Source: Synechococcus sp. Nb3U1
Lineage (GTDB): Bacteria > Cyanobacteriota > Cyanobacteriia > Thermostichales > Thermostichaceae
Assembly: GCF_021533835.1 (NCBI RefSeq)
Contig: NZ_JAKFYQ010000001.1
Location: 1,460,079 to 1,524,078, forward strand
Direction of reading: 5' to 3'
Length of the DNA stretch: 64,000 nt
Each line of letters opens with the position of its first letter. The stretch's first letter is position 1. Positions 1 through 64,000 of this stretch are shown here, piece after piece. The notes below the pieces were generated by a model that saw only the letters and a program-made list of their open reading frames with translations, searched no databases and was not told where the DNA came from. The position numbers were made by a program, and so were the translations under genes.

Positions 1-2
1 AG

Positions 3-1451
3 CAATTTGTGGCGATGAGCGGAGCGGGGCGCATTTCTCACCTGGAAGAGCAGGTGCGCCAAACCTCACAGAATTCGTCTAAACCACCGTCTAGCGAAGG
101 TTTTGGCCAAGCGAAGCGCCCCCCAAGGAAGCCGGGGAAAGGGCGACGGGGGGGACAACTGGGCCATGAGGGCCAGTCACGAGACTTGTACCCTATTGAG
201 GCCTGCGCCGAGGTACTGAACCATATTCCATTGGTCTGCCGGACATGCGGCGTGCCCCTGACGGGAGAGGATAGTGCCCCTTACCAGCATCAAATTGTGG
301 ACTTACCTTGTGGACTTACCGCCCATTGAACCTATCGTCATCGAGCACCGACTGCATCAGTTGGCCTGTGAGCATTGCGGCACGCTGACTCGCAGTGTCT
401 TGCCGGAGGGGGTGACTCGCCGGGGGTATGGGGAGCGGTTGAGTGCGCTGGTGGGGTTATTGAGCGGCGGCTATCGACAAAGCCATCGGCAGGTGAAAAC
501 CTTGTTAGCGGCCCTGGCGGGCATCGAGATTTCTACCGGCAGTATCAACCGCTTGCGTCAGGAGATGAGCGATGCGCTGGCTGTCCCCGTGGAGAATGCC
601 CTGGGGTATGTCCAGCAGTCCGGGGTGCTCCACAGCGACGAAACCAGCTTCACTCAGAGCAATGGAGATGGAGCCAATGAGAACAAGAAACGGGCCTGGA
701 TTTGGGTGTTGGTGACGCCTGTGGTCAGTGTGTTTGCGGTGTGGCTCAGTCGCGCGCAAGCGGTGGCGAAAGCCTTGATAGGAGAGACCTATGATGGCAT
801 CGTGGTCTCTGACCGTTACAGCAGTTATGGGTGGATACCGATAACGCAGCGCCAAGTGTGTTGGGCGCATTTGAAACGAGATTTTACCCGCATTGCAGAA
901 CGCAGTGGGGTGTCTCAATCGATAGGGGAAGGCTTGCTGGCGGAGGAGAAAAAGCTGTTTCAACTCTGGTATCAGGTGCGAGACGGCATCCTAACCCGCG
1001 AGGCCTTTCGCCAGGCGGTTCAACCTGTCCAGGCGGAGGTTAACCGATGGCTTCAGGAGGGGCTGCAAGCTACGCTATTGGCACCCAGGAAAAGACCCCA
1101 CTGGCCAAAACCGTGCGCACCTGCCGACAACTCCTGGCCATTGAACTTGCCCTGTGGACGTTTGTCGAGAGGGGCGGAATTGAACCCACCAATAATGCGG
1201 CAGAACGAGCCTTGCGTCCCGCCGTGATTTGGCGTCGCACCAGTTTTGGGGCTCAATCTCAGGCGGGTAGTGAGTTTGTCGCGCGTATGTTAACGGTGGT
1301 CACCTCGTTGCAGGCCCAACAGCGCGATGTGTTGGACTTCTTGACCCATGCGATTCATGCGGCCGCTTTGGGCAGGAGCACCCTGACCTACTGCCTCAAC
1401 CCTCTGCTGACGATGAAACCCCTTTGGCTGCCTAGCCCCCTGAACCTTTAC
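3..1451 (+). pseudogene. IS66 transposase (TnpC-like), frameshifted
   Basis: The reading frame enters from outside the window and shows the IS66 features in order: leader motif SRNSSKPPSS-like (QNSSKPPSSEGFGQ), GQLGHEGQ, a zinc-finger-like CRTCG...CEHCG pair, the DDE core (LHSDETSF, VVSDRYSSYGW, CWAHLKRDF) and the C-terminal GIEPTNNAAERALRP. Two lesions break it. The first is a perfect 13-bp tandem duplication at 295-320; removing one copy restores HQIVDLPPIEP. The second is an indel of one base (or equivalent) near 1060-1085, after RWLQEGL. The last frame runs on past the element end to 1505 without a stop. It cannot make a full transposase unless both shifts are bypassed. Confidence 0.9.
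295..320 (+). repeat. 13-bp tandem duplication causing a frameshift
   Basis: TTGTGGACTTACC occurs twice in direct succession (295-307 and 308-320) inside the IS66 transposase. Deleting one copy rejoins the two open frames into the expected protein sequence, so this duplication is the mutation that inactivated the gene here. Confidence 0.95.
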
Positions 1452-1453
1452 CC

Positions 1454-2542
1454 TCATTCTTTGACTAAGGGGCTGAAAGTGGCCAAAGATGGAATGTGCT
1501 TCTGAACAAAGTCAGAGAACAACGGGGAACGAACACATAAAACTGATACAAACAGGATCCCTTGTAAGACAATTGCCACCGAAGAGGGCAGCTTGGCAAA
1601 CAATTGCAACGCATCGCCCGCTGCCAGGATGCCTCCAATCAACAAGGACATGGGGATTACTCCCAGCAGACTATTGCCTGCCAACCAGGCCACCAAAAAG
1701 CCACTTAGCCCAAAACTACTGGAGATACCCACCTGCAGCCGCCCTTGGATCATGGCCGTTTCCGTAATGCCTGCCAGCCCGGCTAGGGATCCCGCCAGGG
1801 CCATCACCAGCAGGACGTGAAACGGGTACTTGAGACCCACTTGCATGGCCAGGGGCGGATTGCTCTGCATGATGCGGAGGCTCAAGCCCCAACGACTCCA
1901 ACGATAGAGAACATAGAGGAGTAGCGCTATTCCCACGGCGATGAACAAGCCCCCGTGCACACGGGATCCCGCTAGGAAGGGTAGCTTGGCCGTGGCTGGA
2001 AACTGGATCGTGGCTGGCCAGCCCAAATTGGCCGGATCCTTCCAGGGGCCATAGACGACAAAGCGAACCCATTGCATCCCCACATAGTTGAGCATCAGGG
2101 TGCTGAGGGTTTCATTCACCGTCCACCTGGCCCGCAACCAACCGGGGATCCCGCCCCAGATCGCGCCCCCCACCGCTCCCCCCAACAGCACGAGGGGCAA
2201 GAGGAGCCAGCCGGGGCCATCAGGCCAGAGCAAGAGGATACCCGTACCGACCAAAGCCCCTAAGTGCAGTTGTCCCTCCCCGCCGACGGAAATTAAGCCC
2301 AACTTGGCTGGTAGGGCCACGGCCAGAGCGCAGAACAGAATCGGTGTTGTTTTGACCAGGGTTTCTGACCAGGCGTAGTCATCGCCAAAGGCCGCCGCCA
2401 CCATGGAGACCAAAATAGTTAACGGTGACTGACCAATGCCCAGCAAAAACAGGCTGCTGAGGAGGATAAACACACTCAGAATGCCAAGGCCGGTGAGCAA
2501 CGGGATCCGCAACGTCGATCCTGGAAACCAGCGGGCGATCAT
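1454..2542 (-). CDS. ABC transporter permease, BMP/nucleoside-uptake type (subunit 1)
   Basis: A 362-residue, strongly hydrophobic protein of the branched-chain permease superfamily (RbsC/YufP-like), with the typical core FCALAVALPAKLGLISVGGEG, followed by several membrane helices and ETLSTLMLNYVGMQWV. It would form half of the membrane channel of an importer, pairing with the permease at 6509-7456. The ATG overlaps the end of the upstream ATPase gene by 4 bp, so the two are translationally coupled. The stop codon lies 2 bp from the end of the IS66 element; the last residues look slightly unusual for the family, but the stop itself lies outside the element. Confidence 0.85.
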   Translation of the reverse strand: MIARWFPGSTLRIPLLTGLGILSVFILLSSLFLLGIGQSPLTILVSMVAAAFGDDYAWSETLVKTTPILFCALAVALPAKLGLISVGGEGQLHLGALVGTGILLLWPDGPGWLLLPLVLLGGAVGGAIWGGIPGWLRARWTVNETLSTLMLNYVGMQWVRFVVYGPWKDPANLGWPATIQFPATAKLPFLAGSRVHGGLFIAVGIALLLYVLYRWSRWGLSLRIMQSNPPLAMQVGLKYPFHVLLVMALAGSLAGLAGITETAMIQGRLQVGISSSFGLSGFLVAWLAGNSLLGVIPMSLLIGGILAAGDALQLFAKLPSSVAIVLQGILFVSVLCVRSPLFSDFVQKHIPSLATFSPLVKE

Positions 2543-4047
2543 CCGGCCACCCCCGCCATCCAGCGACCCAACTGCTGTCGACTGGCCTGGGGCGTCGCTT
2601 GAATGCCGACAATGTGCCCTTTGGAGATCACGGCCACGCGGTGGGCATAGCGCATCAAATCATCCAGCTCTTCTGAGATCCAGAGGACGGCGGATCCCTG
2701 CTGGGCGTGGCGAAAGAGATGCTCATACACCGCCTGGGTTGCTGCCGCATCCAACCCCATGGTGGGGTAACAGGCCACAATCAAGAGGGGATCCCCAGAC
2801 AACTCGCGGGCGATGATCAGCTTTTGTAGGTTGCCCCCCGAGAGCTGGCGAGCCGCTTTGTGGGGATCCGGTGGACGCACATCAAAATCCCGCAGCAAGG
2901 CGGTAGCACGGTTGATCTGCCGTCGCCACCGGGGCCAAAAGGGCAAGGTTCGCACCTGATGTAGGGCCAGATTCGTCGCCAAGTCCAGATCCGGAGCGAC
3001 GCCCTGTTGCAACGGGTTTTCGGGAATGTAGGCCACCTGCGACCGCAGCAGGGATCCCGGATGTAAGGGTTGACCCTGCACGAGAATCTCTCCGGCATGG
3101 AGAGACCGGATCCCGGCCAGGGCTTCGGCCAAAAGGGGTTGTCCATTGCCTGCGACCCCCGCCAAGCCCAAAATTTCCCCTGGCTGAATCTCGAGGTTAA
3201 TGTTGCTGAGCGTCATTCCCATGGCGGGATCCCGGAGATAAAGGCCACGTACCTGGAGCAACGGGGATCCCCTGTCAAGGGGGCTAGTCCTGGGAAGTGC
3301 CGCCGTGACTTCATGACCCATCATCATCTGAATCAAGTCCGCTTTCAGCATTGGGGAAAGGGATCCCCGATCAGGATTGGACAGATCCCGTTGGTGGACG
3401 ACTTTGCCCGCCCGCATTACCACCACCCGATCCGCACAGGCGGCCACATCCTCCAGTTTGTGGGTGATCAGCACCACGGCCCGCCCCTGCTGGGCCAGTT
3501 GCCGGATCAAGCCCCAGAGTCGTTCCGCTTCGGCGGGAGTGAGGACAGAGGTCGGCTCATCCAGAATGATGCAGCAGGCCTCCAGGTTGAGCACTTTGAT
3601 TAGCTCCAGCAGTTGCTGCTGCCCCACGGCCAACTGATCCACCCGTAACCCCGGATCCAAATCGGGCGCCAGATCGCGCAACCGGGCCAGAACCTTGGCC
3701 TGGAGATGACGGTTGCCCCAGTGCCACCACGGGCTCTTGGGGTAGGCCAGCAGCAGATTCTCCAGCACCGTCAAGGCCGGGATTAGATTGAACTGTTGAA
3801 ACACCATGCCGATACCGTGGGCGATGGCGGCACGGGGGGAGTGCATCGCCACAGGCTGGCCATCGATCTCGATCTGCCCTTGGTCGAGGGTATAGAACCC
3901 GTAGAGGATCTTCATCAGGGTACTTTTGCCTGCGCCGTTTTCCCCCAGCAGGGCCAAGACTTGGCCAGGGCGAATCTCCAGATCCACCCCATCGTTGGCC
4001 AGGGTAGAGCCGAAGCGTTTGTGGATCCCGGTGAGGTGAATGTGCAT
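2539..4047 (-). CDS. ABC transporter ATP-binding protein with two nucleotide-binding domains
   Basis: 502 residues with two ATPase domains in tandem, as in sugar and nucleoside importers (RbsA/YufO/NupA type). The first domain has an intact Walker A (GENGAGKST, about residue 35), a signature region and Walker B (CCIILDEPTS). The second has a degenerate Walker A (GVAGNGQ), signature LSGGNLQK and an altered Walker B (LLIVACYPTMGLD), which is normal for this family. It energises the importer encoded by the flanking permease genes. It overlaps the downstream permease by 4 bp and follows the RidA gene after 7 bp, so it is part of a single minus-strand operon. Confidence 0.92.
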   Translation of the reverse strand: MHIHLTGIHKRFGSTLANDGVDLEIRPGQVLALLGENGAGKSTLMKILYGFYTLDQGQIEIDGQPVAMHSPRAAIAHGIGMVFQQFNLIPALTVLENLLLAYPKSPWWHWGNRHLQAKVLARLRDLAPDLDPGLRVDQLAVGQQQLLELIKVLNLEACCIILDEPTSVLTPAEAERLWGLIRQLAQQGRAVVLITHKLEDVAACADRVVVMRAGKVVHQRDLSNPDRGSLSPMLKADLIQMMMGHEVTAALPRTSPLDRGSPLLQVRGLYLRDPAMGMTLSNINLEIQPGEILGLAGVAGNGQPLLAEALAGIRSLHAGEILVQGQPLHPGSLLRSQVAYIPENPLQQGVAPDLDLATNLALHQVRTLPFWPRWRRQINRATALLRDFDVRPPDPHKAARQLSGGNLQKLIIARELSGDPLLIVACYPTMGLDAAATQAVYEHLFRHAQQGSAVLWISEELDDLMRYAHRVAVISKGHIVGIQATPQASRQQLGRWMAGVAG

Positions 4048-4054
4048 GGTCTCA

Positions 4055-4447
4055 CTAACGGTGAGCGACTAGATCCACTTCCACCCGTGGCCCACGCACC
4101 AAGCTGGTGACGCCAACACAGGTGCGGGCGGGCAGTTTGCCCTCAGGGAAATAGCTTTTGTAGACCTGATTGAAGGCAGAAAAGTCTTCTTCCAAGTGGG
4201 TGAGATACACCCCCACCCGCAGGACGTTGTCAAAACCCAGTCCCAATTGGGAGAGAACCGTTTTCAGGTGTTGAAAGACCAAATGGGTTTGGGCCTCAAT
4301 GCCCTCAGGAATGGGAGCGGCGGGATCCCTGGGATCGAGGGGGGTTTGGCCGGTGAGGAACACCCAACCATCGATCTCGGCGGCATGACAAAAGGGGCCG
4401 GTGGGTTGGGGTGCCCCATCCACCATATAAAAGGTCGGTGTGGTCAT
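4055..4447 (-). CDS. RidA/YjgF/RutC-family protein
   Basis: 130 residues across the full RidA fold: GPFCHAAEIDGWVFLTGQ near the start, the subunit-interface segment QLGLGFDNVLRVGVYL, and PARTCVGVTSLVRGPRVEVD at the end, including the arginine expected to bind the substrate carboxylate. RidA proteins hydrolyse enamine/imine intermediates; RutC members act on aminoacrylate from pyrimidine breakdown. Its place between a RutB-like hydrolase and a nucleoside-type importer favours a role in catabolism of an imported nitrogen compound, but the actual substrate is an inference. Confidence 0.88.
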   Translation of the reverse strand: MTTPTFYMVDGAPQPTGPFCHAAEIDGWVFLTGQTPLDPRDPAAPIPEGIEAQTHLVFQHLKTVLSQLGLGFDNVLRVGVYLTHLEEDFSAFNQVYKSYFPEGKLPARTCVGVTSLVRGPRVEVDLVAHR

Positions 4448-4480
4448 AGGGTTGGGTTGAATGGGTGCAGAACGAGGTGC

Positions 4481-5263
4481 TTAGAGTTGGCTGAGTCCAT
4501 CCAGGAGCGCCTGGGATTGGGTGAGGAAGCCAAACAGCAGTTTGACGTTGTAGTAGGTGGCCTCCAGGCAAAAGGCGGGGGAGGTGGTGGCCGTACAGTC
4601 CTGGAGCAAGATGGTGTCGTAGCCCAAAAAGTGGGCATCCTGCAGGGTGGTGAGCACGCACTGGTCGGCATTGACGCCACCGATAAAGAGGGTGGTCACC
4701 CCCAGATTGCGTAAAATGCTGTCCAGGTCGGTATCCCAAAAGCCGCTGAAGCGGTGCTTGGTAACGTGAATGTCCTGGTCGTTGGGGTGTAGTTCATCCA
4801 CAATGGCCGCGCCCCAGCCGCCTTTTTCCAGGACTTTCGCCCCGGTGGTGGGGGTGGGTTCCCCCAGACCCACTCGGATCCCGTCGGGGCTGTGGGCATG
4901 GAGTAGTGTTGGGCTGATGTTGAGCAGGTCGGGACGCACGCCCCAATTCACCCAAATCACCGGGATCCCGTGCTGGCGAAAGGCGGGCACGAGCTGGCTG
5001 AGAGGCTCAATCGGGGCCCGATCCGGCGTGTAGTCAACGCCCACCACATCCAACCAGCCACCGGGACTGCAAAAGTCATTCTGCATATCCACGATCAGCA
5101 GGGCCGACTTGGTGGCATCCACCACAATCCGCTGCGGATCCGCCGCCACACTCATCCGGCGCAGAGGACGGGACGGGCGGGACATATCCACTTCTTCTGG
5201 GGTAACCCGCCAGGGGTTAGCCGGGGATCCCATCTGGCAGACGCCTTCTTGGCGAACGTACAT
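4481..5263 (-). CDS. Isochorismatase-like cysteine hydrolase (RutB-like amidohydrolase)
   Basis: About 260 residues with the catalytic triad of the cysteine-hydrolase family: Asp in LLIVDMQNDF, Lys in HVTKHRFSGFWDTDL, and Cys in FIGGVNADQCVLTT. The closest architecture I recognise is RutB (ureidoacrylate amidohydrolase), with the same CSPGGWLD and AKGGW-like (EKGGWGAAIVDEL) segments; biuret or related ureide hydrolases are alternatives. The ATG at 5263 is preceded by a good Shine-Dalgarno (AGGAGAGG); a GTG sits one codon upstream. It is in the importer operon, next to a RidA/RutC-like gene, but no rutA homologue is present. Confidence 0.85.
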   Translation of the reverse strand: MYVRQEGVCQMGSPANPWRVTPEEVDMSRPSRPLRRMSVAADPQRIVVDATKSALLIVDMQNDFCSPGGWLDVVGVDYTPDRAPIEPLSQLVPAFRQHGIPVIWVNWGVRPDLLNISPTLLHAHSPDGIRVGLGEPTPTTGAKVLEKGGWGAAIVDELHPNDQDIHVTKHRFSGFWDTDLDSILRNLGVTTLFIGGVNADQCVLTTLQDAHFLGYDTILLQDCTATTSPAFCLEATYYNVKLLFGFLTQSQALLDGLSQL

Positions 5264-5304
5264 CACGAACCTCTCCTAAACAACCACCACCGAGGGATCC
5301 CGAC

Positions 5305-6417
5305 TTAACTGGCGGAACCGATCACACCCTTGACCAAAAAGTTCATCGACTCCAGGGTTTCCATGGGCAATTTCACGCCACTGGCCACCACCTCGCTGCC
5401 GTCTTGTTTGATGATGGGGCCAGACCAGACGACCTTTACCCCGGAGAGGATCTGCTCTTTGACGGCCATCACCTTGGCTTGCACCTCACTGGGAACGGCA
5501 GGCCCAAAGGGATCCAGCACCACGTCGCCACCCTTGAGGGTACCCCGGACAAACTCCGGTTTCCAGGTGCCCCCCTGGATCTGCTTGACCAGATCCACCA
5601 TCATCGGCCCCCAGTTCCAGGAGGCACCCGTGAGCCATGCCTTGGGCGCAAACTCGGTCACGTTCACATCCTTACCCACCACGTAGGCTCCCCGCCGTTC
5701 GGCGGTTTGGGCAAAGGTCAGGGGTGAATCGACTTGCCCCGCCAGGACATCGGCCCCCCCATCCAACAGGGCATTGGCCACTTCCGCTTCTTTGGGGGGA
5801 TCCAGCCAGGCCCCCGTCCAAACCACGGTGGTCGTGGCCTCAGGATTGATGCTTTGGGCACCCATGGTGAAGGCGTTGATGGTGCGTAGCACTTGGGGAA
5901 TTTGGAAGGCTCCCAAAAAGCCCAATTTACCCGTTTTACTCAGGGATCCCGCCACCATGCCCGCCAGATAGATGGCATCGTCGCTATCGGCCCAGTAGGT
6001 GCCCACATTGGCTCCCAACTTTAGGCCCCCGGCATGGAGGAAACTGACTTCGGGATATTTCTGCCCCACAGTGATGGCGTGATCCAAATAGCCATAGCTG
6101 GTGGCAAAAATAATGCCGTGATCATCGCGGATCAGGCGTTCCATCACCCGTTCCACTTCCGCACTTTCGGGGATGTTGTCAAAATAGGTGGTTTCCACGC
6201 CCAGGGTCTTTTCCACGTATTGCCGACCCAAATCCATGGAGTAGTTGTACCCATAGTCGCTCTGGGGGCCAACGTAGATGTAGCCAATCTTTTTGGTATT
6301 CACCTGAGCCTGAGCCGTCTGCCATGAACTGGCCGAGAGCATGGCCCCACCCGCCATCAACCCCACTTGCAAAATCTGGCGACGGCTGAACCCTGCTGCC
6401 AATAAACGTCTGGACAT
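5305..6417 (-). CDS. BMP-family ABC transporter substrate-binding protein, Tat-exported
   Basis: About 370 residues of the Med/PnrA (basic membrane protein) family that binds purine nucleosides and related ligands. The N-terminus has a twin-arginine signal: FSRRQILQVGLMAGGAMLSA, with a likely AQA cleavage site, so export folded by Tat is predicted. Family landmarks are KIGYIYVGPQSDYGYNYS, RDDHGIIFATSYGYLD, and DDAIYLAGMVAGSLSKTGKLG. The start at 6417 places the twin-arginine motif 12 residues in; an earlier start at 6441 adds eight residues. It lies between the second permease and the RutB-like enzyme in the same operon and sets the specificity of the importer. Confidence 0.88.
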   Translation of the reverse strand: MSRRLLAAGFSRRQILQVGLMAGGAMLSASSWQTAQAQVNTKKIGYIYVGPQSDYGYNYSMDLGRQYVEKTLGVETTYFDNIPESAEVERVMERLIRDDHGIIFATSYGYLDHAITVGQKYPEVSFLHAGGLKLGANVGTYWADSDDAIYLAGMVAGSLSKTGKLGFLGAFQIPQVLRTINAFTMGAQSINPEATTTVVWTGAWLDPPKEAEVANALLDGGADVLAGQVDSPLTFAQTAERRGAYVVGKDVNVTEFAPKAWLTGASWNWGPMMVDLVKQIQGGTWKPEFVRGTLKGGDVVLDPFGPAVPSEVQAKVMAVKEQILSGVKVVWSGPIIKQDGSEVVASGVKLPMETLESMNFLVKGVIGSAS

Positions 6418-6508
6418 GACATGTTCCTCAATACGGGACAATCAACGCAACATCTTGGGCCACATTCTGGGCCATGGGTAAAGACCGGAGCGAGACAGCC
6501 TGACGGCA

Positions 6509-7456
6509 TCAGCCCGTGCTGCCAAAGACCCCTTTCAACCCCTGGGGCATTCCCCCCCGTTGGGCTGTAGCCGAACTGACAACCAACACTGCCAGCGACA
6601 CTAGGTAGGGCAGTGTGGCCAACAAATAGGACGACACCTCCACCCCCATCGATTGCAGCCGCAGGTACAACGCCTCGGATCCACCAAACAGCAGGGCTGC
6701 CGGACAGGCCCAAAAGGGATTCCACCGGGCCACGATCACCAAGCCCACCGCCACCAGACCTCGGCCAGCGGTCATGTTTTCCGCCCAGGTGAGGGTATAG
6801 TCCACCGACAGCGCTGCCCCACCCAAGCCTGCGAGCAAACCCCCGATGCCGACACCCTGCATCTGTACCCACCAGGGTCGGATCCCCATGCTGCGGGAAG
6901 CCGGGATCGATTCCCCCACTGCCCGCCAGATCAATCCCGTGTGGGTGCCATAGACCAAGACCCCGATGATGGGCACCAGCAGCAGCGACAGCAGGATAGT
7001 CGGGGTCAACTCCCCCACCACCGCGCCCAATCCACTGATCTTTTGCCCCACGTAGGCGCGCCCCCAGTAGGCACTGAGGCCGGATCCCAGCACCCATACG
7101 GCCACACCACTGGCAATGGCGTTGGTGCGTAAGCCCACGCAGAGCAGCATGTGCAAGCCCGACAGGGCCAGACCAGCCAGGGATCCCGCCAGCAGGCCCA
7201 GCCAGGGGTTTTGGCTCGTCACCGTAACGGCAAAACCAACGCAGGCCCCCAGCAGCATTTGCCCTTCCACCCCCAGGTTGATCACCCCCGTCAGTTGGGT
7301 CAGGGTTTCCCCTAACACCACAAACAAAATCGGAGAGGCGCTACGCAGCGTGGCCCACAGCCAACCGGAGGTCATCTCTGTGGGAGCACTGGCCAGTAAG
7401 GCGACCGCCCCCGCCAGCACGACCCCCAGGGAGCGCCACCGCCTCAGAAATGGCAT
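6509..7456 (-). CDS. ABC transporter permease, BMP/nucleoside-uptake type (subunit 2)
   Basis: 315 residues from the ATG at 7456 (MPFLRRWRSLGVVLAG). The frame is open further upstream to 7771, but that extension overlaps the GntR fragment and is not membrane-like. Family segments: ASPILFVVLGETLTQLTGVI, NLGVEGQMLLGACVGF and ENMTAGRGLVAVGLVIVARW. Eight or so hydrophobic helices. It is the first gene of the operon and the partner of the 1454-2542 permease; the pair is typical of BMP-type importers (YufP/YufQ, NupP/NupQ). Confidence 0.87.
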   Translation of the reverse strand: MPFLRRWRSLGVVLAGAVALLASAPTEMTSGWLWATLRSASPILFVVLGETLTQLTGVINLGVEGQMLLGACVGFAVTVTSQNPWLGLLAGSLAGLALSGLHMLLCVGLRTNAIASGVAVWVLGSGLSAYWGRAYVGQKISGLGAVVGELTPTILLSLLLVPIIGVLVYGTHTGLIWRAVGESIPASRSMGIRPWWVQMQGVGIGGLLAGLGGAALSVDYTLTWAENMTAGRGLVAVGLVIVARWNPFWACPAALLFGGSEALYLRLQSMGVEVSSYLLATLPYLVSLAVLVVSSATAQRGGMPQGLKGVFGSTG

Positions 7457-7552
7457 CAACGATGGGATCACGAAGGCCGCTCCTACCCAAGGAATGTCCC
7501 AGCATCTTAGGGATCCCGCCGGAAAACATCCATAGCTGGCGATACATAATAT

Positions 7553-7564
7553 AGGATATATCCT
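7553..7564. promoter_or_regulatory. Palindrome in the divergent promoter region
   Basis: AGGATATATCCT is a perfect 12-bp palindrome set in AT-rich sequence between the importer operon and the divergent GntR-type gene. Its location is right for an operator of that regulator or for overlapping promoters. Function is inferred from position only. Confidence 0.35.
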
Positions 7565-7628
7565 GTAGGCGATTTGCATTTCCCCATCCACAGCGGATGA
7601 TGGAAACATTGCTTCGCCGTAGCCGCCC

Positions 7629-7820
7629 ATGACTGCTGTCAAACCTGTGCTTGCTTCCTTGGCCGGGATCCCGCGCACCACCCAAGCCACCGTCACCGAG
7701 CAGTTGCGGCGGGCCATTTTATCGGGGGCATTACCAGGGGGATCCCGACTGACCCAGGCGGAACTGGCCAATGCCTTTCAGGTCAGCATTACTCCGGTAC
7801 GGGATCCCCTGCCAAGCTGA
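7629..7820 (+). pseudogene. GntR-family regulator, only the DNA-binding N-terminus left
   Basis: The 63-residue frame gives a GntR winged-helix start: TEQLRRAILSGALPGGSRLT, then QAELANAFQVSITPVRD, after which homology stops and the frame ends at once (PLPS). Intact relatives continue with REAL-R-L---G and a 150-residue effector domain (FCD or UTRA), absent here. The break falls exactly at a GGGATCCC (7801-7808). Being divergent from the importer operon, the intact ancestor was probably its regulator; loss could make the operon constitutive. Confidence 0.75.
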
Positions 7821-7983
7821 GCACCGGAATTTCCAATTGGTATCGATCCCACCAAGTGGAATGAGTGGTGATGTCGCGGATTTCCAGAGAGGGGAGCTCG
7901 GGGATTTGCCGTAACTTGTCTGCCAAACCTTCACAAAGGTGGCAACCGGGTTTGCTGTAGAGAATCAGGGGCGGCCAAGACAT
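7789..7983 (-). pseudogene. Glutaredoxin-like thiol protein, C-terminally truncated
   Basis: 64 residues beginning MSWPPLILYSKPGCHLCEGL with the CxxC redox motif CHLC, followed by LEIRDITTHSTWWDRYQLEIPVL, the DUF836/glutaredoxin family core including the cis-proline after EI. Relatives continue past this point; here the frame ends eleven residues later within the GGGATCCC junction shared with the GntR fragment. Both convergent genes have lost their 3' ends at the same palindrome, so a deletion joining them is the simplest explanation. Residual activity of the short protein cannot be excluded. Confidence 0.7.
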
Positions 7984-7994
7984 AAAGCTTATCC

Positions 7995-8822
7995 TCAACG
8001 GGTGACCGCACAGGCCAGGCGACGATGTTGTATCGAGGGCATTTGCCGCCGTACCGACTGAAGGCGCTCCGGGTCAATTTCGGCAATCGCCACCCCCGGT
8101 TTTTCGCCGCCTGCATCCGCCAGGATCACCCCCCAGGGATCCAAAATCATGGCATGGCCGTGGCATTGTCGCCGTTCGTAGTGGTTGCCCACTTGGGCAG
8201 GAGCAATCACATAGCAAGTATTCTCAATCGCTCGGCATTGCAGCAAAATTTGCCAGTGATCTCGCCCAGTGTAGGCGGTAAAGGCAGCAGGAACGAGCAA
8301 AATCTGGGCCCCCCGATCCACCAAAGAGCGGTACAACTCCGGGAAGCGCACGTCGTAACAGACTGACAATCCGAGGTGTCCCAATTGCTCGTGCTCACAA
8401 GTTACCAATTCATCACCACTGACCACTGTGCTGGACTCACGGTAGGTGTTGCCATCGGGTAAATTGACATCAAATAAATGAATTTTGCGATAGCGAGAGA
8501 TTTCCTTGCCATCAGGATCGTAGAGAGCAGCAGTATTGTAGATTCTGCCCTGCTGATCCGGGACAGGATATCCTCCTCCAAAGACAAACACTTGATAGCG
8601 CTGAGCCATTTTGCTCAAAAAGGCTTCGGCCCGCTCCGAGATTTCTTGAGCAAGGCGGGTTTTCTCAGCTTCTGGCCCCATAAAAGCAAAGTTTTCTGGC
8701 AACGTTACTAGCTCACACCCCTGCCGCACCGCAAAATCAATCCACTCTTCCGCCTGCTGCAAATTGGTGGCTAAGTTGGGAATGCTGGTCATCTGGATGG
8801 CGGCTGCCAGATAGGGGCGCAT
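7995..8822 (-). CDS. Carbon-nitrogen hydrolase (nitrilase superfamily, Nit1/Nit2-like)
   Basis: 275 residues from the ATG at 8822 (MRPYLAAAIQMTS). The Glu-Lys-Cys catalytic triad is visible: TLPENFAFMG, ISRYRKIHLFDV, and GLSVCYDVRFPELYR. The pattern FDVNLPDG and the PELYR after the cysteine match Nit1/Nit2 enzymes, which repair deaminated glutathione or hydrolyse omega-amides. An open frame continues 162 nt upstream but is rich in Trp/Ser and has no family counterpart. Cytoplasmic. The glutaredoxin remnant starts just downstream on the same strand. Confidence 0.9.
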   Translation of the reverse strand: MRPYLAAAIQMTSIPNLATNLQQAEEWIDFAVRQGCELVTLPENFAFMGPEAEKTRLAQEISERAEAFLSKMAQRYQVFVFGGGYPVPDQQGRIYNTAALYDPDGKEISRYRKIHLFDVNLPDGNTYRESSTVVSGDELVTCEHEQLGHLGLSVCYDVRFPELYRSLVDRGAQILLVPAAFTAYTGRDHWQILLQCRAIENTCYVIAPAQVGNHYERRQCHGHAMILDPWGVILADAGGEKPGVAIAEIDPERLQSVRRQMPSIQHRRLACAVTR

Positions 8823-8878
8823 AGAGAAAACTCCGGAAAGGTAGATCTTGAGAAGATCTTTGCAGGATCCTAAGAGGC

Positions 8879-9100
8879 TTAACCAACCAAATGCCACCAG
8901 CCAAAGGTTGGGCCTACGAATCTTACCACGACCCAAAAAATCGCCAGCAGAATGATGCCCGCCCAGGCTCCACGGGTTGTCCAATTGTAGATCGTGCGCG
9001 CTTGCCTTTTGGTGAGGGGAATATCCTTCAGTTGGGGAAACACCAACTCTTGGTCAGGATTCTGGGTGTCGCGGGTTTTACGGCGCTTAGCTTCGCCCAT
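8879..9100 (-). CDS. DUF2839 family small membrane protein
   Basis: 73 residues starting MGEAKRRKTRD, a hallmark of the cyanobacterial DUF2839 family, followed by LTKRQARTIYNWTTRGAWAG and one hydrophobic helix (IILLAIFWVVVRFVG) ending in FGWWHLVG. The function is unknown. It is a single-span membrane protein with a basic cytoplasmic N-terminus and stands as a single gene between the nitrilase and the anti-sigma gene. Confidence 0.88.
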   Translation of the reverse strand: MGEAKRRKTRDTQNPDQELVFPQLKDIPLTKRQARTIYNWTTRGAWAGIILLAIFWVVVRFVGPTFGWWHLVG

Positions 9101-9208
9101 AGGGTTGCCTCCACGTTACCTTATTGCTGCATTGCTAGGGTGGCGACTCCTATCTTAATCGCAAGGGATCCTGTCTTGAATGGGTGTCAACAGGCTCCAT
9201 TAACTGGC

Positions 9209-9946
9209 CTAACTGGCTATCCACAGTGGGGAGCCCTGATGGGCTTGGGGACGACTCTCCTCTTCTTCGGTAATAGCCACGGCCCGTACCCACTCCACTG
9301 ATTGAAACACGGGCGGCAGACGGATCTCTTGCTCTAGATTTCCGGCCTTATCCACGCGAAAGGCTTGGGTGAGAATGGCCCCGGCCTCATCGGTGGTGAA
9401 GGGGGCTCCAGGTTCTAACACCACCCAAAGGGCATAAACCCGACCTTCGGGCAGGGGGGGTAAATCTCGGGCCACCAAGCTTCCCTGTAAGCGACCTGGA
9501 TCCACTTGCACAGTCACAGAACCGGTGAGCGTTTCGGCAGTAGGCTGCAACTCATAGGTCAAAACCGCTCCTGGCTGAACCTGCGCCACCTGTAGCCTGT
9601 GCCAAAGATAAAAATTCCCCAATCCCAAAGCCACGATCAACCCAGCAGCCAAAGCTCCCACGGGACTGAATCGAGATCCATGACGCATGGGAGTTGGCAA
9701 AGGCTGACGGGCTAATTCAGCTTGGGCCTGCAACAGGGAGGCCCGTAGAGTTGGGGATGGTTGCATCTCTTCGACAGCGTGGGCGATTTCTAGGGCCTGT
9801 TGGAGAGCGTCCAGCTCCTGTTGCAGTTGCGGTTGCTGCTTCAAGATGATCTGCAAACCTTCTGCTTCCTCCGGAGAGAGATCTCCGAGGACGTAGCCAG
9901 CCAGCCACAGTTGCAGCTCTTCTGGAGATACCGATTCTGCTTTCAT
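9209..9946 (-). CDS. Anti-sigma factor, RskA-like
   Basis: 245 residues: a cytoplasmic N-terminal part (LWLAGYVLGDLSPEEAEGLQ, then repeated Gln/Leu heptads), a single membrane helix near residues 95-115 (ALAAGLIVALGLGNFYLW), and an extracytoplasmic RskA-type domain (GSLVARDLPPLPEGRVYALWVV). No zinc-binding HxxxCxxC is seen. The ATG at 9946 overlaps the stop of the ECF sigma gene by 4 bp, the classic sigma/anti-sigma coupling. It should hold the sigma factor inactive at the membrane until an envelope signal releases it. Confidence 0.87.
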   Translation of the reverse strand: MKAESVSPEELQLWLAGYVLGDLSPEEAEGLQIILKQQPQLQQELDALQQALEIAHAVEEMQPSPTLRASLLQAQAELARQPLPTPMRHGSRFSPVGALAAGLIVALGLGNFYLWHRLQVAQVQPGAVLTYELQPTAETLTGSVTVQVDPGRLQGSLVARDLPPLPEGRVYALWVVLEPGAPFTTDEAGAILTQAFRVDKAGNLEQEIRLPPVFQSVEWVRAVAITEEEESRPQAHQGSPLWIAS

Positions 9947-10542
9947 GAGGGGCCTCCCATTTTGGGATCCAACCGTTGCCGCAGCCGCAACAGCCCCCGC
10001 CTAGCTCTAGCCTTGACCGTGCCTAAGGGCAGATTCAATTGCTTGGCGATCTCGGATTGGCTCATGCCTTCGTAGTAGGCCATTTTTAAGATTTGTCGTT
10101 GACTTTCGGATAGCTCTGCCAAAGCCGTTTGCACTTCTTCCAGCCGCTCCGTTTGCGAAAGTTGCTCTAGGGAGGGATCCCTGCTGAAACTGCCTTGGGC
10201 CTGTAATTCCACTTTGCCCCGTTCCAAAGACCGCTGCCGATTGCGCCAGGATCGCAGCCGATCCAAACAGCGGGAGCGCACCAGGATGCCCAGATAAGTG
10301 CGCAGGGATCCCCGTTGGGGGTCGAAGGAGGAATGGGTCAGGTTCAAGAAAATATCTTGGGTGAGATCCTCGGCTTCGGCAGCATTGCCCAGCACCTTGT
10401 AGGCAATCCCGTACACCAGGCCCACATGTCGATCATAGAGAATTGCTAAAGCCTGCGGCTGCCCCGCTTTCAGGGCCAGAAATACCTCTGCATCGGTATT
10501 CTCCTGCAGGGATCCCTGGGTCTTGTTACCCTCAAACTTCAT
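9943..10542 (-). CDS. ECF-type RNA polymerase sigma factor
   Basis: 199 residues from the ATG at 10542 (MKFEGNKTQG); the frame is open to 10629 but those residues do not resemble a sigma factor. Region 2: LYDRHVGLVYGIAYKVLGNA, EAEDLTQDIFLNL. Region 4: LAELSESQRQILKMAYYEGM, then SQSEIAKQLNLPLGTVKARA. No region 3 or 1.1, so group 4 (ECF). It is encoded upstream of and overlapping its probable anti-sigma factor. Targets cannot be read from the sequence; a lipoprotein-like DUF4394 gene lies upstream on the same strand. Confidence 0.92.
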   Translation of the reverse strand: MKFEGNKTQGSLQENTDAEVFLALKAGQPQALAILYDRHVGLVYGIAYKVLGNAAEAEDLTQDIFLNLTHSSFDPQRGSLRTYLGILVRSRCLDRLRSWRNRQRSLERGKVELQAQGSFSRDPSLEQLSQTERLEEVQTALAELSESQRQILKMAYYEGMSQSEIAKQLNLPLGTVKARARRGLLRLRQRLDPKMGGPS

Positions 10543-10758
10543 GGGTAGGCAGGGAGAACGGAATGGAAGAGAAAATGGAACAGAGATGAGCGTTGCCAGA
10601 GGCAAAACACGCGGGACGATGGCCTCCATAATTTATCGTTTGCATATACAAGGGTCAAGCTAGACAAGGGGAGAGGGAAAAGCCCAACCCCGAGGCAGAA
10701 TTAGGTCAGGATTTGGGGAATGGGAGGGTGATATCGGTTGGTCAAGACCAAGGTAAAG

Positions 10759-11556
10759 TTACAGAGCTGCTAACCCGAAGAAGGGCCCACCCGGCAGGTT
10801 ACCCAAGGCAGTCGCCCGACCCGAACCCAGGTCAATCTGGTAAAGGGTGGATCCCCCGATGGCAAAGCCAGTATTCATGCCACTGCCATCGGTGCGAATG
10901 TCAAATCCGCCCACAGGGCCGAAATTTACTCCCAAAGCTCCAATCGGGGTGAGGATGCCGTCATTGGGGGGGTTCTGCAAGACCAGCAGATTGCGCTCGC
11001 CATCGAGATTCAACAACTGCGTCGATTGGGATCCGGCCACGCTGTTGGTGTAGGCAGCCGCAGTAATAGCCGGTGGGGATCCCTGGAGTTCCCCTGAACC
11101 AAAAGCCAAGATTCCATCCTGAATCACTTGGCCGGTATCGACGTTGATGCGGAAGTTCTGACCGTTGGATCCCACCAGCCGCAACCGATCCGGAACAGGA
11201 TTGAAATCTATGCCAGAAAGGGTGCCTGCTGTGAACGGAACCGACAGCGTACTGGCGACGACGGCGGCACCGGTTTGCAGGTTGAGGGTGTAGAGGATGT
11301 TGGTATCGCTAAGGGCGTAGAGGGCACCATTGGCGGGGCGCACATCGATGCTGATCAAGTTGCCGTTCACCCCCGTCACCCTCAGGGATCCCTGCACCGA
11401 GGCATCCGTGGAGCGAATCAAAGTTAGGCGATTGCCGCTGCTCAAAGCCACCAAATCGGCCTGTGAGGGCATCATGGCCATCGGAGAAGAATGACCACTG
11501 CTACAGCCGCAAAGAGCCAAGCCACCGGCTGCTACAGAAACCAGGAGTTTGCGCAT
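10759..11556 (-). CDS. DUF4394 domain protein, probable lipoprotein
   Basis: 265 residues from the ATG at 11556. The N-terminus MRKLLVSVAAGGLALCGCSS has a lipobox-like LCGC, so lipid anchoring after export is likely. The rest is DUF4394: repeated short beta units such as GNLISIDVRPANGALYALSD, LSGIDFNPVPDRLRLVGSNG and GFDIRTDGSGMNTGFAIGGS, which suggest a beta-propeller-like fold. No enzyme motif is seen. It is transcribed toward the sigma/anti-sigma pair, 216 bp upstream of the sigma start, so it could be co-transcribed with or controlled by that pair. Confidence 0.82.
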   Translation of the reverse strand: MRKLLVSVAAGGLALCGCSSGHSSPMAMMPSQADLVALSSGNRLTLIRSTDASVQGSLRVTGVNGNLISIDVRPANGALYALSDTNILYTLNLQTGAAVVASTLSVPFTAGTLSGIDFNPVPDRLRLVGSNGQNFRINVDTGQVIQDGILAFGSGELQGSPPAITAAAYTNSVAGSQSTQLLNLDGERNLLVLQNPPNDGILTPIGALGVNFGPVGGFDIRTDGSGMNTGFAIGGSTLYQIDLGSGRATALGNLPGGPFFGLAAL

Positions 11557-11884
11557 TGAAGAAGCTCCCAAACAATCGACAGATTTATCGACAGTGCAAG
11601 CAGAGGCCAACCCCTCCAAACCCCCCTACGGGGCTCTGGATTGCCGCAATCAGAGCTGTTTCTTGGTAGTCAAAGGAGAATGTCAGGGATCCCATGTAAG
11701 GGAGCTATTCCTGCCCTTCAACTTTTTTATTGGCGGGAGGCCAGTAGCACTTCCCGACAGCAGCATGTGAGTTGCCTCTGTAGGGAATACTCGAACATTC
11801 AAAACTTGGATGCCTGGGATCCCAACTTTTTTCAATCGACAGGTCGAACTTGTAAACTACCCGCTGAAATGGCCACAGGGATCG
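11557..11884. other. Intergenic region without a recognised gene
   Basis: 328 bp between the DUF4394 lipoprotein and the broken small secreted protein gene. Two GGGATCCC copies and C-rich runs are present. I see no coding sequence, hairpin with a T-run, or other structured element that I can support. Confidence 0.6.
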
Positions 11885-12220
11885 CTATCCTGCTCCCAAC
11901 CCAGGTGATGCCATAGCCCGCTTGCAGTGGGCGGGTGGGGCTAGGTACAGGAGTCTCTGGGGGGAGAGCTGAGTTTGGGCTTGCGCTTGTAGGGCTTGTA
12001 GGTGCTCATAGGCTTCGAGTTCGGAGCGGCGTTGTGGTTGAGTGCGTATCATTTGTTCGACAATGGCCAAGGCCTGTGACCAGTCTTGGGCTTGTACTGC
12101 CCGTTCTAACTGCTGCGTCGATTGCCCCTAAACAGGCTGCCAATGGCCATATCCCCCGCCCAGCTCAACCCCAAGCAACACCACCATCAGGGCCAAAAAC
12201 CCTTGCGCGCTCCGCCTCAT
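11885..12220 (-). pseudogene. Small exported protein gene with an in-frame amber codon
   Basis: One frame runs from the ATG at 12220 (MRRSAQGFLALMVVLLGVEL, a signal-anchor or signal peptide) to 11885, broken only by TAG at 12128-12130 after GYGHWQPV. Beyond it the frame resumes with QQLERAVQAQDWSQALAIVE and a helical, Gln-rich, TPR-like stretch. A single substitution (for example from CAG) explains the stop. I do not recognise the family. The full product would be 111 residues. It lies downstream of the ABC-2 permease on the same strand. Confidence 0.55.
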
Positions 12221-12276
12221 GATTGGGATCCCGGCTCGACAGCTCCAGTTTGACTGGTTTTGAAGACTCAGCCCAC

Positions 12277-13059
12277 CTAACTTGAAGCACTGGTATAAAA
12301 ACGCAGGGCAAAGCGCCAAAAAGCATGGGATCCCGCCAACAGCCCCACTGCCAACAGCCCGGATCCGAAGAGCCACTCCCACTGCACCCGCCCCAGCATC
12401 GTTTCCGCCGGGATCGTCGTTAAGAACGCCACCGGCACGATGAAGGTAAAAAACACGCGATAGGCCGCCGGATAGGCGACAATCGGGAACCGCCCTGCCT
12501 CCACTAAGCCCCGCAACACCTCTGTGACGTTGTAGATTTTCACAAACCAAATGCTGGTCGCCCCCAGCATGAACCAGAGGCTGTAAAGAATGACCAATCC
12601 CAACAGCAGAGGCAGGATCCCCAGCCCGTAGGCCCACGCAGGTAACCCCAATTGCATACCAGCATAGAGAATCACCAGGAGGCCAAAGGCAATATCCGTG
12701 AGGCCCCAAGGGGAAAACACCCGAGCCGAAAGCCAAAACTGGCTGCTGATCGGCTTGAGCAAGACAAAATCGAGAGTGCCCTCTTGCACCTGCTGCACAA
12801 TGCGGTTCAGATTGGCATTAAAACTGCTGGCCGCCACCCCCTGCAGGATCGTAAACACCCCCAACACGATCAACGCCTCAGGCCAACTCCATCCACCAAA
12901 CTGATGCCCCTGCTGATAAAACAACGACAACCCAAACCAAGCCCCCGCCAAGCCAGCTAGACTGCTGAGACTAGCAAAGAAAAAATTGGCCCGGTACTCT
13001 ATTTCGGCAGCAATAGAGGTGCTCCAAAACAGCCACAACACCCGCCAGTAGCGTCTCAT
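12277..13059 (-). CDS. ABC-2 family transporter permease (DUF990-like)
   Basis: 260 residues with six hydrophobic segments. Typical stretches: WSTSIAAEIEYRANFFFA, NLNRIVQQVQEGTLDFVLLK (the conserved cytoplasmic loop of the family), PISSQFWLSARVFSPWG and FTFIVPVAFLTTIPAETMLG. These proteins usually work with an ATPase and a second permease that are encoded elsewhere here. The ATG at 13059 overlaps the methyltransferase stop by 4 bp. Substrate unknown. Confidence 0.88.
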   Translation of the reverse strand: MRRYWRVLWLFWSTSIAAEIEYRANFFFASLSSLAGLAGAWFGLSLFYQQGHQFGGWSWPEALIVLGVFTILQGVAASSFNANLNRIVQQVQEGTLDFVLLKPISSQFWLSARVFSPWGLTDIAFGLLVILYAGMQLGLPAWAYGLGILPLLLGLVILYSLWFMLGATSIWFVKIYNVTEVLRGLVEAGRFPIVAYPAAYRVFFTFIVPVAFLTTIPAETMLGRVQWEWLFGSGLLAVGLLAGSHAFWRFALRFYTSASS

Positions 13060-13820
13060 TGTGGTTTATCCTCCGCAGCGGTCTCAGGCCATTTCCGGTA
13101 ACACCGGCTGGTGATTAAGTAAGGGTGAAACACCTCCAAAAACCGGCTCTGCAACACTCGAAAAAACTCCTCGATCACCTGTGGATCGTCGAGATGAAAG
13201 GGAAACTCCCCCTGAAAGCCCTTAAAAAAGTACCAGTTGATCACCAGCTTGCCCTCTGGCTTGAGCCAGTCATGAAACTGCCGCAATTGCCCCACCGGAT
13301 TTGGCAGATGTTCCATCACATCAAAACAAACCAGCGTGTCGAATGGGATCCCTGCCGGGAAAGTATCTGGACACCAGATCCGCTCCGTCAAATCCAACTT
13401 TTCTGCCCGCAGCTTCATTAACTGCCGATGGATTGGGTTGAGATCCCAAAAGATCACCTGTTCCACCGCCGGACACAATGCAGCCCCAATCGCATGGGTA
13501 CCAATGCCACCGCCAAAATCCAACACCAGCCCACGGGCATGATCCACCAGCAGACGCAAGGTATTGCCGATGTAGTCGGTGCTGCTCAGATGCCAGGCGG
13601 CCAAATCCAGCAGATAGGTGGATCCCACCTGATCACGGTAAAACTGATCCGCTTGATCCCAGCGAAAGTCCCGTCGGCCTAGTTCCGCCAGTTGTTGCTG
13701 CCCTGCCTTTAGCTTCTGCTGTAAATCTGCCCCATCAAGGCCAAGAAAGGATGCCAGGTGGGCTTCTAGGTCAAAGGCATTCTGCCAGTAGCGGCTCAGA
13801 GCAGGCGGAATCGGGGACAC
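13056..13820 (-). CDS. Class I SAM-dependent methyltransferase
   Basis: 254 residues. The AdoMet-binding motif I is VLDFGGGIGTHAIGAAL (about residue 98), followed by the acidic end of strand 2 (FWDLNP), motif DTLVCFDVMEHLPNPVGQLR and the LKPEGKLVINWYF segment, the pattern of the Methyltransf_11/23 group. Start is GTG at 13820. The substrate is not evident. It is translationally coupled to the ABC-2 permease downstream, which is an unusual pairing and could mean both act on the same molecule. Confidence 0.82.
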   Translation of the reverse strand: MSPIPPALSRYWQNAFDLEAHLASFLGLDGADLQQKLKAGQQQLAELGRRDFRWDQADQFYRDQVGSTYLLDLAAWHLSSTDYIGNTLRLLVDHARGLVLDFGGGIGTHAIGAALCPAVEQVIFWDLNPIHRQLMKLRAEKLDLTERIWCPDTFPAGIPFDTLVCFDVMEHLPNPVGQLRQFHDWLKPEGKLVINWYFFKGFQGEFPFHLDDPQVIEEFFRVLQSRFLEVFHPYLITSRCYRKWPETAAEDKPQ

Positions 13821-13872
13821 AACAACCCAGAACTCGGCAAATTGAACACCTGCAAGATCCCTGAATTTCAGG

Positions 13873-14328
13873 TCAGGCGGCGGTGAAGCCCTTGGTATCT
13901 TTAGATCCCACCAGGGTAGTATTGCCAGTAGGAGAGGGCGATTTTAACAGGCCCGCTAAGGTTTCCGAGCTGAGTCGGTCGGTCGTTTCCACAATGGCTG
14001 TTACATTTGGGCCAAATCCGACTTTATCAAACGGCTTGAGGAGGTGAGACAACACCGCTTTGCCATTGACAAACAAACCATTGGTGCTGCGCCGGGATCC
14101 AGGGCTGCCATCGAACACCATGTAGCTGTGCCCCGCCTGGTTCTCTTCCGGAATGCGGATAATCAGAGCATGTTCCCGTGAAACACAGGAATCGTAAAGG
14201 CGAATGTGGTTATTGGGGGAACGCCCCACCGAATAGTAAATGCTGTCTAGCACCACACCGCGTTGGCCCAGTTGATCCGTGAAGATCAAGACCAAATGAA
14301 CTGGGCTGGATTGAGCAGAAGCATCCAT
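13873..14328 (-). CDS. FHA-domain protein
   Basis: 151 residues, nearly all one forkhead-associated domain: YSVGRSPNNHIRLYDSCVSR (GR and the S-R phosphothreonine-binding residues), EHALIIRI, and STNGLFVNGKAV, with the conserved asparagines. It would recognise a phosphothreonine peptide. A short Ser/Thr-rich tail (LKSPSPTGNTTLVGSK) follows. The partner kinase is not in the window. Single gene, preceded by a 500-bp gap. Confidence 0.9.
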   Translation of the reverse strand: MDASAQSSPVHLVLIFTDQLGQRGVVLDSIYYSVGRSPNNHIRLYDSCVSREHALIIRIPEENQAGHSYMVFDGSPGSRRSTNGLFVNGKAVLSHLLKPFDKVGFGPNVTAIVETTDRLSSETLAGLLKSPSPTGNTTLVGSKDTKGFTAA

Positions 14329-14852
14329 AACGATTTAGGCACCCAACGCGGCAGGTATGGGCAGAAGTAGCAACCTGAAGTCAAAAAATTAAGTACAGCA
14401 AAAGAACCCAGGAACAACTCCCCCTTTATCTTCGCACACCATTATATACAGCTATAGGCAACTCTAACCCTAACCCGTGTTTCCCCTGGGAGGCATTGTT
14501 CCCTATTTTAGTGAGGAAAAGCGCTCTCTTGGATCCCCAAGACAGTATTTGAAGAGCCAGTCGTTGCAAAATTGGCAACCATCCCACCCAAGCCCGGCCC
14601 TTCTCTTAAATTGGGAATTGGGGATCAGATGCAGCACCCGCAGCTCAACAATTTAACAAAGAGGGATGAAAACATGGTGAGTGCCTGTGGGATCCTGAAT
14701 TTAGAGTATCGGATCTTCCCACCGCAAGGCCGCCAGGGTTACTGGGACAAGTATGTTTCCCTAAAGCGCAAGAGGGGCAGGTTGCGGGTTTGGCTCAGAC
14801 AGGAGATCATAGAGTCTTGTCGAAACACAATGCTCCCTTTGACAGCGTAACG
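14329..14852. other. Divergent intergenic region
   Basis: About 520 bp between the FHA gene (minus) and the DUF3038 gene (plus), so it holds both promoters. A plus-strand frame at 14572-14850 is open, but its composition does not look coding and it has no family resemblance. I see no terminator or structured RNA that I can support. Confidence 0.5.
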
Positions 14853-15497
14853 GTGGAACACAAGCACACTCTTTTGGACAATCGGCCCGATGGTCTCAGC
14901 ACAGCCACCGGCACCATCAAAGCCCAGTTGGACTTGTTATTGCTGGGGTTGGAATCTTTGAGCGGGGAAAGTTCCGAGGCGGTTCTGGCCGCTGCCCAAG
15001 CCCTGAACTTGCAGGAACGAATTGGGGATCGGGTGGCTCTGTGGCGACTGCGCAATGCCAATCCCTTACGCCGCAGCAGCGGTGGGCGCAAAAAGGTCGA
15101 TATTGAAGAGGCCCGTGCCCTAGTTTTGGTGATTGGCTATTTGGCCGCCCAGCAACAGGCCCGCATCCGCAGCACCCTAGAACAACTGGAAGCCGCTGTC
15201 GAGCAGGAACGCAATCCTTTCCATCAACCCCTGGTGGGGGATTACCTGGATGAATTTCTCTCCCATTACCGCAGCCGTATGGTGGATGGGGATGTGCGGG
15301 ATGAGAATAGCATCACCGAATTGGCTCTGCGCATCCTGATCGAGCTGATGTTTTACAGTAGCCCCAAGGGGACTCAGCGCCTGTGGAAAGCGTTGCTCAA
15401 CCGTCCCGAGATGGATCTGCCCGTCGTCAGCGAGCTGGAAGAGGAGGGGATAGCCCAAGCGGCCAACTCCGGCTCCGATGCCTCGCCCTCTGCTTGA
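14853..15497 (+). CDS. DUF3038 family protein
   Basis: About 214 residues. The family core is clear: IKAQLDLLLLGLESLSGES, VALWRLRNANPLRRSSGGRK and VDIEEARALVLVIGYLAAQQ. DUF3038 is a cyanobacterial family of unknown function. I chose the GTG at 14853 (VEHKHTLLD) because the core starts some 25 residues later; the frame is open to a TTG at 14790, so the start is uncertain. It is followed after 57 bp by a DUF4335 gene, a pairing conserved among cyanobacteria, which suggests a common process. Confidence 0.85.
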   Translation: MEHKHTLLDNRPDGLSTATGTIKAQLDLLLLGLESLSGESSEAVLAAAQALNLQERIGDRVALWRLRNANPLRRSSGGRKKVDIEEARALVLVIGYLAAQQQARIRSTLEQLEAAVEQERNPFHQPLVGDYLDEFLSHYRSRMVDGDVRDENSITELALRILIELMFYSSPKGTQRLWKALLNRPEMDLPVVSELEEEGIAQAANSGSDASPSA

Positions 15498-15554
15498 ATT
15501 CATCCCTCCAGTGCCTTTTGTAGCTCTTGCTCGTGTTCTTTGTCTGTCATCATC

Positions 15555-16532
15555 ATGCCTAGCGCCACCCTCAGCCACACCTATCAGCAGCCCACCTCCA
15601 CCCTGACGGTGCAGGGGGAAACCTCGCTCCTCCCCGATGAGAACAGCACTGCCCCACCTGTGCAAGCGATACAGCGGGGGTTTGAGTGCCAGTTGGAAAT
15701 CCGGCAAGGGGAAACCAGCAAAAGACTGTGGGGGGATAGCGTTTGGCTGAACGATCTGATCACCGTGATCGACCGTTACGTAGAATCCCAACTGAAGGGT
15801 GAGCCGAAGGGAACCTTCAGTGGCACGGTCGCCATTCGTCCTCTGGATTTCATTTTTCACCGTCTCACCGTCCGGCAAGGGGAAGAAGCGATCGCCCAGG
15901 TGGATCTCTCCATGACGCAGTTGTACGATCTGCTGGAAAACTTAACCCAGGTGGCGACGGATATCCCCCATCTGAGCAGCTTGAAAAGCCAAGTGGTGCG
16001 GGCCTGGTATCGTCAACCCACTGGCATTGCCGCACTGGTGGTGGGCGGAATCGCTGTTGTGGCCGGTGTCGGGGTTTTGGCCACCCGTACCCCAGAAGCT
16101 GAGAATCAAACGGCCAATCGGGTGCAAGAGCAGCTCACCACGCCTGCTTCGCCTACACAACCGCAACCTCTAGCTGCCACTCCGCCGGAATCTGCCGAAA
16201 CGGCTGGCCAAGAGGCTGCTCCTGCCGCCAGCCGCACCCTTTCTGCCGATCTGGAGGCTGATTTGGATCTGCTCAGCCGTCTCCAGGAGCAATTAGCGGC
16301 TCAGTGGCAATCTCCCCCGGACTTACAGGAGAGCTTGGTCTATCAGGTGACGGTGGATGCGACGGGATCCCTGCTGGCTGCTGAACCGGCCAACGAGTTG
16401 GCCCAAGCACGGCTGGGACAAACCCCTCTGGCGGATCTGCCGGAATTGCCCCCGGATCCCCTGCCGACGGGCGCAGAACAGTTTCGTGTCAGCCTGGGGC
16501 CAGACAACCAGCTGGAAGTGACCCGAGATTGA
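15555..16532 (+). CDS. DUF4335 family membrane protein
   Basis: 325 residues from the ATG at 15555 (MPSATLSHTYQQPTSTLTVQ). The N-terminal half matches DUF4335: FECQLEIRQGE, LNDLITVIDRYVESQL, and LDFIFHRLTVRQGEEAIAQV. A single membrane helix (GIAALVVGGIAVVAGVGVLA, about residue 165) is followed by a low-complexity Pro/Ala/Glu linker and a C-terminal domain with VYQVTVDATGSLLAAEPAN. It is the usual neighbour of DUF3038. One classical GCGATCGC octamer lies inside at 15888-15895, the only one outside 23-35 kb. Confidence 0.85.
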   Translation: MPSATLSHTYQQPTSTLTVQGETSLLPDENSTAPPVQAIQRGFECQLEIRQGETSKRLWGDSVWLNDLITVIDRYVESQLKGEPKGTFSGTVAIRPLDFIFHRLTVRQGEEAIAQVDLSMTQLYDLLENLTQVATDIPHLSSLKSQVVRAWYRQPTGIAALVVGGIAVVAGVGVLATRTPEAENQTANRVQEQLTTPASPTQPQPLAATPPESAETAGQEAAPAASRTLSADLEADLDLLSRLQEQLAAQWQSPPDLQESLVYQVTVDATGSLLAAEPANELAQARLGQTPLADLPELPPDPLPTGAEQFRVSLGPDNQLEVTRD

Positions 16533-16581
16533 CAGACTCCCGATGTCTTCAGGGCTTGGGATCCCAGACAAACCCATCCCT

Positions 16582-17496
16582 TTAATTGAAGCGAACCACC
16601 TTCACCCAGTGGGGATAGTCGGGATCCCGGTTTTCTGTGATCGCCGCCAGTTTTTGTCGCAACTGCTCGGTGATGGGGCGGTTGGCGGGCATGAGGTACT
16701 GCTCGATTTGGCGAACCGGGGTGATCTTGGCGGCGGTACCGCTTAAAAACACCTCATCGGCGATCAACAGCTCCGACTTGTCGATCGGGCGTTCTTGGGT
16801 GGGGATCCCGAGGTCGCGGGCCAGCGTGAGGATACTATCGCGGGTGATCCCTTCCAAAATGTCTTGGTCGAAACCGGGAGTGATCAGAATGCCGTTGCGC
16901 ACGATGAAAATATTCATGCCCGAGGCTTCGCTGACTTTGCCCTGGGAATTCATCAAGATTGCCTCGTCGTAGCCCGCCTGCACGGCCTCCGTTTTCGCCA
17001 AAGAGGAGGTGATGTAGGCACCGCTGATCTTGCCTCGTAAGGGCAGGCTGCGATCCTCTTGCCGTGCCCAGGAGCTGATGCGGCAACTCACCCCTTCCGG
17101 CGAGAGATAATCTCCCAATTCCAGGCCATAGACAAAGAAGTCTTTCTCGATGTTGTGCAGGCGGGGCGAAATGCCCAGGTCTGAGGTGTAGACCAAGGGG
17201 CGAATGTAAAAGGAGTTGGTGGGTCGATTCTTCTGGATCAGCTCTACAATCACCTGCTCGATCCGGTCGGCAGGCAGGTCAAAACAGAGCAGACGGGCAC
17301 TCTGGCTCAGTCGTTGGCAATGACGATCCAACCGAAACAAAAGAATTTGATCAGGGTTTTGCGGATCCGGGATCCCGCGCAAGCCGCCAAACGCCGCCGT
17401 CCCGTAGTGCAAGGCATGGGTGGCAATGGAAATCTTTGCCTCAGCAAAGGGGACAATCTGGCCCTGAAAGTAGGCATAGGGCAGAAAATCTGGCAT
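16582..17496 (-). CDS. ilvE: Branched-chain amino acid aminotransferase
   Basis: 304 residues of the fold-type IV PLP aminotransferase family, full length. Signs: ATHALHYGTAAFGGLRG near the N-terminus, RPLVYTSDLGISPRL, the PLP-lysine region LRGKISGAYITSSLAKTEAV, GYDEAILMNSQGKVSEASG and DEVFLSGTAAKITPVRQI. It transfers the amino group in the last step of leucine, isoleucine and valine synthesis, in the cytoplasm. The leucine-branch gene leuA is at 57 kb, not in an operon with it. Confidence 0.95.
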   Translation of the reverse strand: MPDFLPYAYFQGQIVPFAEAKISIATHALHYGTAAFGGLRGIPDPQNPDQILLFRLDRHCQRLSQSARLLCFDLPADRIEQVIVELIQKNRPTNSFYIRPLVYTSDLGISPRLHNIEKDFFVYGLELGDYLSPEGVSCRISSWARQEDRSLPLRGKISGAYITSSLAKTEAVQAGYDEAILMNSQGKVSEASGMNIFIVRNGILITPGFDQDILEGITRDSILTLARDLGIPTQERPIDKSELLIADEVFLSGTAAKITPVRQIEQYLMPANRPITEQLRQKLAAITENRDPDYPHWVKVVRFN

Positions 17497-17530
17497 GGTC
17501 GGTACCCATCACGCTAGGAATTAGGAGTAG

Positions 17531-18388
<858 letters not shown>

Positions 18389-18541
18389 TAGCCCATAACC
18401 GAGTGAGAGTGGATATCAACATCGATCCTCTGGGATCCCGACCCGATACCCTGGGAACGGTTGCCAAGCCTACTGACCCCTAGGGATCCCCTTTTGTATC
18501 ATTAGTATCATTAAGCTTGAATCATTGACGCTCCTGCTGCC

Positions 18542-19414
18542 ATGACGGAAACCCTGGCCCCATCGCCCTCTGTTGAACCCATCGATTGGTTTGCCCGCTG
18601 GCGGGATCGAGTGGAAGCTCGGGAAGCACAGAATGTGCGCTGGCAGAGTCCGCGCATGAGGGATTTGGGGTTTTGGGCCATGGCTGCCCCTCGCTTCGCC
18701 CGCATGACCCGCAATTTGCCCGCAACGGATTCCTTTGTGAAGGCGATGCGGGCCCGCGTTCAACCGGATGATGTGATTGTGGATATCGGTGCCGGGGCGG
18801 GGCGGTACAGCTTGCCGATCGCTCCTTGGGTCAAACAGGTGATTGCCTTGGATCCCTCGCCGGAGATGTTGCAGCAGTTGCAGTTGATCGCTGCCGAGCA
18901 AGGGATCCCCAACATTCAAACTTTACAGGGATCCTGGCCTGAGGCCCTGGCGGATTTGCCCCCGGTGGATGGGGTGATCTGTGCCCATGCCTTTTACTGG
19001 GTGAGCGAGCTAGAACCCTATCTACAAGCTTTGAAAACAGCGACGGGCCGATTTTGTCTGATGCAGATCCGCACCCATCAGATCGATGCTTTTTTGGATC
19101 CCTTGTTTCGCCGCCTACATGGGGAGTCTCGTCCGCCGGAGCCGGTGTTGATCGACCTGTATGGTGCCCTCACACAGGTAGGCATTTGGGCGGATGTGCA
19201 GATCGCCAAGGGATCCAGCCGTTCCTACAGCGAAGTTGAGGAGCTAACCGAGTTTGCCACCGCTCTGCTCTGTTGGAGGCCGGAATTGGCCTCTGTGCTC
19301 AGTCGGGAGGAGATCCACACCTACCTAGAAGGCATCCTGGAGTACCGGGAGGGCCGTTATTGGCTGGATGACCAGGCCAATCAGATGGCGATGGTGAGCT
19401 GGCAGAAGGGCTAG
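18542..19414 (+). CDS. Class I SAM-dependent methyltransferase
   Basis: 290 residues. AdoMet motif I is VIVDIGAGAGRYSLPIAPWV, with ALDPSPEMLQQL at the end of strand 2, and DLPPVDGVICAHAFYWVSEL at motif II/III. The early segment WRDRVEAREAQNVRWQSPRM is helical. No substrate can be assigned. It converges with era, with 4 bp between the stop codons. The upstream gap of 150 bp probably holds its promoter. Confidence 0.82.
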   Translation: MTETLAPSPSVEPIDWFARWRDRVEAREAQNVRWQSPRMRDLGFWAMAAPRFARMTRNLPATDSFVKAMRARVQPDDVIVDIGAGAGRYSLPIAPWVKQVIALDPSPEMLQQLQLIAAEQGIPNIQTLQGSWPEALADLPPVDGVICAHAFYWVSELEPYLQALKTATGRFCLMQIRTHQIDAFLDPLFRRLHGESRPPEPVLIDLYGALTQVGIWADVQIAKGSSRSYSEVEELTEFATALLCWRPELASVLSREEIHTYLEGILEYREGRYWLDDQANQMAMVSWQKG

Positions 19415-19418
19415 AGGG

Positions 19419-20429
19419 CTAAGTTTCGGCTCGATAGCCCAAATCGCCGAGGGTGCGCTCCGACCGCCGCCAATGGGGCCGTACTTTAACGAAAAGCTCT
19501 AGGTACACTCTGCCCAGGATCAACTTCTGAATTTGTAGGCGGGCGGCCTGGCCGATCTGCTTGAGCATCTCCCCCCGTCTGCCGATTAGGATTCCTTTCT
19601 GGGAGTCCCGCTCCACCGAGAGGGTGGCCAAGATGCGGGTGAGGTTGGGGGTTTCCTCCACTTGGTCAATATTCACCGCTACCGAATGGGGCACCTCCTC
19701 GCGGGTGTGCAGCAGCACCTGTTCCCGAATCAGCTCCCCCATGATGAACCGTTCCGGCTGATCCGTCACCAAATCCGGAGGGTAGTAGTAAGGCCCACCG
19801 GGAAGCAACTCGATGGTGGCTTTAAGCAAGGGATCCAAACTGCCGGGATCCAGGGCGGAAACCCATATCACAGGTGCTGCAGGCCGCAGGGCTTGGTAGC
19901 TCTCCAGATGGGCTTGCCGAGTTTGGGCATCAGCGGGGGCAAGATCCGACTTGTTGCAGACGATGATGCAAGGGGAGTGGGCCGGGATCCGCTCCGCGAT
20001 AAAGGCATCTCCACGACCGGCGGGTGCGGATCCATCCACCACGAAGAGGATCCCATCCACAGCCGCAATAGCCATCTGGGCATTGTGGACCAAAATTTCC
20101 CCCAGACGATGGTGGGGCTTGTGAATGCCGGGGGTATCCACCCAGATGATCTGCGCTTCCGGCAAGGAGAGGATCCCTTGTAGGCGGTTGCGGGTGGTTT
20201 GGGCAACCGGGGAGGTAATGGCGATTTTTTGGCCCACTAAGGCATTGAGCAGAGTGGATTTGCCGACATTGGGCCGCCCGATCAGCCCCACAAACCCCGA
20301 CTTAAACCCCGGCGGTGCAACTGGGATCCCATAGGTCAAGTCTGCTTCTGGCGCTGCGGAGAGATTCAAGGTTCTTTCAATCCCGTCTAGCTCCCCGGTG
20401 GGCACCGCATTGGTAGGAACATCCGCCAT
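19419..20429 (-). CDS. era: GTPase Era
   Basis: 336 residues from the ATG at 20429. G motifs in order: G1 GRPNVGKSTLLNALVG, G2 region ITSPVAQTTRN, G3 WVDTPGIHKP, G4 VCNKSDLA, G5 VSAL. The C-terminal KH domain has the family motif ILIGRRGEMLKQIG. Era binds the 16S rRNA 3' end and helps 30S maturation. About 35 extra N-terminal residues precede the GTPase domain. A TTG six codons upstream overlaps the end of the SpoIID-like gene; together the genes form an operon with the SpoIID-like gene downstream. Confidence 0.95.
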   Translation of the reverse strand: MADVPTNAVPTGELDGIERTLNLSAAPEADLTYGIPVAPPGFKSGFVGLIGRPNVGKSTLLNALVGQKIAITSPVAQTTRNRLQGILSLPEAQIIWVDTPGIHKPHHRLGEILVHNAQMAIAAVDGILFVVDGSAPAGRGDAFIAERIPAHSPCIIVCNKSDLAPADAQTRQAHLESYQALRPAAPVIWVSALDPGSLDPLLKATIELLPGGPYYYPPDLVTDQPERFIMGELIREQVLLHTREEVPHSVAVNIDQVEETPNLTRILATLSVERDSQKGILIGRRGEMLKQIGQAARLQIQKLILGRVYLELFVKVRPHWRRSERTLGDLGYRAET

Positions 20430-20440
20430 ACCCAAAACCT

Positions 20441-22114
20441 TCAATTGCCAGAATGGGCGATGGAGGCATCCGGTAATTCTAACGACAGGGATCCCAAGGG
20501 AGCCAGGGTGGTGCCGGGATAGTAAAAATCGAGGATCTGCGCCGGGCTAAACCCCTGCCGCGCCAAGGTGTAGGAGCCGTACTGACTCAGGCCCACCCCG
20601 TGGCCAAAACCACCGCCGATAAATTGGTAGCCCGCCAACTGATCCGCCTGTTTCAGGGGCTCTAGCCGGAACATGGTGCTGTACAAGCGCGGAAAAGCCA
20701 ACCGCACCTGATCCTTGTGCAAGGTGATCGAATGTGGCCCTGCCGCCGTTTGCAGATCCAGTTGCATCGCCTGTACCCGGCCACTGGCGGAGCGCTCCAG
20801 AATGTTCATACCCTGGATGCTGGTCCACCGCGGCATTGGGATCCCTAGATAGTCTTGGGCAGCCCGCAGTTGTGCATTCAGCTCATTCAACGACTGGGAA
20901 AATTCCCAACGGAACAGGCGCGATACCCCCACCTCGTTGAAGCCTTCCCGCTGCGCCAAGAACGATTGAAAACTGCTCTCCTGCCGCAAATCCAACGACT
21001 TACCCGGTTGATGGGCGATATCCGCTTGCGGGCGCAGATAGGGGCGCGGATCCCCATCCCAGACATCTTCAAATGCGGCGGAAACTCCGCCATTGGTGGA
21101 GGAATACACGGCATCCACTAGCTCGCCATTGTAGGTGAGCACCTGGCCGCTGGTTTGTCGAATCGCCTCGTCGGTACGCGGGTTGGTTCCGGTTAGGCCC
21201 CTATACACCTGACAGTGGGTGTTGGCGCAGATCTGGTAGTCATCGATCTCAAAGCGGTGCAGATTCTTGAGGGCGTAGGTGCGGGCCAAAATTGCCTGAG
21301 CGGCCATGGCGGCAAAGGGTGCCCCCGGCCCCACCTCATGGGGTACCACCCCGCGCAGATAGGTTTCTAACGGCACGGCATTGACCACCGTGTAGCTGCC
21401 GTAGGCATTGGGCTGAATCGTCAGGGATCCAGCATAGTAGCGGTCGTTCACCCGTAGATATCCGGCATCGGAGGTGACCGTCAGGCGGGTGCGATGGTAG
21501 CGGAAATGCTCGTGAACCCAGCTCAGCTCTGCCCGTTCTCGCTGCTCCTGCACCACCGCCCGTACATTCGGGATCCCTTCTTCCTGGGCGTAGAGTTGGA
21601 TTTGCGTCAGTTGTTGGGGGGTATAGGCACGGTGGGCCCACACCTGCCATTCCTCCGGTTGGGCGATCTCGGTGCTAATGCCCAAAGACTGCCAGTGGTT
21701 GGCGTTGGCCTCGGCGCTCTCAAAACTTTTGTGGCTGCTCAGGATCAGTCGATGTATTGTTTCCGGGGTAGTGAGGGCGCGATTGACAATGCCGATGGTG
21801 ACTTGGGCGGTGCGCTGGGTTTGCAGGCTGCCATCGGCTTGCTCGAATTGCAAGGTCAGCAGAGACCCCGCCGGTGCGGCTAGCTCCACTTGATCCGTAT
21901 CGGAGCGACCCAAGCGTTGTAGGATACCCACTTGCAGGATCGGATTTTGCGGGGTGGCCACGGTCGCCAAAGCCTCTTCACCGAAGGGAGCCCCTGTTCC
22001 AGTTGCATCAGCGGTACGTAGCACCAAGGTGGTGAGTAGCAAGCCTAAGCCGGAAATGAGCGTACTCTGGACAACCCGGTGGTTTTTCGCAGTGGGGGGC
22101 TTGTAACTGGTCAT
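20441..22114 (-). CDS. SpoIID/LytB-domain protein
   Basis: 557 residues from the ATG at 22114. The N-terminus (VVQSTLISGLGLLLTTLVL) is a signal peptide or anchor. An SPOR-like segment (HKSFESAEANANHWQSLG) precedes the SpoIID domain: YAGSLTIQPNAYGSYTVVNA, VPLETYLRGVVPHEVGPGAP, RTYALKNLHRFEIDDYQICA, STNGGVSAAFEDVW and FGHGVGLSQYG. Members cleave glycan strands lacking stem peptides and are common in cyanobacteria, where they act in the periplasm on peptidoglycan. The Era gene starts within or just behind its 3' end. Confidence 0.9.
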   Translation of the reverse strand: MTSYKPPTAKNHRVVQSTLISGLGLLLTTLVLRTADATGTGAPFGEEALATVATPQNPILQVGILQRLGRSDTDQVELAAPAGSLLTLQFEQADGSLQTQRTAQVTIGIVNRALTTPETIHRLILSSHKSFESAEANANHWQSLGISTEIAQPEEWQVWAHRAYTPQQLTQIQLYAQEEGIPNVRAVVQEQRERAELSWVHEHFRYHRTRLTVTSDAGYLRVNDRYYAGSLTIQPNAYGSYTVVNAVPLETYLRGVVPHEVGPGAPFAAMAAQAILARTYALKNLHRFEIDDYQICANTHCQVYRGLTGTNPRTDEAIRQTSGQVLTYNGELVDAVYSSTNGGVSAAFEDVWDGDPRPYLRPQADIAHQPGKSLDLRQESSFQSFLAQREGFNEVGVSRLFRWEFSQSLNELNAQLRAAQDYLGIPMPRWTSIQGMNILERSASGRVQAMQLDLQTAAGPHSITLHKDQVRLAFPRLYSTMFRLEPLKQADQLAGYQFIGGGFGHGVGLSQYGSYTLARQGFSPAQILDFYYPGTTLAPLGSLSLELPDASIAHSGN

Positions 22115-22180
22115 AGCCGATTTATCCTGACAACACACCCTGTCGATTTTACTCGCATCTTTTCTGGCATACCCCCAACC

Positions 22181-22609
22181 ATGGATTCTTCCCCCTTCAA
22201 CACCGCTGCCCCCACCCCCGAGAACATGGCCCGTAACCGTCTGTTCAAGGGATCCGGCTGGCGGCTGGGCTGGGATCCCAACCAACAGCATTTTGTGGCT
22301 TTGGTGGGGGGAGAAACTTGGGCGCTAGAACTGACGCACGAAGAATGGCAAGCGTTTGTCAAGGGATTGCAGCGCTTGCAGCAGGATATGGAGGCGCTCG
22401 GATCCCAGTTGATGGCGGAGGAGAGCATGAGTCTGGAGCAAGCTTTCCCCAGCCTGACCTTGATTGCCAGCGGCAATGCCACCGCCTGGAGTCTGTACCT
22501 ACAGCTACATCAAGGGCGGCGCGGAGAAGGCTGCTGGCCTGCGGCTGTCGTTCCTGAGTTAAGTCAGGCTATTGCCCAGTGGCCAGATCTAGAGCTAGAA
22601 AGCGATTGA
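22181..22609 (+). CDS. DUF1818 family protein
   Basis: 142 residues from the ATG at 22181; an alternative ATG at 22226 (MARNRLFKGSGWRLGWDPN) gives the length usual for the family. Family core: KGSGWRLGWDPNQQHFVALV, WALELTHEEWQAF, and the C-terminal GRRGEGCWPAAVVPELSQAI. Function unknown; found in cyanobacteria and plants. It is the last native-looking gene before the cassette array, and a GGGATCCC follows it at about 22626. Confidence 0.85.
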   Translation: MDSSPFNTAAPTPENMARNRLFKGSGWRLGWDPNQQHFVALVGGETWALELTHEEWQAFVKGLQRLQQDMEALGSQLMAEESMSLEQAFPSLTLIASGNATAWSLYLQLHQGRRGEGCWPAAVVPELSQAIAQWPDLELESD

Positions 22610-22669
22610 GCGCGGGCTCTCGAACGGGATCCCTTCCCGATGCTTTGAATGCTTTCTTTAGAATGCTTT

Positions 22670-22676
22670 GTTATGC
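22670..22676 (+). other. Left boundary core of the cassette array (GTTATGC)
   Basis: GTTATGC is a GTTRRRY-like recombination core. It is the exact complement of the R'' core (GCATAAC, 23736-23742) at the far end of the first cassette, as expected if that cassette recombined as a circle between G and TT here. I see no inverted-repeat arms upstream, so the junction looks like a secondary (non-attC, non-attI) insertion site. Confidence 0.65.
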
Positions 22677-22740
22677 CGCTTAGTTCTTGGTGGAGGCGTA
22701 ACTGAAAGTTAGCGTATTGGTGTTCTAGCTGAGGTCATAC

Positions 22741-23213
22741 ATGAACCTACAAAATTTGAAATGGACAAAGAACGTAAAGCCAAAGAATGGAGAGCCTTGG
22801 GCTTACCAAGCTTTCAAGGTCGGAAACCTTTTTAAGCTAGCTTGGAAAGATGATGAAGGTAACGCCAACAAACCCCAGCAAGGAGATCTGGTTCTGATTC
22901 GCCAAGGTGGTTATGTTACGCATCTTGTAGAGATCTTGATTACAAGTCAGAGCGTGAGAAATGGCAAGGTGATTTCAACATCTATCGAATTGTTGAAGTG
23001 CTTTGGGTGATTGATTGGCAAGATCCGCCGAGTTCTGCAAAAGCAGATGAGGTATTTGGTTATTCGGTGAAAGCCTATCAAGGTGGGGATGTGATTTTTT
23101 TAGAGGCAATGCCCACTTTTCAACAACATTGGCAGGATCAAGGCGGTCTACCTGCTGTTCAAGAGCGTGTTCGGGCTATGCTCAATTTGCCTGAGAGCAG
23201 CGATAATGGATAA
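22741..23213 (+). pseudogene. Unrecognised cassette gene with one frameshift
   Basis: The first frame reads MNLQNLKWTKNVKPKNGEPW ... GDLVLIRQGGYVTHLVEIL and then drifts; the second frame continues DYKSEREKWQGDF, NIYRIVEVLWVIDWQDPPSS and ends ESSDNG at 23213. A one-base loss near 22930-22937 joins them into a protein of about 157 residues. The sequence around GDLVLIRQGG...VTHLVEI looks like a small beta-barrel (PUA/EVE-like), but that is only an impression and I do not recognise the family. Confidence 0.6.
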
Positions 23214-23243
23214 GATGAGTATAAAGTTCTGAGTGGGGTAGCG

Positions 23244-23462
23244 ATGACTGAGTTGCTTGAACGTGCGATCGCCAGGTTACAAGCCTTACCTGAAAGTGAG
23301 CAGGATGCGATCGCTGCAATGATTTTGGAAGAGCTAGAGGACGATCTGCGTTGGGATGAATCATTCTCTCGGTCACCAAATATTCTTGCAAAACTGGCTG
23401 CTTCTGCGATGGCTGAGCATCATGCAGGTCAAACTCAAGAACTTGACCCAGAGACACTGTGA
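23244..23462 (+). CDS. Type II antitoxin (small, helical)
   Basis: 72 residues: MTELLERAIARLQALPESEQ, then DAIAAMILEELEDDLRWDES, a pattern common to cyanobacterial antitoxins next to RelE/ParE-type toxins. The stop overlaps the toxin GTG start (GTGA at 23459-23462), so the pair is translationally coupled, antitoxin first. Two GCGATCGC octamers (23265-23272 and 23307-23314) lie within it, a motif otherwise rare in this chromosome. It should bind and neutralise the following toxin and repress the promoter. Confidence 0.82.
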   Translation: MTELLERAIARLQALPESEQDAIAAMILEELEDDLRWDESFSRSPNILAKLAASAMAEHHAGQTQELDPETL

Positions 23463-23728
23463 AATCTCGCACTACTGTCGAGTTCCGTAAATTATTCGCT
23501 GATTTACCTAAATCGGTTCAAGAGCAAACCCGCGCAGCGTATCGTCAGTTTAAGGAAGACCCAAGCTATCCAAGTCTACGCTTCAAGAAAGTGCATCCAG
23601 AGTTGCCGATCTATTCTGCTCATATTAGCAAAAGTTATCGGGCGGTTGGGCAATTAGATGGAGATACAGTGATTTGGTTTTGGGTGGGTTCTCACGCAGA
23701 ATACGACAGGTTGTTGGAGCAGTTGTAG
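23459..23728 (+). CDS. RelE/ParE-superfamily toxin
   Basis: 89 residues from a GTG start. Fold markers: VEFRKLFADLPKSVQEQTRA, YPSLRFKKVHPELPIYSAHI, YRAVGQLDGDTVIWFWVGSH and EYDRLL at the C-terminus, as in the RelE/ParE superfamily (mRNA interferase or gyrase toxins). Intact in length. Encoded after its antitoxin with a 4-bp overlap. The attC-like site begins 8 bp after its stop codon, the tight spacing typical of integron cassettes. Confidence 0.85.
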   Translation: MKSRTTVEFRKLFADLPKSVQEQTRAAYRQFKEDPSYPSLRFKKVHPELPIYSAHISKSYRAVGQLDGDTVIWFWVGSHAEYDRLLEQL

Positions 23729-23735
23729 CAGCACG

Positions 23736-23822
23736 GCATAACAACCCCAATGCACCCGACCGCCGGAACTCTGTCTGTAAATGTTCAAGGTTGTCTGCGT
23801 CTGGTGATTGGGAACGTTAGGT
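23736..23822 (+). other. attC-like site 1
   Basis: 87 nt with attC architecture. Outer cores: GCATAAC (23736-23742) and GTTAGGT (23816-23822). Inner arms: CCCAATGCACCCGAC on the left (from 23746) and GTCTGGTGATTGGG on the right. They pair as CCCAAT/ATTGGG and CACC/GGTG then GAC/GTC, leaving one unpaired G between them (the extrahelical base that directs strand choice in attC). The intervening 30 or so bases form the variable terminal structure. Confidence 0.78.
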
Positions 23823-23840
23823 GTCAACAGGGAGTAAAGC

Positions 23841-24164
23841 ATGAGCTACAGTCAGGAACCTCAGCCTACAAGAGAAGTACAGTATACGGTTACTGTCGAT
23901 GAAGAAATGGGAGCAGTCACGCTATCGTCCCAATTCTCAAGAGAGGAGATTGATAATCGTATTCAAGAATTTTCTCAAGCAACTGGCGATGTAGAAGAAG
24001 AAACGCAAGAGGGACTATTCCCAGTCAAGAAAATTTGGTGGTGTGTCACTTGCCAATCAGGCGTAAGAAGGAGTGCAAAAGCGTATACCGAGGTGGATGC
24101 GGGTTTTGGGGTGTGCGGAGTTCAGTCTTTTGGTATGCGCAGAAGCAAATGTCCAGGAGATTGA
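23841..24164 (+). CDS. Unrecognised cassette protein with C-terminal cysteines
   Basis: 107 residues. The first half is acidic (REVQYTVTVDEEMGAVTLSS, EEIDNRIQEFSQATGDVEEE); the second has a CVTC pair and CGVQSFGMRRSKC, so four cysteines that could bind zinc. I do not recognise a family. It starts 25 bp after the cassette boundary. No attC-like site separates it from the PIN gene 109 bp downstream, so both belong to the same cassette. Confidence 0.55.
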   Translation: MSYSQEPQPTREVQYTVTVDEEMGAVTLSSQFSREEIDNRIQEFSQATGDVEEETQEGLFPVKKIWWCVTCQSGVRRSAKAYTEVDAGFGVCGVQSFGMRRSKCPGD

Positions 24165-24273
24165 TTTAGGCAATACTTTGACTGCCAAGCTATTTATATA
24201 ATTTGGTAGCCTACATATAGGGCAATTCATAGGATAGAGCTTTTGGTTTAAGGGGATGTTGCAAATTTATATT

Positions 24274-24714
24274 ATGAGGATTTATTTTGATATGTGCAGT
24301 TTGCAACGCCCCCTTGATATCAAGACGCAAATTCGAGTCGCTGTTGAAGCTGAGGCTATTCTCAATGTCATTGGACTATGGGAAGCTGGACAGTTTGAAT
24401 TAGTGTCTTCACAAGCCTTGATGTTTGAAGCTGAACAAATTACGCCCTCTCCAAGAAAAGCGTATGTTTTAGAAGTGTTATCGAAGGCAAACTTATTTCT
24501 TCAGCCAAATAAGCAAATCGAAGAACGAGCGCAAGTGTTTGTCAACTCAGGTCTCAAACCACTTGATGCATTACATTTGGCTTTTTCAGTTGAGGCAGAA
24601 GCAGATTATTTCTGTACATGTGACGACAGATTTTTGAGACGGGCTAAAGAAGTTGATACTTTGCAGACCAAAGTTGTTTCTCCTCTTGAACTGATTACGG
24701 AGCTATCGCAATGA
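24274..24714 (+). CDS. PIN-domain ribonuclease toxin
   Basis: 146 residues from the ATG at 24274 (MRIYFDMCSLQRPLDIKTQI); an ATG six codons upstream is also possible. The acidic PIN residues are present: Asp in IYFDMC, the central glutamates (EAEAILNVIG), LKPLDALHLAFSVE and FCTCDDRFLRRA. Such proteins are Mg-dependent RNases and usually VapC-like toxins. The stop overlaps the start of the next gene (ATGA), which is its likely antitoxin; here the toxin precedes the antitoxin. Confidence 0.85.
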   Translation: MRIYFDMCSLQRPLDIKTQIRVAVEAEAILNVIGLWEAGQFELVSSQALMFEAEQITPSPRKAYVLEVLSKANLFLQPNKQIEERAQVFVNSGLKPLDALHLAFSVEAEADYFCTCDDRFLRRAKEVDTLQTKVVSPLELITELSQ

Positions 24715-24908
24715 GCAGTCAAACGAAGTCCTTGAGCGAAATTACGCAGCAAGCAATTCAAGTGCTATCTAAAGAAATTGGCATTGCAAGTACGGTACGT
24801 TTTCTAAATCAGTTTTCAATCGGGTATGGCAACTATACAGAAGAACGTGAAAGTCTATTCAAAGACTTAACATTAGATGAGATTTTAAAGCGTATGCAAG
24901 ACACCTAA
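24711..24908 (+). CDS. Probable antitoxin to the PIN toxin
   Basis: 65 residues: LSEITQQAIQVLSKEIGIAS, TVRFLNQFSIGYGNYTEERE, LFKDLTLDEILKRMQ. It is translationally coupled to the PIN gene by ATGA and has the small helical build of an antitoxin. The stop codon TAA at 24906-24908 lies within the R'' core of the second attC-like site, as in compact integron cassettes. Family assignment rests on context. Confidence 0.65.
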   Translation: MSSQTKSLSEITQQAIQVLSKEIGIASTVRFLNQFSIGYGNYTEERESLFKDLTLDEILKRMQDT

Positions 24909-24989
24909 CAATTCAAATGCAGCGGACTAACGAAAGCTGTCGATGCTGGGTTCGAGGTTGCCTGTCGTCGCTGATTTGACCTGTTATGC
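24903..24989 (+). other. attC-like site 2
   Basis: 87 nt, the same length as site 1. Outer cores: ACCTAAC (24903-24909) and GTTATGC (24983-24989). Left arm TCAAATGCAGCGGAC (24913 onward) pairs with right arm GTCGCTGATTTGA as TCAAAT/ATTTGA and CAGCG/CGCTG, again with a single unpaired G between the two blocks. The geometry repeats that of site 1 with a different sequence, which is how true attC sites behave. Confidence 0.78.
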
Positions 24990-25115
24990 ATTCACTTACT
25001 AGCTCTTTGGAGGCTCTTAGTTGAATTTGCGATTTTTAGTCTTTGATCATGTAGAAGAGCTTGATTTGGTTGGTTCGTGGGAGCTGGTTGGTCTGCTAGC
25101 TGAACAAAAGCAGTG
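24984..25115 (+). mobile_element. Integron-type cassette 3, cut by ISL3
   Basis: Begins with TTATGC at the second attC-like site and contains the start of a DJ-1/PfpI-family gene. The cassette is lost beyond 25115, where the ISL3 element starts. What follows the element is unrelated minus-strand sequence, so its attC cannot be examined. Confidence 0.6.
25021..25115 (+). pseudogene. DJ-1/PfpI-family protein, 5' fragment
   Basis: A TTG start with a good Shine-Dalgarno (GGAGG, 25010-25014) begins LNLRFLVFDHVEELDLVGSW and ELVGLLAEQKQW, matching the start of DJ-1/PfpI (ThiJ) proteins, in which FDGVEELDFVGPWEV is typical. The frame is interrupted by the left end of the ISL3 element after about 32 residues. 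The rest of the gene is not on the other side of the element. Confidence 0.7.
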
Positions 25116-26366
25116 GGCTCTCCTGACATCTTGGTGTTGATGGTATAATGAGATACTAAATTTTGCGACGAGTGATGGTGCCTCTTGATAGGTTATTGGG
25201 TCTTCCTGGAGTCAGAATCCAAGAGTTTGTAGAGTTAGAACACCACGTTGTCCTCAAACTAGAATTGACCTCTGAGGAGATGATTTGTCCTCATTGTGGA
25301 CAGACTATTCGCAAGATTCATCAGAATCGACCTATCCTTGTGCGAGACTTATCCCTGTTTGGGCGCTCGGTATACCTGCAAGTGCCACGCCGCCAATTCT
25401 ATTGCTCTCACTGTCAGCACTACTCCACTGAAGTACTCTCATTCATAGATTGGGAACGTTCCTATACTCAGCGTTACGAAACCTATATCTATCAGCAAGT
25501 CAAGCAAGCTACTATCGAGCAAGTTAGCCAGAATGAAGGTTTGAGTCGAGACCAAGTTGAAGGTATATTTAACCGTCAGTTTGAGCAGCGACAAGCAAAA
25601 AAACCCAAGGGTTTTGGCACAAGAAAATCAGTATCGATGAGATAAGTATGCGAAAAGGGCATCATCAATATGTGACAGTTGTCAGTGATTTGGAGAATCA
25701 TTGCCTCATTGAGGTGATTGATGCTCACAAGGCGGAAGAGCTGATTGAATGGCTGAAAAGCTTATGGACAGAAGAAGAGAGGCTGAGGGTGGAAGAAGTG
25801 AGTATTGATATGTGGGCTGGATTTAACAAGGTAGTCAAGCAGGTATTTCCCAGAGCACGTATTGTCTATGACAGATTCCATGTGATGCAGAAAGCCATCA
25901 AAGAATTGGACAGAATGAGACGATAGGCTCAGATTACAGAAAAAGGCTCAAGAAGAATCATACTTAAGAATAATAAAGACTTAGCTGAAGAGGAAAAGGC
26001 AAGACTAGAAATCTATTTAAAATAGAGTAAACGACTGAGGCAAGCCTATGAACTGAAAGAAAAGGTACGAGACGTTTTTGAGAGCATGATCACTGTCAAG
26101 GAAGCAGAGAGTCAAATAGTCGGATGGCTGAAAGATGCTCAAAGGGTCTACACCGATGTGGTCAAAACAATCCAGAATCATCTTCAGGGAATCTGTCAGT
26201 ATTTTACCAATCGTGTGACCAGTGGGATTATGGAGGGAATCAACAACCGGCTCAAGGTGATAAAGCGACAAGGGTACGGGTTTACCAACATTGGTAACTT
26301 CAGAGCCAGATTGTTAGCAGCTTTCTGGCCTTAATAATACTTGACCACCATAAGTCCGGGAGAGCC
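25116..26366 (+). mobile_element. ISL3-family insertion sequence (decayed)
   Basis: 1251 bp between imperfect terminal inverted repeats: left GGCTCTCCTGACATCTTGGT at 25116 and right (minus strand from 26366) GGCTCTCCCGGACTTATGGT. GGCTCT ends are typical of ISL3. The 8-bp flanks (AAGCAGTG and AACTGGGG) do not match, so a deletion or rearrangement followed insertion. The flanks carry gene fragments from different origins. Confidence 0.85.
25175..26334 (+). pseudogene. ISL3 transposase with a frameshift and two amber codons
   Basis: Starts MVPLDRLLGLPGVRIQEFVE, with zinc-finger pairs CPHCG and CSHCQ, then the DDE domain (VVSDLENHCLIEVIDAHKAE, VSIDMWAGFNKVVKQVFPRA, YDRFHVMQKA) and ends SGIMEGINNRLKVIKRQGYG. 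Lesions: one T missing in the run near 25612-25615, which shifts the frame before KKISIDEISMRKG, and TAG at 25924-25926 and 26023-26025. Both ambers sit where CAG (Gln) restores sense, so both can be C-to-T changes. Confidence 0.92.
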
Positions 26367-26675
26367 AACTGGGGCAATCTGGGCCAGCCGCGACTGGTAA
26401 AACCGGTGGGGAAACTGCCAGGCCAAGATTAAATCGGGCTCGGGCTGGAGCGATCGCAGCGTCTTAAAGCTAGGCCAAAGCCAAGAACCGACCTTAGGCC
26501 AAGTCTGTGCCCCCTCCGCATAGAACTCTGGTCGTTCTGCCACCTCGCTAGCCGAGCCGCCCACCGGCTCTAGCCCTAGCTCCGCCAGCACATCAAACCC
26601 GGTAGCCGTCAGACAAACAATCTGCCGCGCTGGGTGCTTGGGGGAAATGGGGCGGGAGGAGAGGATGGGAGGCAT
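26367..26675 (-). pseudogene. Periplasmic iron-siderophore/cobalamin-type binding protein, N-terminal fragment
   Basis: 103 residues before the ISL3 end: ARQIVCLTATGFDVLAELGL, EPVGGSASEVAERPEFYAEG, WPSFKTLRSLQPEPDLILAW. The ordering matches the TroA-like BtuF/FhuD binding fold, in which the first lobe begins RIV-L---ATE-L--LG. No signal peptide is present at this start. The C-terminal two thirds are missing. It is oriented toward the element, which truncates it. Confidence 0.65.
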
Positions 26676-26737
26676 GGGGTATTGGTTTTCAGGTATCGGG
26701 TTTTGGGTGCATTAATTACCGATTTCATTCTCCCGAT

Positions 26738-27016
26738 TCATTGAACCGGGGGGGCGGCGGGGGTTGGCGACGCCGGAGCCTCTAAGTATTTCTCAATGCC
26801 GGTGAGGGTGGCAGGTTTGGTTTCTTGGAATTGGCTGACCACAAATTGGGAGCCAAACTTGGGGTGCTCTTTCCATTGGCCCCAGAGCTGGAGGGTTTGG
26901 CCGGGTTGGAGTTGAGGGAAGGATCCCAGAATCGTGGTCAACTCAGACTGGCCTTTGACATCGAGGCGGGCGATGGTATAGCCGTTATCTGGGTTGTGGA
27001 AGGTAATCCGTTCCAC
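26738..27016 (-). pseudogene. RecD2-type helicase/exonuclease, N-terminal fragment
   Basis: 92 residues from a GTG: ERITFHNPDNGYTIARLDVK, TILGSFPQLQPGQTLQLWGQ, WKEHPKFGSQFVVSQFQETK, PATLTGIEKYLEAPA. This is the N-terminal OB domain of the RecD/TraA (RecD2) family, which normally continues into a helicase of 700 residues or more. Here it ends in PASPTPAAPPVQ. With the neighbouring binding-protein fragment it marks a rearranged boundary between the cassette region and the cas locus. Confidence 0.75.
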
Positions 27017-27241
27017 GATGCCGGTCAGGGTGCTGTCTGGGGTGGGGAGGATCTGGGCATGGGTTTAAGTATAAGGATCTTCCCCATAGTCATGTTCCAA
27101 TTTGCTACTTAGAAAGATAGCAAAAGTGGCTCGACAGATGCTCAACTATTTGGAAAGGCTTTGAAAAGTCGGAAGCTTTTTTGCAGGGTAAGCTGCTTAG
27201 AATACACTCATGAGTAGCTAATATCTCGCTGAGATTAAGTC

Positions 27242-28215
27242 ATGTTGCGTCAACTGGAACGGGTTTTGAAGCTGGATGGGATCCTGCGCAGCCATCCTCG
27301 ACCGACTGCTCTGGTGCTGGCTGAGGAGCTGGAGGTGAGTGAGCGGACGGTACGGGACGATATTAGCTTTCTGAGAGATCGGTTTCAGGCTCCCATTCAG
27401 ACCACTAAAGCTAGGGGCTTTCACTACACGGATCCGAACTGGCGATTGCCGACGATCCCTCTCACCCAGGGGGAGCTGTTTGCTCTGACGCTAGGGGCCA
27501 GGATGCTGGAATCCTATGCGGGATCTGCCTATCGTTCTCAGCTTCAATCTGCGATTGAACAGTTGGCTCAGCGGATCCCTGAGCAAGCCTGGGTGGATTT
27601 GCAGCAGTTGGCCCAAGAGCACATCCTATTTCGGGTGGGGGCAGAGCTGGAGCTGAACCCTGAGATCTGGCAGGTATTGGAGCAGGCTTGCCGGCAGCAG
27701 CGGCGAGTTTGGATCCTCTACGCTACCCCTGGCAAACCCGTCTCAGAGCGAGAGCTGGATCCCTATGTGCTGCATTTTCACGGAGCAATCCTTATGTGAC
27801 GGGGTGGTGTCATTTGAGAGGGGAACCCCGCTGGTTTCGGGTAGACCGCATCCGGGAGATCAAGCTCTTGGAGGAGCGATTTGAGGTGGATCCCACATTT
27901 GACCGAGAGGCCCATTTGGAGTCGGCTTTTCAGCATGAGGTGGGAGGGATCCCGCAGGGTATTAGCATTTGGTTCGATCCTGCCACGGCTCCCTACATTC
28001 GTGAGCGGCGCTGGCATCCCACCCAGCAGATTGAAGAACATCCCGATGGATCCCTGACGCTGCGGTTTGTGGTGCGGGGGCTGAATGAGGTGAAGCGCTG
28101 GGTGTTGTTTTATGGCAAGGGAGCGAGGGTGCTGGGGCCACCGCAATTAGTTGCGATGGTGCGGGATGAGGTCGAAGGAATACAGACCCAGTATCAACAG
28201 GGGGAAGGGCAATGA
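27242..28215 (+). pseudogene. WYL-domain transcriptional regulator, one frameshift
   Basis: An N-terminal HTH (LRQLERVLKLDGILRSHPRP, LAEELEVSERTVRDDISFLR) and a WYL domain split between frames: LDPYVLHFHG in the first, SNPYVTGWCHLRGEPRWFRV in the second, then a WCX-type C-terminus (GLNEVKRWVLFYGKGARVLG). Loss of one G near 27781 explains the shift; without it the protein has about 324 residues. WYL proteins often regulate CRISPR-Cas operons; the stop overlaps the cas3 ATG by ATGA. GGATCC is frequent here, unlike in the cas genes that follow. Confidence 0.82.
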
Positions 28216-30944
28216 GTCAGCCAAAATTTTGGGCAAAGACGGGACGGGGTGAGCTTCAAGACAATGGCCAGCCTAAGTACCATCCAGTGATTTGTCATTT
28301 GGCGGATACAGCAGCGGTGGCGATGGAGATTGTGCGATCGCACCTTAGCCCTATTGCCCGTCAGCATCTTGCCAAAGGCTTAGGGTTACCCGATGGCGAT
28401 TCCCTGGTGCGGTTCTGTGGCTTCATGGCCGGGAGCCACGACCTGGGTAAGGTCAGCCCTGCCTTTCAGTTTCAAGTCAGCGAAGTTGGCAAACTCCTGG
28501 CGGGGGACACCCTCTACGATTGTTGGTCTTCTCTGCCCCGTGAACGACAAAAGCCCAAGAATGCTCCTCACGGCTTAGTAACAGCCGCTACCTTGCCTGA
28601 TTTTCTCGTAGACATCGGTGTCGGGCGGAATTTGTCTAAACGCCATGCCAACTGCTTGGCGCGGAAACTGGGCACCATAGTCGGCGGGCACCACGGATTT
28701 TTCCCCGCCCAGCAAGAGATTGATGACTTGGATAGCGCGATCGCGGGCACCGATGAGCGTAGGGTATGGCGGCAGCACAGCCTCAGCATCTTTCAGCAGC
28801 TTCAGGGCTTTGTGCAACTCAACGCGCAGGAGGATTTGCCCAGTCAGTGCGATAACGCTGCCGCTATGATTCTGGCAGGATTGACGGCTGTATCTGACTG
28901 GATTGCTTCCAATCCTGAGAGTTTCCCCTACTTACTGGAATGACGAACCGTTTGAAACTTATGCCGCTGGGTTGAGAGAGCAAGCAAGACAGGCTCTCAA
29001 GGCCCAGGGGTGGCAATTCCCCACAACTGAGAACCCTCTTGCTTTTACCGAACTCTTTGACTTCATCACCGATCCTCGGCCTCTGCAATCAGCAGCAATT
29101 CAACTGAAAGATACGCTGATCCCACCCTGTTTGGTGATGGTAGAAGCCTCCATGGGAGAAGGTAAAACCGAAGCAGCCCTTTACCTGGCGGATCATCTGC
29201 AACATCAATCTGGTGCCGGTGGTTTTTACATTGGTCTACCGACTCAGGCCACTAGCAACGCTATGTTCGAGCGGGTCAAGACGTTCCTGCAAAAACGCTA
29301 TGCCGATGAGGTGGTTAATCTCACCCTCAGCCACGGGGCCGCAGCCTTGAAGGGGGATTACATAGATACAGTCTGTCGGTTGGATCAGGTGTATGACGAT
29401 GAAGGGCGTGGAGTGTTTGCCAGTGAATGGCACACCGCCCGCAAGCGCACCTTGTTGAGTCCCTATGGGGTGGGCACGCTGGATCAGGGCTTGATGGGGG
29501 TAGTGCGCTCTCGCCATCAGTTTGTCAGGTTATTTGGCCTAGCAGGGCGCACCATCATCCTGGATGAGATCCACGCCTATGACCTCTACACCAGCACGTT
29601 GCTAGAGCGGTTTCTGGAATGGGCAGCCGTGCTGGGTTCTCCAGTGATTGCGCTGTCGGCAACGTTGCCCACCACCACCCGGCAGCGGTTGCTGACCGCC
29701 TACGCTACGGGATGTGGACAGGCCGCGCCAGCGTTACCCCAAGCTCCCTATCCCCGCATAACGGCGTTTGCGGGTGGTCATGCTGTTGCCCAATCCTTTG
29801 CCGCCTCTGACCATGTGTGCCGCGCCTTGGAAATTGCTTGGGTCAAGGATGAGGACTGGATGGCGGATTTACAGCAGGTATTGGCAGATGCCGGGGGCTG
29901 TGTTGCCGTTATTTGTTCAATAGTGAACCGAGCGCAGGCGGTTTACCAACGGCTACAGGGTTACTTTGACAACGAGGAATTGGGGCTTTTTCACGGACGC
30001 TTTCTCTTCAAAGACGGGAACGCATCGAGCAGGATTGCTTGCGGCAGTTTGGCAAGGGGCATGACCATCGCCCCCAGCGGTTTGTCCTAGTCGCTACCCA
30101 GGTAATTGAACAAAGTCTGGATGTGGACTTTGACCTGATGATTAGCGATATTGCTCCCATTGACCTGCTGCTCCAGCGTTCGGGGCGACTCCACCGCCAC
30201 ACGCGGGATCATCGACCATCAGGGTTTACCACTCCTCAACTGTGGATCGTGGAACCCAGCTTCACGGTCAATGGCAAGGCTGATTTTCAAGACAGTGGCT
30301 ACATCTACGATCGCCACATCCTCCTCCGCAGTTGGCTCACCCTCCGACATCGCCCTCAGGTACAACTCCCCCAGGAGATGGATCCCCTAATTGAATCGGT
30401 GTATGACCTGGGAATGGCTATTCCCGAAGGTGTAGAACCAGTTCATGCCGAGGATTGGGTTACTTCTTTGGAGAAGTACCGGGTCGAAGAAGAGGCTGCT
30501 AAACAAACCCAGGCTAATCAGGTGAAGATTCCGCCACCTCATGGAGATGTGAAGCCTGACCAGTTTACTTACCTGAAAAAGGAGGATGACGAAAGTGCGA
30601 TCGCCGCCGCGACCCGCCTCGGTGAACCCTCCATCGCCACCATCTTTTTGCAACGTACCGATTGCGGACTAGTGTTTCCGGGATCCCAAGAGCAGGTCAA
30701 TCTCAGCGCCCGTCCCGATCTGGCTCTGATCCGCAGACTTCTTGCCCATAGCACTCGCATCTCTAAGAGGGAGATTGTCAAAGGCTTGCTTAACCAGGAG
30801 AACCCTAAGACTTGGACATCGGCTCTACTGCGAAACTGCCGCTACGTGGAGGTCAATGCTCAGGGGGTAGGAGTGGTGGGGAACTGGCGGCTAACCCTTG
30901 ATCCCTTGCTGGGAGTGTTAATTGAGAACGATTCAAAATCCTAA
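28212..30944 (+). pseudogene. cas3: Type I-E CRISPR nuclease-helicase Cas3, two frameshifts
   Basis: The HD nuclease part (28212-28943) has HLADTAAVAMEIV, GSHDLGKVSPAFQ and VGGHHGFFP. A +1 shift near 28930-28940 follows. The helicase part has EASMGEGKTEAALYLADHL (motif I), IILDEIHAYD (motif II) and IALSATLP (motif III). A second one-base loss near 30016 (before KDRERIEQD) precedes VLVATQVIEQSLDVDFDLMI and LLQRSGRLHRH (motifs V, VI). Joined, it is about 910 residues, as usual for Cas3. The first break falls between the two domains but the second is inside the helicase core, so the gene is inactive as read. Confidence 0.9.
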
Positions 30945-30960
30945 GGGAGACTTACGACAA

Positions 30961-32495
30961 ATGTCATTTAATTTGCTTGATAAGTCCTGGATTCCAGTCA
31001 TGACGCCAGATTTCCAGGTCAAAGAGATTTCCCTGGTAAAACTATTTGAAACTTGGGAAACCCTGCGGGAAATCCAGGCTGATAATCCCCCCACCACCCT
31101 GGCACTCTATCGTCTGCTATTGGCAATGCTCCATCGTGCCTATCAGGGACCCCGCAACGAAGACCACTGGGAAGAGATTTTTGAGGATAACGGACAGGGG
31201 GCGATCGCCTACCTCAACCAATGGCGAGATCGCCTCGACCTGCTCCACCCCGACCATCCCTTCATGCAAGATCCCATCTTGCCCCTAGACAAAGCCGTCC
31301 CCATCTACGCCCTCCACACCATGAGCACATCCCAGGTGTTTTCTCATGAGCACAAGTGGAGCGGCTACAGCATCTCCCTGTCCCAAGCTGCCCGCTTACT
31401 AGTACGGCTGCAAGGGGTTGATATTACCAGCCTGAGAGCGTTCTACGTCGGGCAATCCAGCGGCAACCGCTCGGCGGTCAACACCCCCACCATCAACGCC
31501 GCCAATGTCCTGGTGCGGGGCAGCACTCTGAAGCAAACGCTGATGTTTAACTTGATGCGCTATGACCCGGCAGCGGAGATGCCCAGTGTTGTCACGGGAG
31601 AAGATCTCCCTACATGGGAAACCAGCAGCTACGCTGGCAAGCCCAAGAAGGCAGCTCCTCAAGGCTATATCAGCTACCTCACGTTTCCCTGGCGACGGTT
31701 GCGGCTATTTCCAGACCATGACGAGGTGAGCCAAGTGGCCATCACAATGGGAAATTCTTTGCCGGACAAGGTATCGGACCAGCAGTGGGAATGTGGGATC
31801 GCCTATAGAGAGGACAAGCCCGTTAGGTTATGGCGCAATGCTGAGAGTAGGCAGTTATGGCGCAATGCTGATGCCTTTCTGCTCACAACAGAAAAACAAC
31901 ATCGTCCCCGTATTGTCGATTGGCTGGCTGATCTGAAATCAGAAGACTTGGTTGATGATGTCGTAACCTTCCAGATCTTTGAACTCAGTGCAGATAAGGC
32001 CAAGCCCCTGAGCTGGAGTTGGGAGTCGTTTTCGGCACCAATCCAATATGTGACTGATGCGGATTTGGCACAAACGCTGAAGAGTGCAATCGCGATCGCC
32101 GAAAGCCACCAACAGGTCTTCCGTTCCTTCAAGGGCAGCCCCTACTTTGCCCTAGCAGAAGTGCTGAAAAACGGAGATCCCAGCAGTTTAGCCAATGCCC
32201 TAGATGGCGAATCTCGCTATTGGGCCACCCTGGATCGGGCCTTCCCACAACTGCTGAACGCCCTGCCCCAGGACAGCCACACCGAAGCCAATGGCATCAC
32301 GTACTACGGCAACCAGGAGCTTCCTGCCTGGACGCAAACAGTACAAAACGCTGCCCGCCAAGCCTTCACCGAGTCCATTGTGTCCATTCTAACTATCAGG
32401 TGCGAGCTTTGGCACTGCGATCTCTAGAGCGACACCTCCGCAAACTGTGCGGTGAAGATCCGGAGGATAAGAAAACAAAGGAAAAAGTTGCTTAA
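30961..32495 (+). pseudogene. cse1: Type I-E Cascade large subunit Cse1 (CasA/Cas8e), one frameshift
   Basis: From the ATG at 30961: MSFNLLDKSWIPVMTPDFQV, LYRLLLAMLHRAYQGP, HPFMQDP, the lysine/asparagine-rich central part and AFTESIVSI. The frame then shifts by one base near 32388; the other frame supplies NYQVRALALRSLERHLRKLC to 32495. Only the last 35 residues (part of the C-terminal helical bundle) are out of frame, so a shortened protein could still be made. Cse1 recognises the PAM and recruits Cas3. Confidence 0.88.
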
Positions 32496-32540
32496 CCAGA
32501 TTTCTAAAGTCCCACATCTTTGAACTGGAGAATTCTCACA

Positions 32541-33086
32541 ATGCTAGTAACCCCAAAAAGCAGTCGCCTAGAGAGAGCGGTAGCCTTTCTCGACGGACTC
32601 AAGAAGCGCATTAAAAATGATAGCGGGGCAAAGGCCACCCTCAAACGTGCTTTGTCTGGGGACAATCGCCATCTCCGTCAGACCTACCCACTGTTGCTGC
32701 CTGCTCTAGAGGGGATTCCCGAATGGCAACAGGATATCTGGATCTTTGTCGCCTGCCTCTCGGTGTACCACAATCACGATCCAGAACCAGCCCCGCGCAG
32801 CTTTGCCCAAAGCTGTTTGGACTTACACAATAAAGTGCCTTCAAATGGCCCTGAACGTCGCTTCCGTTCTCTCTTAGACACGACCCTGGCTGATATTCAG
32901 TCCCCTATCACAGCCCTAGTGCGGCAATTCAAGAGTCAAGATATCAAGGTTTACTATCCCTATCTGATTGACGATCTCTGCAGCTGGGATCATCCCGATC
33001 AATTTGTCCAAGACCGCTGGGCTAGAAGCTTCTGGTGGGCACCGCCGCCAGCAGAACTATCAGGCGAGGCTGGTGTTGATGTATGA
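32541..33086 (+). CDS. cse2: Type I-E Cascade small subunit Cse2 (CasB)
   Basis: 181 residues from the ATG at 32541. Landmarks: SRLERAVAFLDGLKKRIKND, GAKATLKRALSGDNRHLRQT, ERRFRSLLDTT and IKVYYPYLIDDLCSWDHPD, as in CasB. Two copies line the belly of Cascade and hold the target strands. Intact. The stop codon overlaps the ATG of a DUF4258 gene (ATGA), so that foreign pair is coupled to cse2. Confidence 0.9.
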   Translation: MLVTPKSSRLERAVAFLDGLKKRIKNDSGAKATLKRALSGDNRHLRQTYPLLLPALEGIPEWQQDIWIFVACLSVYHNHDPEPAPRSFAQSCLDLHNKVPSNGPERRFRSLLDTTLADIQSPITALVRQFKSQDIKVYYPYLIDDLCSWDHPDQFVQDRWARSFWWAPPPAELSGEAGVDV

Positions 33087-33347
33087 AGCAGCTCAACTAC
33101 ACAGCCCATGCCCTAGGAGAAATGCAGAGGCGAGGCATTTCTCAAGAACAGGTTGAGGCAGCTTATTTACAACCAGAGCAAATCTTACCAGGACGAAATC
33201 AGAGAATGATCTATCAATCACGAATGAATTTTGATGGTGACAATCACTATCTTTTGTGAGTCTTTGTAATATGAAACTACTACTCAATCAGTTATTGTCA
33301 CAGCTTATCACACTAGCAAAATCGAGAAGTATTGGAGGATGTCATGA
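33083..33347 (+). pseudogene. DUF4258 protein (toxin-like), one stop and one frameshift
   Basis: The first frame reads MKQLNYTAHALGEMQRRGIS, QEQVEAAYLQPEQILPGRNQ, then RMIYQSRMNFDGDNHYLL and TGA at 33257-33259. After that stop and a one-base loss near 33267, the third frame gives TTQSVIVTAYHTSKIEKYWR, the expected C-terminus of DUF4258. CGA to TGA would explain the stop. DUF4258 proteins are small, basic and RelE-like, and often sit before DUF2283. Its stop overlaps the DUF2283 start (ATGA at 33344-33347). Confidence 0.82.
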
Positions 33348-33568
33348 AAATCATCTATGACCCAGAAGTTGATGTGCTGAGAATTCTATTTCAAGACACG
33401 CCAATCAGTGAAAGTAACGAAGACGAATCAGGAATCATCTTTGATTTTGATGACCAGAGAAATGTGGTTGGACTAGAGGTCTTAGATGCTTCTCTGCGCA
33501 TCGATGATCCTCAGTCTGTCAGCTACATGATTTCTAGGCCAATGCCACTATCAGGGGCCGAAGTCTGA
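33344..33568 (+). CDS. DUF2283 protein (probable antitoxin partner of DUF4258)
   Basis: 74 residues from the ATG at 33344, with GGAGG at 33334-33338. MKIIYDPEVDVLRILFQDTP, ESNEDESGIIFDFDDQRNVV and GLEVLDASLRI are typical of DUF2283. The protein is intact while its putative toxin partner is broken, which is the usual direction of decay for toxin-antitoxin pairs. The pair stands between cse2 and cas7e, where type I-E operons normally have no gene. Confidence 0.85.
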   Translation: MKIIYDPEVDVLRILFQDTPISESNEDESGIIFDFDDQRNVVGLEVLDASLRIDDPQSVSYMISRPMPLSGAEV

Positions 33569-33672
33569 CCTGTGTATTTCGCATATTTCGGCAGAGCGAT
33601 CTCAGCACAAAGACTGAGAATGCTGGTACCTTTGAACCGCCTAAACTGTTGCAATTTACTGAGGACATTTCC

Positions 33673-34809
33673 ATGAAACTTGAACTTCATTTGATTCAGA
33701 GCTTTCCCCCTGCCAACCTAAACCGGGATGAGAATGGGATGCCCAAATCCACCGTCTTTGGTGGTCGGCCTCGTGCCCGCATTTCCAGCCAGTGCCAAAA
33801 GCGGGCGGTGCGAAAGTATTATCAAGACTATGCTGACCTCGACCCGGCCCAATTTGCCGATCGCTCCCGCAACTGGCTTCCGAAGCTTCAGGAATTATTG
33901 ATTGAGCAAGATATTGGGTCTGAACAGGCCGCGATGGCTGCTCGTCTCGCACTGGAAGAGGGACTCAAGCTCAAGTTCAACGATGAAGGAAAAGCGACCA
34001 CCATTGTCTTTTTAGGACAGACGGAACTGGCGGCAATCGCCCATATCCTCGTCAAAAATTGGGATACCGTTGCCCCAGGACTAACTGCCGACAAGCCAGA
34101 ACTGCCCAAAGAAATCACCAAGGCGATCCAAGAAGCTCTGACTGACACTGGCAAACCGGGCGATGTGGCTCTCTTTGGCCGCATGATGGCCTCATTGCCC
34201 ACGGTGAATGTGGATGCTGCTGTGCAAATAGCCCATGCCATCAGCGTTAACACCCTGCAACAGGAATTTGACTTCTTCACCGCCGTAGATGACTTAGGGG
34301 GTGATGATGAAACTGGCGCTGACCACATGGGGGAAATCGGCTACAACAGCTCTACCTACTACCGCTTTGCAACCCTGGATACGGAGCAGTTAGTCCAGAA
34401 TCTAGGGAGTCGGGAACATCTAGAGTCAGTGGTCAAAGCCTTTGCCGATGCCTTTGTGCAAGCGATCCCCAGCGGGCACCAAAATGGCTTTGCTGCTCAT
34501 ACCCGGCCAGCAGCAGTGATGGCGGTGGTGCGCCGGGGGCAACCGGTATCTTTAGTGGATGCCTTTGAAGACCCGATCGCTCCCAAAGGCGGTAAGAGCC
34601 TGCTGGAAAATGCGGTCAAAGCTCTGGATGCCCACTGGGCTGACCTCACCAAAATGTATGGCGAAATGGGCATGGTCTACAAAGGCATTGTCACCCGCAG
34701 TAAGTTCACAGACCAATTGGATGCCCTCAAGCTGGAGAACAAGAGTTCTGTCACAGTGCTTTTGAGTGAAGCTCTCACAGAGGCCCTCAATGGTCAAGGA
34801 GGCAAGTAG
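33673..34809 (+). CDS. cas7e: Type I-E Cascade backbone subunit Cas7e (CasC/Cse4)
   Basis: 378 residues from the ATG at 33673: MKLELHLIQSFPPANLNRDE, GRPRARISSQCQKRAVRKYY, DVALFGRMMASLPTVNVDAA, VQIAHAISVNTLQQEFDFFT, and HTRPAAVMAVVRRGQPVSLV. These are standard Cas7e landmarks. Six copies form the filament along the crRNA. Intact full length. It starts about 100 bp after DUF2283, and cas5e follows after 1 bp. Confidence 0.93.
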   Translation: MKLELHLIQSFPPANLNRDENGMPKSTVFGGRPRARISSQCQKRAVRKYYQDYADLDPAQFADRSRNWLPKLQELLIEQDIGSEQAAMAARLALEEGLKLKFNDEGKATTIVFLGQTELAAIAHILVKNWDTVAPGLTADKPELPKEITKAIQEALTDTGKPGDVALFGRMMASLPTVNVDAAVQIAHAISVNTLQQEFDFFTAVDDLGGDDETGADHMGEIGYNSSTYYRFATLDTEQLVQNLGSREHLESVVKAFADAFVQAIPSGHQNGFAAHTRPAAVMAVVRRGQPVSLVDAFEDPIAPKGGKSLLENAVKALDAHWADLTKMYGEMGMVYKGIVTRSKFTDQLDALKLENKSSVTVLLSEALTEALNGQGGK

Positions 34810-34810
34810 G

Positions 34811-35455
34811 ATGCCGACACTGTTGATGAGACTCAGGGCACCGATGATGAGCTGGGGTGACCACAGTCAGTTTGTCCACCGCGATAGCCGCCGGGAACCC
34901 ACCAAATCTGCTGTGATTGGCCTGCTCTGTGCCGCCCTCGGTCGTCCTCGCTGGGATCCTGTGGATGATCTGGCCGCTCTCAAGATGGGGGTACGAGTCA
35001 ACAAAGAAGGGATCCTGCTACGGGATTACCATACCGTTCAGAACACGATGCGAGATAAGAAGAAAGACAACCCGACACTGAGCGATCGCTACTATGTGGC
35101 CGATGGTGACTACTTGGTGGGGTTAGAGGGAGAAGCTGAGGTACTTGGTCAACTGGACGCGGCCCTTCAGGATCCCAAGTGGCAACTGTATCTAGGCCGC
35201 AAAAGCTTCATTCCCAGCCATCCCATTCGGGTCGGCATTGTGGAACAGCCTCTACTACTTGCCCTGCAAACGGCGGCTTATGAACATCGGGGGCGCAAGG
35301 CTCCCCCTTTCCCCTTGCGCTTGGTACTAGAAGTTGACGGCGGTACTGATACCCGTCAGGATGTCCCCCTGGATTGGCAACGTCGCCGCTTTGGTCGCCG
35401 CACCGTGACCACGACCTATCACTCACCGGAGGCCGCATGTACCTTTCCCAACTAA
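34811..35455 (+). CDS. cas5e: Type I-E Cas5e (CasD)
   Basis: 214 residues from the ATG at 34811: MPTLLMRLRAPMMSWGDHSQ, DSRREPTKSAVIGLLCAALG, DYHTVQNTM, YYVADGDYLVGLEG, LYLGRKSFIPSHPI, all in the order of CasD. It caps the 5' handle of the crRNA. Intact. The 3' end overlaps the start of cas6e by 19 bp. Confidence 0.92.
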   Translation: MPTLLMRLRAPMMSWGDHSQFVHRDSRREPTKSAVIGLLCAALGRPRWDPVDDLAALKMGVRVNKEGILLRDYHTVQNTMRDKKKDNPTLSDRYYVADGDYLVGLEGEAEVLGQLDAALQDPKWQLYLGRKSFIPSHPIRVGIVEQPLLLALQTAAYEHRGRKAPPFPLRLVLEVDGGTDTRQDVPLDWQRRRFGRRTVTTTYHSPEAACTFPN

Positions 35456-36054
35456 TCCTCAATGAACGGCAATCCCTGGTACATCGAGAACTAGGGAATG
35501 CCCACAAATTTCACCAGCGCATTATGCAAGCCTTTCCTGATGAGGAAGACCGAGCCACTCCCCGTGAAGATTGGCACATTCTCTTTCGCCACGAACCTGA
35601 TAGCGATGTGGTGTTGGTGCAGTCAGCCCTTGAACCTGACTGGTCAAAGTTGCCAGATGGCTACCTCAAGCATCATGCCGTCAAAGCAGTGAATTTAGGG
35701 GTTGACCAGCTCTCAGCTCCTCGTTTCTTTCAGTTTCGTCTCCGGGCTAACCCTAGCAAGCGTGATGCCAAGACCAAGAAGACTATTGGTTTCTATCATC
35801 GTCCTGACCAACTTGCATGGCTAGAGAGACAGGGGGATCGTTGTGGGTTTCGGCTCCACAATACCTATGTCATCCCAGCTCCCAACGTCTTTGGCATTAA
35901 GAAACAAGGCACGGCCCCCATTCGCATTACAACTGCCTTATTTCAAGGTGTTTTGGAAGTGACAGACTCTGACTCATTCTTATCTGCACTAAAGGCAGGA
36001 ATTGGTCGAGGACGGTCGTATGGCTGCGGGTTATTGTCTCTGGCGCGTATGTAG
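35437..36054 (+). CDS. cas6e: Type I-E crRNA endonuclease Cas6e (CasE)
   Basis: 205 residues from the ATG at 35437: MYLSQLILNERQ, HKFHQRIMQAFPDEEDRATP (with the His/Arg region used in cleavage), FFQFRLRANPSKRDAKTKK and the glycine-rich loop GIGRGRSYGCGLLSLARM at the C-terminus. It cuts the repeat hairpin of the precursor crRNA and remains bound to it. The gene is intact, although only one repeat is left in this locus to cut. Confidence 0.92.
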   Translation: MYLSQLILNERQSLVHRELGNAHKFHQRIMQAFPDEEDRATPREDWHILFRHEPDSDVVLVQSALEPDWSKLPDGYLKHHAVKAVNLGVDQLSAPRFFQFRLRANPSKRDAKTKKTIGFYHRPDQLAWLERQGDRCGFRLHNTYVIPAPNVFGIKKQGTAPIRITTALFQGVLEVTDSDSFLSALKAGIGRGRSYGCGLLSLARM

Positions 36055-36087
36055 AGAAAAAAGCTACATCTGATTTGGAGATTGACC

Positions 36088-37017
36088 ATGTCTTCATTAC
36101 GGAGTATTCCGAAGATTCGGGACAGTATTAGCTATGTCTATGTAGAGCGGTGTCGAATAGAGCAGGATGCTAAAGCGATTGCGGTATTACAGGAGCAGGG
36201 ACGCTATGTGATTCCCTGTGCCAGTTTAACAACTTTGATGCTTGGCCCTGGCAGTGTGATCACTCATGCGGCGATCAAAAATCTGGCAGATGGTTCGTGT
36301 TCGGTACAGTGGGTTGGAGAGGATGGGCTGCGCTTTTATGCCAATGGATCTCATCCTTCCAGTAGTGTGGAGCGGCTTTATCACCAAGCGAGGTTATGGG
36401 CGGATCCGGCACAGCATCTAGCAGTAGTGCGTAGGATGTATATGTTTCGCTTTTCTGAGCCGTTAGAGGATGGATTGACATTGCAACAGATTCGGGGGAT
36501 TGAGGGGGTGCGGGTGCGAACCACCTATAGTCGTCTGCGCAAACAGACAGGGGTGGAGTGGAAAGGGCGAGATTACAAACTGACGAAATGGGAAGATTCT
36601 GATCCAGTGAATCGGGCATTGTCTGCGGCAAATGCTTGTCTTTATTCTGTTTGTCAAGCGGCATTGAATGCGGTGGGCTATTCGACATCCTTGGGCTTTG
36701 TTCATACTGGCAAGCCTCTTTCTTTTGTCTATGATGTGGCTGATCTCTACAAGACTGAGACCACGATTCCAGCGGCATTTGAGGCGGCGGCTGAGATGGG
36801 TTTGGAGGTAGAGTCTAGAGCTAGGCAGCTTTGTCGGGAGAAGTTTGTTGAACAGAGATTGATGCAAAAGATCATTGGGGATGTGGACTCTATTTTGGGT
36901 CTAAAGTCTCTTAAAGAAGAAGCAGATCCTGTGGGGCATCTTTGGGATAACCAAGGAGGCTCTGTACATGGAGGCCGAAGCTATGGCGATCCACTTGATG
37001 AGCAGGAGAAAGGCTAA
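36088..37017 (+). CDS. cas1: Type I-E CRISPR integrase Cas1
   Basis: 309 residues from the ATG at 36088 (a TTG two codons upstream is possible). Features: SYVYVERCRIEQDAKAIAVL, LMLGPGSVITHAAIKNLADG, RMYMFRF, GVRVRTTYSRL, NRALSAANACLYSV, and the catalytic His/Asp region FVHTGKPLSFVYDVADLYKT. Full length and intact. It integrates prespacers at the leader end together with Cas2. The stop overlaps the cas2 ATG by 1 base. Confidence 0.93.
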   Translation: MSSLRSIPKIRDSISYVYVERCRIEQDAKAIAVLQEQGRYVIPCASLTTLMLGPGSVITHAAIKNLADGSCSVQWVGEDGLRFYANGSHPSSSVERLYHQARLWADPAQHLAVVRRMYMFRFSEPLEDGLTLQQIRGIEGVRVRTTYSRLRKQTGVEWKGRDYKLTKWEDSDPVNRALSAANACLYSVCQAALNAVGYSTSLGFVHTGKPLSFVYDVADLYKTETTIPAAFEAAAEMGLEVESRARQLCREKFVEQRLMQKIIGDVDSILGLKSLKEEADPVGHLWDNQGGSVHGGRSYGDPLDEQEKG

Positions 37018-37289
37018 TGGTGGTTTTTGTGCTGGAGAATGTTCCAGCTAGTTTGCGGGGGGATTTGAGTCGGTGGCTGTTTGAAGTCAGGGCCGGAGTC
37101 TTTGCGGGTCGCGTTTCAGCTCTGGTGCGGGATGAATTGTGGGCGATGGTGACGAGTCATCTGGGCAATGGTTCAGTCTTGATGCTCTACTCCACAAATT
37201 CTGAACGGGGCTTTTGGGCACGGAGTTTAGGGGATCCTTCCCGGCAGCTTGTAGACATAGAGGGGGTACTGCTGGTCAAAACCCACTGA
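37017..37289 (+). CDS. cas2: Type I-E Cas2
   Basis: 90 residues: MVVFVLENVPASLRGDLSRW, LFEVRAGVFAGRVSALVRDE, LWAMVTSHLGNGSVLMLYST, NSERGFWARSLGDPSRQLVD. This is the CasE2-type Cas2 of type I-E, somewhat short at the C-terminus but within range. It forms the Cas1-Cas2 spacer-integration complex. The only remaining repeat starts 19 nt after its stop. Confidence 0.92.
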   Translation: MVVFVLENVPASLRGDLSRWLFEVRAGVFAGRVSALVRDELWAMVTSHLGNGSVLMLYSTNSERGFWARSLGDPSRQLVDIEGVLLVKTH

Positions 37290-37308
37290 AATTGGGGAAA
37301 ATGGAAGA

Positions 37309-37337
37309 GTTGTCCCCACGCCTGTGGGGGTGAACCG
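37309..37337 (+). CRISPR. Solitary type I-E CRISPR repeat (vestigial array)
   Basis: A single 29-nt unit beginning GTTGTCCCCACGCC and ending GTGGGGGTGAACCG, with the hairpin CCCCAC-GCCT-GTGGGG and the type I-E 3' end GTGAACCG. I find no second repeat on either strand in the rest of the window. The distance from cas2 (19 nt) leaves no room for a usual leader, so both leader and array appear to have been deleted. Confidence 0.85.
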
Positions 37338-37767
37338 CTCAGGATACGCCCGATGGGATACTGACGACATCCTTCTTTCTCAAAGTCATGCTCTTCCAAC
37401 ACAAACAGATGACTAGCTGACACTGGGATCTCATTGGCTTGCTTCCCGCCAGTAGCGTCATTCAGGCAAGGTTCATCAGCAACGTAGATACCATTGCCGA
37501 AAATCGAATTCCCCAGCAGCACCAGATGCACCACAAGCTGGCTCCCTAGGCCACAGGCTAGCAGAGGAGAGGATCCGCCAGTCGCCAATAGGCTGGACTA
37601 AAATAAGGACTCCGTCCCACTGTCGTGAAAGGACTAGATTGGGGGTCGAACCAGCCCCAACCAGCGACATCCAGCCACAAGGCTGCAACAGTGACTCAAA
37701 TAGGGAAAACACCCGGGATCCTTATCCCGAGGGCGATACCCACGCTATGAAGGGGGTTGTAGTGGGA
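37338..37767. other. Region after the lone repeat, no supported gene
   Basis: 430 bp. A minus-strand frame here has a protein-like stretch (NGIYVADEPCLNDATGGKQA, then HLFVLEEHDFEKEGCRQYPI) but it runs through the CRISPR repeat into the 3' end of cas2, so it is at most a gene fragment. GGATCC copies reappear at about 37.57 and 37.72 kb, so native sequence resumes here. Confidence 0.5.
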
Positions 37768-37839
37768 TGGCTCAGGCGTGATTTGAACACGCGACCAAGG
37801 GCTTATGAGTCCCCTGCTCTACCACTGAGCTACTGAGCC
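37768..37839 (-). tRNA. tRNA-Met (CAT anticodon)
   Basis: 72 nt on the minus strand. Acceptor arm GGCTCAG/CTGAGCC, D arm GCTC-AGTGGTA-GAGC, anticodon loop CTCATAA with CAT, T arm GCGTG-TTCAAAT-CACGC, discriminator A, no encoded CCA. The elongator form is most likely; a tRNA-Ile with CAT (lysidine) cannot be fully excluded. It lies about 430 bp after the cas locus. Confidence 0.93.
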
Positions 37840-37960
37840 AGATCAGCGCTTAACTAGGATAGCATCCTCCTATCCTGGGTGAATGCTGCAAATCACTAGA
37901 ATCACCATATGGTCAGTTCCTTTCCTAGCCAGGCAGTCCCACACGAGAGGTAGATTCATC

Positions 37961-38716
37961 ATGCCCTCTTGGCAACCTCTGCACCCTTCCAAGGTACCTT
38001 CGTCGGTCACTCCCCGCCCTCTTTTCTCCGCTCGCGGGATTCACAAAATCTACCCGATGGGGGAGGTCACCGTTCAGGCCCTGCGGGATGTGGAGCTGGA
38101 TATCTATGAGGGAGAGTTTTTAGTGATCCTAGGGGCCTCTGGCAGCGGTAAATCCACCCTGTTGAATATCTTGGGGGGGCTGGATCTGCCCAGCCAAGGG
38201 GAGGTGTGGTTTTGGGACTGGGATCTCAGCCATGCAGATGATGCCGCCCTGACCCGCTATCGCCGCTACCACATCGGCTTTGTGTTTCAGTTCTACAACC
38301 TCATCCCCAGCCTAACCGCCCAAGAAAATATCGCCCTGGTGACGGAGTTGGCCCCGGATCCCATGGATCCCCGCGAGGCGTTGGAACGGGTGGGCTTGGG
38401 GGAGCGCTGCGATCACTTTCCGGCCCAGCTTTCGGGGGGCGAGCAGCAACGGGTGGCGATTGCCCGGGCCATCGCCAAGCGACCGGAGGTGCTGCTCTGT
38501 GATGAGCCGACAGGGGCACTGGATTTTGCCACCGGCAAACGGGTGCTGGAGGTACTGGAGAGCGTCAATCGGGAGTTTGGCACCACCGTTGCCGTGATCA
38601 CCCACAATGCCGGTATCGCCGCCATGGCGGATCGGGTGATCACCATGCGCAGTGGCCAGATCACCCACATCGAGCGGAACACCCACAAGGCCCGTCCCAG
38701 CGAGTTGGAGTGGTAG
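37961..38716 (+). CDS. ABC exporter ATPase (DevA/LolD/MacB type)
   Basis: 251 residues from the ATG at 37961. Walker [19 protein letters not shown]-loop [20 protein letters not shown], signature [14 protein letters not shown], Walker [14 protein letters not shown]-loop [10 protein letters not shown]. The spacing and the ENIAL and GEQQRVA patterns are those of the LolD/MacB/DevA group that works with FtsX-type permeases. It is followed immediately (1 bp) by such a permease. No membrane-fusion protein (DevB) is in the window. Confidence 0.92.
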
Positions 38717-38717
38717 A

Positions 38718-41087
38718 ATGCTGCACCCCCTCGATCGCAAGCTGCTGCGGGATCTGCGCCAACTGTGGGGGCAGGTGACGGCCATTGTTCTGGTGGTGGG
38801 CTGCGGCATCGCCTGTTTTGTCTTGGCCCTGAGCGCCTATCAGTCGCTGGCCCTAACCCAGCAGACCTACTACGACCGCTACCAGTTTGCCGATGTCTTT
38901 GCGGAACTGAAGCGGGCACCGGATCGGTTACAGGCCCAAATCGCCGGGATCCCCGGGGTGCAGCAGGTACAAACGCGGGTGGTAGCAGATGTGACGCTGG
39001 ATGTGCCGGGGTTAGCGGAACCAGCCACAGGACGACTCATTTCACTGCCCCCTGAGGATCAGCCCATGCTCAACCGTGTGTTTTTGCGGCGGGGTCGCTA
39101 CCCGGATCCACAGCGGGGCGATGAGATTTTGGCCAGCGAGGCTTTTGCCGAGGCCAATGATTTAGAGCTGGGGGATCGAATTGGGGCGATCCTGAACGGT
39201 CGTTGGCAATCGCTGCAAATCGTGGGCTTGGCCCTCTCACCAGATTACATCTACGAGATTCGCGGAGCGGGGGATCTCTATCCTGATAACCGCCGCTTTG
39301 GGGTGCTGTGGATGGGAGAAGCGGCCCTCAGCACCGCCTTTAACCTGCAGGGGGCCTTTAATAGTGTTGCCCTGACGGTGATCCCCGGAGCTCCTGAGCA
39401 GGCGATCATTACCGAGCTGGATCGGCTGACGGATCCCTATGGGGGGCGGGGGGCCTACAGCCGTGAGAACCAGGTCTCCCACCGCATCATCAGCGACGAG
39501 ATCCAAAGCCTGGAGGTGACGGCCACGATCTTGCCAACGATGTTTCTGGGCATTGCCGCCTTTTTGCTGCATGTGGTGCTCTCCCGCCTGATCAGCACCC
39601 AACGGGAGCAGATTGCCGTGCTCAAGGCGTTTGGCTACAGCAACTGGGGTATCGGCTTTCACTACTTGAAGTTGGTACTGGTGGTGGTGGCGGCAGGATC
39701 CCTGCTGGGGCTAGGGTTGGGCATGTGGCTGGGGCGGGGGCTGACCACCCTCTATGCCGACTTTTTTCGCTTTCCCATCCTCACTTATCGGGCCAGCCCG
39801 CAGGTGTTGATCTCAGCCTTGCTGGTGAGTGGAGGGGCGGCCCTAGTGGGGGGACTGTTGGCGGTGCAACGGGCGATCCGCTTGCCCCCGGCTGAGGCCA
39901 TGCGCCCGGAGCCTCCCGCCAGTTTTCGGCCCACCTTGGTGGAGCGGCTGGGCTGGCAGCGGCTGTTTTCCCCAACAGGGCGGATTATTCTGCGCAACTT
40001 GGAGCGACGACCGATTCAGGCGGGCCTATCCATCATTGGGATCAGCTTTGCCGCCGCATTGCTGTTGATGGGGCTGTTTTTTCGGGATGCCATCACCTAC
40101 CTGATGTCGGTGCAGTTTTTTCAGGTGCAGCGGGAGGATGTCACGGTCATTTTCAACGAGCCACGTCCGGCCCGCACCCGCTTTGAGCTGGCCCAACTGC
40201 CAGGGGTGTTGCGGGTGGAGGGGTTCCGCCTGGTGCCCGCCCAGTTGCGGCATGGGCAGTATCACCATCGTCTGGCCTTGACGGGGTTGCCCCAAGGGAG
40301 CCAATTGCGGCGGTTGTTGGATCGCAACCTCCGCCCTCAGACGGTGCCCCTAGAAGGGGTGCTGCTCACCGATCAACTGGCTGAGATGCTGCACATCCAG
40401 CCGGGGGAATGGCTACAGGTGGAGGTTCTCGAGGGATCCCGGCCCCAGCGAGAGGTGCAAGTGGTGGGCGTCGTCGATGAGTTTCTGGGCTTATCGGCCT
40501 ATGTGGAGCTGGGATCCCTGAATCGCCTCATGCGGGAAGGGGAAACCTTGTCGGGGGCCTATCTGTCGATTGATGCGGCCCAGTCCCAGGCCCTCTACGA
40601 CCGGCTCAAACAAATACCCGTCGTGGCGGGTGTATCGTTTCGGGAAACTCTGCTGGAGAGCTTTCGAGAGATCAGCGCCCGCAATATCCTGGTCATGACC
40701 GGCATCCTGTCACTATTTGCCGCCATCATCACCTTCAGCGTCGTCTACAATTCCGCCCGCATCGCCCTTTCGGAACGCAGCCGCGAGCTGGCTAGCCTGC
40801 GCATCATCGGCTTCAGCCGCCATGAGATCAGCGTCATTTTGCTCGGAGAACAAAGCTTGCTGGTGCTGGTGGGGATCCCCGTGGGCTGGCTGCTGGGCTT
40901 TGGCTTGAGTGCGTTCTTGGCCAAGGCCTATGTCTCGGAGTTGTACCGGATCCCATTGGTAATCCATCGGGCCACCTACACCACGGTGGGGCTAGTGGTT
41001 CTACTGGCTGCCGTCCTGTCCGGGATCGTGATCCACCGCCAACTGAATCGCCTAGATCTAATCGCGGTGCTGAAGACACGAGAGTAG
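38718..41087 (+). CDS. FtsX-family ABC transporter permease (two FtsX domains)
   Basis: 789 residues from the ATG at 38718. An N-terminal helix ([20 protein letters not shown]) is followed by a large periplasmic MacB-type domain ([20 protein letters not shown]), the first FtsX domain ([20 protein letters not shown], three helices), a second cycle ([20 protein letters not shown]) and the last FtsX domain ([40 protein letters not shown]). The duplicated layout matches lipoprotein or small-molecule exporters. It pairs with the ATPase upstream. Substrate unknown. Confidence 0.9.
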
Positions 41088-41161
41088 CTCCCCAGTGCCT
41101 TCTGGCTTTGTTGCAACTATATTTCAATTCACAACTTTTTCTTAATAAGTGATTTCGATTC

Positions 41162-41189
41162 TTGAGAACCCATTTTACTTTGTTACATG
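41162..41189 (+). promoter_or_regulatory. Possible promoter of the antenna cluster
   Basis: TTGAGA (41162-41167), 16 bases, TACATG (41184-41189), 24 bp before the apcD4 ATG. The surrounding 100 bp are AT-rich compared with the flanking genes. A light-quality or low-light regulator would be expected to act here, but no operator is evident. Confidence 0.3.
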
Positions 41190-41213
41190 TAGAGCGTTCC
41201 CATCAAAAAGCCT

Positions 41214-41687
41214 ATGAGCCTCATTGCCCAAGTTATCGCTCAGTCAGATGCTGCTGAACGCTTCCTCAGCGGTGCTGAAATTGCCAAGTTAGAAGATTTC
41301 TTTAGCAAAGGTCAAATCCGGATCCGGGCTGCTCAAAAGTTGGCAGATAACGAGCAAAAAATTGTTCAGGAAGGTAGCAAACGCTTTTGGGCAAAATGTC
41401 CCAACACCCCCAGCAACAAAGGAAATCCTCAAAAAACAGCCCTGTGCCAGCGGGATCAGGGTTGGTACATTCGTCTAGTCAGCTACTGCGTTCTGGCGGG
41501 CAACGAAAAACCCTTAGACGATATCGGCCTGAATGGAATGCGTGAAATGTACCTGTCTCTAGGTGTACCTCTGCCGAACTTGCGGGTAGCGATGGGCTGC
41601 CTCAAGGATGTAGCTGCTGATGTCCTTTCTTCTGAGGAGATGGCCGTGACTGCTCCCTATTTTGAGCGTCTCGTCCGTGCTTTCTGA
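41214..41687 (+). CDS. apcD4: Allophycocyanin alpha-type subunit, far-red form (ApcD4-like)
   Basis: 157 residues. The phycobiliprotein globin fold is complete; the bilin cysteine is Cys78 in ALCQRDQGWYIRL, a sequence typical of ApcD-type rather than ApcA subunits (which have CLRDLDYYLR). Other ApcD-like parts: NEQKIVQEGSKRFWAKCPN and NGMREMYLSLGVPLPNLRVA. It is followed by an allophycocyanin beta gene and a CP43-like antenna gene, an arrangement known as the low-light (LoLiP) cluster apcD4-apcB3-isiX of hot-spring Synechococcus, whose products absorb far-red-shifted light. The assignment to D4 rests on context plus residues. Confidence 0.85.
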   Translation: MSLIAQVIAQSDAAERFLSGAEIAKLEDFFSKGQIRIRAAQKLADNEQKIVQEGSKRFWAKCPNTPSNKGNPQKTALCQRDQGWYIRLVSYCVLAGNEKPLDDIGLNGMREMYLSLGVPLPNLRVAMGCLKDVAADVLSSEEMAVTAPYFERLVRAF

Positions 41688-41773
41688 GTGGATGACTCAG
41701 TTCCTTGACAACTAGTCACACAGAAAAGCCCTTTCTTGAATTGCCTCATACAGTTAGTCCCCAAGGAAAACCC

Positions 41774-42259
41774 ATGAAAGATACCATCACTTCCATCATC
41801 AACCCCGCTGATGAGAAGGGTTCTTACTTAGACGCTTCAGCATTGGATCAATTGAATCGCTACTTTCAGAGCGGCAACATGCGAGTCAAGGCAGCCAAAA
41901 CCATCAGTTCCAGTGCCAGCAGCATCATCAGCAAAACCGTTGCCAACAGCTTGCTCTACGGAGATATCACCCTGCCTGGGGGCAACATGTACCCCACCCG
42001 TCGTTATGCTGCCTGTTTGCGGGATTTAACCTATTTCTTGCGCTATGCCACCTATGCCATGTTGGCTGCTGATGCCTCCATCCTGAATGAGCGGGTGCTG
42101 AATGGCCTCAAAGAAACCTACGTCACACTGGGGGTTCCTATCGACCGAGTGATTGAAGCGCTCAATGCCATGAAGGAGGTTCTAACAGACAGTGTTGGAA
42201 CCGAGGCGGGTCAAGAAATGGGGGTGTATTTAGACCACATCATCGCTGGCTTGAGCTGA
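41774..42259 (+). CDS. apcB3: Allophycocyanin beta subunit paralogue (ApcB3-like)
   Basis: 161 residues from the ATG at 41774, exactly the usual ApcB length; the frame is open 23 codons upstream but those are not conserved. Bilin attachment at Cys81 in [20 protein letters not shown], the methylated-asparagine site in [10 protein letters not shown] (Asn71), and [14 protein letters not shown] are present. The N-terminal [19 protein letters not shown] is ApcB-like. It should pair with the ApcD4 product. It starts 86 bp after apcD4. Confidence 0.87.
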
Positions 42260-42278
42260 AGGTTTCCCCACTCTTGGT

Positions 42279-42307
42279 ACCCCTCCTTGTCGGCTTATGG
42301 GAGGGGT
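42279..42307 (+). terminator. Hairpin between apcB3 and isiX
   Basis: ACCCCTCC (42279-42286) pairs perfectly with GGAGGGGT (42300-42307) around a 13-nt loop, 20 bp after the apcB3 stop. A short T-containing tail (CTTAAC) follows but no proper T-run, so it is better seen as an attenuating or 3'-end-stabilising hairpin that could make isiX less abundant than the allophycocyanin mRNA. Confidence 0.55.
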
Positions 42308-42438
42308 CTTAACCCTCTCAGCAGGAATTGCCACCAAAGCAAGATTTCGAGAAGGGGCATCAGCGGCGATCTCCATCTATTCTCGATGGATGAAATCCAG
42401 GAGATAAGAACAAGAGCCAAAGAGAAAAGGACTTAACT

Positions 42439-43848
42439 ATGAACGCTACAACTACACACCCTTCAGGCTATCCCTGGTGGGCGGGTAATGCTCGATTCGT
42501 TGACCTCTCCAATACTTTTATCGTGGCGCATGTGGCCCAAGCGGCCCTGATCATGGCCTGGGCGGGCGGCTTTACCTTGTTCGAAGTGGCCAAGTTTTCG
42601 CCCGATTTGCCGATGTACGAGCAGGGATTAATTTTGTTACCCCATCTGGCCACATTGGGATGGGGAGTTGGTGCTGCGGGCCAAATTGTCGATACGTTCC
42701 CCTTCGTTGCCATTGGTTGTATTCATCTCGTAGCGGCTGGGGTGCTGGCTGGGGGAGCTTACTTTCACCAGACCAAGCTGCCTCCCAACTTAGGTATGGA
42801 GTTTGGCAAAGCTGCCAAGTTTCACTTTGCTTGGGATGACGCCAAAACATTGGGGATGATTTTGGGACATCACCTGTTGATCTTGGGTTTAGGAGCCTTA
42901 TTGTTAGTGGCCAAGGCCATGTTTTTGGGTGGGCTGTACGATGCCACGCTCGATCAGGTGCGGCTGGTGAGCCAACCCACGCTCAATTTTGCCACCCTTT
43001 TCGACTATCGCACCCATCTTTTTGATGTCAATAACCTAGAAGACTTAGTCGGCGGACATCTCTACGTTGCCGGCCTTCTGCTTTTAGGGGGTGCATGGCA
43101 CATCCTCGTTCCACCTTTTGCGTGGGTCAAAGCCCGTTTTCTCTTCTCAGCAGACGGGATCCTCTCCTATTCTCTGTTTGGTATTGCCCTAGCCGGATTT
43201 GCGGCCTCCTACTACTGTGGGTTTAATAGTCTGGCCTATCCAGAGGTCTTTTATGGGCCAACATTGCAGCTCAAGTCCGCCTTCACGCCATTCTATTTTG
43301 ATCCCACCCAAATGGAGCCGTGGGCCTATTCATCCCGAGTGTGGCTGGCCAACGCGCATTTCTATCTAGCTTTCTTTTTCCTACAGGGATCCCTGTGGCA
43401 TTTTCAGCGGGCCATGGGCTTTGACTGGGCAAAGCTTTTTCAAGCCTGGCAACGGGGTTGGCAGGAAGCGGGGTTATCTCAGTTTGTTTATCAAACTGTG
43501 GTGGAGATCCATCCCCAGGCCACACCTGAGGTTTGCTACGAGCCAGCCTTTGCAACTCCAGCTCCTCTGGCTCCTCAGAGGGATCAAAACTACACCTACC
43601 AGCCCCCCCAGAGAAACTCTAGTTTGATTACACCTATTACACTGAATGGTGTGCAAAACACTCTTTATCAATTTGCCTATCATCCCAAATCCAGCCTGTT
43701 TTATGAGGTGCCGAGTACTTCTTCTCCCTTCAACAAAACACCGCTGCAGGTGGGATATGGATCCCCAAAAGCCCAAATCAATCACGGAGGACGTTCCCAC
43801 TCTCTATCTACCACCATTTACGAATTGAGTAGGGCTCAGGTAAATTAG
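42439..43848 (+). CDS. isiX: CP43-like chlorophyll-binding antenna protein with C-terminal extension (IsiX/Pcb family)
   Basis: 469 residues. The first 340 are a six-helix IsiA/Pcb/CP43-like antenna: RFVDLSNTFIVAHVAQAALI, LFEVAKFSPDLPMYEQGLIL, LPHLATLGWGVGAAGQIVDT, HFAWDDAKTLGMILGHHLLI and WLANAHFYLAFFFLQGSLWH, with the many His ligands for chlorophyll and no large lumenal loop E, which excludes true CP43. About 125 further residues (from TVVEIHPQATPEVCYEPAFA) are hydrophilic, rich in Pro, Ser, Thr and Tyr, and absent from IsiA. The third gene of the apcD4-apcB3-isiX set. Confidence 0.88.
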   Translation: MNATTTHPSGYPWWAGNARFVDLSNTFIVAHVAQAALIMAWAGGFTLFEVAKFSPDLPMYEQGLILLPHLATLGWGVGAAGQIVDTFPFVAIGCIHLVAAGVLAGGAYFHQTKLPPNLGMEFGKAAKFHFAWDDAKTLGMILGHHLLILGLGALLLVAKAMFLGGLYDATLDQVRLVSQPTLNFATLFDYRTHLFDVNNLEDLVGGHLYVAGLLLLGGAWHILVPPFAWVKARFLFSADGILSYSLFGIALAGFAASYYCGFNSLAYPEVFYGPTLQLKSAFTPFYFDPTQMEPWAYSSRVWLANAHFYLAFFFLQGSLWHFQRAMGFDWAKLFQAWQRGWQEAGLSQFVYQTVVEIHPQATPEVCYEPAFATPAPLAPQRDQNYTYQPPQRNSSLITPITLNGVQNTLYQFAYHPKSSLFYEVPSTSSPFNKTPLQVGYGSPKAQINHGGRSHSLSTTIYELSRAQVN

Positions 43849-43862
43849 TCAGCCATCAATTC

Positions 43863-44150
43863 TACAGCCTTTTCCAGCGATATATACTACAGCCGATACA
43901 AACCAACCCTTTGTCCAAGAAAAATTGCTTCTTGACCTTGTATCGTACATGAAATCAGAAAAGGCTGTGATTGCGGGTATTTTTAGAAAACCCTCTCTAG
44001 AGAAAGCCAAGGCTTTCTCTTTTTTTCTTTTTTTGCAGAATATAGCCTTTTCCGACTTCACACAGGCCCTTGAGCTAGGTAAAAACCTGATGGAGCAAGG
44101 GATTGACTTGAATCTGCTGTATCAGATAACGAACGTTGGAAAAGGCTGTA
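43863..44150. repeat. MITE-like repeat region with 17-bp inverted ends
   Basis: TACAGCCTTTTCCAGCG (43863-43879) and CGTTGGAAAAGGCTGTA (44134-44150) are inverted repeats matching at 16 of 17 positions. Within it, 44042-44150 is a shorter unit with its own ends (ATAGCCTTTTCC...GGAAAAGGCTGTA) that recurs, inverted and about 80 percent identical, at 63395-63500. The unit has a conserved coding-like interior (FSDFTQALELGKNLMEQGID) but no gene start. The rest of 43849-44400, outside the terminator, has nothing else I can support. Confidence 0.65.
43999..44034 (+). terminator. Intrinsic terminator downstream of isiX
   Basis: AGAGAAAGCC (43999-44008), AA, GGCTTTCTCT (44011-44020): a perfect 10-bp stem followed at once by T-runs (TTTTTTTCTTTTTTT). 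It is the strongest rho-independent terminator seen in the window, about 150 bp behind the isiX stop, and would end the antenna transcript. It lies inside the repeat region at 43863-44150. Confidence 0.88.
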
Positions 44151-44400
44151 AGGCCATTAAACGGGATCCGGAAGCACCTCTACCTTTAGAGTTGCGAACT
44201 TGAGGCAACAATTCGCAAATTCATGTCTGCTTGCCCCAAGACCCTACAGGCCCGATAATGTGTGCTTAACTTCGTTGACTGGCCCATGGCTCCTGTTTTT
44301 GTATTTTCGGCTACCCGCAGGTCGGAACGGAGTTTGACGAACACTATTCCGAATTGCCGTGCCCTAGCGCGCTCTTATTCACCATTCAGGAGGGGGATCC

Positions 44401-45342
44401 GTGGTTCAACGCCCAATTATTCTCGGCATTGTTGGCGATAGCGCTGCCGGGAAAACCACCCTCACCCGTGGCATCGCCCAAGTTTTGGGGGAAGAAAATG
44501 TCACCGTTATCTGCACCGACGACTACCATCGCTACGACCGTAAACAACGCGCCGAGCTGGGGATCACAGCCCTGCACCCTGATTGCAACTATCTGGATAT
44601 TATGCAGCAGCATCTGACGCTGTTGCGCACCGGCCAACCGATCCTAAAGCCGATCTACAACCACAACACCGGCACCTTCGATCCCCCCGAATACATCAAG
44701 CCCAATAAATATGTGATTGTCGAAGGGTTGCTGGGCTATTCCACCCGTGGTATGCGAGATAGCTACGATGTCAGGGTTTACTTAGCCCCTCCCGAAGATC
44801 TACGAGCCCTCTGGAAAATTAAGCGGGATACCCGCAAGCGGGGCTACACCGAAGAACAAGTTCGAGAAGAGCTGCGCAAGCGGGAACCCGATTCAGAAGC
44901 CTTTATTCGCCCGCAACGGCAATGGGCGGATGTGGTAGTCAGCTTTTATCCCCCTCAAGAGGGATCCGACCAGGACGAATTGTTGTTGAATGTGCGCCTG
45001 GTGCTGCGCCCCACCATTCCACACCCGGATTTTTGGCAAATTCTCAACGCCGACAACAGCCACCTCGGATCCGCCATCCGACTTGACCTGGATCGGGATA
45101 TGGGCAAACCGGTGGACGTATTGGGGATCGACGGCCATGCCACAGCCAGTCAAGTGGTAGAACTGGAGCGAATGCTCTGCAATGAAATTCCCTATTTAGG
45201 CAAGTTTTGCAGTCTAGATACCAACCCCAGCATTGGGAAATTGATTGGCACAACCGGTGAATTGCTGCAAAGTTATCCCCTTGCCCTGACCCAGTTGTTG
45301 ATCACCTACCACATGCTCAAGGCCGCCAATATCTACCAGTAA
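44401..45342 (+). CDS. Phosphoribulokinase/uridine kinase-family protein
   Basis: 313 residues from a GTG with a strong Shine-Dalgarno (GGAGGGGG). P-loop GIVGDSAAGKTTLTRGI, then VICTDDYHRYDRKQRAELGI, PIYNHNTGTFDPPEYIKP, VIVEGLLGY and WKIKRDTRKRGYTEEQVREE. The order matches cyanobacterial phosphoribulokinase, which makes ribulose 1,5-bisphosphate, but the P-loop lacks the regulatory cysteine (GCGKS in canonical Prk, AAGKT here). It is therefore probably the second, PRK-like paralogue found in many cyanobacteria rather than the redox-regulated Calvin cycle enzyme. Confidence 0.82.
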   Translation: MVQRPIILGIVGDSAAGKTTLTRGIAQVLGEENVTVICTDDYHRYDRKQRAELGITALHPDCNYLDIMQQHLTLLRTGQPILKPIYNHNTGTFDPPEYIKPNKYVIVEGLLGYSTRGMRDSYDVRVYLAPPEDLRALWKIKRDTRKRGYTEEQVREELRKREPDSEAFIRPQRQWADVVVSFYPPQEGSDQDELLLNVRLVLRPTIPHPDFWQILNADNSHLGSAIRLDLDRDMGKPVDVLGIDGHATASQVVELERMLCNEIPYLGKFCSLDTNPSIGKLIGTTGELLQSYPLALTQLLITYHMLKAANIYQ

Positions 45343-45353
45343 ACAAATAAAAC

Positions 45354-46208
45354 TCACCGGCTCAAGAGATGCTCAAGCCCATAAACCAACCCCTTCAGCT
45401 CCAGCACCCTGCGAATGGCCAAAATCACCCCCGGCATAAAGGCAACTCGGTCAGTTGTATCGTGACGAAGGGTTAGAGTTTGTCCCATGCCGCCAAAGAT
45501 TACTTCTTGGTGAGCCACTAGGCCCGGCAGGCGAATACTGTGAATGCGGATGTTGTGTTCAGGGATCCCTCCCCGAGAACCCGGAATTAATTCCTTCTCT
45601 TCCACTTGAGGAGGATTAAAGTCTTTCCCTAGTCGCCCCAGGAGTTGAGCCGTTTGGGATGCACTACCACTCGGGGCATCGGCTTTGCGGTTGTGGTGTA
45701 ACTCGATAATTTCCACATGATCAAAATACTGCGCTGCTTGAACAGCCATCTGCTGTAGCAAAATCATGCCGATGGCGAAATTGGGCGCGATCACACAGCC
45801 TACACTAGATTTCTCAGCAAACTCCCGCAGCCGTTCCACTTGCTCCAGGCTTAAGCCTGTTGTCCCCACCACCGGACGCACCCCAAAGGCAATGGCTGAG
45901 CGAATGTTTTCAAACACCGAACGAGGATGGGTGAAATCCACCATCACACCACGGCCACTGCGTTGAGATAGCTTCAGGAGTTGCCCTGAAAGATCGTCTG
46001 TAATCTCCACCCCCAGGGATCCCAGACCCAGCACCTCACCAATATCAAAGCCAACCTGGGAGCGAGCTACCGCCCCTACCACGGCCATATCGGGAGTTTC
46101 GGCTACCGCCCGCACGACCTCTCGACCCATCTTCCCCAAAGCACCGACCACAAGAACTGGGATAGGAGAAGCCTCTGCTGCTGCATCGAGATTGACTAAC
46201 TCTGTCAT
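45354..46208 (-). CDS. dapB: 4-hydroxy-tetrahydrodipicolinate reductase
   Basis: 284 residues. Nucleotide-binding start [74 protein letters not shown], and the substrate and catalytic motif [17 protein letters not shown] (His-His and K---SG) identify DapB. It acts in lysine and diaminopimelate synthesis. The gene converges on the PRK-like gene with 11 bp between stops. Confidence 0.95.
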
Positions 46209-46285
46209 CCGTTGCCACCACTATCCAAACAATCCTTGAATGGGCCTAAGGGGGGATCCCAGTTTGAGATCACACCTCAATCCCG

Positions 46286-46603
46286 CTACAGTTTCACCTC
46301 AATATCCACACCTGCCGGTAGATCCAGCTTCATCAAGGCGTCGATGGTTTTGGAAGAAGGGGAGTAAATGTCGATAATCCGACGATGGGTACGGGTTTCA
46401 AAGTGCTCCCGAGAATCTTTATCGGTGTGGGGAGACCGCAACACACAGTAGATGCGACGACGAGTGGGTAACGGAATCGGGCCGACGGGCATCGCCTCGG
46501 TACGCCGGGCTGTATCCACGATTTTGTCGCAGGAAGTATCCAGCAAACGGTGATCGTAGGCTTTGAGGCGGATGCGGATCTTCTGTTGGGTCAGGGTAGC
46601 CAT
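46286..46603 (-). CDS. rpsJ: 30S ribosomal protein S10
   Basis: 105 residues: [73 protein letters not shown]. Full length. S10 closes the str-type operon here (rpsL-rpsG-fusA-tuf-rpsJ), the usual cyanobacterial order, and is 108 bp after tuf. Confidence 0.97.
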
Positions 46604-46711
46604 AGCTGGGAAGTGGTAGAAAGGGACTGGACAGACTGGACAAAAAGCGACAGGGATCGAGTCATTCTGGGGTGACCAGCAGCGCTCAATCCCTGCCGAA
46701 AGGAATCGGGT

Positions 46712-47941
46712 TTATTTCAAGATCTTGGAGACAACACCCGCTCCAACCGTGCGACCTCCCTCGCGGATGGCGAAGCGCATCCCTTGCTCAATGGCGATGG
46801 GCTGGATCAGCTCCACCGTCATCTTGATGCGATCACCGGGCATCACCATCTCCGGCTGGGAGCCATCGTCAGCAGTAAACGCGGCAATGGTACCGGTCAC
46901 GTCGGTGGTACGCACGTAGAATTGGGGGCGATAGCCGGAGAAGAACGGCGTGTGACGACCACCCTCTTCTTTTTTGAGGATGTATACCTCAGACTCGAAG
47001 TTGGTGTGGGGGGTAATGGACTTGGGCTTAGCCAACACCATGCCGCGCTCGATGTCATCCTTCTGGATCCCGCGCAACAGCACACCAACGTTGTCCCCCG
47101 CCAGACCTTCGTCTAGCGTCTTCTGGAACATTTCCAACCCCGTGACAGTAGTAGAACGGGTATCGCCCAAGCCCACCAATTCCACCGTTTCGCCCACTTT
47201 CACCTTACCCCGCTCGATCCGGCCTGTAGCCACAGTACCCCGACCGGTGATAGAGAAAACATCTTCCACCGCCATCAGGAAGGGCTTATCCACATCTCGC
47301 TCTGGGGTAGGAATGTAGGAATCCACCGCATCCATCAACTCGTAGATTTTGTCTACCCAGGGATCTTCACCCCGCTGCGTCTTGGGAGCAGCAATCATTT
47401 TTTCCAGCGCTTTCAACGCGGATCCCTTCACAATGGGGATGTCATCGCCAGGGAAATCGTAGGTGGAGAGCAGCTCTCGCACCTCCAACTCCACCAATTC
47501 CAGCAACTCTTCATCATCCACCATGTCTTCCTTGTTCAAGAAGACCACCAAGCTGGGCACACCCACCTGACGAGCCAACAGGATGTGCTCCCGTGTTTGG
47601 GGCATGGGGCCATCCGCCGCAGACACCACCAAGATGCCACCGTCCATTTGGGCCGCACCCGTGATCATGTTCTTCACATAGTCGGCGTGGCCAGGGCAAT
47701 CTACGTGGGCATAGTGACGATTGGCGGTTTGATACTCGACATGGGCAGTATTGATGGTAATACCGCGAGCCTTCTCTTCCGGCGCCGCATCAATCTCATC
47801 GTATTTTTTGGCTGTAGCCTGTCCCAACGCCGACAGAGTGCTGGTGATAGCGGCCGTCAGCGTGGTCTTGCCGTGGTCAACGTGACCGATGGTGCCAATG
47901 TTGACGTGGGGTTTGGTGCGTTCAAACTTAGCGCGTGCCAT
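46712..47941 (-). CDS. tuf: Elongation factor Tu
   Basis: 409 residues, the length common in cyanobacteria and plastids. GTPase motifs [36 protein letters not shown] and SALKALE; domain 2/3 markers [17 protein letters not shown] and [17 protein letters not shown]. It delivers aminoacyl-tRNA to the ribosome. It follows fusA after 25 bp. GGATCC is rare here, as expected under strong codon constraint. Confidence 0.98.
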
Positions 47942-47966
47942 GAATCGTCACTTCCTTTTCAGTTAG

Positions 47967-50090
47967 CTACTCATTTCCTTTGTTTTTAGCAATGATGGTT
48001 TCGGCAATACTGCGAGGAACTTCCTCGTAGTGGCTGAATTCCATCGTGAAGGTGCCCCGCCCCTGGGTTTTGGAACGGATATCGGTGGCGTATCCAAACA
48101 TCTCTGCCAAGGGAACCTTGGCATTGACCTTGGAAATACCGCCTTCCGTGTTCATCCCCTCCATCTGACCACGGCGGGAGTTGATGTCCCCAATCACATC
48201 GCCCACAAAGGCCTCAGGAACTTCTACTTCCACCTTCATCATCGGCTCCAGCAAGGCGGGGCTAGCTCTGCGGACGGCCTCCTTGAGAGCCATCGAACCG
48301 GCGATCTTAAAGGCCATTTCGTTGGAGTCCACCTCGTGGTAGGAACCATCCACCAAAGTGGCGCGCACATCGATGAGAGGATACCCGGCGATCACACCCG
48401 ATTCACAGGCTTCCTTCATCCCCTGCTCAGCGGGCCCAACATACTCCTTGGGCACCACACCACCCACGATCTTGGAGACAAACTCAAACCCGGTTCCTGG
48501 TTCAGCCGGCTCCAGGTCAATGACCACATGACCATACTGGCCACGGCCACCACTTTGGCGGACAAATTTGCCCTCAACACGGCTGACCGGCTTGCGAACG
48601 GTTTCGCGGTAGGCCACCTGTGGATTGCCGACATTGGCCTCCACATTGAACTCCCGCAACATCCGATCCACCAGGATCTCTAGGTGCAGCTCGCCCATTC
48701 CGGAGATGATGGTTTGATTGGTTTCCTGATCCACCGCCACCCGGAAGGTGGGATCCTCTTTGGACAGAGATTGCAACGCTTTGGAGAGCTTGTCGATATC
48801 AGCCTTGGTCTTGGGCTCTACCGCCACCGAGATCACCGGCTCAGGGATATACAGAGATTCCAAGATCACCGGCGAGTTTTCGTCACAGAGAGTATCTCCG
48901 GTGGTGGTGTCCTTCAGGCCCAGCACCGCTCCCAGATCTCCAGCCCGCAGCTCATCCACATCCTGGCGCTCGTCCGCCTTAAGCACTACCAAGCGAGAAA
49001 TGCGCTCTTTTTTGTTCTTGGTGGAGTTGAGAACGTAGGTGCCTTTGGCCAGCACACCGGAATAAACGCGAATGAAGGTGAGATCCCCATACTTGTCGCT
49101 CATCAACTTAAAGGCCAAAGCAGAGAAAGGCTCATCATCGCTGGCATGACGAGCTACCTCCGAGCCGTCCGGTAGCAACCCTTTAATGGCGGGAATATCG
49201 ATGGGGGCGGGTAGGTAGTCAATCACTGCATCCAGCAGCATCTGCACGCCTTTATTTTTGAAAGCAGAGCCACACAGCATCGGCACAATTTGACCGCTAA
49301 TCGTGCCTTTGCGCAAGCCAGCCATCAAATCGGCTTCGCTCAGGTCTTCTTCGGCGAAATACTTCTCCATCAGAGCTTCGTCGGTTTCTGCCACAGCTTC
49401 CACCAGCTTGGCGCGATACTCCGCCACCAGCTCTTTCATATCTTCCGGAATCGGGGCGGGACGAATGTCTTTGCCGATCTCATCCATGTAGATGCGGGCT
49501 TGCATCCGCACCAGATCGACAATACCCTGAAACCCATCTTCGGCCCCAATGGGCAATTGGATGGGGACTGCATTGGCCTTGAGACGATCCCGCAGTTGAC
49601 CATAAACCTTAAGAAAATTGGCCCCCATGCGATCCATCTTGTTGACAAACGCGATCCGGGGCACGTTGTAGCGGTTGGCTTGCCGCCACACAGTTTCCGA
49701 CTGGGGTTGCACACCGCCAACCGAGTCAAACACGGCAATCACCCCGTCCAGCACCCGCATGGAGCGCTCCACCTCAATGGTGAAATCCACGTGCCCAGGT
49801 GTATCGATGATGTTGATGGTGAATTCAGGCGCATCCGGTAAGGGCTGAGAGGGATCCTCGGGATTGCGTTTCACCCAGCGGGTGCTGATAGCAGCAGCAG
49901 TAATGGTGATGCCCCGTTCCCGTTCCTGAGCCATCCAATCGGTGACAGCGGTTCCATCGTGAACCTCGCCAATCTTATGCACCAGACCGGAATAGAAAAG
50001 AATCCGCTCCGTGGTCGTGGTTTTACCTGCATCGATATGGGCCGCGATCCCAATATTTCGGACTCGTTCCAGGGGAACTGTGCGTGCCAC
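47967..50090 (-). CDS. fusA: Elongation factor G
   Basis: 707 residues. I chose the GTG at 50090, giving [20 protein letters not shown], because GGGAGGT lies 5 nt upstream; the frame is open to 50129 but adds an acidic stretch not seen in EF-G. Motifs: [68 protein letters not shown], and [20 protein letters not shown]. It drives translocation. Intact. Confidence 0.96.
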
Positions 50091-50238
50091 GTTGACCTCC
50101 CAATCCTCGTCGTCCTGCGACTCGGGCAAACTAAAAAAACCTTTACAATTCTAGTCGTTTTTGTCGAGCTCTCTCCATAGGCGGAGACAATGGAACAAAG
50201 TTTCTGAACAAAGTTCCCGCTGTCCTGCCCAAGTGGCC

Positions 50239-50709
50239 TCAATAGCGGTAGTGAGCAAAGGCTTTGTTGGCTTCTGCCATGCGATGCATCTCCTCCCGAC
50301 GACGAATCGTGCTGCCGGTTTCGTTAGAAGCATCCAGCAATTCGTTGGCCAATTTGGCGGCCATGGTGCGCCCCGGGCGCGTGCGAGAGAAATTCACTAA
50401 CCAGCGCAAGGCCAATGAAGTCCCGCGGTCTCCCCGTACTTCCACCGGCACTTGGTAGGTCGCTCCACCCACCCGGCGGGCTTTCACTTCCACCAAAGGG
50501 GTCGCGTTACGAACCGCATTTTCCACCAAGGGCAGCGGTTCTTGGCCGGTGCGTTCCTGCAGGATGGACATGGCATCGTAGAGGATATTGGCGGCCAAAG
50601 AGGCTTTGCCCCGCAGCATCAGCTTGCGGATCAACATAGTGACCAGCCGGCTTCCATATTTGGGATCCGGGGGGACATCGCGGTGGGAGGCACGGTTGCG
50701 GCGAGACAT
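50239..50709 (-). CDS. rpsG: 30S ribosomal protein S7
   Basis: 156 residues: [80 protein letters not shown], and [10 protein letters not shown] at the C-terminus. Full length. S7 nucleates assembly of the 30S head. Second gene of the str operon, 48 bp after rpsL. Confidence 0.97.
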
Positions 50710-50757
50710 AGATAGTGTTGTAAGTCGGGGTACGAATAGGTTGGATATCTGTGGGGA

Positions 50758-51165
50758 CTACTTCTTCTTGCCAGCAGGAGCTGCAGCCTGACCGGGCTTG
50801 GGCCGCTTTGCCCCGTACTTGGAGCGACCTTGTTTGCGGTCTTTTACCCCAGCCGCATCGAGGGTGCCACGAATAATGTGGTAGCGCACACCCGGCAGAT
50901 CCTTAACCCGCCCACCGCGAATCATGACGACGGAGTGCTCCTGCAGGTTGTGGCCAATGCCAGGGATATAGGCGGTAACCTCGAACCCCGAGGTGAGACG
51001 AACCCGTGCCACCTTGCGCAGGGCTGAGTTGGGCTTCTTGGGAGTTGTCGTGTACACTCGGGTGCAAACCCCTCTGCGCTGAGGACAGGCCTTCAGAGCG
51101 GGGGATTTGGTCTTGCGAGTGGCGACACTGCGCTCCTCTCGAATTAGTTGCTGAATGGTGGGCAT
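50758..51165 (-). CDS. rpsL: 30S ribosomal protein S12
   Basis: 135 residues: [80 protein letters not shown]. The decoding-centre loop with lysine (TPKKPNS) is of the streptomycin-sensitive form. A basic Pro/Ala-rich tail ([15 protein letters not shown]) makes it some ten residues longer than most S12. First gene of the str operon. Confidence 0.97.
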
Positions 51166-51240
51166 GGGTCAGCTCAGAAGGTCAGAACTCAAGTTAGTCG
51201 GCAGTATCAGATCCTAGCAAGGCGGGATCCCAGCGTCAAC

Positions 51241-51549
51241 TTAGGGATCCTCATCCAGGCTTGTGGCTTGAATATCAATAGTCTGGGTCGAGGCAGGCTC
51301 AGCTCGGGCAGGGGACTTTGGCCGGGTTTGAGGTGAAAAGGGATCCCCGAGGGCCATTTGGGCCAGTTCCGACAGGAGCAGGCCCAATAAAACCAGATCG
51401 TCCATTTCCCCAACGATGGGCAGTACCGAAGGGATGAGATCAATGGGGCTGAGGAGATAGACCAAAATACCCAACAGAATCCAGGGGCGCAGGGAGGGGT
51501 TACGCAAGCCCAGTCGGAAACCTTGATACAGAAATGGGGTGGCGCGCAT
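51241..51549 (-). CDS. DUF1232 (YkvA-like) membrane protein
   Basis: 102 residues. NPSLRPWILLGILVYLLSPI, DLIPSVLPIVGEMDDLVLLG is the DUF1232 signature (YLLSPIDLIPD-type) spanning one or two helices. A hydrophilic Pro/Ala/Ser-rich tail of about 35 residues follows. Function unknown. It stands between rpsL and the divergent comF gene. Confidence 0.87.
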   Translation of the reverse strand: MRATPFLYQGFRLGLRNPSLRPWILLGILVYLLSPIDLIPSVLPIVGEMDDLVLLGLLLSELAQMALGDPFSPQTRPKSPARAEPASTQTIDIQATSLDEDP

Positions 51550-51682
51550 CGAGTTGAGGGGCTCTGTTGAGGGGAACAGATCGCTTGTCCTGACTTGTCC
51601 TGATCATAATCCTCCTGATTTCTCTTGTCGGTGGCGGTCTTGGCTAAGCTAAGGAACATCAGCAGCCATTGGGGAGCCTGCT

Positions 51683-52348
51683 ATGGGATGGCTGGATTGG
51701 TGGATTATGCCTCCTTGTCCGCTCTGCCAGCGCTCTACCAAAAACGTGTTTTGCCAGGATTGCCAGAACCAATTGCAGGCGGATCGGATTTCCGCTTGGC
51801 CGATCACCACGACACCCTGGCCCCTTTATGCCTGGGGGATCCATCGCGGCGGGTTACGCAGAGCGATTTATCAACTGAAATACGAGGGACAACGGCGGAT
51901 TGGATCAGTTCTGGGGGAATGGCTGGGATCCCGTTGGCGGGAACACAACCGGCAGCGACAACCCTACACAGTCCTACCGATCCCTCTCCATCGGGAGCGA
52001 CTGCGGCAACGGGGCTACAACCAAGCGGCTCTGATTAGCCAAGCCTTTTGTGAGCAGACGGGGTTGCGCCATCTTCCTCAGGGGTTGGTACGGGTGCGAG
52101 CCACGGTGGCTCAACACGAGCTCGACCCGCTGCAGCGACAAGAGAATCTAGCCGGAGCCTTTGCCCTGAGACGTACTCCTGCCACACCTGTGCTGCTGGT
52201 GGATGACATTTACACCACCGGCTCCACTATCCGCGCGGCCCAGCAGGTGCTAGCTACCGCCGGGATCCCTGTAGCAGGAGTGATCGTCGTCGCCCAAACC
52301 CCAAAGGCTGTTCACCCGGCCTTGCCTATTCCGCCCCCACCAAATTAA
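51683..52348 (+). CDS. comF: ComF-family phosphoribosyltransferase-like protein
   Basis: 221 residues. Zinc-finger-like N-terminus CPLCQRSTKNVFCQDCQ, core ALRRAIYQLKYEGQRRIGSV (G-RRAIY-LKY-G), LPIPLHRERLRQRGYNQAAL and the PRPP-binding motif PVLLVDDIYTTGSTIRAAQQ. ComF proteins take part in DNA uptake in competent bacteria, including cyanobacteria. The last 23 bp overlap the 3' end of the convergent HD-GYP gene. Confidence 0.9.
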   Translation: MGWLDWWIMPPCPLCQRSTKNVFCQDCQNQLQADRISAWPITTTPWPLYAWGIHRGGLRRAIYQLKYEGQRRIGSVLGEWLGSRWREHNRQRQPYTVLPIPLHRERLRQRGYNQAALISQAFCEQTGLRHLPQGLVRVRATVAQHELDPLQRQENLAGAFALRRTPATPVLLVDDIYTTGSTIRAAQQVLATAGIPVAGVIVVAQTPKAVHPALPIPPPPN

Positions 52349-53351
52349 AGGCAGTAACGAACATAAAGTCGCAAAACTCACGCACCAAGTTGGGATCCCG
52401 CCAGCCTTGACGAGTTTCTTCCCGCAGCACTTCCAGGGCCTGTTCAACACTTAGGGCCGTTTTATAAGGACGCGAGGAGGTAAGGGCATCGTAAATATCA
52501 ATCACCTGAAAAACGCGGGCCAACAGAGGGATTTCCTCCCCTGCCAGATGATCCGGATAACCACTGCCATCCCAGCGCTCATGGTGATGGCGAATAATGG
52601 GCAGCACATCCTGCATGGTGCGCAAGCCCTGGCATATTTCTTCCCCGATCAACACATGGGACTTCATGATTTCCCACTCTTCAGGGGTGTGTTTGCCCTG
52701 TTTGCCCAAAATCGCATCCGGGATCCCAACTTTGCCAATATCGTGCAGGTAACCGCCCCAGCGGAGCGCCTTGATTTGCTGACGGGGTAAGCCTAAATAA
52801 CGACCAAATTGTTCCCCCATCGCCACCAACCGTTCACAATGGTCACCAGTGGTGGGATCCCGGCTTTCCACAGCACGGGCAATGCCGAACAACACCTTAG
52901 CAGCATGATCCAAATCTTCGTTCAGGCGCTTTTGATGAATGGAGGAACGTACCCGTGCTAGCAGCTCCACTTGGTCAAAAGGCTTGGTCAAAATGTCATC
53001 AGCCCCCACCCGCATCCCCTTAACGCGATTGGAGCGATCCGTCAGGGCGGTGATCAAAACAACGGGAATTAAGCGGGTCAGATCGTTGGCTTTCAATTGC
53101 CGACAGACATCAAATCCATTGATATCCGGCATCAACACATCCAGCAATACCAAGTCCGGCTGCAGTTGCTCTACAGCTTCCAGAGCATCTTCGCCATTAA
53201 TGGCCTCGCTGACTCTGAAGTGGGCTGAGCGCAAGAGTTCACTAATGTAAAGACGGCTGCTAGCTTGGTCATCGACCACCAAAACATGATCCGACTCCAC
53301 TAGCTTCAGGTTCGGGCGCGGAAAAGGAGTGTGGGTCACACGAGAATCCAT
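52326..53351 (-). CDS. Response regulator with HD-GYP phosphodiesterase domain
   Basis: 341 residues from the ATG at 53351. Receiver domain: HVLVVDDQASSRLYISELLR, phospho-acceptor in PDLVLLDVLMPDINGFDVCR, switch Lys in ADDILTKPFDQVELLARVR. Effector: HCERLVAMGEQFGRYLGL, YLHDIGKVGIPDAILGK (HD), EIMKSHVLIGEEI, IIRHHHERWDGSGYPDHLAG (the HHE---GSGYP form of HD-GYP) and VIDIYDALTSSRPYK. It should hydrolyse cyclic di-GMP when phosphorylated. No partner kinase is adjacent. Confidence 0.94.
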   Translation of the reverse strand: MDSRVTHTPFPRPNLKLVESDHVLVVDDQASSRLYISELLRSAHFRVSEAINGEDALEAVEQLQPDLVLLDVLMPDINGFDVCRQLKANDLTRLIPVVLITALTDRSNRVKGMRVGADDILTKPFDQVELLARVRSSIHQKRLNEDLDHAAKVLFGIARAVESRDPTTGDHCERLVAMGEQFGRYLGLPRQQIKALRWGGYLHDIGKVGIPDAILGKQGKHTPEEWEIMKSHVLIGEEICQGLRTMQDVLPIIRHHHERWDGSGYPDHLAGEEIPLLARVFQVIDIYDALTSSRPYKTALSVEQALEVLREETRQGWRDPNLVREFCDFMFVTAFNLVGAE

Positions 53352-53533
53352 GGCAGCCAAGTCCAGTCTACAGTGAGTTTTGCCAGTTGGACTGCGCAAG
53401 CATCCAGAACTTCAACCCGAACCCCCAAAGGCGAGATGTCGAAGGATAGAGTCAGATGTTGTCATTCAAACTCAACTTGTGGCTACACTCTATACCAAGA
53501 CTCCATGGCCTGCACACCGCAACTTTGCTGAAC

Positions 53534-54472
53534 TTATTGCGCTCTTTGGAGGGCAGCCTGATGGGGATCCACATTCAGAAACACGGTGGAATTTCCTTCT
53601 ACACGGATAATCCGCAAAGGCGGCGCAGAGCCGGTCGGGTTTTGAATGCGCTCCTGTAGGGTTTCGTAAAACAGTAGATCCGCCAGTTGCGCATTTTGGG
53701 CTGCCGCTTGCCCTTTCAATTCAATAGCCCGCTGGTTGGCCGCCGCCAAGATCAACAGCCGTTCCGTCTCTTTCTCCTGAATTTGGGCTCGTACAGCTGC
53801 CGTTTGTGCCGTAATCGAGGCCACCTGCTTACGCTCAATAGAATCCTTCAGAGCTTCTGGAAAATCAGGATTACCCAGGAACACGCCATCCACCTGCAGC
53901 AGGAAAAGGGTTTGGCCGTCCCGCTTTAGGGTAGGCATTTCCTGCCGGATCAGAGCCAAGGCTTGTTGTTCGATAGCGGCTCGCTGGCTTTTGCGGTAGA
54001 AATCTTCTGAATCGAAAGATGCAGAGATATCCCGAATTTTGGAGCGCACCACGGGCACCACCACTGTGGATAGGTAATTTTCGCCGATATTGGCGTGCAA
54101 TTCGTCCAAAGTGGCAGGGTTGGGCTTGAGGGCAATAGCCACATCAAGGGCAAAGGCTTGCCCGTCGGCAGTGTTGACGGTGATTGCGTTGCTAATGGCG
54201 TTGGCAGAGGCAGGATTATCGGTAAATTCCCAGACGCGGGTGAGCACACTGTAGGTGATCGGGGTATCGATGCCAGGCACCACAAAAATCACCCCGGGTA
54301 ATTCCACCCGTCCTTCTTGTAGGCCGGAAAAGGTGTTAAACACAACCGTGGCATGTCCAGGTGGAGTAACATATAGACAGGAACGACCTATCCCCAAAGC
54401 CGCCAAGATGGCGATCCCTCCGGCCATCAGCCAACCCGTCCTACTCGGTTCTGCTTCTTCTCTTCTAGGCAT
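53534..54472 (-). CDS. SPFH/prohibitin-family membrane protein
   Basis: 312 residues. One N-terminal membrane helix (LMAGGIAILAALGIGRSCLY), the SPFH domain (YVTPPGHATVVFNTFSGLQE to SFDSEDFYRKSQRAAIEQQA) and a C-terminal helical region AVRAQIQEKETERLLILAAA, typical of prohibitin-like proteins. They form large membrane-bound rings. It is followed on the same strand, upstream, by a second SPFH gene, so two unlike subunits may form one hetero-oligomer, as with HflK/HflC. Confidence 0.87.
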   Translation of the reverse strand: MPRREEAEPSRTGWLMAGGIAILAALGIGRSCLYVTPPGHATVVFNTFSGLQEGRVELPGVIFVVPGIDTPITYSVLTRVWEFTDNPASANAISNAITVNTADGQAFALDVAIALKPNPATLDELHANIGENYLSTVVVPVVRSKIRDISASFDSEDFYRKSQRAAIEQQALALIRQEMPTLKRDGQTLFLLQVDGVFLGNPDFPEALKDSIERKQVASITAQTAAVRAQIQEKETERLLILAAANQRAIELKGQAAAQNAQLADLLFYETLQERIQNPTGSAPPLRIIRVEGNSTVFLNVDPHQAALQRAQ

Positions 54473-54557
54473 TATGGGGGCTCCTGGCGCAGCGTTTGTG
54501 AGAAGGAATACTAGAGAATAGGTGGGGTAGGGGAGAATTTGGTGAATTGGAGCGAAC

Positions 54558-55358
54558 TTATTGGGTCACCAAAGTTTCCAGCCGTGATCCGAGCACAGAG
54601 GCTTTCACCACCTCCAAATACTGAGGATTTTGGGTGAGAGCCCGTGCTTTGGCCTGCAATTGTCCTGCTTCTGCTTCCGCTTGAGAAATAACAGTGCGCG
54701 CATCTTGGCGGGCCTGCTCGATCTCAAATTGCTTCTGGGCGAGGCGATTTTCGGCAATGGTCTTCCCCTCAATGGCGGCCACAAAATCAGGATCGAAATC
54801 CACATCCCGCAGCAGCAGATCCAAAACTTCGATGCCGTATTCCCGCAGTAAAGTGGCCACCTGCTCACGAATTTGCCCCTGCAGCATCGGACGCTGGGTG
54901 GAGTAAAGGGCTTGGGCGGAAAACCCGGCAGTCTCGTTGATGATCACAGAACGCACAATCGGAGCGATGCGATCTAGGTAGCCTTCGCCCAGTTGGGTAT
55001 AAACCTTGGGGGCATCGAGAATGCGAAATTGCAAGGTCGCCTCAACCCGAATTTGTTGCCCATCTTGGGAGAGCGCCACCAAGCGAGGAGCATAGGCCGT
55101 CTGATCCCCGTCTTTCCAGGTCAGGGTTTGGGTTTTCACATCGAAAATCAGTGTGCGAGAGACGAAGGGAGGCACCCAATGCAAACCTGGCTGTAAAGCT
55201 GTTTGGCTCACCCCACCAAACCAGGTGAACACCACCAAGTTTTCTCCGTTGCCCACCAATCGCAAGGGCCTGCCCATCCCCACCAGGAGCAGCACTGCTC
55301 CGGCGAAGGTAGCCTGGGGCAACCAGCGACCCACTCCCATTTCATGACCCCTAAGCAT
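54558..55358 (-). CDS. SPFH/prohibitin-family membrane protein (second subunit)
   Basis: 266 residues from the ATG at 55358; an ATG six codons later is equally plausible. One membrane helix (ATFAGAVLLLVGMGRPLRLV), then SPFH: LQPGLHWVPPFVSRTLIFDV, KTQTLTWKDGDQTAYAPRLV, RIAPIVRSVIINETAGFSAQ, DLLLRDVDFDPDFVAAIEGK, and a coiled-coil NRLAQKQFEIEQARQDARTV. The last section matches HflC/prohibitin. 85 bp separate it from the downstream SPFH gene, consistent with an operon. Confidence 0.86.
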   Translation of the reverse strand: MLRGHEMGVGRWLPQATFAGAVLLLVGMGRPLRLVGNGENLVVFTWFGGVSQTALQPGLHWVPPFVSRTLIFDVKTQTLTWKDGDQTAYAPRLVALSQDGQQIRVEATLQFRILDAPKVYTQLGEGYLDRIAPIVRSVIINETAGFSAQALYSTQRPMLQGQIREQVATLLREYGIEVLDLLLRDVDFDPDFVAAIEGKTIAENRLAQKQFEIEQARQDARTVISQAEAEAGQLQAKARALTQNPQYLEVVKASVLGSRLETLVTQ

Positions 55359-55589
55359 ATGCCGCCATTCTGACGGATAGGTTGGGACAAGACCAGAAAA
55401 TCGCTGCCATCTTTTAAGCTTGATGCCACTAGGGATCCCTGCCCAGTCCGCCCCTCCCGCAAGCCAGTATTCTCAATGCATTCACATCAAGTATTCACAA
55501 AAGATCACTTCATACTTCGCAAAGACCCTTGGCGAATGCCCTCAAAACAGAAGAAGATTAAGACATCCTAAAGATTTGGGTTGCCGTTC

Positions 55590-55865
55590 ATGCTATCTAT
55601 CCCCGATTACGAGCGGCGGGATGTCCAAGTGCCCCAGTCCTGCATCGCTATCGCAGCCCAGGCATTAATCCGGCAGGGGGTATCGGTGCGCTGGTCTGAA
55701 GAAGGCCTATCCGCTTTGATCCGTCTGGGATCCAAGGGATCCGCCGACCGTGCCGCCCTTTTGCTGGTGGAGATGAACCTTGCTGGCCAGCCCCAAGAGC
55801 TGAAGAACTGGCTGGAGATGTGCTGGCAACTGCCCGCCTACCCCAGACAAGCCCTGCAAGTGTAA
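55590..55865 (+). CDS. Uncharacterised small protein
   Basis: 91 residues from the ATG at 55590: MLSIPDYERRDVQVPQSCIA, LSALIRLGSKGSADRAALLL, GQPQELKNWLEMCWQLPAYP. I do not recognise a family. Its codon use looks native (GGATCC copies inside) and it precedes the exonuclease gene, whose frame it overlaps if that gene starts at 55820. Confidence 0.6.
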   Translation: MLSIPDYERRDVQVPQSCIAIAAQALIRQGVSVRWSEEGLSALIRLGSKGSADRAALLLVEMNLAGQPQELKNWLEMCWQLPAYPRQALQV

Positions 55866-56713
55866 GGGATCCCGGTTGGGCGCGAAGATGGGTTTGGCCT
55901 TTTCCCTATTGGATTGTGCGCTCTCGGGATCTTTTGCAGCATTACCGCCGCCTGTGCGGTCAAACTTTGACAGTTGTTGATGTAGAGACCACGGGATCCT
56001 GTGTGCCTGGGCAGCGGGTGATCGAGATTTCCCTCCTCAAGGCCAGCTTAGAGCAAGGGATCCTCGACCATCGGGCTTGGTTGTTGGATCCGGGCGTTCC
56101 GATCCCGCCTGCGATTGTGCGCTTGACCGGCATTACCTCCGAGATGGTAGCCCAAGGATCCGACCCGGCAGTGGTTTGGCCGGAAATTCAAGCAGATCTG
56201 GAGTCTGGGACGCTGACAGCCCACAATCTGGCTTTTGACTACGGCTTTTTACAAATGGAATATGGGCGGTTAGGGATCCGATTTGCCCGACCGAAAACGG
56301 AGCAACTGTGCACGGTGCAGTTGGCGAGGCTGTTGCTGCCCGATTTGCCCTCCCGCAGTTTGCCCGCGTTGGTGGAGCATTTCCAATTTCAGTTGGAGGG
56401 GCCCCTGGTGGCGGGGGGGAAGCGCTCCCACCGAGCAGCAGCAGATACCCTAGCCTGTTGGCTGTTGGCGGAGCGGCTGTTGCAGCAGGTGTGTTGTGAG
56501 CCAGAAGAACAGGTGTTGGCTCGTTTTGGGCGGCAGTGGATCCCGCTGGGCCAGGCAGCCCAAATCCTGGAATGTTCTGCCCGTCAAGCCCGCGCTCAGA
56601 TGGAAAATGCAGGACTCATGGCCCGCACCAGTCGCAGTGGCGCTTATCTGTACCGTCGGGACGAGGTGGAAGCATTGGCGGAGAGAAACCTGTCAGTTCA
56701 AGTGATGGAGTGA
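55820..56713 (+). CDS. DnaQ-like 3'-5' exonuclease (DEDDh)
   Basis: Up to 297 residues; the true start is uncertain (ATG at 55820 overlaps the previous gene by 46 bp; the conserved part begins near 55950). Exo I TVVDVETTGSCVPGQRVIEI, Exo II TAHNLAFDYGFLQMEY, Exo III GGKRSHRAAADTLACWLLAE (H----D). A C-terminal extension with GQAAQILECSARQARAQMEN and LYRRDEVEALAERN looks like an excisionase-type helix-turn-helix, an unusual addition to a DnaQ fold. It could proofread or process DNA; the partner is unknown. Confidence 0.8.
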   Translation: MLATARLPQTSPASVRDPGWARRWVWPFPYWIVRSRDLLQHYRRLCGQTLTVVDVETTGSCVPGQRVIEISLLKASLEQGILDHRAWLLDPGVPIPPAIVRLTGITSEMVAQGSDPAVVWPEIQADLESGTLTAHNLAFDYGFLQMEYGRLGIRFARPKTEQLCTVQLARLLLPDLPSRSLPALVEHFQFQLEGPLVAGGKRSHRAAADTLACWLLAERLLQQVCCEPEEQVLARFGRQWIPLGQAAQILECSARQARAQMENAGLMARTSRSGAYLYRRDEVEALAERNLSVQVME

Positions 56714-56779
56714 GGGCGTGGGCCTATTAAGGTGATTAAGACGGGATCCCGTTTTGGACATTCTCTGCAAAATGAAACC

Positions 56780-56809
56780 TTGACTTTTACACAACTGCTG
56801 GAATACCTT
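56780..56809 (+). promoter_or_regulatory. Possible promoter of the leuA leader
   Basis: TTGACT (56780-56785), 18 bases, TACCTT (56804-56809), about 60 bp before the leader peptide ATG. Spacing is one base above ideal. Judged from sequence only. Confidence 0.35.
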
Positions 56810-56870
56810 TGGTAAGAGTAGTAAAAAAGCCAGCATGGCAATAGCTTCTATCTGAATCCTGTTTGAATCC

Positions 56871-56966
56871 ATGATGTATTTTGCCGCCCCGATTTCTTCC
56901 ACACAGTTGCAAAGCCAAACCCTGTTGGTTCTGCTGCTGGGGCTGCGACTGCGCCTTGGGCGCTAA
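56871..56966 (+). CDS. Leucine-rich leader peptide upstream of leuA
   Basis: A 31-codon open frame starts at ATG 56871 and ends at TAA 56964. Its second half is TLLVLLLGLRLRLGR: nine leucine codons in all, eight of them within twelve codons (56922-56957). It lies 295 bp before leuA, on the same strand, in a 550-bp gap that otherwise has no gene. This is the pattern of an attenuator leader peptide (as for E. coli leuL). No clear Shine-Dalgarno precedes it, which weakens the case. Confidence 0.5.
   Translation: MMYFAAPISSTQLQSQTLLVLLLGLRLRLGR
56951..56963 (+). promoter_or_regulatory. GC-rich hairpin over the end of the leader frame
   Basis: GCGCC (56951-56955), TTG, GGCGC (56959-56963), then TAATATTCTTTAT. 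A five-pair all-GC stem followed by an AT-rich tract overlaps the last codons of the leucine-rich frame. Further on, TGCCT/AGGCA (57016-57036) and GGGC/GCCC (57037-57046) could pair in mutually exclusive ways. An attenuation switch is possible but not shown. Confidence 0.3.
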
Positions 56967-57261
56967 TATTCTTTATCCCTCCAACCCTACTGCCTTGGCT
57001 GCTCATCCCTGAGTTGCCTGGTTTCTCTAATAGGCAGGGCTTGCCCCTGGCTATCTAGCTTGCGCTATTCCGGCCTGTTTCTGCTGTCTGAAGATTATTT
57101 TTGGTTGACAGATTTTGGTTTAACAACGCCAATCGTTCTGATCAACGATCTCTGCTTAACACTGCCAATCCATCCAACTCAATTCCTTCCATTGCTCTGT
57201 AATCAGGGCTTGTTTTTGCTGCTCACCCATTTCATCAGTTCAATCTTTTGAGGTGTTAGCT

Positions 57262-59001
57262 ATGGTTATGCTTGCGGATCCCAATGTCAAATATCGTCCT
57301 TTTTCACCGATTCACTTGCCAGATCGCACCTGGCCCAATCGGGTGATCTGCAAACCCCCCATTTGGATGAGTACCGATCTGCGGGATGGGAACCAGGCTT
57401 TGGTGGAGCCTATGAATGGGATCCGTAAACTGCGCATGTTTGAGTTACTGGTGCAGATCGGGTTTAAACAGATCGAAGTGGCGTTTCCGGCGGCTTCCCA
57501 AACAGATTTTGACTTTGTGCGTACCCTCATCGAAGAGGATCGGATCCCAGAGGATGTCACCATCGAGGTGCTCACCCCAGCGCGTGAAGATCTCATTCGA
57601 CGCACCTTAGAATCTTTGCGAGGCGTGAAGCGAGCCACTGTTCATCTTTACAATGCCACTGCACCGGAGTTTCGCCGCGTGGTGTTTGGGTTAAATCGGC
57701 AGGGCACCATCGACTTGGCGGTGCGAGGGGTACACCTCATCCAAGAATTGACGGCCCAACAACCCGAAACCGAGTGGTTTTTAGAGTATTCTCCGGAAGC
57801 TTTCACAGGTACAGAATTGGACTTTGCCAAGGCCATTTGTGATGCTGTTACCGATACTTGGCAGCCGACACCCGAGCATCAATTAATCCTCAACTTGCCC
57901 GCTACGGTTGAGCTGGCCACCCCCAATGTGTATGCTGACCAGATCGAGTGGATGGGCCGCTACCTAAACCATCGAGAGTGCATTGTGTTGAGCGTGCATC
58001 CTCACAACGACCGAGGGACAGGGATCGCTGCTGCGGAGTTGGCCTTGATGGCGGGGGCAGAACGGGTGGAAGGCTGCTTGTTTGGCCATGGAGAACGCAC
58101 AGGCAATGTGGATTTGGTGACGTTGGCATTGAATCTGTACAGCCAAGGGATCCATCCCGGTCTTGACCTGTCGGATTTGGATGAGATTCGCCGCTGTGTG
58201 GAGGAATGTACCCAATTACCCGTTGGGCCACGCCACCCCTATGCTGGGGATTTGGTGTTCACAGCTTTTTCGGGATCCCATCAGGATGCGATTAAGAAAG
58301 GCTTTGCAGCCCAAGAGCCTCAGGGTCTCTGGCAAGTCCCCTACCTACCTTTGGATCCGGCGGACGTCGGTCGTAGCTACGATGCGGTGATTCGGGTGAA
58401 CAGCCAGTCGGGCAAGGGGGGGGTGGCTTTTTTGCTGGAACGAGCTGAGGGCCTCAAGTTGCCGCGTCGGTTACAAATTGAGTTCAGCCAACGGGTACAA
58501 CAGGTAACCGATGCCACGGGCCGAGAACTTTCGGCTGCGCAAATTGCCGCTTTGTTTCACCAGATTTACCTGGAAAGACAGGATCCCTTTACCTATCTTG
58601 GCCATCAGATTCGTACTCAGCTTGAGATGCCCCAGGCTCTAGGTCACAAGGATCCCCAACAGGTGGAGGTACAGGTGATGGTGCGGCAAGTGGGAGAGCT
58701 ACGCCAGTTTTTGGGGAGAGGCAATGGCCCTATCGACGCTTTGGTGAACGGGATCAACGCCGGAATCCCAGACTCCATCCAGGTGATCGACTACCAAGAG
58801 CATGCCATCGGTACCGGGGCAGATAGTCGAGCCGCCGCCTATATTCAACTGCGTTGGCCGGATGGATCCCTGCGATATGGGGTAGGAATAGATGCCAATA
58901 TTGTCGCGGCTTCTTTTAAGGCGATCTTCTCGGGGTTGAACCAAGCCTACGGCCCAGAGCAGACGGCTGATCCTAAGACTCGATCCCTGGTGCTGGCTTG
59001 A
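57262..59001 (+). CDS. leuA: 2-isopropylmalate synthase, long (type 2) form
   Basis: 579 residues from the ATG at 57262, preceded by GAGG. HMGL-like TIM barrel: [80 protein letters not shown]; then a C-terminal LeuA regulatory domain ([20 protein letters not shown]). The layout matches the actinobacterial/proteobacterial type-2 enzyme rather than the type-1 LeuA usual in cyanobacteria. It makes 2-isopropylmalate, the first step to leucine, and is probably inhibited by leucine through the C-terminal domain. Confidence 0.92.
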
Positions 59002-59053
59002 GGAGCTGAAGACAAGAAAGTCACCCAGCCCAAAACCCTGTGAAGACCGTAGG

Positions 59054-60382
59054 ATGGGGAGGACTGTGTGGAAGGAAGTGCTTTTTGTGAACGAAGCGGA
59101 TATCACCCTGGCGGTACAAGCCCAGTACGAGACTTTCCCCTATCCTCCTGTCCCCTACGATCAGCCTTTTCAGGGCTTCTCCAGTCTGGGCAGCTATACC
59201 TTGGCCCAGTATGCCCGCACCCGCCTCTTAAAAGAGCCCACAGGAGCCAAGTTTTTGGTGGGGGGATGTGGCACAGGCTATGAGGTACATGGCATTGCCG
59301 CCAGTAATCCTGGCTACGCCTCGGTGGTGGGAATCGATATCAGCCGCCCTTCTTTAAAAATTGCCCAGCAGCGCATCAAGCATCACGGCCTGAGCCACTG
59401 CTCTGTGCAGTACGGGGATCTGTTGGATCCCTCCACCTGGCCTGAAGGCAGCTTCGACATGATCAGCTCCTATGGGGTGATTCACCATACGGCGGATCCC
59501 CTCAAGGCTTTGGGCAATTTGGTGTCGCGGCTAGCCCCCGATGGGGTGATCGCCTTGATGCTTTACAACCGCTCAGGACGCTGGCACCTGTATCGCATTC
59601 GTAAGGCTTTAGAACTGCTGGGCATTACCCCGCCCGCCACTCCAGAAAAGATTGCCTTTGTACGACAGTTGTTGAACGGAGCCAATCCCAATTCTCTTTT
59701 GGCTAAGCACGCCACTGCTAATAAAGAATACTATTTACAGGATGAGAACATAGTCGATAATTTCTTCCACGTCAACGATATTCCCTTTGATATTGGGGAA
59801 ATTCCTGGTTTTGTAGCTCAAGTGGGTTTGGAGTTTATCGATGTTGCCCCGCATCGAGATGATTGGAATGCTAAGCCTTTGGTAGCTTCTACCCATCCTG
59901 AGTTTCATCGACGGTATGAAACTCTTTCTCGCATTGAACAACTTCAGGTGATTGAGTGTTTGGAACCTCTATACCACACGCAAAATTTGTTCTGGTGTTG
60001 CCATCAAGGCAAGAAAATTGCTGCCTGGGATCCCTTTACTGCTGAGTTTTTTAAAGGATTCCGTTGGCAATTGAATCCAATGTTTGTCCAGCATGGCAGC
60101 GTGCGCTATTTGGATCAAAAGGTACCCTTCTCGGAGCTGTTGAGCAAACTTGACCCAGCGCGGATCCCCACTCAAAAGATGGATATTTTCTGGCAAATTG
60201 CTCAGATCCCCGGCAAGGTTATGACTTCGAGCCGTTATCAAGTGCTGGATCTGTTGTTGCCGTTGGCTCAACAGGCGCGTTCCGGCGCTGAGATTCTGGT
60301 TGATCAAGAAGACAGAGCCGATCACGTCCTCAACCTATTCCGACAATGGGAGGTGGATCGATTGGTTTTAAGGGTGGAATAA
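59054..60382 (+). CDS. Large SAM-dependent methyltransferase
   Basis: 442 residues from ATG 59054; a GTG at 59090 is an alternative start. AdoMet motifs: FLVGGCGTGYEVHGIAASNP, VVGIDISRPSLKIAQQRIKH, GDLLDPSTWPEGSFDMISSY, GVIHHTADPLKALGNLVSRL, LAPDGVIALMLYNRSGRWHL. The N-terminal YETFPYPPVPYDQPF is a feature of a group of bacterial methyltransferases that may act on peptides or secondary metabolites. The C-terminal 200 residues are unassigned. Substrate unknown. Confidence 0.8.
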   Translation: MGRTVWKEVLFVNEADITLAVQAQYETFPYPPVPYDQPFQGFSSLGSYTLAQYARTRLLKEPTGAKFLVGGCGTGYEVHGIAASNPGYASVVGIDISRPSLKIAQQRIKHHGLSHCSVQYGDLLDPSTWPEGSFDMISSYGVIHHTADPLKALGNLVSRLAPDGVIALMLYNRSGRWHLYRIRKALELLGITPPATPEKIAFVRQLLNGANPNSLLAKHATANKEYYLQDENIVDNFFHVNDIPFDIGEIPGFVAQVGLEFIDVAPHRDDWNAKPLVASTHPEFHRRYETLSRIEQLQVIECLEPLYHTQNLFWCCHQGKKIAAWDPFTAEFFKGFRWQLNPMFVQHGSVRYLDQKVPFSELLSKLDPARIPTQKMDIFWQIAQIPGKVMTSSRYQVLDLLLPLAQQARSGAEILVDQEDRADHVLNLFRQWEVDRLVLRVE

Positions 60383-60414
60383 ATTGGGCGCTTGGGTTGC
60401 TCCTGTCAGCCTTT

Positions 60415-61548
60415 TCAGGGATCCCGTGGATCAAGAGCATCCCGCAGGCCGTCCCCTAGCAAGTTAAAAGATAAAGAACTGAGAACTATCATCAAGGTGG
60501 GAGCCAGCACCAGCCAAGGTTTCAGGATGATCACGGAAGCATTGGTGGCCAGGGAGAGCATATTGCCCCAGGAGGCATCCGGTTGTTGGATCCCCAACCC
60601 AATCAGGCTCAATACCGATTCCGCCACAATGTAGCCTGGAACCGCCAAAGTAGCAGAGATTACCACATATGTTGCCGTTTGAGGCAGAATATGGCGCACC
60701 ATCAAATACAGGGATCCCGCCCCTGCCACCCGTGATGCCTGCACAAAATCTCGATCCCGCAACGACAGCACCTGCCCGCGAATCACCCTGGCCAAGCCCG
60801 CCCAACCGACGAACGAGACGATCACCACAATCACCAGAAAACGTTCCGCATTGCTAAAAGGTAGACCTGTCAGTGGGTTCAGTTGCAATACCGCCGCCAA
60901 GGATACCAACAGGTAAAGAGTGGGAATTGACATCAATACTTCTGCCAGCCGCATCAGGAGCATATCCACCCAGCCGCCGAAATAACCGGATATCGCCCCC
61001 ACCAAAAGACCAATAGTGAAAGAAATTCCAATACCCACCAGGCCGATGAACAGGCTGACTCGTCCGCCGTAAATTAGACGGCTGAAATAATCGCGGCCTT
61101 GGTCATCGGTGCCCAGCAGGTTCAACCGACCCACCCGTAGATCTTCTGCTTCTGGGGATCCCTCTGGTGAATCTGGGTCGGGGCGCAGTGCAACGGTTCC
61201 GAATAAGTGGCGATTAGACGGGATCAGGCCCAACCAACGGTAGGGAGTACCCTCCACAAAAAAGCGGATCCCCGCCGGACGGCTAGTGTCGATGTAGAGT
61301 GTCCGTTCCCCTGTTTGTAAATCCACCGGCCCCTGTCGTGTCGGATAGACATGAGGCCCCAGCCAGGTACCCGAGGGATCCTGAAGGTGAATGGCAGTTG
61401 GGGGCAATAGGGATCCCTGGGTTTGGGATTGTAAGGGGCTATAGGGGGCAACAAACTCAGCAAAAATGGCGCAGGTGTAGAAGAGCAAAAGGATCAAGGC
61501 TCCGATTTGGGCCCATCGATTTTGGCGAAGCCGTTTCCACCACTGCAT
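60415..61548 (-). CDS. Peptide/nickel-type ABC transporter permease (OppC/DppC family)
   Basis: 377 residues. N-terminal helix (IGALILLLFYTCAIFAEFVA), a periplasmic segment of about 120 residues longer than in OppC (QTQGSLLPPTAIHLQDPSGT, RLNLLGTDDQGRDYFSRLIY), and then five helices with the EAA loop RVAGAGSLYLMVRHILPQTA. GTDDQGRDYFSRLIYGGRVS is diagnostic for this family. It would import peptides or similar solutes with an OppB-type partner, not present here. GGATCC at both ends. Confidence 0.9.
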   Translation of the reverse strand: MQWWKRLRQNRWAQIGALILLLFYTCAIFAEFVAPYSPLQSQTQGSLLPPTAIHLQDPSGTWLGPHVYPTRQGPVDLQTGERTLYIDTSRPAGIRFFVEGTPYRWLGLIPSNRHLFGTVALRPDPDSPEGSPEAEDLRVGRLNLLGTDDQGRDYFSRLIYGGRVSLFIGLVGIGISFTIGLLVGAISGYFGGWVDMLLMRLAEVLMSIPTLYLLVSLAAVLQLNPLTGLPFSNAERFLVIVVIVSFVGWAGLARVIRGQVLSLRDRDFVQASRVAGAGSLYLMVRHILPQTATYVVISATLAVPGYIVAESVLSLIGLGIQQPDASWGNMLSLATNASVIILKPWLVLAPTLMIVLSSLSFNLLGDGLRDALDPRDP

Positions 61549-61633
61549 GAGGCGAGGATCCCGTGAGCGCTGCTGGCCAGCACGAAACTGGTCTTTACTG
61601 TAGCTGAAGTGTAGCCAAAATTGAGAAGCCCTT

Positions 61634-62131
61634 CTAACCTGCCAAAGAATAACTGGGGCTGTAGAGAGCCATCATTTCCATCCGTGCGGCGGTGATCGTC
61701 TGCGGCAGCACCCCCACCAGACGGGCCAGGATATCATCCGGCAACTGGCTGACCAAATCGGTGGAGAAAAACTCTTCTAAACTAAACAGCAACACTCGTG
61801 CCCGCTGAGTTGGGAGAGGGTTATCCGTAATTTGTTGTAACCAGCGCATCCAGTGCAGCCGCTTGGAATAAGCATTTTGCCGTTCCTGATGATTTTGCGG
61901 ATGCAGTAACGCCACATCTCCAATGGGTAGAACAGTCCCAGATTCTATATCCAATGGCCCTCCGACCGCCGCACCTGGCCCAGCAAACTCAGCATGAAAG
62001 GTTTTGCAGATGATCAGGGCATTGTGCCGCTGCGGATCGAGCATCAGCAGTTGTCCACTACTGAGGCTACGAGTTAACTGCCCTGGCTCAACCCGCTTAA
62101 CCAGGCTGTGGTTGGGAGAAGGTTCGCTCAT
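61634..62131 (-). CDS. Uncharacterised conserved-looking protein
   Basis: 165 residues: GQLTRSLSSGQLLMLDPQRH, NALIICKTFHAEFAGPGAAV, HWMRWLQQITDNPLPTQRAR, LLFSLEEFFSTDLVSQLPDD. No membrane segment or signal is seen. I do not recognise the family. The composition suits a soluble alpha/beta protein, possibly regulatory. It is between selD and the OppC-like gene, all on the minus strand but with gaps of about 85 and 130 bp. Confidence 0.65.
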   Translation of the reverse strand: MSEPSPNHSLVKRVEPGQLTRSLSSGQLLMLDPQRHNALIICKTFHAEFAGPGAAVGGPLDIESGTVLPIGDVALLHPQNHQERQNAYSKRLHWMRWLQQITDNPLPTQRARVLLFSLEEFFSTDLVSQLPDDILARLVGVLPQTITAARMEMMALYSPSYSLAG

Positions 62132-62260
62132 AGTGTTTAGGATATCTCAGCCCTCCCCCTCTTTACATGAAATCTTTAAAGTTCAGAGGAGCTGCTTAAT
62201 GCGATCTTCATGCAAGAAAGAACCGGACTTAATTTCTTGTCCTTTTATCCTACGGATTGG

Positions 62261-63322
62261 CTATAGAGTTGCTGCAAAATCCTCGCCAACTGTATAGATT
62301 CTTACGTCTCCAGCTTCGCAGCGGCCAATGTGGCTGGCTTGGGGATATCCGGCAAGATGTAGTTCCTGGAGTAAAGCTGGGGTAAAGCTGGGATCCACCG
62401 CCAGCAATAAGCCCCCGCTGGTTTGGGGATCCGCCAGCAACAACTGCTGCCATTCGGCAAGAGATTCTGCCTGCACACCTTCATAACCTTGCCAATTGCG
62501 ACGAGCAGCTCCCGGAAAGATCCCAGCTTTCGCTAAGGGGATGGCTTCCGCCAAACAAGGAACAGCGGACAGATCCAACCTCGCCCCCACACCCGAGCCG
62601 CGACAGACTTCCAGCAAATGTCCCAGTAGACCAAACCCTGTTACATCCGTCATGGCGTGGACTTGCGGTCGCTGTGCCATTTGGGAGCCGATGCGATTCA
62701 GTTGGGTCATCACCTGCAACACCTGCCCATAGCCTGCAGCGCTGAGTTTGCCTTTTTTCAGGGCTGTGGTCATGACGCCGATCCCAAGGGGCTTGGTCAA
62801 GATCAGGTCGTCCCCTGGTTGGGCGGTGGCATTGCGGCGAATGTGGTCGGGATGGGCCAAGCCTGCTGCAACCAAACCAAAGATCGGCTCAGGAGAATCG
62901 ATGGAGTGTCCTCCCGCCAACGGGATCCCGGCCTCCTGGCAGACGTTCATTCCCCCAGCCATGATCCCTTGAATCGCCTCCATCGGCAGGCTGTTGATCG
63001 GCATGCCTAAAACTGCCAGAGCCAGAATCGGTGTCCCCCCCATCGCATACACATCCGAAAGGGCATTGGTGGCAGCAATGCGGCCAAAATCCACCGGATC
63101 ATCGACAATCGGCATGAAAAAATCCGTGGTCAAGATCAGGGCCTGGGTGTCGTTCAGCTGATAAACCGCAGCATCATCGCTGGTTTCGGATCCCACCAGT
63201 AGCGCCGGGTTGGGGGCCAAAAAAGGCATGCCTTTAAGAATCTGTTGCAACTGAGCCGGAGCAATTTTGCAACCGCAGCCGCCACCGTGGGAGTACTGGG
63301 TAAGGCGAATTGGGGCATTCAT
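62261..63322 (-). CDS. selD: Selenide, water dikinase
   Basis: 353 residues. The N-terminal active site SHGGGCGCKIAPAQLQQIL has the catalytic cysteine (not selenocysteine) and lysine; then TSDDAAVYQLNDTQALILTT, DFFMPIVDDPVDFGRIAATN, ALSDVYAMGGTPILALAVLG, TDVTGFGLLGHLLEVCRGSG and LLADPQTSGGLLLAV. It makes selenophosphate for selenouridine in tRNA or selenoproteins; partner genes (selU, selA/B) are not in the window. Confidence 0.95.
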   Translation of the reverse strand: MNAPIRLTQYSHGGGCGCKIAPAQLQQILKGMPFLAPNPALLVGSETSDDAAVYQLNDTQALILTTDFFMPIVDDPVDFGRIAATNALSDVYAMGGTPILALAVLGMPINSLPMEAIQGIMAGGMNVCQEAGIPLAGGHSIDSPEPIFGLVAAGLAHPDHIRRNATAQPGDDLILTKPLGIGVMTTALKKGKLSAAGYGQVLQVMTQLNRIGSQMAQRPQVHAMTDVTGFGLLGHLLEVCRGSGVGARLDLSAVPCLAEAIPLAKAGIFPGAARRNWQGYEGVQAESLAEWQQLLLADPQTSGGLLLAVDPSFTPALLQELHLAGYPQASHIGRCEAGDVRIYTVGEDFAATL

Positions 63323-63394
63323 AGAGATTCTAAAAAAAGGGCTGTCTCTACTCTAGTGAGCTTGGCCGGCTGACTGGGGGTTCGCAAGCTGGGT

Positions 63395-63500
63395 TATAGC
63401 TTTTTCCAGCGTTCTCTGATACAGCAGATTCAGGTCAATCTCTTGCTCTATAAGGTTTTTTGCCGAGCTCAAAGGCCTGCGTGAAGTCGGAAAAGGCTTT
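63395..63500 (-). repeat. Second copy of the MITE-like repeat
   Basis: About 106 bp, inverted relative to the copy at 44042-44150 and about 80 percent identical. On the minus strand it begins AAAGCCTTTTCCGACTTCAC and ends CTGGAAAAAGCTATA, so its ends are also imperfect inverted repeats. The interior keeps [13 protein letters not shown] and DLNLLYQ when read in shifting frames. It lies between selD and dnaE and may influence either transcript. Confidence 0.65.
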
Positions 63501-63536
63501 AATGTTGAAGGGGATCCCACTATCTATAGCGTTGAC

Positions 63537-64000
63537 ATGACCTTTGTTCCCTTGCACTTGCACAGCGAATACAGCCTGCTGGACGGGGCTAGTCAGTTAC
63601 CCCGCTTGATTGATGAGGTGGCGGCAATGGGCTTACCCGGTCTTGCCCTCACCGACCATGGCGTCATGTACGGGGCACTGGAGCTGCTGAAACTGTGTAA
63701 AGGAAAGGGGATCACCCCGATCATCGGCAATGAGATGTATGTGATCAACGGCGACATCAGTGACAAAAATCGCAAATATCCGCGCTACCACCAAATTGTC
63801 TTGGCCAAAAATACTCAAGGCTATAAAAACCTGGTTAAATTGACCACCATTTCTCATCTGCAAGGCACCCAGGGCAAAGGAATTTTTTCTCGTCCCTGTA
63901 TCAACAAAGAGTATCTGCTGCAATACAAAGAAGGACTAATTGTCACCAGTGGCTGCTTGGCAGGGGAAGTGCCGCAAGCAATTTTGCAACGAAGACCGGA
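63537..64000 (+). CDS. dnaE: DNA polymerase III alpha subunit, N-terminal part (runs out of window)
   Basis: 154 residues up to the window edge: [60 protein letters not shown]. This is the PHP domain at the start of bacterial DnaE. In many cyanobacteria dnaE is split by a trans-splicing intein far downstream of this point, so whether this gene is split cannot be decided here. Confidence 0.95.

Follow-up and report, generated by a model that had tools for sequence, protein, structure and literature searches.

The window analysed here, a 64,000-nt stretch of the genome of Synechococcus sp. Nb3U1, contains leuA2, a gene for a type-2 2-isopropylmalate synthase (57262..59001; this and all following features lie on the + strand unless noted). 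The ATG at 57262 stands behind GAGG, with a GTG at 57253 and an ATG at 57268 as other possible starts, and the assignment to the type-2 form, already proposed in the preliminary description, is borne out by profile matches to TIGR00970 (771 bits; cut-off 697) and NF002991 (855 bits). The same genome holds full-length but distant matches to LeuA2 (about 25% identical), of which G000:C1:2179915-2181435 matches a canonical LeuA in extent, and leuA2 is therefore probably an additional copy beside canonical leuA. Upstream lies a leader open reading frame of 31 codons (56871..56966) that reads MMYFAAPISSTQLQSQTLLVLLLGLRLRLGR before its stop codon, the end of which is 295 nt from the leuA2 ATG. Leucine occupies eight of the twelve codons 18-29 (56922..56957), in agreement with the earlier claim of a 31-codon frame with eight leucines within twelve codons, 295 bp before leuA. 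This is the sole ORF of 15-60 codons with at least seven Leu in 12 on either strand of the window; dinucleotide shuffles yield 0.017 such ORFs per window at a threshold of at least eight and 0.55 at a threshold of at least seven. A scan of the leader stretch for promoter-like sites returned none that passed. Elsewhere in the window, the minus strand carries IsrR (42832-43009; Rfam RF01419, 99 bits), the known antisense RNA of isiA.

The coding sequence of the leader is itself the seat of the predicted RNA structure. An outer helix, P0, pairs CAGTTGCA (56904..56911) with TGCGACTG (56944..56951), the latter within codons 25-27, and encloses an inner hairpin AGCCAA-ACCCTG-TTGGTT (56913..56930). 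The last codons of the ORF form a further hairpin, P2 (GCGCC-TTG-GGCGC; 56951..56963), followed by the stop codon and an AT-rich tail, TAATATTCTTTATC (56964..56977), a segment that elsewhere often reads AACTAATTTTTT or AAATAATTTTTT. The preliminary description had placed a GC-only hairpin 3' of the leader frame; this was mistaken, because the hairpin sits in codons 27-31, immediately 5' of the stop. The tail of P2 in the window, TAATATTCTT, is T-poor, and in other genomes the tail is variable; in most genomes, a U-tract begins 5-6 nt past the P2 stem, and that of the window is weak. A terminator-like scan of the leader stretch gave two sites, with 0.8 expected by chance: P2 and a second hairpin, GCTCTG-TAAT-CAGGGC (57194-57209), which is followed by TTGTTTTT (the whole at 57194..57217) and lies 44 nt 5' of the leuA2 ATG. 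The stability of the predicted fold is modest (z -1.8 in the window, -0.8 in the related genome G005 and -1.5 in a third fold). Fold energy was accordingly set aside as support, and the case for the leader rests on conservation.

Within the genus, leuA2 was found in Synechococcus sp. Nb3U1 and G005 only, among six genomes searched. The upstream match that spans the leader is 82% identical in G005, where the leader reads MLNLAAPIFSTQLQSQGLLVLLLGLRLRLWR before its stop and retains the leucine cluster, including one synonymous change from CTG to TTA. The stem of the inner hairpin is the same in both genomes, a replacement of Gly by Trp is confined to the P2 loop, with the stem unaltered, and the second terminator-like hairpin keeps its stem with an altered loop. 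The G005 leuA2 (L037 3401-4513 on G005:C3; L206) looks decayed, as it lacks about 40 residues and is short at its C-terminus, although its leader is well conserved; in G256, too, a leader precedes a broken leuA2.

Across 390 cyanobacterial genomes, leuA2 is present in 64, distributed over 27 of 160 genera, and nearly all of these 64 that have enough upstream sequence carry Leu-rich leader ORFs 140-750 nt 5' of the gene, typically ending in LLLGLGLLLRLGR followed by N or K, or in near variants. The leader of Chlorogloeopsis fritschii PCC 6912 (L112), for example, ends in LLLGLGLLLRLGRK, and G027 has no Leu-rich leader ORF upstream of its leuA2. At least seven Leu in 12 codons occur in 40 of 57 leuA2 upstream regions, whereas among shuffles the count is 1 of 285, and among control regions, which precede LeuA1-like or related genes, it is 1 of 24. 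The preliminary description had called for a search for the leader frame and its leucine codons in related strains; both are kept in G005 and recur before almost every leuA2 of the cyanobacteria, and the lack of leucine-codon conservation between relatives that it had named as counting against its proposal did not occur. Among 48 distinct leaders, in which leucine is kept through several synonymous codons, positions -2, -1 and 0 encode Leu in 44, 45 and 48, respectively. At position -6, 40 of the 48 have Leu, with CTA, CTG, CTT and TTG all in use and Ile absent among the residues listed there, which argues that leucine itself is kept, not hydrophobicity.

The helices are conserved along with the codons. 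P0 is formed by CAGCAGCA with TGCTGCTG in many genomes, by CAGTTGCA with TGCGACTG in the genus of Synechococcus sp. Nb3U1 and by AGTCGC with GCGACT in G192. Counted over 24 sequences, three P0 pairs have changed on both sides in a compensatory manner, and the covariation score of P0 was matched by none of 500 shuffles and by no slid version of the pairing. Support for P0, P1 and P2 jointly is weaker, the covariation score of 14 sequences being reached by 27 of 500 shuffles, and all such counts can be inflated by the relatedness of the sequences. The inner hairpin P1 lies closer to the 3' arm of P0 in other genomes than in the genus of Synechococcus sp. Nb3U1, and the homology of the window's inner hairpin to P1 is uncertain. 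P2 occurs as GCGCC/GGCGC, TGCGC/GCGCA and TGCCC/GGGCA, the last of which represents a G-C to C-G exchange, and its stem is kept though the encoded residues vary through RLGR, RLAR, RLTH, PVGH, PVGQ, RGRA and RLAH. In G241, a stop codon falls inside the P2 loop and the stem is retained. In the genus g82, a further conserved region lies 3' of P2 (GGCGAAATGCC, then ACTCCCC...GGGGAGT), where CCCCAG may pair with the Leu-codon region.

An RNA model comprised of P0, P1, P2 and the associated sequence (R1) was searched in the 390 cyanobacterial genomes. Fifty-five matches reach an E of about 1e-6 or better, and 53 of them adjoin leuA2, two of these decayed, where adjoining means a position on the same contig near a protein match or one demonstrated by downstream reading; the latter revealed a decayed leuA2 in G256 and a leuA2 N-terminus in G091. 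In G260 and G284, the match and leuA2 lie on different contigs of fragmented assemblies. Weak matches away from leuA (e.g. G267, G196 and G070) have no leuA nearby and were dismissed as noise, and among the weaker matches examined only that in G063 precedes leuA2. The model was trained on 14 sequences that include the window and G005, so the scores of these 14, among them that of the window (E 3.1e-18, with the inner hairpin placed differently in its genus), are circular; those of matches outside the training set are not.

A second leader-like element, consisting of a Leu-rich ORF that ends across the leuA start together with a hairpin GGGTTGTCAG/CTGACARCCC, often with a T-rich tail, was recovered by pattern search in about 25 of 57 cyanobacterial genomes and is also seen in several proteobacterial upstream regions and in L102, L137 and L147. 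It may be a second attenuator in tandem with the leader. Neither this ORF nor its hairpin was found in the window or in G005.

Outside the cyanobacteria, the leader is found as well. The nearest LeuA2 proteins there come from proteobacteria, mostly Burkholderiales, and R1 matches the regions upstream of leuA2 in Methylobacillus, Alkanindiges and two metagenome-assembled genomes. Among 100 genomes from the order of Methylobacillus, the best R1 matches stand before leuA2 in L219, L224, L225, L226 and L232, and before canonical, type 1 leuA in L223, L227, L228, L229 and L231, the latter assigned by reading of the protein. As the leader in betaproteobacteria thus precedes two distant isozymes of one step, there is good sequence evidence that it tracks leucine synthesis and its control rather than a single gene family. 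A tree of LeuA2 places the main clade of cyanobacteria within Proteobacteria, as sister to a proteobacterial metagenome-assembled genome. The LeuA2 of the window groups instead with Burkholderiales (SH-aLRT 95), but the test does not reject a single clade for all cyanobacteria (p-AU 0.49), such that leuA2 may have reached the genus of Synechococcus sp. Nb3U1 either by a separate import or by one shared with the main clade. The proteobacterial R1 matches and the tree lend support to the earlier suggestion that gene and leader were gained together, and leuA2 and its leader were probably imported jointly from proteobacteria, the direction being our inference because the root of the tree was not inferred by the program.

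In the leu, ilv and trp leaders, stalling of the ribosome at cognate codons alters the downstream fold. Three features of such attenuators are found here as well: a short ORF upstream of a leucine biosynthetic gene in the window, a run of cognate leucine codons conserved in relatives, and conserved RNA hairpins that overlap these codons. The reading preferred here, at a probability of roughly 0.77, is that the leader encodes a leucine-sensing peptide of the amino-acid attenuation kind, in which the position of the stalled ribosome would set the folding of P0/P1 and P2 and hence the expression of leuA2. The leader ORF would be transcribed and translated; when charged Leu-tRNA is scarce, the ribosome would pause in the leucine-codon cluster, and its position would decide whether P0/P1 and P2 form, with the likely outcome that low leucine raises leuA2 expression. 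Judged by position and assuming the usual ribosome footprint, a stall at codons 25-29 would cover the 5' arm of P2, whereas a stall at codons 18-22 would break P0 and leave P2 free. As to the output, transcription may terminate at P2, unless a ribosome on the last leucine codons covers its 5' arm; it may terminate at the distal hairpin (57194-57209) instead; or the effect on leuA2 may be translational. A simple model with P2 as terminator fits poorly, because an early stall that leaves P2 free would terminate rather than antiterminate.

The preliminary description had spoken of ribosome-mediated attenuation, with a hairpin, an AT-rich tail and alternative pairings. A Leu-codon leader tied to leuA2 has stood up in G005, in its recurrence among cyanobacteria and in the betaproteobacteria. 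The classical form has fared less well, and neither folding nor alignments gave an antiterminator pairing common to several genomes. A classical transcription attenuator, in which P2 or the 57194-57209 hairpin is an intrinsic terminator, P0 a pausing or anti-antiterminator helix, and stalling leads to read-through, would be a narrower form of the preferred reading and falls somewhat short of an even chance. It draws on the passage of both hairpins through the terminator-like scan, on the occurrence of the hairpin plus TAATTTTTT in many other leaders, and on an outer helix that includes leucine codons, comparable to the Shewanella leuA model (PMC2659441). Set against this are the distance of the U-tract from the stem and its weakness in the window, the location of P2 within the ORF, the missing conserved antiterminator, and the number of terminator-like sites that chance alone would supply.

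Control might alternatively be exerted on translation or mRNA stability, with occupancy of the leader altering the fold or lifetime of the transcript and shifting leuA2 translation without termination, much as has been discussed for the actinobacterial LEU element. The second Leu-rich ORF and hairpin across the leuA start in many cyanobacteria and some proteobacteria would suit such control, and in Streptomyces the leader of leuA departs from classical attenuator behaviour (PMC1262725); the window, however, is without the second element, its leader lies 295 nt from the leuA start, and no pairing was seen between its leucine codons and the ribosome binding site of leuA, which together make this account rather unlikely. 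That the ORF instead encodes a functional small hydrophobic peptide, such as a membrane peptide, is very improbable: the leader peptide is hydrophobic and conserved, but it is leucine that is kept rather than hydrophobicity, the N-terminal parts diverge, the peptide end varies freely over a constant hairpin, and strong R1 matches occur only beside leuA genes. A chance ORF beside a chance hairpin, to which only the modest fold z-scores would lend colour, is refuted by the dozens of genomes in which the leader recurs at one and the same gene, when set against shuffles and control genes, and its probability is negligible. Conservation of the ORF, its leucine codons, P0 and P2, and of the link to leuA2 or leuA1, speaks for the leucine-sensing leader.

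A 2016 paper from a group cataloguing attenuators notes that reliable data on attenuation are lacking for cyanobacteria (PMC4833913), and no cyanobacterial leucine leader was found in the open-access literature searched; the proteobacterial leaders may be described in subscription papers, including the same group's 2010 survey. It is tentatively proposed, with slightly less than even confidence, that the leader represents a new RNA family, a nested-helix Leu-codon leader within its own ORF, often with another Leu-rich ORF and a hairpin located at the start of leuA, which entered cyanobacteria with leuA2 from proteobacteria, would be the first well-supported leader-peptide attenuator of that phylum, and may act by direct ribosome cover of P2 in place of antiterminator switching. 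The leader provides cyanobacteria with a conserved attenuation candidate that goes with leuA2, a gene present in 27 of 160 genera, and R1 serves as a ready-made RNA model for it. It would likewise help to test whether cyanobacteria couple transcription to translation tightly enough to be regulated in this way, and it is a probable case of a regulatory leader that moved together with a metabolic gene on import.

Among known systems, Rfam 15 gave no gathering-threshold match to the leader for Leu_leader or any other family, and none relevant in the stretch up to E 5. Leu_leader, the attenuator of the enterobacterial leu operon (leuL), shares with the window a short Leu-rich ORF before leuA and hairpins that overlap the leucine codons; the window differs in that both conserved helices lie in the ORF, in its phylum and type-2 leuA, and in that a terminator/antiterminator switch is not established. 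The Shewanella leuA attenuator similarly has a helix built from part of the sequence that codes for the leader peptide, with a hairpin after it, but has a described terminator/antiterminator pair where none is established in the window (PMC2659441). The LEU element before actinobacterial leuA (Seliverstov et al. 2005; PMC1262725) also joins a Leu-codon leader to conserved RNA structure, but there the base of a pseudoknot is formed by pairing between the leucine codons and the Shine-Dalgarno sequence of leuA, whereas the leucine codons of the window are predicted to pair within a leader that ends 295 nt before the ATG and whose CUG codons lack complementarity to GAGGUG. The betaproteobacterial leuA1/leuA2 leaders share the R1 model, the LLLRLAR/LGR ending and the position before leuA, and they precede canonical leuA as well, while the strong cyanobacterial matches, in the genomes searched, stand at leuA2 only.
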